A stretch of DNA of 32,960 nt from Fibrobacter sp. (GTDB lineage Bacteria > Fibrobacterota > Fibrobacteria > Fibrobacterales > Fibrobacteraceae). Below the pieces are notes generated by a model. It was given only the letters and a program-made list of their open reading frames with translations. It searched no databases and was not told the origin of the DNA. The stretch is from NCBI GenBank assembly GCA_024398965.1, contig JAKSIF010000030.1:1-32960 (forward strand), given 5' to 3'. Shown here piece by piece: positions 1-32,960 of this stretch (position 1 is its first letter; each line of letters begins with the position of its first letter). The position numbers and the translations under genes were made by a program.

Positions 1-6
1 TTTCAG

Positions 7-80
<74 letters not shown>

Positions 81-94
81 ATTAAGGTAGCCCA

Positions 95-123
95 AAGATA
101 GTATGATTTGGAACCCTTGTCAA
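95..123 (-). promoter_or_regulatory. Promoter of tRNA-Val
   Basis: On the minus strand there is a consensus -35 box TTGACA (118-123), a 17-bp spacer and a -10 box TATCTT (95-100). The implied transcription start lies only a few bases before the tRNA 5' end at position 80. This is a typical strong sigma-70-type promoter for a stable RNA. Confidence 0.8.
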
Positions 124-151
124 GGGACGTTTCTTAAAAAAAGGATGGTTT

Positions 152-730
152 TTATCGTTCCGATTCAGGTACCCAGTAGCGGAGTCTTCCGCTGACATGA
201 ACCGGGGGGAGGCTGTCGCGGCAGGTACCGGATCTGCAGTCCTTGAAGTACAGTTCCACGTCGGCAGTCCATAAGGAGTCGTTGATGATTTCATCAAAGT
301 GCAGGTAGCTGCTGTCGGGAATGATAGGGGCTTCAATGGAGTGCTCCTGACGCATCCAGGAAACATTCTGGTATCTTCCGTTGACGCTGGCCCTTTCGAC
401 GGGCTGGAGATTTCCGTTGGTGCTAGGGTTGTTTACCAGGATGGAAAATTGGTCGCCTCGCTTGCTTTCTTCAATTCGGGTCCTGAAGAAAAAGTAGTGG
501 TGCATGTTGTTGACGTAGAAAGGGGGCTCCACGTCGTTCTTGGCCAGGTCGATGGTAAAGGGACCTTCGCCGTCTATGGTGTACTTGAAGTACCCGCCGC
601 CCTTGACTTCCCAGCTGTTGTTGATGTCGGCGCAGCCTGCAATGAAGCTTGCGGCAATCCCGAGGGATAGCCCAGCCAGGACGATGGCCGAACGTTTCTT
701 GCTGGTTGTTTTGGACGGGCGCACAAACAT
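152..730 (-). CDS. Hypothetical lipoprotein (192 aa)
   Basis: I do not recognise a named family. The N-terminus has a basic stretch (KKR at 11-13), a hydrophobic segment at about 15-31 and a lipobox ending in I30-A31-G32 before Cys33, so it is predicted to be exported, cleaved by signal peptidase II and lipid-anchored. The mature part (about 160 residues) is rich in aromatic and charged residues with an alternating pattern that suggests beta structure. One Cys pair (DCRSGTC) lies near residues 165-170. It is divergent from the phosphopantetheinyl transferase gene, with only a few tens of bases between the starts. The coding assignment rests on the clean signal sequence and continuous frame; function is unknown. 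Confidence 0.75.
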   Translation of the reverse strand: MFVRPSKTTSKKRSAIVLAGLSLGIAASFIAGCADINNSWEVKGGGYFKYTIDGEGPFTIDLAKNDVEPPFYVNNMHHYFFFRTRIEESKRGDQFSILVNNPSTNGNLQPVERASVNGRYQNVSWMRQEHSIEAPIIPDSSYLHFDEIINDSLWTADVELYFKDCRSGTCRDSLPPVHVSGRLRYWVPESER

Positions 731-761
731 AACATTAAACTAGAAATTATCTTTTGTGTTG

Positions 762-1400
762 ATGACAGACCTTGTGAACATTGAACGCCTTGATGTAGAA
801 ACGCCCTTGGGGGTGGTGCATCTTGCTGCATTCCCGAAAGTTTCCCATAGGGAGGTCATTTTCAGAATATTGTCCGAGGTAACCGGCCGTCCTGTTTCGG
901 CCGCGGACCTCGTCCAGACTGAACTCGACCCGCGCCCCTGTTTTCCGCAGCTTGATCTGGATGTGAACTGGACGCACTCGGGCAAGCTTTGCGTTGTTGC
1001 CTACACGCAGTCTCCCGATGTTCGTGTGGGGGTTGATCTGGAATTCCATTCACCTAGGCGTCTTCCTGTGGCGGAGCGGTTCTTTAGCGCTCAGGAGGTG
1101 GAATATCTTAGAGGGCTGGACGCAGGCTATTCTTCTGACGAGCCTTCTGCACTTGCGGAATTTTTCCGTCTTTGGTGCCGCAAGGAAGCCTTGTTCAAGT
1201 GCGTTGGGGGAAGTTTCTTTACCGACGCCCTTGGCCGCAGTGTCATGGAGAACCCGCTGGCTTCCGCAAATCACCAGGTTCATTTTGTAGACCTTTCGCC
1301 GGATGCGGTGCGTTCCTTTTATCCGAACATCCAAAACGAAAAAAAGGGCGCCGACTTATCGGCATCCCTTTGTATTGCTGTGGCTCGCTGGCCACGATAA
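762..1400 (+). CDS. 4'-phosphopantetheinyl transferase superfamily protein
   Basis: Enzymes of this superfamily move the phosphopantetheine arm of coenzyme A onto a serine of an acyl- or peptidyl-carrier protein. Two hallmark motifs are visible (numbered from a possible GTG start at 756): VGVDLE at 91-96, giving the Mg-binding Asp94 and Glu96, and WCRKEALFK at 140-148, with Glu144 and Lys148. Upstream, NWTHSGKLCVVA matches the NxSHs..... strand of the Sfp-like subgroup. The length (about 212 aa) fits the Sfp/Gsp type rather than the short AcpS type. No carrier-protein or synthase gene is nearby, so the target is unknown. ATG at 762 is preferred over GTG at 756; neither has a clear Shine-Dalgarno. 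Its last codons overlap the terminator of the convergent DUF6941-like gene. Confidence 0.85.
   Translation: MTDLVNIERLDVETPLGVVHLAAFPKVSHREVIFRILSEVTGRPVSAADLVQTELDPRPCFPQLDLDVNWTHSGKLCVVAYTQSPDVRVGVDLEFHSPRRLPVAERFFSAQEVEYLRGLDAGYSSDEPSALAEFFRLWCRKEALFKCVGGSFFTDALGRSVMENPLASANHQVHFVDLSPDAVRSFYPNIQNEKKGADLSASLCIAVARWPR
1338..1371 (-). terminator. Terminator of the DUF6941/giant-lipoprotein operon, inside the convergent gene
   Basis: On the minus strand a hairpin (GCCGA, loop TAAG, TCGGC, extended by GGG/CCC and AAA/TTT) is followed by a run of seven T residues. It lies about 40 bases beyond the stop of the minus-strand gene ending at 1411, and entirely within the 3' coding end of the phosphopantetheinyl transferase gene. 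Confidence 0.75.
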
Positions 1401-1410
1401 CTGGCTTTGA

Positions 1411-1878
1411 CTAGGCGTTGCCGTCTACGTCGTTATTTTCGATCTTCTGTTCGCCCTGTGCTACCGGACGGTTCTGCTGAGGGGCGGTTACAACGTACAG
1501 CGGCAGGCTGATCAGTTCTTCTCCGTCGACGTTCAGACGGATGATGTACTTGTCTGCGCGCTTGATGGGCAGACGCTGCAGGTTGAGAACCAGGTTCACT
1601 GCGGCAGTGTCGAAGCCCTGGGCCACCGGCTCCAGAGGAATCTTGGACTGCATCGGGGGGACGACTGCTTCACCGACAACGTCTTCGAAAACCAGACTCA
1701 GTTCGTGAACGCCAACTTCGGAACGCTGATAGCGAATGCGGAAGGCGGCAGAGCACTGCGGGATTACCAGCGGGAACTGCTGGGCGAAGATGCGGTCAAA
1801 TGCACCGAGGATGTTCAGACGGCCACCCATGCCATTAGCGGTTGCGGCGTCACAGATTGCAGCGATTTCAATATTCAT
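1411..1878 (-). CDS. DUF6941-like protein (155 aa)
   Basis: The opening MNIEIAAICDAATANG followed by GRLNILGAFDRIF resembles the DUF6941 family, small bacterial proteins of unknown function; this is from memory of the family pattern. The protein has no signal peptide or membrane segment and looks like a compact beta-rich cytoplasmic domain with a polar C-terminal tail. An in-frame ATG lies 15 bases upstream at 1893, but the start at 1878 is preferred. It forms a TAATG overlap with the stop of the giant lipoprotein gene and has a GGGAGA element about 7 bases upstream. The one-base overlap implies translational coupling to that surface protein. Confidence 0.75.
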   Translation of the reverse strand: MNIEIAAICDAATANGMGGRLNILGAFDRIFAQQFPLVIPQCSAAFRIRYQRSEVGVHELSLVFEDVVGEAVVPPMQSKIPLEPVAQGFDTAAVNLVLNLQRLPIKRADKYIIRLNVDGEELISLPLYVVTAPQQNRPVAQGEQKIENNDVDGNA

Positions 1879-4800
1879 TAGTGTATCTCCCAAGAGTCGG
1901 CCACATATTTCATAATAATAGGCCCGTTGTTATTTCCTGATCCTCCTGCGTTTTCTCGTGCCAGCATGGAGAGGTATACCTTTCCTTCGCCATCAATGGC
2001 TAGCTGAGGTGCGTGACCACGCAAGAAGTAATTGTGTTTATAGTAGAAAACTGTATTGAAGTAGGGCAACTGGTTTTCGCCGTGGAAGTGCCATTTTTTG
2101 CCTTCTAGACGGAAAACGTGTACCTGGGACAGTGTGGGGTAGCCATTATCGTCGATGGCGGCGTAAACAATGCCGTTATGGACAGCCAAACTGATATGGT
2201 AGGCGATATAACCCTCGAACAAGGCGCTCCCGAATATTCCGGAGGTGTTCCAGGAAACTTCATTGGTTCCGACGGTTCCTTCGTACACATAGGGCCCGTA
2301 TTTTTCCACGTTCCTGTTAAGGAATCCCATGTAGATTTTGCCATTTCCGGCAACAAGGTTTATGCCGCTGAAGTCGTTGGCGATCTGGGACATCTTGCTT
2401 GCGCTTGAGTAGTCGTTGCTCAGTATGGTGCAGTAGGCGGAGTAATTTGCCGTAGTGTCTACGGTGACAATTACAAGCTTTCCGTTTTCGCTGAATGCGG
2501 CTTCAATCTCGCGGAATTTGCGCGGCCTGGTCTCGTCCTTGCCGGTTTGGGGATTTCTTACGGTGTCGTTCTTTCGGGCTGTTGCAGAACTCTTCCAGGA
2601 ATCTCCGTTTTGAACTGCAATGAAGTTCAACTTGTCGGTCTTGGTGTTGTAAACAACAACGGGCTCCTTGGACGTTGGGTTGCACAGCAGACGTGCTGTC
2701 CAGACGTCGCTTATGGTTCCAAGGCCAGCCAATGCAGAAGAAGCTCCTGCAGACTTGAAAATGTGCAGGTCGTTCTTTGCGGTCAGAAGCCCAAAGAACA
2801 GGTCGGTTCCGTTTGTTGCGATCTTGATGGCGGTTACAGAGTCGGCGGTGCTCTTTTCAAGAGTCGTCCATTTGCCCGATTTCATTACGGCAACGTTCAG
2901 CGTGGTTGCGTCGGCCATGTAGGCGATAACCGGATTACCATTCACAATGACTTGTGCTGGCGCCGTGTTGGAAGCCGTTGTCTTAAGAACGGTATCCTTT
3001 GCAAGGTTTTGCCATGCCTTACGGAAGTAGACCTTTCGTGAAACTTCATTAGCGCGGTGACGACTGTAGAAACCGTAAGAAGGCGATGTCGTTGTGCTGT
3101 CGCGGTAATCCAAGGTGATTGTCATTTCGCCTTCGAAGTTGCTGCGGATGAAGGCGCTGTTGAATTCCGCAATGCTGGTGTCAAGGGAACCGTCGGGATT
3201 TCCTTGGTAGAATGTATTCTTTACGTTGCTGAATTTCCACCAGAAGTCCTGATTGTTCTTGTCGCCTAGTTCACCCAGCTTGGAACTGGAACCGTTCCAG
3301 TCCTTGCTGTAGAAGTACAGGGCTTCGTCATCGACGGATTCATCGCCACTCCAGAGGTAGACCGTATCTGCCGCGGAAATGACGCCTTCTGGATGTTGTT
3401 CCATAATGCGGATTTCTGTAGTGTCCTTGAATGTCGCCCTGGTGCTTGCTTCCTCGGCGGAAACAATGCAGTACATGTCTACGCCCTTGAGCGTGTAGCT
3501 GGAATCCTTAGGCACGGTAAAGCTCTTTCCGTTTTCCTTGTAGCTGTACTTGGGCACGGAACTTTCAAGGGTCTTTCCGGTAGCCTTGTTTATACATTCC
3601 CAACTGAACCAGTTGATGCCCTGCCAGACGTCGTTGACCGTTGCGCCAAGTACAAAGTTGTCGCCCTTGTTCAGGTATACCAGCTCGTCCTTGACCCAGA
3701 TAATGGGAAGGTCTGTGGAGAATGTGAACGTCATGGTGTCTGCGGCCTGGTTGCCGTCGTTGTCTGTTGCGCGGGCAATGCAGATGAAGTCTGCCTGGGG
3801 TGCGGGGGCTTTCCATACGGTGTCGAAGGATGCTACGGTTTTCCAGTTGGCTTCGATTTGTTCCGGCTTGCCACAGCTCCATTCTCGCTTGACGATTTCA
3901 CCAGGGTCGGAGGGAAGGTTGTTGTTGTCGCTGGCCCTTGCGTTCAAGGTGATGTTGTAGCCTTCACGAATAATCAGGCTCTTGTTAACAACCTCGATGG
4001 TGGGCGGGGCCACAATCACCTTTGTTTCCACGGTGTCCTTGGCGGTGTTGCCGTCGTCATCGGTAACGCGGATAATGCACAGGTACTTGTCCATGGCGGT
4101 GGAGGGCATGACCATGGTTGTCTTTGGCGTAGTTGCCGAAGAATAGGTGAATCCGATGTTGGTTGCCTCTGCAGCTCCGCATCCCCATTCGTACTTGACG
4201 ATGGATCCAAGTGAATCTTGGGCGTGGGCGTTCAGTTCCACTTCGTCCTTGATGGTGACGGTCTTGTGATTGATGGAGGCGGTTACGGTGGGCCTGCCAA
4301 CTACAGTCTTGTACAGGGCTGTATCCTTGGCGGTATTGCCGTCGTCGTCGGTTACTCTGACAACGCAGTAGTACTTGTCCATGGCGGTGGAGGGCATGCG
4401 TACGGTTGTCTCGGCTCCCGGCATAACTGTCCAATCAGGATTCTTCAGGCTGGATAGGCTTTCATCGCAGGCAATGTCGTATTGGGTGATGTAGCCCAGT
4501 TCATCGTTGGCGATGGCCTTGATCTTTACGTTGCTATTGATCTTGACTGTGTCTGTCTTTGTTGCAAGACGGATTGTGGGGATGTCCAGAAGGGTTGCGA
4601 AGGTAAGGGTGTCTGAGCTTTCTTCCTTGTCGTCGTCGATGGCCTTGAAAATACAGCGGTACTTGTTTGTTTCTTGACCCGGCAAGGTTATGGTAATCTT
4701 TAAGTCGCTTACGGACTTGGCCGGGGTAATGGTCGTGTCGTTGGTAAAGTCGAACAGGTTTCCGTTGTCGCAGGCCCACTTGAACATATTCACGGTGCCG

Positions 4801-7220
4801 TACTTGTCGCTTGCATCAAGGCTTACCTGAACCTTGCTGTTGATTTTATAGGCACTTGCTTTTTCACCGGTGCTGGCCTTGATACTTGGAGGATCGCTTA
4901 TGACGTTTACAGTGACCGTATCGCTGTTTTTGAAACCCTTGTCGTCGGTAACCGTAACGACAACGAGGTGTTCGCCAAACTTGTTAAATGCCAGGTCTCC
5001 GGACTGTTCCGTGGTAGGGCAGGTATATCCTTCACTAAGGTTTGTTCCGCAGTTCCAGCTGACGGTAAGCTCGCTACTTTCAACGCCCATGAACGTGACG
5101 ACTTCAAAGTGAAGCGGGTCGTTCAGCGTGACGGTATTTTGGAAGCCCGGCTCGGTAAAGATGATTGCTGGATTGTCGCCAAGGATGCCGAACTTTACCT
5201 GGGCGCTCAGGTCCGCGCCGTTCTTCTTGTAGCTGGCGGTCATGAGGTAGTCTATGTCGGGGTCGGCCGAGGAAACATCCTTGTATTCCAGGACCAGTTT
5301 TGTAGAGCCGTCCTCTTCCACCTTGGTCTTTTTCGTAATGGCGGCGCCGTCAAGTTTCCAGTTCCATGTAACAGAATCGGCGGCGGGATAGGCGTTGCCA
5401 ACGACGGCGTTGAATTCCAGCTTTCCGGCAGAACCAATCTTATGCTTCTGAACTCCGTTGACGTTCAGTGTCAAAGTTGTAGCCTTGATGAAAATATCCT
5501 GCTTCAGCGAGGTCTTGTTGCCGGCCTTGTCCGTTGCGGAGTATTCCAGCTTGTGGCTTCCGTCTGTGAGAGGATTCGAAGACTTGTCCTTTAAGGGCAT
5601 GGAGCAGTTGAATACGGCGCTGTCTGCACTGGCGCTGCAACCGATTTTCTGTTCCGCACCGTCAATGGATCCTGTAACGGAACTGACGTAGGCGCCAAGG
5701 TCTCTGGCGTAGATGGTCTGTACGAAATCTCTTATGGAGAGTGTGTCCAGATTCTTGACCAGAAGAAGGGGCGATGCGGTGTCCTTTAATACCAGTTCCT
5801 TTACCTTCACGGTAATGCCGGATTCGATGTATAAATCTTTCTGGGTTGCAGAGCCGAATTCCTTCAGGGAATCTGAATGAGCCTTGACGGTAAATGCGCC
5901 CGGGTCCACCTGGATGGTGTAGTTACCCTTGGCGTCGGTCATGCCGTCGTAAATCTTGTTGCCGTCGTTGAATTCGACGCGGATGCCAGAGTGGTTGTCT
6001 CGACCCTGGTATTTAGCGACGCCGGTGAATTTTCCCTTGCTGGATTTGATGTCTCCGATATAGAAGCTCCAGTGGCGGGAAACGCCGTCGGAAACCTTGA
6101 TTCGTTCCATGTGGGTAATGTCGTAGCCGTCGAAGACGTACATGTCCCAGTAGATTCTTCCGGTCAGTTCCTTGCTGGGGTCGTTGAGCAATGTAATGAC
6201 GTTTCTTCCGTCAGAGGTTATAGGTTCAAAAATGTTGGAGGTGAATTCTGCCGCAATCAGGTCTTCCGGGGTGAACGCCTTTTGCGGGGGCTGACCGTTG
6301 GGTGATACCTGGGCGTAAATAAAGTACTGCAGGTTCTGGGGGTTGTCGGCGTCCTCGGCTTCGTAGTAGAAATAGAATCGGTCGGCAATGTTGTGGCGGG
6401 CTCCATCCTGAGGATAGAGAATCTTCAGTTTGGGGATTCTGTTGAAATGCAGGTTTACGCTGTCGGTGACTTCGTTATCATCATCGTCCTTGACGATGAC
6501 ATAGATTTTCTGGTTGCCGAGGGAATCGATTTTGGAGGAGTCGTTCTTGATTGTCAAGTAAAGGGAGTCGTTTCCTTCGCGAGTCTCGTATTTCCACTTC
6601 TGGGCAGCTTCTTTACCACTGGCGTCAAGGTCCACCTTGATGCTTGCGATACTACCGAAGGAGTCGCTTACGGTAATGGGGAAGGTGATGTTTCCGTCGT
6701 GGCTTGTCCATAGGGTGTCCTTGGGAACGTTCAACTGGGGCTTGGTGTCGATAACGCGGATGTAGGCTCGCTTGGTGTCGGTGCCGGCGGTGTCCGTGGC
6801 GTTGTTTCCGTCGAAGGCGATGAACTTGGGATAATAAACGCCGGGCTTGGCGTATTTCCAGGCCTGGGGCTTGATATTGTCGCCAATGATGACGGTGTCT
6901 TTGCCGTCGCTCTTGGTTAGGTTCCACTGAAACCTGTAAATCTTATCCACATTGCGGGGGAGGATGCCCATCAGGTAGATGGTGTCGTTTACCGTGACGG
7001 TCAGGGTGTCGGGGATGGTATCCGCCTTGTCTACGGCGGTATTGGCAATGGAATCCGCAAAGGCCTGCGGGTCTTCAAAAGCCTCTCTCTGAGCAAAGAC
7101 TCGGGAGTGGTTGTTCTTTAGGTTGACATTTTCCTTGACTGAAGATTCCCTAGAGCAGCTTTCAAGGGATAAAAGGGCGGCTAAACCCAAAAATATTGCC
7201 AGAAACTTAAATTCTCTCAT
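1878..7220 (-). CDS. Giant multi-Ig-like surface lipoprotein (about 1780 aa)
   Basis: The protein starts with a short basic/hydrophobic leader ending in L-E-S-Cys22, an acceptable lipobox, so it is probably an outer-membrane-anchored surface protein. Approximate order: beta-sandwich repeats (70-390); a carboxypeptidase-regulatory-like fold (395-480, with GVAKYQG and TDAKGNYTIQV); two more Ig-like domains (485-680); six tandem modules of about 96-100 residues (680-1275), mostly with one Cys near a Trp (WxC) and one in a YxC strand before a TDDDGNTAKDT-type turn; a region with aromatic residues (1290-1430); and a C-terminal part (1440-1780) with repeated blade-like strands suggesting a beta-propeller. 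The start at 7220 is chosen over 7244 because the leader begins there and GGTGGAG precedes it. The role is probably adhesion or scaffolding, inferred from architecture only. Confidence 0.85.
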   Translation of the reverse strand: MREFKFLAIFLGLAALLSLESCSRESSVKENVNLKNNHSRVFAQREAFEDPQAFADSIANTAVDKADTIPDTLTVTVNDTIYLMGILPRNVDKIYRFQWNLTKSDGKDTVIIGDNIKPQAWKYAKPGVYYPKFIAFDGNNATDTAGTDTKRAYIRVIDTKPQLNVPKDTLWTSHDGNITFPITVSDSFGSIASIKVDLDASGKEAAQKWKYETREGNDSLYLTIKNDSSKIDSLGNQKIYVIVKDDDDNEVTDSVNLHFNRIPKLKILYPQDGARHNIADRFYFYYEAEDADNPQNLQYFIYAQVSPNGQPPQKAFTPEDLIAAEFTSNIFEPITSDGRNVITLLNDPSKELTGRIYWDMYVFDGYDITHMERIKVSDGVSRHWSFYIGDIKSSKGKFTGVAKYQGRDNHSGIRVEFNDGNKIYDGMTDAKGNYTIQVDPGAFTVKAHSDSLKEFGSATQKDLYIESGITVKVKELVLKDTASPLLLVKNLDTLSIRDFVQTIYARDLGAYVSSVTGSIDGAEQKIGCSASADSAVFNCSMPLKDKSSNPLTDGSHKLEYSATDKAGNKTSLKQDIFIKATTLTLNVNGVQKHKIGSAGKLEFNAVVGNAYPAADSVTWNWKLDGAAITKKTKVEEDGSTKLVLEYKDVSSADPDIDYLMTASYKKNGADLSAQVKFGILGDNPAIIFTEPGFQNTVTLNDPLHFEVVTFMGVESSELTVSWNCGTNLSEGYTCPTTEQSGDLAFNKFGEHLVVVTVTDDKGFKNSDTVTVNVISDPPSIKASTGEKASAYKINSKVQVSLDASDKYGTVNMFKWACDNGNLFDFTNDTTITPAKSVSDLKITITLPGQETNKYRCIFKAIDDDKEESSDTLTFATLLDIPTIRLATKTDTVKINSNVKIKAIANDELGYITQYDIACDESLSSLKNPDWTVMPGAETTVRMPSTAMDKYYCVVRVTDDDGNTAKDTALYKTVVGRPTVTASINHKTVTIKDEVELNAHAQDSLGSIVKYEWGCGAAEATNIGFTYSSATTPKTTMVMPSTAMDKYLCIIRVTDDDGNTAKDTVETKVIVAPPTIEVVNKSLIIREGYNITLNARASDNNNLPSDPGEIVKREWSCGKPEQIEANWKTVASFDTVWKAPAPQADFICIARATDNDGNQAADTMTFTFSTDLPIIWVKDELVYLNKGDNFVLGATVNDVWQGINWFSWECINKATGKTLESSVPKYSYKENGKSFTVPKDSSYTLKGVDMYCIVSAEEASTRATFKDTTEIRIMEQHPEGVISAADTVYLWSGDESVDDEALYFYSKDWNGSSSKLGELGDKNNQDFWWKFSNVKNTFYQGNPDGSLDTSIAEFNSAFIRSNFEGEMTITLDYRDSTTTSPSYGFYSRHRANEVSRKVYFRKAWQNLAKDTVLKTTASNTAPAQVIVNGNPVIAYMADATTLNVAVMKSGKWTTLEKSTADSVTAIKIATNGTDLFFGLLTAKNDLHIFKSAGASSALAGLGTISDVWTARLLCNPTSKEPVVVYNTKTDKLNFIAVQNGDSWKSSATARKNDTVRNPQTGKDETRPRKFREIEAAFSENGKLVIVTVDTTANYSAYCTILSNDYSSASKMSQIANDFSGINLVAGNGKIYMGFLNRNVEKYGPYVYEGTVGTNEVSWNTSGIFGSALFEGYIAYHISLAVHNGIVYAAIDDNGYPTLSQVHVFRLEGKKWHFHGENQLPYFNTVFYYKHNYFLRGHAPQLAIDGEGKVYLSMLARENAGGSGNNNGPIIMKYVADSWEIH

Positions 7221-7336
7221 AACTCCACCCTTCAGTAAAATCAAATTGAAAAATATTCTATATGATTTCCCAGTTATAATTTATCTTTTTTATTGAAAAT
7301 GGGTACCTGAATATTTTTGTTGAAGGATTTTGTTTT

Positions 7337-8218
7337 ATGGAACTTATTCCACTTTGGTATTGGCTAGGCGTTTTTTTCATTTTTGGGGCTTGTGTAGGCA
7401 GTTTTTATAACGTGATTGTGTACCGTATGCCTAGGGGAATTTCCCTCGTAAATCCCCCATCCCACTGCCCCTTGTGCAAGAAGCATATCCCGATTTACCT
7501 GAACTTGCCGGTCATTGGCTGGTTTATTTTGCGAGGAAAAACGGCTTGCTGCCATAAGCCTTTGAACATCATCTACCCTATCGGGGAGGCTTTGTGCGGT
7601 TTGCTGGGGGCTTTGGCCCTTTTTGCTGCGGTGGCGGTGAACTATGGCTCAGTGGTTCCTGAACTTTTCAGTGCCCCGGTGATGGCGCCTGCGGTGTGGG
7701 CCGATGGCCTTGCCATGTTCTGGCTTTTGCTTGGGGCCTACCCGGTATGTGTAGTGGATTTTAAGTACAAACTAATTCCTGATTCCATGAGCGTTGGCGG
7801 CATTGTGGCGGGCCTCTTGATTTCCTTGATTCCTTGCGGAATTACCCCGCTCCAGAGCTTGATTGGTGCAGTTGCCGCGGGCGGTGGCCTTTGGCTTCTG
7901 GGCTTTATTGCAAGCAAGGTGTTTAAGAAAGATGCCATGGGCTTTGGGGATGTAAAGCTCTTGGCCGGTTATGGCGCCCTCATGGGATGGCAATCTGCCG
8001 CCATGATTCTAGTGATTGCCGCAGTTATTGGAATTATCGTCATGATCCCCTACGCCAAGATGCAAGCGAAGGTTGCCGCGAAGGCTGTGGTGGATGATTC
8101 CGCCGACGCTCCGGGCCAGATTCCCTTCGGTCCGTTTCTGGCCATTGCCGCTCCTGTGATTTACCTGTGGGGCGACACGCTGCTGCGCCTATACGTGCAG
8201 TTTGTAATTGGTGAATAG
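7337..8218 (+). CDS. Prepilin peptidase (A24 family, type IV prepilin leader peptidase/methylase)
   Basis: This inner-membrane aspartic protease removes the leader of type IV pilins and type II pseudopilins; full-length members also N-methylate the new N-terminus. The sequence shows an N-terminal membrane segment, the conserved GSFYNVIVYRMP region, a cytoplasmic Cys-containing loop (HCPLC at 43-47 and ACC at 70-72) and then several membrane helices. The two catalytic aspartates are visible: Asp141 in VDFKYKLIPD and Asp205 in GFGDVK. The length of 293 aa is normal for the bifunctional type. The second metal-binding pair is C71-C72 rather than CxxC, so the zinc site is altered. No pilus or secretion genes adjoin it. 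Confidence 0.93.
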   Translation: MELIPLWYWLGVFFIFGACVGSFYNVIVYRMPRGISLVNPPSHCPLCKKHIPIYLNLPVIGWFILRGKTACCHKPLNIIYPIGEALCGLLGALALFAAVAVNYGSVVPELFSAPVMAPAVWADGLAMFWLLLGAYPVCVVDFKYKLIPDSMSVGGIVAGLLISLIPCGITPLQSLIGAVAAGGGLWLLGFIASKVFKKDAMGFGDVKLLAGYGALMGWQSAAMILVIAAVIGIIVMIPYAKMQAKVAAKAVVDDSADAPGQIPFGPFLAIAAPVIYLWGDTLLRLYVQFVIGE

Positions 8219-8222
8219 GTAT

Positions 8223-8250
8223 ATGTCATCCTGAGCGGAGAAGGATCCAG
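8223..8250. repeat. Short intergenic palindromic element (REP-like)
   Basis: Just after the prepilin peptidase stop is a stretch starting TGTCATCCTGAGCGGAG in which ATCCT and AGGAT form an inverted pair around a 9-base centre. Very similar strings occur as dispersed repeats in many bacterial genomes, recalled from general experience. Only one copy is in this window. Confidence 0.45.
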
Positions 8251-8253
8251 TAA

Positions 8254-8280
8254 AAAAGCGGCCCGAGGGTCGCCTTTTTC
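8254..8280. terminator. Bidirectional terminator between prepilin peptidase and lipoprotein genes
   Basis: A GC-rich hairpin (GCGGCCC with GGGTCGC) is flanked by a run of A on the left and a run of T on the right. It can therefore end transcription of the plus-strand prepilin peptidase gene and of the minus-strand lipoprotein gene ending at 8300. Confidence 0.8.
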
Positions 8281-8299
8281 GTTTAGAGAGAGAAGAATT

Positions 8300-10069
8300 T
8301 TACTTGCTGAGCATCTGATGTGCCACCAGCCAGGCTTTTAGGCGGTTCCAGTTGGTGTCCTTGCTCTTCTTGATGTCGCTAGTTATTCTGAAGGCGACGA
8401 AATCCTGTAATTCCACTACACCTGCAGTAACGAAATTTTCCCTGCCATTGGAAACGTAAGCTTCGTGGTACTGGTAAAGCTTTAGGTCAGTGTCGCGAAT
8501 GATTTCTTCGTCTACAGCCAGGGTCAGGTGATTTCCCACCAGGGCGATGGCGAACTGGTGCTGGTCTCCGTCCAGAAGGGTGGTCGTCTCGGAGAATGCC
8601 AGGTTTTCGTAGGTGGTGTCTTCTTTTGCCTTTCGGGAGTAAATCCTGGTGCAGACATCCTTTGATCCGGCTTCGCACTGACGAACGTCAAAGCCATGCA
8701 GTTCTCCGTTCCAGTCTTCTTCAAGGGTGCTGAACAGAACCGCAGCGGTATCGGACTTGCTTCCGTCAAAGGAAAACTTGAAGCTGTAGCCGATGTTTCT
8801 TTGCTGCAGGAAGCCGTAGCCCTTTTCGATGGTGGTGTTCTGCAGGGATTTTTCTGCCAGCAGGATGTTGCTGCTGATTCCCGTAGGTGTACCATCAATT
8901 AAACTGTAAGATGCCTTATCGGATCCATCGGGGAAGTTTATTTCCGCCCAATAGCTGAAGCCATCGCCCTTTCCGTTGGCGGCTGTAAGTCTGGAAATGT
9001 TGTTGGAGTTTACCAACAATGTATTTGCAGAGATGTTCTTGCCGGAAACGGGAACAATCAAATGTTCCAGAGATTTTTCGCTCAGGGAATCCAGCAGAAT
9101 GCCAGCATCATCGGGAAGAGTGAATGCAAGAGTGTCTGCTGTTGTGCCGGAGATGACGGAATTGTCTAGAGTCTTGCATGTGATTTCTGCAGAACCAGTG
9201 AGGCTTGCTTCGTATTTACAGAGGTTCTGGTAGGCGCCTTCGGGAATTCCTTCCATCAGGAAGGATCCTTGGGCAGAATCCTGCGAGGTAATGGTGTGGC
9301 AGGCTTCTGTGTAATCTAGACAGACCTTATTTCCCACGCTGAAAAAATCATTGTCGAAATGAATCTTCTCGCTGGAAGTCTTATGAAGTTCCTGTTCAGA
9401 AATCTTACGGTATGTATTCTTGTCTTCGGTGACCTTTTCTGCACTTCTCAGGTCTAGCGAAGTGTAGCTAGCTAAAGCCTTATCTTCGGATTCGATGTGC
9501 AAGGTGTAACTGTAGTAAACTACTGGCAAACCCTTTTCATCCAGTTCAAAGTCCAGCTTGTCAGGAATGACTCCTGTATAGGTGGCCTTGTAAACAACGT
9601 CCTTGAAGGAGTAGTTGCCGCTAGCATCCGTAGAAGTTTCCTTCAGGGTGACGGAGTTGCCGGAATACTCGGATTCCACCCTCTTTAGGGACACTCGGAC
9701 GTTCTTGATGGCGTTCCCGTTTTCGTCAACCGCGGATCCCTTTACGTTAATGATGGTGTAGTCGCGGTCGTAAGTGATGCAGGCGATTTCATTGGAATTG
9801 CCAAATTCATCAAGTCCGTTGCCAAAGGCTGTTTGCTTCTTTAGATTGTTGGGAATGCTGGTGGAGCAACCGTTTACATTGACGACCTTGTCGCCGTCCT
9901 CGTTGATGGAGGCTTGCTGGCCCGATTCCGTTTCGGTGAAAACCCCGGCGGTATTTGGATTGTTGTCGGAACAACCCACGATGCCCGCGAGACTCAAACC
10001 CGCAGCGCTTAAACCCGCAACGAAACTACAAATGTCTCGTAATTTGTAATTCATGATTCGTAATTTCAT
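8300..10069 (-). CDS. Lipoprotein with carboxypeptidase-regulatory-like and LamG-like regions (589 aa)
   Basis: A basic N-terminus is followed by a hydrophobic segment and a lipobox I30-V31-G32-Cys33, predicting an exported, lipid-anchored protein. Residues about 105-175 (KGSAVDENGNAIKNVRVSL ... TDASGNYSFKDV) match the carboxypeptidase-regulatory-like/transthyretin-type fold. Residues about 385-570 alternate in a way typical of a LamG/concanavalin-like sandwich (SYWAEINFPDGS, then YSFKFSFDGSKSDTAAVLF). This suggests a surface binding role, possibly for polysaccharide, as inference. The ATG overlaps the stop of regulator A in a TAATG, so the two are translationally coupled. The first codons contain repeated AATTAC units, and a second ATG six codons in is an alternative start. 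Confidence 0.85.
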   Translation of the reverse strand: MKLRIMNYKLRDICSFVAGLSAAGLSLAGIVGCSDNNPNTAGVFTETESGQQASINEDGDKVVNVNGCSTSIPNNLKKQTAFGNGLDEFGNSNEIACITYDRDYTIINVKGSAVDENGNAIKNVRVSLKRVESEYSGNSVTLKETSTDASGNYSFKDVVYKATYTGVIPDKLDFELDEKGLPVVYYSYTLHIESEDKALASYTSLDLRSAEKVTEDKNTYRKISEQELHKTSSEKIHFDNDFFSVGNKVCLDYTEACHTITSQDSAQGSFLMEGIPEGAYQNLCKYEASLTGSAEITCKTLDNSVISGTTADTLAFTLPDDAGILLDSLSEKSLEHLIVPVSGKNISANTLLVNSNNISRLTAANGKGDGFSYWAEINFPDGSDKASYSLIDGTPTGISSNILLAEKSLQNTTIEKGYGFLQQRNIGYSFKFSFDGSKSDTAAVLFSTLEEDWNGELHGFDVRQCEAGSKDVCTRIYSRKAKEDTTYENLAFSETTTLLDGDQHQFAIALVGNHLTLAVDEEIIRDTDLKLYQYHEAYVSNGRENFVTAGVVELQDFVAFRITSDIKKSKDTNWNRLKAWLVAHQMLSK

Positions 10070-10908
10070 TATTTACCCCCGTTGTTCTCAAGATTTGAGA
10101 ACATATGCAAATTCAGCTGATAGACTCCGTCGGCCTTTTCCTTGTCCTGGGAAATGATCCGGCGGGCCTTTGCCTTGAATTCCTGCACCGCCTCCTCCAA
10201 TTCCTTATAGGCGTTGCTGGATATACTGAAAGTCAAGGTGCTCATGATTGTCGGTGCCTTGGGCGGAGTCATTAGCGCCTGCTTTGAAAGTTCAAAGCAC
10301 TGCAGTTGATACTGCTTGATCAGTTCCGCATTGTTGTAGGGCCCGCTGGAAATGGATTCCTGGGTTGGCTTCCAGAAGCCTTCCTCGTTCTTGCGGGCAA
10401 GCCCCAGACGCTGCAGAAGGTCCAGGCTTTCTTTCAACTTGCCCAAGGTGACCTTCGGGAAAATCCTCTTTTGTACGGGAGTCAAGTCGTCGTCAACGTC
10501 CATGGCGTCCAGGATAGCGAACAGGGCGCTGTTGTACCAGTGATTGTAGTACTCGTAGGCGTCGGTGTTCAAAATGCACTTCGGGTCCGGATGCATCTGC
10601 AGCAGTTCTTCCATGGCTGCTTTACGGATGGCGTCGGTCTTTGCCTGGTCCACCTTTACCATGGTCTCGAAGTATTTGGCTTCCTTTTTGTCCAGATTGC
10701 AGATTTCAATGAACTTTGCCACCATGCGGGGGCTCACCTTCTTGCCTCTGAGAACGTCTGCAAAGTAGCTGCGGCTCTTTTCCAAACCAAGAAGACTGCA
10801 AATCTCGGTACGGGTGAACTTGGGGTCCGTCTTTACGCGGACGGCCTGGTATTCTTCCAGATACTTTCTAAAATGGGTGAACTGGTAGATGTCGACAAAC
10901 TTTTCCAT
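10069..10908 (-). CDS. TIGR02147 family protein, regulator A (279 aa)
   Basis: The protein matches the TIGR02147/DUF4423 pattern: an opening FVDIYQFTHFRKYLEEYQ, an HTH-like stretch at about 30-72 (FTRTEICSLLGLEKSRSYFADVLRGKKVSP), then a C-terminal region with PTQESISSGP followed by a long amphipathic helix ending in VYQLNLHMFSNL. The family is strongly expanded in Fibrobacter and is taken to be regulatory, but its DNA targets are, to my knowledge, not defined. It is the first gene of a two-gene unit with the downstream lipoprotein (TAATG overlap) and is divergent from the M6 protease. A candidate promoter flanked by a 9-bp inverted repeat lies immediately upstream, suggesting autoregulation. 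Confidence 0.88.
   Translation of the reverse strand: MEKFVDIYQFTHFRKYLEEYQAVRVKTDPKFTRTEICSLLGLEKSRSYFADVLRGKKVSPRMVAKFIEICNLDKKEAKYFETMVKVDQAKTDAIRKAAMEELLQMHPDPKCILNTDAYEYYNHWYNSALFAILDAMDVDDDLTPVQKRIFPKVTLGKLKESLDLLQRLGLARKNEEGFWKPTQESISSGPYNNAELIKQYQLQCFELSKQALMTPPKAPTIMSTLTFSISSNAYKELEEAVQEFKAKARRIISQDKEKADGVYQLNLHMFSNLENNGGK
10084..10102. promoter_or_regulatory. Palindrome GTTCTCAA-N3-TTGAGAAC before the lipoprotein start
   Basis: Two perfect 8-base arms are separated by 3 bases. They lie in the 3' end of regulator A and 14 bases before the ATG of the coupled lipoprotein gene. The same half-site occurs twice around the regulator promoter, which suggests a protein-binding operator. It could instead act as an RNA hairpin near the lipoprotein ribosome-binding site. 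Confidence 0.5.
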
Positions 10909-10960
10909 GTTCTCAAATATAGTACAAAAACCGCTAAAAAGTGAGAAATATTTTGAGAAC
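10909..10960 (-). promoter_or_regulatory. Promoter of regulator A flanked by a 9-bp inverted repeat
   Basis: GTTCTCAAA (10909-10917) and TTTGAGAAC (10952-10960) form a perfect 9-bp inverted repeat with a 34-base gap. Inside, on the minus strand, are a possible -35 TTCTCA (10942-10947) and -10 TACTAT (10919-10924) with 17-bp spacing. One arm touches the start codon of the TIGR02147 gene at 10908. The layout suits repression by a protein binding both arms. Confidence 0.55.
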
Positions 10961-10993
10961 GTGTGCCGCGATGTAATTTTATGTAGATAAAAT

Positions 10994-11030
10994 GGCGAAA
11001 TTTTACGGAAAAGGCAATTTTTACGAAAAA
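10994..11030. repeat. Two tandem direct repeats upstream of the M6 protease
   Basis: GGCGAAATTTTACGGAAAA (10994-11012) is followed directly by a near copy, GGCAATTTTTACGAAAAA, at 11013-11030, a period of 18-19 bases or about two helix turns. An AT-rich inverted repeat, ATTTTAT-N4-ATAAAAT, lies just before at 10976-10993. The position between divergent genes suggests a regulator-binding region; this is inference. Confidence 0.4.
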
Positions 11031-11111
11031 TTCTTGAATTAACACGACTATTGCACGGAATGTTTAGACATTTTGGGGCGTTTCCTGCATTTTTTGGGTA
11101 CTTTTAGGAAT

Positions 11112-13214
11112 ATGAAATTCGATGTACTTGAAAAGTCGCTGTTTGGATTAGGAATTCTATCTGGCTTGGCTTTTGCAGCCCCTGCAAATCCAGCCCCGTT
11201 TACTGTTGAAAACCAGGGTGACGAACTAACCCTCCAGAGGGGTGGCGATGAACATTATCGCTTTACCAGAACCTCCGACGGCTTTCTGGTGGTTCAAGGT
11301 GACGATCAGGTTTACTATTACGCCGATGAACAGGGCGAGGCTTCCAAGTACAAGGCAAGGAACGAAAATGCCCGAACTGCCCAGGAAAAGGCCTTCCTGA
11401 AAAAGCTGAATCGTGAGGCGGTTCTCAAATCCCATCGCGAAAAGCATCCCGACAGGTTTGTTCGACCTAGGGAGCATCAGGCACCGAAGCGAGCACCTTG
11501 GGTGCCTACGGAAAATGTTTCCGGCGGTTCCGATGTTAACGACGATGTTCACCCTTTGTTACGTCTTCCCAGTCCCGAGGCCCATGCCAACGGCACTAAC
11601 CGATTCCCGATTATTCTGGTAACAACTAGCGGTGGCCGGGAATACCTTGACTCTGCAACATTCCACCAGATGTTGAATAAGGAAGGCTATAATGCCAATG
11701 GTTATGTGGGGTCGGTAAGGGATTATTTTGTGGACCAGTCTTCCGGTCGATTTGTTCCGACCTTTGACATCTACAAGGTTTCCGTAAGCAATTCCCTGTC
11801 CAGCTACAAGGATTCCGACTACAAGCTGGTGGTGGATGCGGTAAATGCGATCAAGAATCGTTATCCATCTTTCGATGCGTCGCCCTATGATTCCGACAAG
11901 GATGGAAAGGTGGACGCCGTAGGTGTCTTTTATTCTGGCGACGATGACAGTGGTGTAGGTGGGTATCACTATGAACTGCGTTGGAATGGTGTAGCGAACC
12001 TGAACGTTGGCGGAAAAATCTTTAATTCCTATTACCTGTTGAGTCAGGGAACTTATCCTTACGTAGGCTTGATCCACGAATTCAGCCATTCCATGGGTCT
12101 GATGGATCACTATTGCGTTTACTCAAACGATTGCTATAGTGACTTTACCAACAACCAGTACCAGTCTCCTGGCGCCCATGCCTGGGATGTGATGGCGACG
12201 GGTATGTATAATAACTCCGGCAAGAATCCTCCCAACTACAGCGCCTTTGAACGAAACTTTATGGGCTGGCTGGACTATGAAAATTTGGATACGAAGGCGC
12301 AGGTGACAACTGTTGCACCTTTGCATAAGTCCAATAAGGCGATCAAGATTCCTGTAAGTGGAAATAACAACGAATGGTTCATTCTCGAAAATCGTCAGCA
12401 GAGCAAGTGGGATGCGGGCTTGCCTAATCACGGTCTCTTGATTTGGCATATCGACTACAATCAGAATGCCTGGAATTCCGACGCATTGAATGACGATCCG
12501 GCTCATCAGCATATTGACGTGGTGGAAGCCGGCAATCTCAAGGTGACTGGTTTCTATGATGGGCAAAGTGCGACCCATCTGAAGGACGATTCCTTTCCGG
12601 GTTCACAGAACGTAACAAACTATGGCCCCTTTAAGTCCTGGGGTGGCGTGGACTTGGGCGTAAGTCTTTATGGCATTATGGAAGAAAACAATGATGCTTG
12701 CTTTACCACTCAAAAGGGTGTGAATGTTACAACCTGCAAAGTTGCTTCCAGCAGTTCTGTAAGTGCAGAGTCTAGCAGTTCTGTGCTGCCGTCCAGTAGC
12801 TCTGTGAACGTTTCTAGTTCGTCTATTAAATTTGAGTCTAGTTCTTCCCAGACTCCGGTTGTATCCAGTAGTTCTGTCGCTACATCTAGCAGTTCGCTGA
12901 TTCCTGAGGAATCTTCTTCCAGCGCAGAGCTTGAGGAGTCCAGTTCCTCCGCGTTGGCTGTTTCCGAAGTAAAGGTTTCTGCGAATGGAGTCCGCATGGC
13001 TGTTTCTGCCGGAGTGCTGGAATTGACGCTCCCTGCGGAAGGTGTAAAGGCGGTAAAGGTTTTTGACCTGCAGGGAAACGTAGTCTTTGGGCAGATGGTA
13101 AATGGAAGTCGCGCCTCCTTGAATGTGGGTTCCGTAATTCCTAAGGGCGCCTACATCGTACGGGTAAACCGTGGCAATCAAGTCCTGGGTACTCAGAAAA
13201 TCTGCGTTCCCTAG
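11112..13214 (+). CDS. Secreted M6-family metalloprotease with Ser-rich linker and C-terminal sorting-like domain
   Basis: This is a zinc endopeptidase of the M6 (immune inhibitor A-like) family. From the ATG at 11112 there is a signal peptide ending near AFA/AP (about residue 20), a propeptide-like region to about 130, and a catalytic domain with the motif HEFSHSMGLMD: His322, Glu323, His326 and Asp332. A GGREYLDSATFHQML stretch and a DSDKDGKVDAVGVFY segment also fit the family. Residues about 547-616 form a linker of repeated S4-5 blocks. The last 80 residues (KVFDLQGNVVFG ... GAYIVRV) resemble a type IX-like C-terminal sorting domain. An ATG 39 bases upstream is less likely, as AGGA and the leader support 11112. 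The gene is divergent from regulator A. Confidence 0.92.
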   Translation: MKFDVLEKSLFGLGILSGLAFAAPANPAPFTVENQGDELTLQRGGDEHYRFTRTSDGFLVVQGDDQVYYYADEQGEASKYKARNENARTAQEKAFLKKLNREAVLKSHREKHPDRFVRPREHQAPKRAPWVPTENVSGGSDVNDDVHPLLRLPSPEAHANGTNRFPIILVTTSGGREYLDSATFHQMLNKEGYNANGYVGSVRDYFVDQSSGRFVPTFDIYKVSVSNSLSSYKDSDYKLVVDAVNAIKNRYPSFDASPYDSDKDGKVDAVGVFYSGDDDSGVGGYHYELRWNGVANLNVGGKIFNSYYLLSQGTYPYVGLIHEFSHSMGLMDHYCVYSNDCYSDFTNNQYQSPGAHAWDVMATGMYNNSGKNPPNYSAFERNFMGWLDYENLDTKAQVTTVAPLHKSNKAIKIPVSGNNNEWFILENRQQSKWDAGLPNHGLLIWHIDYNQNAWNSDALNDDPAHQHIDVVEAGNLKVTGFYDGQSATHLKDDSFPGSQNVTNYGPFKSWGGVDLGVSLYGIMEENNDACFTTQKGVNVTTCKVASSSSVSAESSSSVLPSSSSVNVSSSSIKFESSSSQTPVVSSSSVATSSSSLIPEESSSSAELEESSSSALAVSEVKVSANGVRMAVSAGVLELTLPAEGVKAVKVFDLQGNVVFGQMVNGSRASLNVGSVIPKGAYIVRVNRGNQVLGTQKICVP

Positions 13215-13358
13215 GGCTCCTGCTATCTTGTCCGCGGGATTTGTTGTGATTTCTTCCTAGATTCGTTTAAGAAATCTATTTTGCGAAAATGATGGCCGTT
13301 ATCAGTCTGAAATCAACGACTGTATTAAATAAAACATCCTGTATCATCTAGAGAAAAC

Positions 13359-13380
13359 GCGGCAGAAATGTCGCTTTTTT
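13359..13380 (+). terminator. Terminator downstream of the M6 protease
   Basis: A 6-bp stem (GCGGCA with TGTCGC, one G-T pair) closed by a GAAA tetraloop is followed by six T residues. It sits about 145 bases past the protease stop. The intervening stretch shows no credible gene. Confidence 0.7.
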
Positions 13381-13430
13381 CGTTTGCATTTTTGCTATAG
13401 ACAACGAATGAGGTTATTTTTTAGCAAACG
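13381..13430 (+). promoter_or_regulatory. Inverted repeat CGTTTGC-N36-GCAAACG before the Ser-rich lipoprotein
   Basis: Two perfect 7-base arms (13381-13387 and 13424-13430) flank the short gap between the protease terminator and the next gene. The right arm abuts GGAGG, the likely ribosome-binding site. The wide-spaced geometry resembles the inverted repeats at the two TIGR02147 promoters, but the sequence differs. A chance origin is possible. Confidence 0.3.
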
Positions 13431-13442
13431 GAGGTTAGGAAT

Positions 13443-14078
13443 ATGAAAATCCGCAAGCTTATTACCAAATGCATATTGATGGTGGTGGCTTTTCTTTGGG
13501 CCGGCTGTAGCGATGACGAATCAAGCGATCCCGTGTGCCTTTATGGCGCGGGGCCTGTCTTTGACGAAAGTTCCTCTTCTGTTAGCAGCTCCAGCGAAGA
13601 GTTCAGTAGTCCTGAGATTGAAGCCCCGAATAGTTCTTCCAGCCTAGTGGATAGGGAGGCCGCTCTTGCTCGAGGTGAAACGCTTTGCGCGGAACATAAT
13701 GGCGTTAGGGAAATGATTCAATATGAACCTCCCTGGGGATCTCCCGAATCAAGAGCCGATGGGGTTGCCCGCGAAGAAGTTCGGGACAGCGTGGAAAAGG
13801 TCTTGAAAACTAGCGTGGCAAAGAAATTCTCTTTTGCGAAGAGATCCTGTCTAGAAAAATTTGCCGGAAATGTTGATATGGTTGTCTTGTATGGCGCACC
13901 CATGCCTGCTGAAGAGAATCCTTACGATATCTGGCAGTACATTTGCAAAAATGGCGTAATCCTCAAGGACGAAGCTTATCAGGAAAAGGATCGCGAATAC
14001 GATAAAGCTTTTGACGAAGCAAAAAAAGAAAGTCTTGAGAGATACCGCAAAGAAGTGGATGATTGTGGAAAATCCTAG
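13443..14078 (+). CDS. Small Ser-rich lipoprotein (211 aa)
   Basis: No named family recognised. A signal sequence ends in W19-A20-G21-Cys22, a good lipobox. The mature N-terminus has DPVCLYGAGP, a pattern I associate with many Fibrobacter lipoproteins, followed by poly-serine blocks (about 40-67). The rest (about 68-211) is mainly charged helix with four Cys that could form disulfides. A second YGAP motif appears near residue 150. A GGAGG lies 12 bases before the ATG, with AGGAAT closer. It follows the M6 protease on the same strand but is separated from it by a terminator, so it is probably transcribed alone. Confidence 0.8.
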   Translation: MKIRKLITKCILMVVAFLWAGCSDDESSDPVCLYGAGPVFDESSSSVSSSSEEFSSPEIEAPNSSSSLVDREAALARGETLCAEHNGVREMIQYEPPWGSPESRADGVAREEVRDSVEKVLKTSVAKKFSFAKRSCLEKFAGNVDMVVLYGAPMPAEENPYDIWQYICKNGVILKDEAYQEKDREYDKAFDEAKKESLERYRKEVDDCGKS

Positions 14079-14100
14079 AATCTAGATAAAAGCAAAAAAA

Positions 14101-14126
14101 TCGCAGGCGGTGAACCTGCGATTTTT
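14101..14126. terminator. Bidirectional terminator between lipoprotein and regulator B
   Basis: A perfect 7-bp stem TCGCAGG/CCTGCGA with a 7-base loop is preceded by seven A residues and followed by five T residues. It lies between the convergent genes ending at 14078 (plus) and 14169 (minus) and can serve both. Confidence 0.88.
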
Positions 14127-14168
14127 GCATTAGAGAGAAAAGTCTTTGGCGGGCTTGTTCTGCGTTGC

Positions 14169-15026
14169 CTACTTGTCCGCCTTGCCGCCCACCTGGAATA
14201 GGGCGAATTCCATTTGGAAAACCTTGTCGCTGCCTTTGTCCTCTTCGGCGATGAGGGCAATTTCCTTACGGAAGGCGTTGATGCGTTCCACGATGCGTTC
14301 GTAGCCTTCCTGGCTGATGCCCAGGGTAAGGCCCGAAATGTGGCGTTTGCCCGGCGGGTCCCGGTCGATGGAGTCGGCGCCCATCTTGAGGCAGTTCTGG
14401 TGGTAACCGCGAAGTGCCAGTTTGGAGGTGCGGTCACCGGTGGTGATGGCGCTTTCCGTCAGGATGTACTTGCCGTCCTCATCCTTCTTGATGAGTTGGC
14501 ATTCTTCCAAAAGTTTTACAGATTGCTTCGCCTCGTCTGGCGTAATCTTCGGGTTTACCTGCTTGGCCAATGCGGCGTAGTCCCCGTCGAATCCGAACAT
14601 GCCGATAAGGCTGCGGATAAACAGATGGCGGGGGTGGGAATAAATCATGTACTGGGCGTGTCCCAATAGGTGTTGCTTTTCTGCGAAACGCACGACCTTG
14701 AGGACCGCCTGCATCTTTCCAAAGGCGGCATCGCGGTCTTCCGTAGTTTCCGCCTGGTTGAATTCCACCAGGGCTACGAAAAATTCTGTCTCGTGCTTGC
14801 CCAGGCGAAGGCCGGAGGCCACCTTGGGAATACTCTGGGTGGAAAGGTTCTTTTCGCCGTTCATGACGCGGCTGATGAAGTCCTTTGCCTTGAAACCGAT
14901 CTTGTCAGAAAATACGCGCAGGGAGAAAGCCGGGTTGGCTGCCTTCTTCTGGTTGTAATAGTCTTTCAAAAATTCCCTGTAATCCAGGTACTCAAAGACT
15001 TTTTTCTGTTTCTGCGTTTCGGTCAT
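14169..15026 (-). CDS. TIGR02147 family protein, regulator B (285 aa)
   Basis: This is a second member of the TIGR02147/DUF4423 family. It opens with VFEYLDYREFLKDYYNQKK, followed by an HTH-like region at about 34-70 (FSLRVFSDKIGFKAKDFISRVMNGEKNLS), a central helical part, and a C-terminal region with LTESAITTGD and a final helix leading to KVFQMEFALFQVGG. The parallel with regulator A (VYQLNLHMFSNL) is visible by eye, though overall similarity looks low. It is monocistronic, with a terminator just downstream, and is divergent from the pectate lyase gene. The 186-bp intergenic region contains repeated TCTAG-centred motifs that are candidate operators. A regulatory role is inferred from the family. 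Confidence 0.87.
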   Translation of the reverse strand: MTETQKQKKVFEYLDYREFLKDYYNQKKAANPAFSLRVFSDKIGFKAKDFISRVMNGEKNLSTQSIPKVASGLRLGKHETEFFVALVEFNQAETTEDRDAAFGKMQAVLKVVRFAEKQHLLGHAQYMIYSHPRHLFIRSLIGMFGFDGDYAALAKQVNPKITPDEAKQSVKLLEECQLIKKDEDGKYILTESAITTGDRTSKLALRGYHQNCLKMGADSIDRDPPGKRHISGLTLGISQEGYERIVERINAFRKEIALIAEEDKGSDKVFQMEFALFQVGGKADK

Positions 15027-15043
15027 GCTAAAAATGTAAGAAA

Positions 15044-15100
15044 TTGCCGTCTAGATGGAATAGAGAAAATAATATTGCCGTTGTCTAGAAACAACGGTAA
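15044..15100. promoter_or_regulatory. TTGCCGT...TCTAGA repeats and hairpin upstream of regulator B
   Basis: TTGCCGTCTAGA (15044-15055) is repeated as TTGCCGTTGTCTAGA at 15075-15089. The second copy sits in an inverted repeat: CCGTTGT (15078-15084), six bases, ACAACGG (15091-15097). A related CCGTTGTCTAGGA occurs at 15188-15200 close to the pectate lyase start. Repeats of this type between divergent genes are typical of operators; the binding protein is unknown. Confidence 0.45.
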
Positions 15101-15157
15101 ATGGTGATGGACTGATAAAAAGATAGGAAAATGGCCTCTTTTAACGTAGATTTTAAG

Positions 15158-15203
15158 CAATCCTAGAAGAATTATGGCAATTCCGCCCCGTTGTCTAGGA
15201 TTG
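15158..15203 (+). promoter_or_regulatory. 9-bp inverted repeat CAATCCTAG-N28-CTAGGATTG upstream of pectate lyase
   Basis: Two perfect 9-base arms (15158-15166, 15195-15203) end 9 bases before the chosen start codon at 15213. The layout parallels the 9-bp inverted repeat with a 34-base gap at regulator A. The right arm overlaps the CCGTTGTCTAGGA motif. I could not identify a convincing -35/-10 pair inside. Confidence 0.45.
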
Positions 15204-15212
15204 GGTGTATTT

Positions 15213-17831
15213 ATGAAGAGTGTTATGGGTAAAATGGTTGCAGGTATGGTTCTGGCCGGTACGTTCGGAGTGTCTCAGGCCGCTGTATCTGTAAGTGAAG
15301 TGGTGACGCTTCCTGGCGATGTAAATTTGGGCGGTGGCGACAAGGTGGGTTCTCAGCTCATCGCAGCCACCTACAACGCAGGAAAGGGCCCCGGTGTTTG
15401 GATTGTGGCAGATGGCGGTTATCGCCTTTACCACAACGGTTCCTTGCTGGCCGAAGATAATCAGGCTGGCCGCGTCCGCTTCATTCCCATGACCTTGCTT
15501 CCTGGCGAAAACGCATTCTCCGTAGTTGGCGTCAATGGCGCTGGCGCTCCCGGCGTCATGGTGCAGATTGATGACCTGGACCGTTCCTACTACAGTGGCG
15601 GCGACTGGAAGGCAAAGCCCAGCGTAGGCAATACTTCTTGGAAGAACAAGGGCCGCGACCTTTCCCAGTGGGGTAGTGCTACCACCTTGACTTACGCCAA
15701 CACCAAGATGCCTAGCGGAGCTGCCCTCAACGGTTTTGCTCCCAATACTCAGTCCAAGTGGATCTGGACCGGCAGCGAATCCGACAAGAACGCTATTTTA
15801 CTTTTCAACTTGAATGTGAAGGCCGAAGGCTTTGGTGCTGTAACCACCGGCGGCGACAAGGGCAATATCGTCATTGCGAAGGATTCTGCCGAAGTCCGCA
15901 AGTACCTGCAGTCCAATGATGCTGTGACCATTCTCGTTCCCGAAGGTACTTATGATTTCCGTCAGTTCCGCAATGCGGTTACCGAAGCCACCAGGCAGGG
16001 CCGTACCTGGTGCCGCACCACCTGTGGCGAAAAGAATGCGGTCACAGGCAAAACTAATACTTTCTACCGCATCGCCTTCCAGGCAAATTCCTGCTCCTCT
16101 CTGGGCGAGTCCGGCCTTGAAATCGTGAAGGAAAGCGACAATCTTCAGTCCTGGAGCAACTGGATTACCATCAAGGGCAACAAGAGCTTGATCGGTATGG
16201 GCCGTGGCGCAAACCTTCGCGGCGCATCCCTCAATAACCGCTGGAATGAAGGCGGCCACAATAACATCTATCGCAATCTGGCCATCTATGATGTGAACCC
16301 GCACCTGATTGAAGCGGGCGACGGCCTGGAAACTAGCGGCGACAAGGATCACCACATCAAGAACTTCTGGGCAGACCATATTAGCTACAAGTGGATTTCT
16401 GATGGCATGGATATGGAATTCGTGGATAACGCAACCATTAGCTATACCGATCTGGATGGTGCCAACGAATACAACTGCTGGGGCACCGACCCTTACATGG
16501 CCCTTGTGGAAGACGCTCACTTGACTTACGCCAACAACTACTGGCACAATTCTTATGGCCGCGTTCCCAAGGTTACTGGCGAAACTAACGGCTCCCAGGT
16601 GCATATCTACAATCAGCTGGTGGACGGCAACCGCTTCTTCATCGCTGGCGCCAATGGCCATAGCTCTACGGCCAAGGCTTATGTCCGCTACGAAAACAGC
16701 TACATCAAGAATGGCAACGGCTACCTGGCTGAATGGGGCGACAACGGCTACGTTTATTTCAGTGGTGTTACTTTCGATAATACCAAGCAGCAGCATCGCT
16801 ACAACGGCACTGTAACACAGGGCGTACCTCAGGCAGCAACATTCAATCCCTCTTACTCTTGGGAAAAGCGTACTGTTGCAAACCTGCCCACGGATCTTCC
16901 GAAGCTCACCGGTGTAGGCGGCCGCTACGGTTCCATGCCCTCTTACAACCAGGCTTTCGGCATCAGCAAGAAGGCTGCAGAAGTCAAGCTGAGTGCGCCT
17001 GCTGCAAACGCAAAATATGATGCCGGCGCCGCCGTATTGCTCACTGCTGCAAAGAGCGCTGGTGACGGTTCCGTCAAGAGTGTGGATTTCTACATCGGTA
17101 ACGACAAGGTGGGCTCTGCAACTGCCGCACCGTTCCAGGTAACAGCCTCCGGCCTTTCCGCTGGTGTCTATTCTGCAGTAGCCGTCGTCACTGACAACAA
17201 CGGCCTTACCCACATGTCTGAATTCGTGACCTTCGAAGTGGTAGGCGAGACTTATCCTGAAATTACTAAGTGCGGTGCTGGTTCCTCTAGCCAGGCAATA
17301 AATCTTGGCGAAGCTATCACTGATTTCTGCTACACCTGGACCGGTGCTGAAACCGTAAAGGCTGAGGGCTTCCCCAAGGGCATTACTGCAGATATCGATA
17401 ACGCGGCCAAGAAGATTTCCATCAGCGGAACTCCTACGGAAGCAGGCGCGTTCTCCTTCAAGGTAAGCGCCACCAGTAACGACTCCACTTTCTCTAAGTC
17501 CGGCAAGATTACGGTAACGGATCCCAACGCACCCGCAAGCTCCAGCTCTCAGGAGCCTGCAGAGGAATCCAGCTCCAGCGAAGTGCCGGAAAGTTCCTCC
17601 AGCGAATCTGTGGATCCTGAATCTTCTAGCAGCGACGTTACCGCCATCGGCGCCCGTATGCAGCTTTCTACCGAGGCGGAAGCCGGCTTCTACCGCGTCT
17701 TTGACATGCAGGGCCGTCCCTTGTTCTCCGGAGAACGCAAGCCGAACAGGATGCCTGCATCCCGCGTGGTTGTGGTGGAATATACCAAGGCAAACGGAAT
17801 TGCCCTCCGCCGTTACATCCAGACCCGCTAA
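15213..17831 (+). CDS. Secreted pectate lyase (PL1 family) with Ig-like modules and C-terminal sorting-like domain
   Basis: Pectate lyases cleave polygalacturonate by beta-elimination with calcium. From ATG 15213 the protein has a signal peptide ending at about SQA/A (residue 24), an N-terminal beta domain to about 200, and a PL1 parallel-beta-helix region at about 215-570. The signature includes FWADHISYKWISDGMDMEF, with the Asp397/Asp400 region resembling calcium ligands, and NSYGRVPKV, where Arg450 fits the catalytic arginine. Two Ig-like domains follow (about 590-680 and 685-770), then a Ser-rich linker. The final part (YRVFDMQGRPLFSGE) is similar to the end of the M6 protease. An ATG 39 bases upstream is rejected because the leader begins at MKSVMGKMV. 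It is divergent from regulator B and followed by the tandem hairpin array. Confidence 0.92.
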   Translation: MKSVMGKMVAGMVLAGTFGVSQAAVSVSEVVTLPGDVNLGGGDKVGSQLIAATYNAGKGPGVWIVADGGYRLYHNGSLLAEDNQAGRVRFIPMTLLPGENAFSVVGVNGAGAPGVMVQIDDLDRSYYSGGDWKAKPSVGNTSWKNKGRDLSQWGSATTLTYANTKMPSGAALNGFAPNTQSKWIWTGSESDKNAILLFNLNVKAEGFGAVTTGGDKGNIVIAKDSAEVRKYLQSNDAVTILVPEGTYDFRQFRNAVTEATRQGRTWCRTTCGEKNAVTGKTNTFYRIAFQANSCSSLGESGLEIVKESDNLQSWSNWITIKGNKSLIGMGRGANLRGASLNNRWNEGGHNNIYRNLAIYDVNPHLIEAGDGLETSGDKDHHIKNFWADHISYKWISDGMDMEFVDNATISYTDLDGANEYNCWGTDPYMALVEDAHLTYANNYWHNSYGRVPKVTGETNGSQVHIYNQLVDGNRFFIAGANGHSSTAKAYVRYENSYIKNGNGYLAEWGDNGYVYFSGVTFDNTKQQHRYNGTVTQGVPQAATFNPSYSWEKRTVANLPTDLPKLTGVGGRYGSMPSYNQAFGISKKAAEVKLSAPAANAKYDAGAAVLLTAAKSAGDGSVKSVDFYIGNDKVGSATAAPFQVTASGLSAGVYSAVAVVTDNNGLTHMSEFVTFEVVGETYPEITKCGAGSSSQAINLGEAITDFCYTWTGAETVKAEGFPKGITADIDNAAKKISISGTPTEAGAFSFKVSATSNDSTFSKSGKITVTDPNAPASSSSQEPAEESSSSEVPESSSSESVDPESSSSDVTAIGARMQLSTEAEAGFYRVFDMQGRPLFSGERKPNRMPASRVVVVEYTKANGIALRRYIQTR

Positions 17832-17856
17832 CTTTTTCCTCCAAAAAACACCAAAC

Positions 17857-18063
17857 AAAAGACCGTCCCCGAATGGGGTCGGCCTTTTGTTTACAACATT
17901 TCGGCCGTCCCCGAATGGGGTCGGCCTTTTGTTTACAACATTGCGGCCGGTCCCCGAATGGGGTCGGCCTTTTGTTTTCAACATTACGGCTGATCCCCGA
18001 ATGGGGTCGGCCTTTTGTTTTCAACATTACGGCTGCCCCTGAATGGGGTCGGCCTTTTGTTTA
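17857..18063. repeat. Five tandem 42-43 bp terminator-like repeats
   Basis: Five near-identical units are centred on the GAATGGGGTCGGCC cores at 17871, 17913, 17956, 17999 and 18041. In each, a stem of GGCCG/CGGCC and CCCC/GGGG around a GAAT loop is followed by TTTTGTTT, so each looks like a rho-independent terminator for the plus strand. The right-hand units differ slightly (TTTTCAACATTACGGCTG in place of TTTACAACATT). The array fills the whole gap between the pectate lyase and the convergent membrane-protein gene. On the minus strand the T-run is weaker (AAACAAAAGG on the plus strand only at the left end). Confidence 0.85.
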
Positions 18064-18064
18064 T

Positions 18065-19573
18065 CTAGGAATCGCTCTTTTTTTGATGCTCGTCCAGCAT
18101 TCGCCTTGCTTGCTTTGCCATCATATCGTTTTCGTTCATGGCAATAACCTTTTCAAGCAAATGAATTCCGTTACTGTATTCAATCTCGTTGTTAACGCAG
18201 ATTTCTCCAAGGGTGAACAAGGCCCTTCTTGCAAGGAAAGCGTCTTTCTCTGTGGAAAGACCCTTTCTTAACAGGATTAGAGCTGCTTCTGGTGCGTTTT
18301 TCGCCTTGGCCATTTCACCCCATTCCAGCCATTGCATGCTGGAAACATCAATGTAAAGTGATGGGCTTGCCATTCTTTCGGCAACGCTTTTTACCAGCTT
18401 GGTGTCCACGGGAATTTCTTGTAAAAGGGATGTCAATGCCTGGCTTAGGAGGCTTTTGGATTTCTCGAACTGAGTTTCCTTGGCTGCCTTGAAACCTTCT
18501 TCCACAAGGGCTCTGGTCTTTGCTTTTCGCTCGGCCATGGGATTCTTGTTGCTGTTGCTCATAAGCCGTTCTCTCAGGGCTTCGGCGTTGATTTCCTTGC
18601 GGGTTTTGCGACGAGTCTCAATTTTGACGCCCGCTAAAGCGCCCAGGCCAAAGCAGACCGGTTCTGTAATGGCGACAGATCCGAAAATGCCTGGATTCAG
18701 GAACCAGTTAACGAGTACGTCTAGAATCAGTCCCGCGACAGCGATTGCGGTAACAATCTGGCTGGTCAATTCTTTTTTGGGGGCGAATGCTGTTGCACCA
18801 AGAATGAAGGCGAGAGTCAGGCTCATGCCCATGTAGCGTTCACCTGCGTAATGATCGAAGAAACTTGTGCTGGCAAAGAAATCTGCAACGACGCCTCCGC
18901 AAATGGAAAACAGGGCGATAAACCCGGTAAGCACCGGCAACGACCAGCGTTTCTGCATCCGGATGAAGGCAAATAGGAACAGCGGTGCGAAAATCAAATA
19001 GTTAAGAATGTTGGGGCATAAAATCCAGCTGGTCAGGAGTCGTTCATAGTGGGCGTGCTTGGGAACGAAAGCCATGTTGTAACGAGCGAACTGGTCTGTA
19101 TACTGGATAATCTTTTTTTCCAGGGTGTTTCTAAAGTCTGCTTCCGTAGGGTAGCGGCCATGCTCCTGAATAAAAAGTTCCTTGCCGCCCTGGATTTCCC
19201 ACCACTGGCGGTATTCCTGCGCCATGGTTTTTACCTGTTCCTTTACAACATAGGAAGGATTTTGGGAAAGGTACTTTTCACGGTAGCTTTGAAATTCTTC
19301 TTTCTTCAGCTGAGGAGTCGGCTCCAAACCCACGGAACGGAACTGTTCTTCGCCAGCATCTTGCCACCATTGGTCGAAAGTCTTTTGGATATTCCTTTCG
19401 CGATTGTGCTGCTTGATCTGAGGCATGGCTCCGGTGATTCCGTTGAATACGCCAATCCCAATGATTAAGACGAGTACAACAAACTGAGTCGGAGTCAGTC
19501 TGCGAATGCCCTTAAAAAGGGTCTTTACTGCGAGCTTGAAAAGTCGTGTGGTGCGGTTTGCTGATTTTGCCAT
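18065..19573 (-). CDS. Multi-pass membrane protein with C-terminal helical-repeat domain (502 aa)
   Basis: I do not recognise a confident family. One membrane segment is at about 30-48 (FVVLVLIIGIGVFNGITGA), followed by a charged, Trp-containing extracytoplasmic-type region (50-175). A block of about five further segments (185-325) follows, then a soluble helical region (340-502) with TPR-like helix pairs (GEMAKAKNAPEAALILLRKGL ... ALFTLGEICVNNEIEYSNGIHLLEK). The membrane block has a faint rhomboid-like order, but the catalytic GxSG is not present (GMSL instead), so at most it would be a pseudoenzyme. It lies 19 bases downstream of the Ser/Thr kinase gene on the same strand and is probably co-transcribed with it, perhaps as its partner or substrate. 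Confidence 0.8.
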   Translation of the reverse strand: MAKSANRTTRLFKLAVKTLFKGIRRLTPTQFVVLVLIIGIGVFNGITGAMPQIKQHNRERNIQKTFDQWWQDAGEEQFRSVGLEPTPQLKKEEFQSYREKYLSQNPSYVVKEQVKTMAQEYRQWWEIQGGKELFIQEHGRYPTEADFRNTLEKKIIQYTDQFARYNMAFVPKHAHYERLLTSWILCPNILNYLIFAPLFLFAFIRMQKRWSLPVLTGFIALFSICGGVVADFFASTSFFDHYAGERYMGMSLTLAFILGATAFAPKKELTSQIVTAIAVAGLILDVLVNWFLNPGIFGSVAITEPVCFGLGALAGVKIETRRKTRKEINAEALRERLMSNSNKNPMAERKAKTRALVEEGFKAAKETQFEKSKSLLSQALTSLLQEIPVDTKLVKSVAERMASPSLYIDVSSMQWLEWGEMAKAKNAPEAALILLRKGLSTEKDAFLARRALFTLGEICVNNEIEYSNGIHLLEKVIAMNENDMMAKQARRMLDEHQKKSDS

Positions 19574-19592
19574 ACCGCGAATATATATTCTT

Positions 19593-20693
19593 TTAATGAC
19601 GACCGTATTCGTTCAATTGGTTCCAGAGGAAATCTGTATTGACGTCCCTGTAACCAAGGGAATTGACCCTTTCCCTAAGCTTATGAGCCATGGTAAAAAG
19701 GTTGGGGCAGTTCTGCATTCGTTCAAAACTGTCGAAGATGGTGAGGTTGTCAATCCACTGAGTCAACTCAGGGAATCTAGAGTCCTGGAAACAGTTCTCT
19801 CGACCGTGCTTGAGATATTCCAGATAGCGGTCGGTAATGCGGTAACCGTCTTCGATGAAAATATCCATGGTCTTGGGGAACAGTTTCTTTCCGGTCAGGA
19901 ATTCATGGATGATGATTCCAAAACTAAAGTAGTCTACGGAGTTGGACAGGTTCTCGCCCATAATGGCCTGTTCCGGCGCACTATAGCAGGGTGTCATCTG
20001 GCCGCCATACTCTGTAACGGTTTCGCGCATTTTTGCCTGGGCGTAACCGAAGTCGCATACCAGAATCTTGTGGTTGTTTCTGTGTTCCGGATTTTGGCAA
20101 AGCAGTAGGTTCTTGGGCTTTAGATCCTTATGCACAACCTGGTAGTAGTGTAGCTGGCTGATGGTGTTTGCCAGATAGGCAATCTGGGCGATACGGTGAA
20201 GGACCTCGTCGTCAGTCAGGTTTGCTTTAAAGGTCTTGTCCAGGGAACATCCCTTGATGAATTCCATTTTCAGGTAGGGGTGCCTGCCTGCAATTCCACC
20301 ACCCATGCTCTGTACCACGCCTTCGATATTTGTGGCGTGTATCAGGTTGTTGATTCGTATTTCATCCTGGAAGGCGCTAAGCAGTGCGTTTAAACGATGG
20401 ATACGATCTTTGCCGGGGCGAGCCCAGTACTTGCAAATCTTGACGACAATTTCTTGCTCGGCAAGATGGGCGTTGCTGCCGTTTTGTTCCAGCCAATACT
20501 TGGCGCGATAAAGATTGTTTGTGCCTTCAAGGGTCAAAGGCTCGGTGAGTTCGATTCGTCTTACGGAACCATTGTGCAGAAATTCGGGATTCTGGTCAAA
20601 CCACCTTTGGTATTCCTCCATGGTGTAGTTGGGGCGCAGTGACAGGTTTCTGGAAACCCGATCCAATGTTTCTGCCAAAAGATTTCGAATCAT
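19593..20693 (-). CDS. Hanks-type serine/threonine protein kinase (366 aa)
   Basis: This is a eukaryotic-like kinase that would transfer phosphate from ATP to Ser/Thr residues. Visible motifs: EIVVKI with Lys85 (ATP-anchoring lysine), HKDLKPKN with Asp190 (catalytic base) and Asn195, DFG at Asp214 (CDFGYA), an activation segment ending in SAPEQ, and DYFSFGIIIHE. The glycine-rich loop is poor: the stretch before Lys85 (LEGTNNLYRAKY) lacks the GxGxxG pattern. There is no transmembrane segment or PASTA domain, so it is a soluble kinase, unlike PknB types. The last 60 residues lie beyond the core fold. The neighbouring membrane protein is a plausible partner by location. No phosphatase is near. 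Confidence 0.92.
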   Translation of the reverse strand: MIRNLLAETLDRVSRNLSLRPNYTMEEYQRWFDQNPEFLHNGSVRRIELTEPLTLEGTNNLYRAKYWLEQNGSNAHLAEQEIVVKICKYWARPGKDRIHRLNALLSAFQDEIRINNLIHATNIEGVVQSMGGGIAGRHPYLKMEFIKGCSLDKTFKANLTDDEVLHRIAQIAYLANTISQLHYYQVVHKDLKPKNLLLCQNPEHRNNHKILVCDFGYAQAKMRETVTEYGGQMTPCYSAPEQAIMGENLSNSVDYFSFGIIIHEFLTGKKLFPKTMDIFIEDGYRITDRYLEYLKHGRENCFQDSRFPELTQWIDNLTIFDSFERMQNCPNLFTMAHKLRERVNSLGYRDVNTDFLWNQLNEYGRH

Positions 20694-20721
20694 GTCATAA
20701 AGATAGCTAATCTGCTTCTAT

Positions 20722-20756
20722 AAAAAAAGAGTCGCAGGCCATAGAAGACCTGCGAC
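20722..20756 (-). terminator. Terminator of the LOG-family gene
   Basis: On the minus strand a perfect 8-bp stem (GTCGCAGG/CCTGCGAC) with a 10-base loop is followed by seven T residues. It lies 30-60 bases past the LOG-family stop at 20785 and upstream of the kinase gene, so it separates the two units. Confidence 0.85.
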
Positions 20757-20784
20757 GGTTTGAATATAATTTGATTGTAAGTTT

Positions 20785-21579
20785 TTAAGCGGATTGTTCT
20801 TCCAAGGCGGAGGTAATGATCTTGTAGGCGTCGTCTACAGAGTCGCAGAAATGGAACAACTGCAGGTCTTCCTTGTTGATCATGCCGGTTTCTGCCAGGT
20901 ATTCCCAGTTGACCACCTTCTTCCAGAATTCAGAACCGAATACGATCACAGGCATTTTCTGGGCGTACTTGTTGGTCTGAATCAAGGTGAGCATTTCGAA
21001 CATTTCGTCAAGGGTGCCGAAACCGCCGGGGAATACGACCAGGGCACGAGCCATCTTTAGGAACCAGTACTTACGAACGAAGAAATAACGGAACTGGAGG
21101 TTCAGTTCATCGTCGATATAGGGATTCGGATGCTGTTCGAAGGGCAGCTTGATGTTCAAGCCGATAGAAGGGGTGCCTACGTCACTTGCGCCACGGTTGC
21201 CGGCTTCCATAATGCCAGGGCCGCCACCGGTCATGACTGCGAAGCCGTCTTTGCGCTTATTGGCCCACTTGCCGAGCTTTGCCCCCAGTTCTCTGGCGGC
21301 ATCGTAGTATTCGGCTACCAGCGACAGGGACTTGAGACGGGCCAGTTCCTTCTTGTTCTTGCAACCCTTCATGCGCTTCTTGATTTCGCTCATGGGGAGT
21401 GTACGTGCGGAACCAAAGAAAACGATGGTGTTCTTGACGTCTTCCTGGTTGAAAACTTGGCTAGGACCGATAAATTCAGACAAAATGCGAAGGGGACGGC
21501 CTGCGTCACTATTCATAAATTCTGCATTATGGTACATCATCTGCCCGATTTGGGGCTTAATCATCTTCTTGGTTGCCAT
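20785..21579 (-). CDS. LOG-family protein (TIGR00730-type Rossmann fold nucleotide hydrolase)
   Basis: The LOG family includes cytokinin riboside 5'-monophosphate phosphoribohydrolases and PpnN-like nucleotide 5'-monophosphate nucleosidases. The signature motifs are both present: GGGPGIMEAGNRGA (about 117-130) and PGGFGTLDE (about 184-192), which form the nucleotide-binding and catalytic site. The length (264 aa) is longer than the short 190-aa LOG proteins and has an extra N-terminal helix region. In this organism a nucleotide-salvage role is more likely than hormone production, but the exact substrate cannot be read from sequence. An AAGGAG ribosome-binding site stands 7 bases before the ATG. 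Confidence 0.9.
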   Translation of the reverse strand: MATKKMIKPQIGQMMYHNAEFMNSDAGRPLRILSEFIGPSQVFNQEDVKNTIVFFGSARTLPMSEIKKRMKGCKNKKELARLKSLSLVAEYYDAARELGAKLGKWANKRKDGFAVMTGGGPGIMEAGNRGASDVGTPSIGLNIKLPFEQHPNPYIDDELNLQFRYFFVRKYWFLKMARALVVFPGGFGTLDEMFEMLTLIQTNKYAQKMPVIVFGSEFWKKVVNWEYLAETGMINKEDLQLFHFCDSVDDAYKIITSALEEQSA

Positions 21580-21613
21580 AATAGACTCCTTTTCAAAGGG
21601 TTACGAAATTAAA

Positions 21614-21641
21614 ATACTATCAAATTTTAATTAAACAACAA
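21614..21641 (-). promoter_or_regulatory. Candidate promoter of the LOG-family gene
   Basis: On the minus strand TTGTTG (21636-21641) and TAGTAT (21614-21619) are separated by 16 bases in AT-rich DNA, 35-60 bases before the start at 21579. This is a reasonable but imperfect -35/-10 match. Confidence 0.4.
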
Positions 21642-21713
21642 AAAAATGATTATTTAATCGTTAATTTTGAATTTGTCTCTAGGTTGGAGGTTAAAAAACT
21701 TTATATTTAAGAC

Positions 21714-21926
21714 ATGCTCGTAAAAATTTGGACTGACAGTTTTATCATTACCGGCGAAATCGACACCCTTCGTGACGAACGCCTTACGGATTACATCCGC
21801 GAAAACAAGGACTTTATCGCCGTGACCCAGGTCAAGGTTAGCGACCGTAACGAAAAGGACCTGTTCCGTACACACTTCCTTAACGTGAGCACTAGCCATA
21901 TCGAAATTATTCTGCCTGCGGAGTAA
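21714..21926 (+). CDS. Small conserved-type protein (70 aa), DUF6812-like
   Basis: The short product begins MLVKIWTDSFIITGEI and continues RLTDYIRENKDFIAVTQVKVS. This pattern (a beta strand with a Thr-Asp turn, an L-x-D-Y/F helix, then a strand of intended modification) recalls the DUF6812 family of small bacterial proteins of unknown function; the match is from memory and tentative. There is no signal peptide. Codon use is more natural than on the overlapping opposite-strand frame. It is a single gene, divergent from the LOG-family gene and convergent with the outer-membrane protein gene. Confidence 0.6.
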   Translation: MLVKIWTDSFIITGEIDTLRDERLTDYIRENKDFIAVTQVKVSDRNEKDLFRTHFLNVSTSHIEIILPAE

Positions 21927-21980
21927 TAGACCGCCAAGGCATATGTAGGGGCCGGTTAAACGCCTGCTCCCTTGATAGAT

Positions 21981-22008
21981 AAAAAAAGCCGCCCCGAATG
22001 GAGCGGCT
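21981..22008 (-). terminator. Terminator of the acidic outer-membrane protein gene
   Basis: On the minus strand the stem AGCCGC/GCGGCT, extended by CC/GG around an ATTC loop, is followed by seven T residues. It lies 26 bases after the stop of the minus-strand gene at 22034. It may also slow plus-strand transcription from the small gene ending at 21926. Confidence 0.85.
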
Positions 22009-22033
22009 AAAATTGTTGGAATGTGATTCCTGA

Positions 22034-22720
22034 TTACATGAAGAACCAGCCAACCATGATTCCGGTCTTGAGACCGATGTCAAGGCGGGAGAAGTCGATG
22101 TCGCTTTCGCTCCAGCTCTTGTAGTTGAATGCGAGGCCGACCTTGCCGTTCAGGTAGAGGTTCTTTGCCAGGTTGGCGCGGAAACCGCCCAGAATGTTGA
22201 AGTCGATCTGGCTGTTGTCTTCACCCCAGCTGGAGTAGAGGAATTCGCCGCCCACAGAGATCGGCAAGAGCTTTTCTGTTACGAAATAGTCGAAACCGAC
22301 ACCAATCTGGAGCTGGGTGTAGTCGTCGCCAGCCTTGACTTCGACACCGTTGGCTTCGGCGGAGGTTTCACCACCAAGGAACAGACCCAAGATAAGGCTG
22401 AGTTCCATGTCCGGAGCCAGCTTGTAGGTGATGTAGAATTTCTGGGAAGCGTTGTTGTCGAGAGCGTCAATCAGATCCAGCTGGAAGCCGAACTTGCCGT
22501 CGCCAGCGTTGGTAGCAACACGGGGCTTGCTTTCCTTCTTCTTTTCGGGCTTGGCGGGAGCTTCATCTTCCTCCTCTTCCTCCTCTTCTTCTTCGTCGGC
22601 AGCCTTCTTTTCAACCTTGGCAGGGGCGTCGTCTTCTTCGTATTCTTCTTCGTCGTCCTGGGCGTAGCCGTAGCTTGCCAGAGCCAGGGAGGTCATAAGA
22701 GCCAAAAACATTTTCTTCAT
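22034..22720 (-). CDS. Outer-membrane beta-barrel-like protein with acidic segment (228 aa)
   Basis: A signal peptide (MKKMFLALMTSLALASYGYA/Q) leads into a low-complexity region at about 21-66 of Glu/Asp with APAK-type blocks, including a run of nine Glu. The remaining 160 residues alternate polar and hydrophobic residues with aromatic girdles (GFQLDLIDAL, FYITYKLAPDMELSLILGLFLGG, LYLNGKVGLAFNYKSW), a pattern typical of a small outer-membrane barrel. The C-terminus GWFFM is close to the aromatic end of barrel proteins. The acidic segment would sit in the periplasm or outside the cell and might bind cations or peptidoglycan; that is inference. An AAGGAG ribosome-binding site precedes the ATG by 7 bases. 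Confidence 0.82.
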   Translation of the reverse strand: MKKMFLALMTSLALASYGYAQDDEEEYEEDDAPAKVEKKAADEEEEEEEEEDEAPAKPEKKKESKPRVATNAGDGKFGFQLDLIDALDNNASQKFYITYKLAPDMELSLILGLFLGGETSAEANGVEVKAGDDYTQLQIGVGFDYFVTEKLLPISVGGEFLYSSWGEDNSQIDFNILGGFRANLAKNLYLNGKVGLAFNYKSWSESDIDFSRLDIGLKTGIMVGWFFM

Positions 22721-22793
22721 AAGTAACTCCTTAAATTTTGCTTTTGAATATACTTAAAAATTGGATTTTCTTCATAAAGTTTTTTATTTGCAA

Positions 22794-22828
22794 TAAAAAA
22801 AACATACCCATAGGTATGTTTTTTTTGA
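22794..22828. terminator. Bidirectional terminator downstream of the radical SAM gene
   Basis: A perfect inverted repeat, ACATACC/GGTATGT with a four-base loop, is extended by flanking A and T runs of about eight bases on each side. It can terminate the minus-strand radical SAM gene ending at 22884. Confidence 0.85.
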
Positions 22829-22883
22829 AAAAAAGAGCGAAAATAGCCCTTCTTGAAAAGATTACCCTAAGGTTCCAAACAAG

Positions 22884-25469
22884 TTAAAAATCCATGGCTA
22901 TTTTCTTTATCAGGAATTTCCTAGTCTCATCATCGACTTTCTTGGGGTCGTATTCCTTGCCAAGAAGACCAGCATAAATGCTGAACGGGCTTGCCGTTCC
23001 GCCTTGGTCGTTGCATTTGGCCTTTACAAGGATTGTCTTTCCCTGAATTTGCAGGTCAAGGATGTGCTCGTTCAAGTTGATTTCCTGACCGCGATGGTTC
23101 AGTACTACAGGCAGGGTCTTTGCTCTGAACATTTCACGGATGCTCTGAGCTTGTTCGTCAGACATGTCGTCGGCAGTATAGCTATAGACCATGGACTTGG
23201 GGAAATGCTTTGAAAGCTTGTCCTGCAAGGGCTCGATGTTTACGATTTCCATGCCGCGGGGGAATGGGGCGGAAAGCTTCTTCATGGTCTCGGGAAGACC
23301 TGCCGGGGAAATGTCCAGGGGCTTCAGAAGTTCCACGCTGATGATTTCGCAGTAGGTTTCAAGACCCAGGGGCAATGCGCCCATATTCACGATACGGGGC
23401 TTGGGGCTAAAGCCTTCGCTGAACTTGATGGGAATGCCTGCACACAGGAAGGTGCGTTCGAAGAAGCTCAGCATGTTGTGATGGGGCAGGAAGCGGCTGA
23501 GGCCAGTCTTCTTGAAAGTAATCTTGTAGCTGAAGCAGTCCTTTTGCTTGGGGCGGCGTTCTGCCACCAGCTTCTTGATTTCTTCGGGGGTACGGCTAGG
23601 TGCAGCATGTCGCACCGGATTGTCTGCCAAATGGATTTCTGCACCAAAGCCAGGAATGCCGCACTTCTGGCAGTCGCCCCACTTGCAGTTGGGAACGGGG
23701 GCAGAGTTTGGATCGAAGGCCTTTTCCCATTCGCGGCGCAGGTATTGTTTGGTGGTTCCTGCGTGAATGAAATCCCAGGGAAAAACTTCTTCCTTTTCGC
23801 GGGTGCGGTAGACCCAGCTGGTGTCGTAGCCGCATTCTTCCCAAACCTGGAGCCATGTGTCGTAATTGAAACGGTAGGCGTCGCTTTCGAAGGTAAGGCC
23901 TTTCTTGTAGGCGGCATAAATGACGGGTGCCAAACGACGGTCGCCGCGGCTGTAAATTGCTTCCAGGTGGCTCATTTCCCAGCCGGCCCAGTTCACCTTT
24001 ACGTTGGGGTGCTTAAAGAAACGCTCGCGAACGAAGCGGATGTGCTTTAACGCGGTTTCCTTGTCCATGAAGGGTGCCCACTGGAGACCTGTAAAGGACT
24101 TGGGAATGAGAATGCCCATGGAAACGGCAATCTGGCAGCCTCGCAGGTACTTGCGGCCAATCTTTACCAAGTTCTCGATAAGCTGGCAGAAGGCTTCCAT
24201 GTCTTCCAAATTTTCGGTGGGGAAGCCGATCATGGTGTACAGCTTAATCTTGTTGAAACCGCTGGAGAAGGCGTGTTCTGCGGCGTTGTACATGTCCTGG
24301 TCGCTGATGGTCTTGTTGATCATCTTGCGGATTCGCTCGGAACCGGTTTCCGGGGCGAAGGTGGCGCTGCGGCCGCCCTTCAATGCAGAAATCTTCTGGG
24401 CCAGGGTCTCGCCGAAGGCGTTGACGCGAATGGAGGGGAGGCTTACGTCTACGGTGTCGAAGAACGGGTCGTCGATGATGGAATCCGTAAGGCCTTCCAC
24501 CGGCTTGTAGTCTGCGGTAGAAAGAGAAAGCAGTCCTAGTTCTCGCTCGCCTGTAGCCTGGATACCTTCCTTGGCGATTTCAAGAACATCGTCGGGATCC
24601 AGCTCGCGGCAAGGGCGGTACCAGACGCCAGCCTGGCAGAAACGGCAGCCTTGGGCGCAGCCGCGCATGACTTCCACGCTGAAGCGGTTGTGGACCAGCT
24701 GCATATTGCCGATGAGGTTCTTGGTGGGGTAGTTCTTGCGGTCCATGACCGGGATGAACTGGCGGCGTACTCCGCTTGTCTTTTCGTAAGTGCCGGAGGC
24801 TGGCTCTGCGGGCACGATGTCGCCGAATTCGTTTGTCACGACGGGGCGCAGGCTTGGTATGTAAACGCCGTCAATCTTTGAGAGGTTCTCGAGAATCTGC
24901 TTACGCTTAAGCCCTGCCTTGCGGCCTTCGCCCACGCAGCGCAGGAACTTCACGATCATATCTTCGCCGTCGCCAATCATGAAGGCGTCGAAGAAGTCTG
25001 CCACCGGTTCGGGGTTTGCCATGGCGGGGCCGCCGGCAACCACAATGGGGTCTTCTTCCTTACGGTCTCTGTTCCAGGTGCAAACTCGAGCCAGGTCCAA
25101 AACATAGGGCACGTTGGTGAAGTTCAGTTCCGTCTGAAGGGTCATCCCCAGCACTTCAAAGTCCCTGATGGGGGTGTAGCTGGCGTAGCTGTACAGGGGA
25201 ATGTCGTATTTCTCCATCTCCCTCGCCATGTCTTCCCAGGGGGCAAAGCTTACTTCGCACAGCAGGTCCGGTTCACGATTGATTACGTGATACAGAATGC
25301 GGATGCCGTTGTTGCTCATGCCGATTTCGTACTTGTCGGGGAATACAAATGCCATGCGACAAAGCATTTGACTGTGGTCCTTTACCACACTGTTGGCTTC
25401 ACCACCCATGTAGCGGGCGGGGGATTCAACGGCGGGAAGGGCTAGGGCGATTTTCTCGAGAATTGTCAT
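22884..25469 (-). CDS. TIGR03960 family B12-binding/radical SAM protein fused to DUF2344 domain (861 aa)
   Basis: The N-terminal part (about 30-230) resembles a cobalamin-binding-like domain (AFVFPDKYEIGMSNNGIRILY ... VVAGGPAMANPEPVADFFDAFMIGDGE). The radical SAM core follows, with RGCAQGCRFC, where Cys271, Cys275 and Cys278 would ligate the 4Fe-4S cluster. Downstream, KIKLYTMIGFPTE is also typical. The last 210 residues (YKITFKKTGLSRFLPHHNMLSFFERTF) match the TIGR03936/DUF2344 domain, which is a separate gene in some genomes. This fused architecture is known; the reaction is not established as far as I know. The Rnase E/G-linked gene cluster seen elsewhere is absent. The start at 25469 is in a gap with no strong Shine-Dalgarno. 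Confidence 0.92.
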   Translation of the reverse strand: MTILEKIALALPAVESPARYMGGEANSVVKDHSQMLCRMAFVFPDKYEIGMSNNGIRILYHVINREPDLLCEVSFAPWEDMAREMEKYDIPLYSYASYTPIRDFEVLGMTLQTELNFTNVPYVLDLARVCTWNRDRKEEDPIVVAGGPAMANPEPVADFFDAFMIGDGEDMIVKFLRCVGEGRKAGLKRKQILENLSKIDGVYIPSLRPVVTNEFGDIVPAEPASGTYEKTSGVRRQFIPVMDRKNYPTKNLIGNMQLVHNRFSVEVMRGCAQGCRFCQAGVWYRPCRELDPDDVLEIAKEGIQATGERELGLLSLSTADYKPVEGLTDSIIDDPFFDTVDVSLPSIRVNAFGETLAQKISALKGGRSATFAPETGSERIRKMINKTISDQDMYNAAEHAFSSGFNKIKLYTMIGFPTENLEDMEAFCQLIENLVKIGRKYLRGCQIAVSMGILIPKSFTGLQWAPFMDKETALKHIRFVRERFFKHPNVKVNWAGWEMSHLEAIYSRGDRRLAPVIYAAYKKGLTFESDAYRFNYDTWLQVWEECGYDTSWVYRTREKEEVFPWDFIHAGTTKQYLRREWEKAFDPNSAPVPNCKWGDCQKCGIPGFGAEIHLADNPVRHAAPSRTPEEIKKLVAERRPKQKDCFSYKITFKKTGLSRFLPHHNMLSFFERTFLCAGIPIKFSEGFSPKPRIVNMGALPLGLETYCEIISVELLKPLDISPAGLPETMKKLSAPFPRGMEIVNIEPLQDKLSKHFPKSMVYSYTADDMSDEQAQSIREMFRAKTLPVVLNHRGQEINLNEHILDLQIQGKTILVKAKCNDQGGTASPFSIYAGLLGKEYDPKKVDDETRKFLIKKIAMDF

Positions 25470-25553
25470 GGAGGTAAATGTAGTTATTTAAAAATGCCTT
25501 CAGTTTGGAAATTGATGATAATCACTTTGAATATTTTTAAGTAAATTATAGCT

Positions 25554-26930
25554 ATGTCTATGTTTACCTACATTGTGTGGCTGATCGCTTTTGTGGCAGG
25601 CGTCGCTGTCTCCTATTTTGTGCCCGAAACAATCATCTCCTTGGGCGGCAAGTTCCTGTTCATAGGAACGTGGGGCGCCGTTCTTGGCTTCGTGTTTTAC
25701 AATATCTGCAAGAAGCGTATCGAGAATGCAGAAGCAGAATACATGGAAAACTTGAACAATTTCAAGGGCAAGATGGATGCGACCTCTGGCCTCCAGATTA
25801 TCGATCACGCACCCTTGATGGAAGAGGAACCTAAAAAAGAAGAACCTGTTCCCCAGCCTTTGCCCAAGGGCACGATTTCTGCAAAGGAAGCCATCGAAAA
25901 GATGACCGAAGAAGCGATTCGTGTCGGATTCCCGTTAGACGCCTGGAAGTCCTTTGCAAAGTCCATGGTCAAGAATCGCCCCTTTGTAGAAGTGCTCAAG
26001 AATCTTGAAACATTGCTGCCGGAGCTTTTCCCCAAGGCGTCCGGTGTCCTTTACATGTATGCCGATACTCAAACAGATCTGCACAAGGTCCTTTCGTTCG
26101 GAGACAAGGTCATTAGCGACGATGTAATCCATCCGGGCGAATGTGCCAGCTACGATGCGGGCGATGTTGTTGTTTCCGATTTTTCCAAGCCAAACCTGTC
26201 CGGAGGCTGCACCCACCTGCATCACCACCCCCAGGGCGTTACCTTCTGTATGCCGGTCGAAGGCTTTGAGGAACATTTTGGAATCCTTACGGTTCAGACA
26301 GATGTGCTGCCAGACAACGAGTCAGAAGCAGATTGGCACGCCAAGGTCAGCCTCGTGGGAACAAGCTTCGGCCTGTACGTGGCTAACCAGAACTTGAACG
26401 TTCGTTACAAGACCCACAGCATTCGTGACGATCTTACGGGCATGTTCAATCGTCGTTATATGGAGGAAACCTTGAATCGAGAGGTTTCTGCGGCAGCCCG
26501 CCATAACACGCCCATTGGTCTCATTATGCTCTATCCCGATGCGGTCGGAGAAATTGCCAGCACCCGTGGAACCCATGCGGTAGATCAGTTGCTATGGGAA
26601 TTGGGCCAGAGGCTTCCGGGGTATATCCGTAACGAGGATATTCCGTGCCGTTTTGATGGCGAGGTTTTCTGCGTCATCCTTCCGGGGGCCGATCTTAAGA
26701 TTACCAGTCAGCGTGCCGAAAAGATTAGGAATGAAATTTCCCAGTTGCAGATTGCCTATGGCGAGTCCGTTCTTTCTACAACACTTAGCATGGGCGTGTC
26801 CGTGATGCCCGATCATGCTTCCGACGCTTCTGGCTTGCTTTATGCGGCTCATGAATCCATGCGTTTTGCTATCCAGTCTGGAGCAAACCGAGTGATTCTT
26901 GCCGATGCCATCATGAAGGAACTTCAGTAA
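25554..26930 (+). CDS. Membrane protein with GAF-like and degenerate GGDEF domains (458 aa)
   Basis: Two membrane helices (about 5-25 and 31-50) are followed by a linker with Lys/Glu/Pro, a GAF-like sensor region (about 125-285) and a GGDEF-type domain (295-458) opening with DDLTGMFNRRYMEE. The active-site sequence is RFDGEVF (Asp368-Phe372) instead of GG(D/E)EF. The usual ND and GHxxGD elements are also lost. It is therefore unlikely to make cyclic di-GMP and may instead bind a nucleotide or act as a scaffold. No RxxD inhibitory site is evident. The ATG at 25560 is a possible alternative start. The upstream neighbour is divergent, so it is a single gene ending at a strong terminator. Confidence 0.88.
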   Translation: MSMFTYIVWLIAFVAGVAVSYFVPETIISLGGKFLFIGTWGAVLGFVFYNICKKRIENAEAEYMENLNNFKGKMDATSGLQIIDHAPLMEEEPKKEEPVPQPLPKGTISAKEAIEKMTEEAIRVGFPLDAWKSFAKSMVKNRPFVEVLKNLETLLPELFPKASGVLYMYADTQTDLHKVLSFGDKVISDDVIHPGECASYDAGDVVVSDFSKPNLSGGCTHLHHHPQGVTFCMPVEGFEEHFGILTVQTDVLPDNESEADWHAKVSLVGTSFGLYVANQNLNVRYKTHSIRDDLTGMFNRRYMEETLNREVSAAARHNTPIGLIMLYPDAVGEIASTRGTHAVDQLLWELGQRLPGYIRNEDIPCRFDGEVFCVILPGADLKITSQRAEKIRNEISQLQIAYGESVLSTTLSMGVSVMPDHASDASGLLYAAHESMRFAIQSGANRVILADAIMKELQ

Positions 26931-26960
26931 AGCTATAAGAAAATCCGGAATTCTCAATAA

Positions 26961-26994
26961 AAAAACCTTCTGACAGAAGTCAGAAGGTTTTTTT
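26961..26994 (+). terminator. Terminator of the degenerate GGDEF gene
   Basis: A perfect 9-bp stem CCTTCTGAC/GTCAGAAGG with an AGAA loop is flanked by A-run and T-run of seven bases. It lies 35 bases after the stop at 26930. Confidence 0.92.
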
Positions 26995-27017
26995 GGGGGT
27001 TAGGAGGAGAACAAAGA

Positions 27018-27113
27018 GTTCTTGAACACAAAGTTATGAATTTTTACCTGGGTGTACCATATTTTTCTTTATATACCCAAAACAAGTGTTGAGAACTTCT
27101 CAATTTTCTCAAA
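27018..27113. promoter_or_regulatory. Palindrome-rich intergenic region with TTGAGAAcTTCTCAA
   Basis: The 253-bp gap before the gene at 27184 contains TTGAGAA-c-TTCTCAA (27089-27103), a perfect 7-bp-arm palindrome directly followed by another TTCTCAAAA, and a short GTTC-TT-GAAC at 27018-27027. The half-site matches the TIGR02147 A operator candidate (GTTCTCAA). No gene is visible in the gap. Confidence 0.4.
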
Positions 27114-27183
27114 ACGCCATTTTTGGGCTGATTTTGAGGAATCTTTGATTTTTGGATGAGTTGTTTTTGCTAAATTTGTAAAT

Positions 27184-28155
27184 ATGAAGAAGTTTGTTGC
27201 GCCTGTAATACTGCTTTTGCTGGCATCTGCCCTGGTTGCTTTCCTTACTTTGGATTTCGGATCCAGGTCCTCTTTTGATGCTGACGCCTACCTTTCTGCC
27301 CGAGCAAAGATTGATTCCCTTGAAATTGCTCTTTGGAATGCCCAGAGCAATCCCGAAGCCCAGGTGGCTATTCGTGGCGAATTGGAACGTTCCTGGGAGG
27401 AACTTTCCGCCATGAGGGCTGCTCCCACTGAATCTCCGGAGGCTGATGGAGAGGCTGCCCCTGCCGAATCTAAGGGCATGTCTTCCGATGTTATTATGTG
27501 GATTGCCGCAGGCGCAGTGGCAGTCGTTCTCTGTATCGTTATTCTGGTTTTGATTCTTAGACACCGTAAGGAAGTGGTTACCCGCCAGATGGAAGCTGTC
27601 AAGGCAGAACGTTTCAAGGAAGCCAAGGCAAGCGAAGAAGCTCCCACCCTTACGCCCCGTCCCCGTCAGCCTAAGCGCTCCATCATTGCCGATGCTGAAG
27701 CTTATGCTGCCAAGAAGCGCGAAACCATGGCTCAGCAGCCTGTGGAAAAGACTGTTGCTCCAACGGATTCCGAGCAGAAGGTTGCCTTCGAAGACGAAAA
27801 TGGCGTTGTCGAGAACAAGATCCTTACGGGAAGCTTTGACAAGCCGACCCTTCGCCCCACAGCCAAGGAACGTATCACTTCCGCAGTGCAGAACCTCTCC
27901 AACGTGTTCCGTTCTCCCCGTGGCATTTCTAGGGATCGTACCATGAGCATCCGTGCCCAGAGCCGTAACGTTACCGGCGATCCTAACTTGATGGGCAGCA
28001 GCCCGCTGGAAACTACCCGCTTTGATCGCGAATCTACCGAGAAGGTCAAGATTCTGCAGATGTCTCGCCGCGGTTTCCCGGCATCCGCTATTGCATCCCA
28101 GCTCAAGATTCCTCAGGAAAAGGTCGAAGCCGTCATTAGGGACGCCCAGGCCTAG
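27184..28155 (+). CDS. Two-segment membrane protein with C-terminal HTH-like region (323 aa)
   Basis: I do not recognise a named family. The N-terminal helix at about 4-24 could be a signal anchor. A coiled, charged external stretch follows (30-100), then a second membrane helix at about 103-125 (VIMWIAAGAVAVVLCIVILVLIL). The long soluble part is rich in Lys/Arg, Pro and Ser and probably disordered. The last 40 residues (KVKILQMSRRGFPASAIASQLKIPQEKVEAVI) form a helix-turn-helix-like segment resembling the end of DUF2802-type and related membrane proteins. The stop is six bases before the truA start, so the two are probably co-transcribed, though no functional link is known. Confidence 0.82.
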   Translation: MKKFVAPVILLLLASALVAFLTLDFGSRSSFDADAYLSARAKIDSLEIALWNAQSNPEAQVAIRGELERSWEELSAMRAAPTESPEADGEAAPAESKGMSSDVIMWIAAGAVAVVLCIVILVLILRHRKEVVTRQMEAVKAERFKEAKASEEAPTLTPRPRQPKRSIIADAEAYAAKKRETMAQQPVEKTVAPTDSEQKVAFEDENGVVENKILTGSFDKPTLRPTAKERITSAVQNLSNVFRSPRGISRDRTMSIRAQSRNVTGDPNLMGSSPLETTRFDRESTEKVKILQMSRRGFPASAIASQLKIPQEKVEAVIRDAQA

Positions 28156-28161
28156 TTCTTC

Positions 28162-28914
28162 ATGCGTTATCGTTTCCGTTGCGAGTATCTAGGTAGTGCC
28201 TTTCACGGCTGGCAGGCCCAGAATGAAGGCGGCAAGACCAAGTTTGTAACGGTTCAGTCTGCGCTGGAGGAAGCCTTCTCCATCGCCTTACGTACGCCTA
28301 TCCGCATTACAGGTTCCGGTCGAACCGATACTGGCGTCCATGCCCGCGGTCAGTGCGTCCATTTTGACTATGACGGCGAACTTGATGCCTTCAAAACGGT
28401 AAACTCCATAAATGGCCTTACCAAGCGGCTGATTCGAATTCGCGACCTGGAGCCTTGCGATCCGGAATTCCATTCCCGCTACGATGCCTTGTGCAGGTAC
28501 TACCAGTATACCATGTATACCCGTCCTGTGGCGCTGCTTCGGGATTTTGGCTGGGAATGCGGTTCCCAGAATATGGACCTGGAACGTATGGAGAAGGAGG
28601 CGGAATCCTTCCTGGGTCATCACGACTTTATTGACTTCTGCATTCCCCGAAACGATGGAAAGCCTACGGACTGCATCTTGACGGAATTCCGCCTTGAACG
28701 TTTGAATGACTGGAGCTGTATGTTCCATATCAAGGGAAACAGGTTCCTGCATCGTCAGGTCCGGGCCATGGTAGGAACGCTCTATGACGTAGGTCGTGGT
28801 CGACTTCCTTTGGGTACGGTAAACCAGATTTTCGAAAAGAACTTCCAGGGCGAGCGAACCTGGGCTCCGCCCCAGGGGCTTGTGCTTGAGAATGTGGAAT
28901 ACAAGGACTACTAG
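28162..28914 (+). CDS. truA: tRNA pseudouridine synthase A
   Basis: TruA converts uridine to pseudouridine at positions 38-40 of the tRNA anticodon arm. The catalytic motif GSGRTDTGVHARGQ contains the essential Asp56. Further family features are the N-terminal YLGSAFHGWQ strand, CRYYQYTMYT, GHHDFIDFC and FLHRQVRAMVGTLYDVGRGR near the end. The length of 250 aa is normal. The gene follows the membrane/HTH gene by six bases without a clear Shine-Dalgarno, so it probably depends on translation from that gene. Confidence 0.97.
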   Translation: MRYRFRCEYLGSAFHGWQAQNEGGKTKFVTVQSALEEAFSIALRTPIRITGSGRTDTGVHARGQCVHFDYDGELDAFKTVNSINGLTKRLIRIRDLEPCDPEFHSRYDALCRYYQYTMYTRPVALLRDFGWECGSQNMDLERMEKEAESFLGHHDFIDFCIPRNDGKPTDCILTEFRLERLNDWSCMFHIKGNRFLHRQVRAMVGTLYDVGRGRLPLGTVNQIFEKNFQGERTWAPPQGLVLENVEYKDY

Positions 28915-28929
28915 TTTGTAAATAAGAAA

Positions 28930-28955
28930 AGACCTTCCGTATGGAAGGCCTTTTT
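28930..28955. terminator. Bidirectional terminator between truA and pdxJ
   Basis: A stem of CCTTCC/GGAAGG with a GTAT loop, extended by one or two further pairs, has AAAA on the left and TTTTT on the right. It lies between the convergent truA (stop 28914) and pdxJ (stop 28974). Confidence 0.85.
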
Positions 28956-28973
28956 CGCTAGATAGGTATATGA

Positions 28974-29708
28974 CTAGTCTGCGTTACGGATGGCTTCGAG
29001 CATGTCCTTGACGGCACGGTCGAGGCCTACCAGAACAGCCTTGCTTACGATGCTGTGGCCGATGACCAGTTCTTCGATGCCTTCGATGGCGGCGATGGGG
29101 CCCACGTTACGGTAGTTCAAGCCACGCCCTGCCTTGACGCGAAGGCCGTACTTACGGGCGAGAACGGTCATGTCCTGGAGGGCGGAAATTTCACGATCCA
29201 CTTCTTCGGCGCTTCCCAGGGCGCAGGACATGGCGTACTTGCCTGTGTGGAACTCCACGAAATCGGCGCCGATCTTCTTGGCTGCCTTCACCTGTTCGGT
29301 TTCGGCATCAATGAAAACGCCTACGGAAATATCGTTGCTCTTGAGCGTCATGACTGGCTTTGCAAGTTCTGCAATCTTGGCTGCGACATTCAAGCCATCT
29401 TCAGAAGCCAGTTCCGTGTGAACTTCGGGAACGAGAGTGACGGTGTCGGGCTGGCTGTTAATTGCAATCTGCACCATTTCCTGGCTGGGGGCCATTTCAA
29501 GATTCATCTTGGTGGTGACGGTACCGCGAAGCAGACGGACGTCGCGGTCCTGGATGTGGCGCTTGTCTTCACGGAGGTGAACGGTAATGCCGCCTACACC
29601 GGCCAGTTCTGCAATAACTGCTGCTGCCACCGGATCCGGTTCAAAGATCTTGCGGGCTTCGCGGATGGTTGCGATATGGTCTACGTTAAAGCCGAGTTTT
29701 ACTGTCAT
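28974..29708 (-). CDS. pdxJ: Pyridoxine 5'-phosphate synthase
   Basis: PdxJ condenses 3-amino-2-oxopropyl phosphate with deoxyxylulose 5-phosphate to give pyridoxine 5'-phosphate, the last ring-forming step of the DXP-dependent vitamin B6 pathway. Family motifs are clear: LGFNVDHIATIREAR at the start, VHLREDKRHIQDRDV, EFHTGKYA, and AGRGLNYRNV near the C-terminus. The length of 244 aa is typical. The start has AAGGAG six bases upstream, just beyond the stop of the upstream gene 12 bases away, so the two form an operon. Residues that bind phosphate lie in the GRGLNY and GHSIV segments. Confidence 0.97.
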   Translation of the reverse strand: MTVKLGFNVDHIATIREARKIFEPDPVAAAVIAELAGVGGITVHLREDKRHIQDRDVRLLRGTVTTKMNLEMAPSQEMVQIAINSQPDTVTLVPEVHTELASEDGLNVAAKIAELAKPVMTLKSNDISVGVFIDAETEQVKAAKKIGADFVEFHTGKYAMSCALGSAEEVDREISALQDMTVLARKYGLRVKAGRGLNYRNVGPIAAIEGIEELVIGHSIVSKAVLVGLDRAVKDMLEAIRNAD

Positions 29709-29720
29709 ACAAGCTCCTTA

Positions 29721-30824
29721 TCAGTACTTCATAAATGTAGATAAATTGACTAAGGTCGTACCCTTGCTCTGCAAATTTTTCGAAAGGTCGTTGACCTTGT
29801 TCAGAGTAGTTTCGTTTAGGGGCAGAATCATTACAGAAAGACCGCTCTTGGACGCTTCCCTGGTTTTTTGCTTAATGTAGTCGTCCAGGGCGCTGTTGTC
29901 GGGGTTGTAGGGTGTGGCGGTTTTACAAGTAATCTTGAAATCCTTGCAGGTTTCGGTGGCCTTGGAAAGTTTGTTTGTAGAGATGTCCAGGAACCACAGG
30001 TTGTTCTTTTGCATGGGAGCAAGGATTGCCTGCATCAGCTGCTTGTGTTCAACAGCCTGCTCACCATATCGGGTTGCTACGCCGACGGCATTGGGAACAA
30101 GTTTCTTTGCGTCGTCGATAACGGTTTCGATCTGCTCTGCCGTATGGTGAATTCGTAGAGGCCTTAACTTGTTGTGTACCTTGTTTAGCTTATTGGACTC
30201 CATTGTAATCCACAGAACCAGTTCCTTGTTCTTGACGCGGTCCAAATCAGGATAGAAACCTTCGGCCATGCCAAAAGGCGGAATCAGCAAGTCATAGGGA
30301 TAATCTAGCTGATTCAATCCAACAATCAGTTCTGGGGTTAAATTCGTGACCTGGAATGCAACCACCATTTCAGAGGCGTTGTTTCTAAAGATGTTGTCCG
30401 AAACCTTGAGGACCAGCTTTAAAGTATCGCCGTCAGGTTGGATCGTGTGCAGGTTTGCAGTCTGGAATGCGGTCTGGTCGTTGTGGACTTCTTCCATCAA
30501 AAGAACCTGGCCACCCATTTTTTCTATAAAGCGCTTTGCTTGAAGCAGGTACACGATAATGGTTTGGCCTCGACCAAGAGTCCATGTGTAGGCTTTTGTC
30601 TTTTTGCTGTAGCTTTCCTGGATAACCTGCAGCTCTTGCTTGAACTTGTCGGTAAAGGAAAGGGTGTCCTCCACAACAGAGGTGTCCTGTGCAGCGACTT
30701 CTGTGGAAGAGCTTTCGCTAGAGGAAGAATCTGTGTTGGAAATTCTTGGTAGAATAAAGACGCAGGTGCCGACAACTACAAGCAGTACAATGATAATTGC
30801 AATTATGTGCTTTAATTTTCTCAT
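29721..30824 (-). CDS. Divergent polysaccharide deacetylase-like protein (367 aa)
   Basis: The protein starts with a membrane anchor (about 7-25) and a Ser/Thr linker (SSSSESSS at about 33-41). The C-terminal 220 residues resemble the divergent polysaccharide deacetylase (YibQ/DUF610) family: QLDYPYDLLIPPFG, LVLWITMESN, AVGVATRYGEQAVE and NLWFLDISTNKLS correspond to conserved strands of that fold. The zinc ligands of classical deacetylases are not evident, which is usual for the divergent group, so catalysis is uncertain. The 12-base spacing to pdxJ indicates co-transcription. It probably acts on the periplasmic side of the inner membrane. Assigned from family pattern, not from catalytic residues. 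Confidence 0.8.
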   Translation of the reverse strand: MRKLKHIIAIIIVLLVVVGTCVFILPRISNTDSSSSESSSTEVAAQDTSVVEDTLSFTDKFKQELQVIQESYSKKTKAYTWTLGRGQTIIVYLLQAKRFIEKMGGQVLLMEEVHNDQTAFQTANLHTIQPDGDTLKLVLKVSDNIFRNNASEMVVAFQVTNLTPELIVGLNQLDYPYDLLIPPFGMAEGFYPDLDRVKNKELVLWITMESNKLNKVHNKLRPLRIHHTAEQIETVIDDAKKLVPNAVGVATRYGEQAVEHKQLMQAILAPMQKNNLWFLDISTNKLSKATETCKDFKITCKTATPYNPDNSALDDYIKQKTREASKSGLSVMILPLNETTLNKVNDLSKNLQSKGTTLVNLSTFMKY

Positions 30825-30854
30825 CTTGCTAATAAATATAACTACATTGGCGGT

Positions 30855-31742
30855 ATGCCTATCTTATTTGCCATGGTTGGTGCCACGGGAATTGGTAAAT
30901 CCAACTTGTCCCTGGAACTTGCAGAACATTACAACGCCGAAATCATTGGCGTTGACTCCCGGCAGATATACAAGGGGTTCCGTATTGGAACTGCGCAACC
31001 CGAGGAGGCTTGTCTCAACCGGGTGAAGCATCACCTAGTGGATTTTCTCGAACCAACGGAATCGTACAGCGCAGGCATGTTCTGTTCTGCTGTAAAGAAT
31101 CTCGTGGCGGACAATCCTTCGAAAAGTTACATCCTTGTGGGTGGAACCGGTCTTTACATACAAAGTCTTGTTCTTGGGCTTCCGAAGATTCCGCAAATTC
31201 CGGAAACAGTTCGCAAGGAACTGGAAGAGGCTGCCGCAAGCAACGGGCTTGATAGTTTGTACAAAATGGCGAAGGATGTAGATCCTGAAGCCATGGAAAA
31301 CGTAGAGGCGAATAACGCACTGAGAATCATCCGTATCCTTGAGGTGTATAGGGCTACTGGGCGTAAGTTTTCCGAGTTCAAGAAAGAGAGGGAAGGTGGC
31401 ATTGGTGAACTTCCCGTCTTTTGGTTACAACGTAATAGAGAATCTTTGTACAAAAGAATCAATGAGCGCGTAGACCAGATGATGGCCGATGGCTGGCTGG
31501 AAGAAGCTCGGGAATTGGCAAAGACGGTTCCTCTTGATGCTCCTGCATGGCAAAGTTTAGGCTATCGAGAGCTTTTGACGGCAAAAAACACCGCTGAAAT
31601 TGAAAATATTCTTGAAGAAGTCAAGAAAAAAACGAGAAATTATGCCAAAAGACAGCTGACTTGGTTCCGCTGGCAGCTGAAATCTACCGAAATTGACATG
31701 GATTCTCGTGACCCCATGAAAAAAATTGTGAATAGTTTGTGA
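30855..31742 (+). CDS. miaA: tRNA dimethylallyltransferase
   Basis: MiaA adds an isopentenyl group to the N6 of adenosine 37 in tRNAs that read UNN codons. The P-loop is GATGIGKS (8-15), a mild variant of the usual GPTGxGKT. DSRQIYKG follows, then HHLVDFLEP, VGGTGLYIQSLVLGL and NALRIIRILEVYRATG, all of which belong to the family. The C-terminal part (YAKRQLTWFR) matches the tRNA-binding region. The length of 295 aa is normal. The start codon at 30855 is 30 bases from the divergent deacetylase gene. Its stop is followed by the rRNA promoter. Confidence 0.96.
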   Translation: MPILFAMVGATGIGKSNLSLELAEHYNAEIIGVDSRQIYKGFRIGTAQPEEACLNRVKHHLVDFLEPTESYSAGMFCSAVKNLVADNPSKSYILVGGTGLYIQSLVLGLPKIPQIPETVRKELEEAAASNGLDSLYKMAKDVDPEAMENVEANNALRIIRILEVYRATGRKFSEFKKEREGGIGELPVFWLQRNRESLYKRINERVDQMMADGWLEEARELAKTVPLDAPAWQSLGYRELLTAKNTAEIENILEEVKKKTRNYAKRQLTWFRWQLKSTEIDMDSRDPMKKIVNSL

Positions 31743-31784
31743 ACACCCCGTTAGGTTCATTGGGCAAGACCCGTGTTTTTCCCG

Positions 31785-31808
31785 TTTTTTGCGAAAAACA
31801 GCAAAAAA
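31785..31808. other. AT-rich inverted repeat after miaA
   Basis: TTTTTTGC (31785-31792) and GCAAAAAA (31801-31808) form an 8-bp inverted repeat around GAAAAACA, directly upstream of the rRNA promoter. It is not a classic terminator since no T-run follows. It may be part of an upstream activating or curved AT-rich region. Confidence 0.35.
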
Positions 31809-31810
31809 TG

Positions 31811-31861
31811 AGAAAAAATTTGAAAAAGAGGCCTTGCAAACATTCTGGAAAATTCTATAAT
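31811..31861 (+). promoter_or_regulatory. rRNA operon promoter
   Basis: TTGCAA (31834-31839) and a perfect TATAAT (31856-31861) are separated by 16 bases. An A/T-rich stretch (31811-31828) just upstream could act as an UP element. A GC-containing stretch follows the -10 box, as in stringently controlled rRNA promoters. The 16S start is about 165 bases downstream. Confidence 0.7.
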
Positions 31862-32030
31862 TGGCGTCGTTCCTGAGAGGGACGGCTGAAAAGCCTGAAC
31901 GATCAGGGCAGAAGTTCGAGAAACTTCTGAGAAGATTGAAGGAATCGGAGATGTGCTTAGTGACGGACCCTAAATCAATTTTAGGGAGTCAATTAAACGA
32001 ACGTGATTACAGGACCAAGACTTTAAAAAA
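31862..32030 (+). other. 16S rRNA leader with hairpins
   Basis: This is the leader between promoter and mature 16S. It contains AGAAGTT-N5-AACTTCT (31910-31928) and CCCTAAA-N5-TTTAGGG (31968-31986), both perfect 7-bp hairpins. A TGCTTAG element at 31954-31960 is only weakly similar to boxA. The leader is expected to pair with the region after 16S for RNase III processing, which lies outside the window. Confidence 0.6.

Positions 32031-32960
<930 letters not shown>

Follow-up and report, generated by a model that had tools for sequence, protein, structure and literature searches.

Transcription regulators of the XRE/lambda-repressor-like kind, such as HigA, C.AhdI/C.BclI, SinR and P22 c2, mostly bind to inverted repeats. 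They share with regulator A, the Fibrobacter protein described here, a five-helix N-terminal HTH domain and autoregulation from their own promoter, both of which are predictions in the case of regulator A. Regulator A differs from them in its putative operator, a direct repeat with a 12-bp period, and in its C-terminal DUF4423 part, which is winged-helix-like. AraC, GalR and LacI combine a main operator with a distant auxiliary site at approximately helical spacing, such that the promoter is enclosed between the two, and AraC in addition has direct-repeat half-sites and regulates its own gene. Regulator A is reminiscent of these systems in the layout of its sites, a likeness of mechanism alone between different protein families; it differs from them in that the auxiliary element is a single half-site, always located 3' of the main site and on the same strand, and the loop is a predicted one. 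In plant-associated enterobacteria the genes of secreted pectate lyases are repressed by KdgR and PecS, a role predicted here for regulator A as well; these two are of the IclR and MarR types and have other operators. In the literature searched, TIGR02147 is not named, DUF4423 is named in a Bdellovibrio protein list, and no description of a DNA target or regulon was found for TIGR02147/DUF4423 proteins. An autoregulated operator that also serves a regulon is a known kind of system; the family, the operator plan and the targets appear to be undescribed. In the genome report of F. succinogenes S85, whose hydrolysed substrates include pectin and xyloglucan, the regulation of cellulases was called unanswered, with few recognisable regulators nearby (PMC3079729).

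The window, a stretch of 32,960 nucleotides, corresponds to contig C30, one of 151 that make up a 3.59-Mb genome, and both its protein families and its relatives point to the genus Fibrobacter. Regulator A is probably a repressor that controls its own gene together with a pectin/xyloglucan regulon, with GTTCTCAA arms as its predicted operator half-sites. The features of the locus are as follows.

8300..10069 (-): lipoprotein gene, translationally coupled to regulator A through a TAATG overlap; weak CarboxypepD_reg-like match
10069..10908 (-): regulator A, TIGR02147/DUF4423, 279 aa; TIGR02147 291 bits, PF14394 83 bits
10084..10102 (-): palindrome GTTCTCAAATCTTGAGAAC within the final codons of regulator A, encoding FSNLEN; probably incidental
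10747..10755 (-): GTTCTCAGA within regulator A, spelled by the codons for V-L-R in the predicted recognition helix
10909..10917 (+): inverted half-site, GTTCTCAAA on the plus strand and TTTGAGAAC in gene direction, directly 5' of the ATG; close orthologs only
10916..10921 (-): candidate -10 box TATATT, flanked by the direct repeat and the inverted half-site
10942..10960 (-): predicted main operator unit GTTCTCAAAATATTTCTCA, a (G)TTCTCA-N6-TTCTCA direct repeat with a 12-bp period; conserved in orthologs, same motif at enzyme genes
11073..13214 (+): divergent ORF of an M6 metalloprotease-like secreted protein sharing the intergenic region (TIGR03296, 124 bits); start probably the ATG at 11113

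Regulator A matches TIGR02147 (Fsuc_second) over profile positions 2-270 of 272, and its 291 bits exceed the curated cut-off of 50 bits. The first-pass annotation had described the family as multi-copy in Fibrobacter, and this holds, with 24 matches in the same genome and 22-27 in five relatives. Pfam and NCBIfam return DUF4423/TIGR02147 alone, with no AraC, GalR or LacI family domain. The whole-protein model has a pLDDT of 82; a full-length fold search with it gave no significant match, and its residues ~110-190 resemble winged-helix regulators, the best being ArsR-like (Z 8.9). The likeness to XRE proteins became clear only once the N-terminal domain was predicted by itself (90 residues, with the HTH at ~11-90; pLDDT 93). 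Nearly all of its top fold matches are XRE/HigA proteins, at a middling similarity (Z up to 9.1, rmsd 2.0 over 70 residues), with no Foldseek E-value below 0.001 and no Pfam HTH match. Regulator A is thus predicted to comprise an XRE-like N-terminal HTH and a C-terminal winged-helix-like part.

The predicted operator unit upstream of regulator A

The first-pass annotation of the window had described two elements built from the same word, an inverted pair around a candidate promoter (10909-10917 and 10952-10960) and a palindrome at the 3' end of the gene (10084-10102), and their positions were confirmed. The upstream TTTGAGAAC arm lies at 10952-10960, separated from the arm at 10909-10917 by a gap of 34 bp, and GTTCTCAAGATTTGAGAAC is found at 10084-10102. 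The half-sites are over-represented in the window as had been claimed, and the original tally proved too low: the 8-mer GTTCTCAA occurs in seven copies (those at 1583 and 11421 had been overlooked) against an expectation of 1.37, and among 100 dinucleotide shuffles of the window the highest 8-mer count was five. Across the genome the 9-mer GTTCTCAAA shows no enrichment, with 25 copies compared with 37 for the reversed control, and a claim of genome-wide enrichment was dropped. Background frequency had been named beforehand as evidence against an operator; it applies to the number of copies but not to their placement at promoters. Approximately 17 of the 25 copies are intragenic, and six of the roughly eight outside genes belong to promoters, namely those of regulator A and two PL1 pectate lyase genes. 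A single instance of the pair GTTCTCAA-N(0-30)-TTGAGAAC is present in the same genome; matches to GTTCTCAA-N14-TTGAGAAC in eight other genomes (G001, G005, G042, G045, G046, G057, G061 and G072) were set aside as coding sequence of one unrelated gene.

Regulator A orthologs were gathered from 80 genomes of the genus and the DNA 5' of their start codons was read, as the first-pass annotation had proposed. In the 120 bp before the start, TTCTCA is present in 51 of the 52 members of this group (clade A), with at least two copies in 38, so that the half-sites do recur. The sole exception, L195, has the repeat farther upstream (L124). Consecutive same-strand copies are spaced by 12 bp in 31 cases and by 13 bp in 12. 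At the locus itself the arm at 10952 has a direct-repeat partner, the TTCTCA at 10942-10947, which sits at the same 12-bp period and had been missed, and the inverted arm adjoining the ATG is kept in only ~7 close orthologs. The inverted pair can therefore be read as one arm of the true unit plus an extra half-site. What the orthologs conserve is a direct repeat with a 12-bp period, TGTTCTCA-N6-TTCTCA, and not the inverted pair. The candidate -10 box TATATT forms the start of the conserved TATATTTGAGAACATG and is invariant in a four-sequence alignment.

GTTCTCA also occurs in the codons of the predicted recognition helix in 31 of the 52 orthologs. This copy, GTTCTCAGA at 10747-10755 in the window, is out of phase with the other auxiliary sites described below and may be either an auxiliary half-site or a coincidence. 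It is mostly absent from the orthologs that bear the inverted arm at the ATG.

It had been suggested that the 3' palindrome could form an RNA hairpin affecting translation of the lipoprotein, and a leader hairpin may likewise be imagined for the 10909/10960 pair. The palindrome can indeed fold (~-9.5 kcal/mol, with one of 200 shuffles of a 51-nt piece as stable), but it is translated through, is absent from most orthologs and follows the FSNLEN codons, and a role as RNA has little support. Folding of the 10909/10960 pair is no stronger than that of shuffles (z -0.08), on which ground it was rejected as a hairpin, and the direct repeats of most orthologs are unable to pair at all. Among 30 orthologs the palindrome is intact in five and degenerate in one, and it is lost where the residues differ. 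Four of its six codons are identical in six sequences, as is the case for 18 of 275 six-codon windows, so constraint at the DNA level is weakly supported and the palindrome was rejected as a conserved operator. It is probably incidental, or a recently arisen auxiliary site, and an explanation of these elements by RNA structure or chance is extremely improbable.

Pectin and xyloglucan enzyme genes as candidate targets

The strict motif TGTTCTCA-N6-TTCTCA has 87 exact matches in the 80 Fibrobacter genomes and none for the reversed control. All 87 were assigned: 26 to regulator A, 42 to PL1 pectate lyases, eight to PL9 lyases and 11 to GH74 xyloglucanases. The surroundings of 70 were inspected, and these precede regulator A (10), PL1 (41), PL9 (8) and GH74 (11) genes; of the other 17, 16 were placed at regulator A orthologs by coordinates and one at a PL1 gene in G079. 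The PL1 and PL9 identities were confirmed by Pfam, and that of GH74 follows from an E-value of 7e-103 to a solved BNR-repeat glycosyl hydrolase and of <1e-55 to several xyloglucanases. By its position 5' of these secreted PL1, PL9 and GH74 enzymes, the predicted operator would serve beyond autoregulation.

The enzyme genes of the window's own genome lack the strict spaced pattern, and two of its four PL1 genes bear TTTGAGAAC half-sites, one with three (C9:26937-27075) and the other (C10:44931) with one half-site and a TTGAGAAC, its tandem partner carrying one mismatch. A set of PL1 genes was also gathered by protein family and not by motif. In six genomes with regulator A, 13 of 24 such genes have two or three half-sites and the remaining 11 lack them; in five genomes without it half-sites are found at none of eight. 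The latter genomes also lack the site-bearing PL1 types, which suggests that the regulator and its target genes come and go together and does not in itself demonstrate loss of sites after loss of the regulator. Across the 80 genomes, motif and regulator A occur together in 47, the regulator alone in six, the motif alone in two and neither in 25 (Fisher P=6e-13, uncorrected for shared ancestry). One of the two motif-only genomes, G028, encodes a 68% identical homologue with the same FADV recognition residues and GTTCTCA upstream; in the other, G022, the motif is on a 4.6-kb contig 99% identical to other species, which is explained as contamination or transfer.

A further link between TIGR02147 and pectin is seen in L002 and L165 (contig C7 of the same genome, ~102335-105250), where the lipoprotein partner of one TIGR02147 paralog carries a fused PL1 pectate lyase domain; similar lipoprotein-type PL1 genes recur in relatives.

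The position of the repeat relative to the promoter differs between targets. In 40 PL1 and eight PL9 promoters it is antisense to the gene and lies over the -10/+1 region. TTGAC is found 28-30 nt before the operator in 25 of the 40 PL1 promoters, which would place the start of the operator at the end of the -10, and a protein bound there should block transcription. A -10 is recognised at nine of ten regulator A sites, and at these the repeat ends 7-18 nt 5' of it; at GH74 genes the distance is ~39 nt, and in one PL1 type (L099) it is located just 5' of a TTGACA -35. Such positions are typical of activators, and regulator A could accordingly be imagined as a class I/II-like activator or dual regulator with positive autoregulation. 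The 48 lyase sites over -10/+1, mostly behind a good TTGAC -35, argue against this reading, as does the enclosure of the promoter described next, and it is considered rather unlikely, although the sign of regulation is predicted from the position of the sites alone.

Each of the 48 lyase promoters with a reverse-oriented site is accompanied by at least one auxiliary half-site on that strand, 67-153 bp farther upstream, an element of which ~0.09 copies per 200 bp are expected by chance. Their distances fall near 67, 80, 89, 99, 110, 121, 132, 143 and 153 bp, mostly in steps of ~11 bp. After near-identical distances had been collapsed, phasing gave P=0.007 for a 10.5-bp period and P=0.019 once a range of periods had been scanned, for orthologs that are not independent of each other. 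At GH74 genes a half-site is found 88-92 bp away, beyond the promoter, and at the odd PL1 type at 124 bp. In both layouts the promoter is thus enclosed by the main site and the half-site, and the half-site lies 3' of the main site on the same strand. A second site past the promoter at a helically phased distance is what DNA looping calls for, and it is found here among orthologs that are not independent. The simplest reading, which we infer from this geometry, is a repression loop that encloses the promoter.

For regulator A as a repressor the following mechanism is proposed. The TGTTCTCA-N6-TTCTCA direct repeat would set two DNA-binding domains at a distance of about one helical turn. It overlaps or abuts the -35 at the regulator's own promoter, and the regulator-lipoprotein operon would thereby be autoregulated. 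The same operator would control the secreted PL1 and PL9 pectate lyases and GH74 xyloglucanases, covering -10/+1 at the lyases with one or more helically spaced auxiliary half-sites 67-153 bp upstream, and lying upstream at GH74 and the one PL1 type with an auxiliary half-site ~90-124 bp downstream. A promoter between two sites fits a repression loop that may be relieved by a signal, perhaps sensed with the coupled lipoprotein. The motif, its conservation, its association with genes, its geometry and its co-occurrence with the regulator are seen in the sequence, and it is from these that we infer binding by regulator A, repression, looping and relief.

Candidate operator words of the paralogous clades

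The motif is tied to regulator A by co-occurrence and autoregulation only, which would also fit another transcription factor binding it, with regulator A and the lipoprotein as mere members of the pectin regulon. Comparison with the paralogs argues against this. Within 120 bp upstream TTCTCA is found at none of 23 clade B genes, and as single copies at three of 13 clade C genes and 10 of 104 other paralogs. Clade B (58-64% identical) instead has GTACTCA before all 23 genes with 12-bp spacing, mostly in the form TGTACTCA-N6-GACTCA, and this word is absent from clades A and C. Clade C (~45% identical) has TACTAC at 12 of 13 genes, in TACTAC/T repeats again spaced by 12 bp. The predicted recognition regions read RSYFADV[LV]RGKK in clade A, RSY[YF]NDI[VI]KGKK in clade B and RSYFNDV[VL][QK]GK, mostly RSYFNDVVQGK[RK], in clade C, and the third base of the half-site (GTT versus GTA) tracks Ala versus Asn. 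A word that varies with the regulator while the period stays constant is what self-recognition would predict, a hypothesis that draws on three clades. The clade B motif has 35 matches compared with five for its reversed control and is located just 5' of clade B genes, by which clade B looks purely autoregulatory. Since the word shifts among TIGR02147 clades in step with HTH residues, and that of clade B stands before clade B genes alone, binding by another factor is quite improbable. The proposal of an autoregulatory operator for a TIGR02147 regulator is accordingly supported in part, by the recurrence in orthologs and by the paralog words, and had to be revised in its inverted layout, in autoregulation as the sole role and in the palindrome, which is coding sequence.

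Extension of the 12-bp rule to the whole family was tried and given up. In 45 clusters a lag of 12 has the top weighted count (2.95) and a lag of 24 ranks soon after it (1.93). Several other lags fall little short of these, and the rule is therefore claimed for clades A, B and C alone. Repeats upstream of the paralogs in the same genome amount to 69 pairs against nine expected; individually they reach P<0.05 in just six of 23 genes, so that repeats upstream of every paralog are not claimed.

The second TIGR02147 gene of the window (14169-15026) is preceded by a palindrome, CCGTTGTTTCTAGACAACGG, at ~15078-15097, 52-71 nt before its start. The CGTTGTT...GACAACG arms are conserved in three relatives (L309, L288 and L263), so that this gene is probably served by a separate operator. 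A coupled lipoprotein was not found here. A large MKPI.EY group of paralogs (L258, L283, L328, L290, L285) has TTTTTGTAnnnTA-like words just 5' of the -35, often with a second copy ~70 bp upstream, and here the word varies between members.

The coupled lipoprotein and the TIGR02147 family

A related lipoprotein gene lies downstream of regulator A in most orthologous loci, and a gene related to the divergent M6-like ORF is present at 20 of 29 other loci. A lipoprotein-like N-terminus is encoded by the gene that begins -14 to +48 nt after 22 of the 23 TIGR02147 genes of this genome (L001-L023), which makes regulator-lipoprotein coupling a habit of the family. Several of the following genes encode CarboxypepD_reg, laminin-G-like, CBM-like or Fib_succ_major domains, and that of L014 is an NMT1-like substrate-binding protein. 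The coupled lipoprotein is a candidate for the sensor or for an output of the system. In L031 the lipoprotein is 98% identical to the 8300-10069 product and regulator A 86%, with the other orthologous lipoproteins at 48% or less, which suggests a recent exchange of the lipoprotein gene.

Fibrobacter is a leading degrader of fibre in the rumen, and the analysis provides a predicted regulator, operator and target list for its pectin and xyloglucan enzymes, together with a first predicted DNA target for a family that so far has had a number as its only name. It is possible, if still doubtful, that TIGR02147 proteins in general constitute a set of ~25 glycan-responsive paralogs per Fibrobacter genome. 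Each would then have an operator word to itself and most would have a lipoprotein partner, some would govern secreted plant-cell-wall enzymes, and the DNA code could be read from the residues of the recognition helix. If this is true, the TIGR02147 set would be the missing regulatory system of fibre digestion in Fibrobacter.
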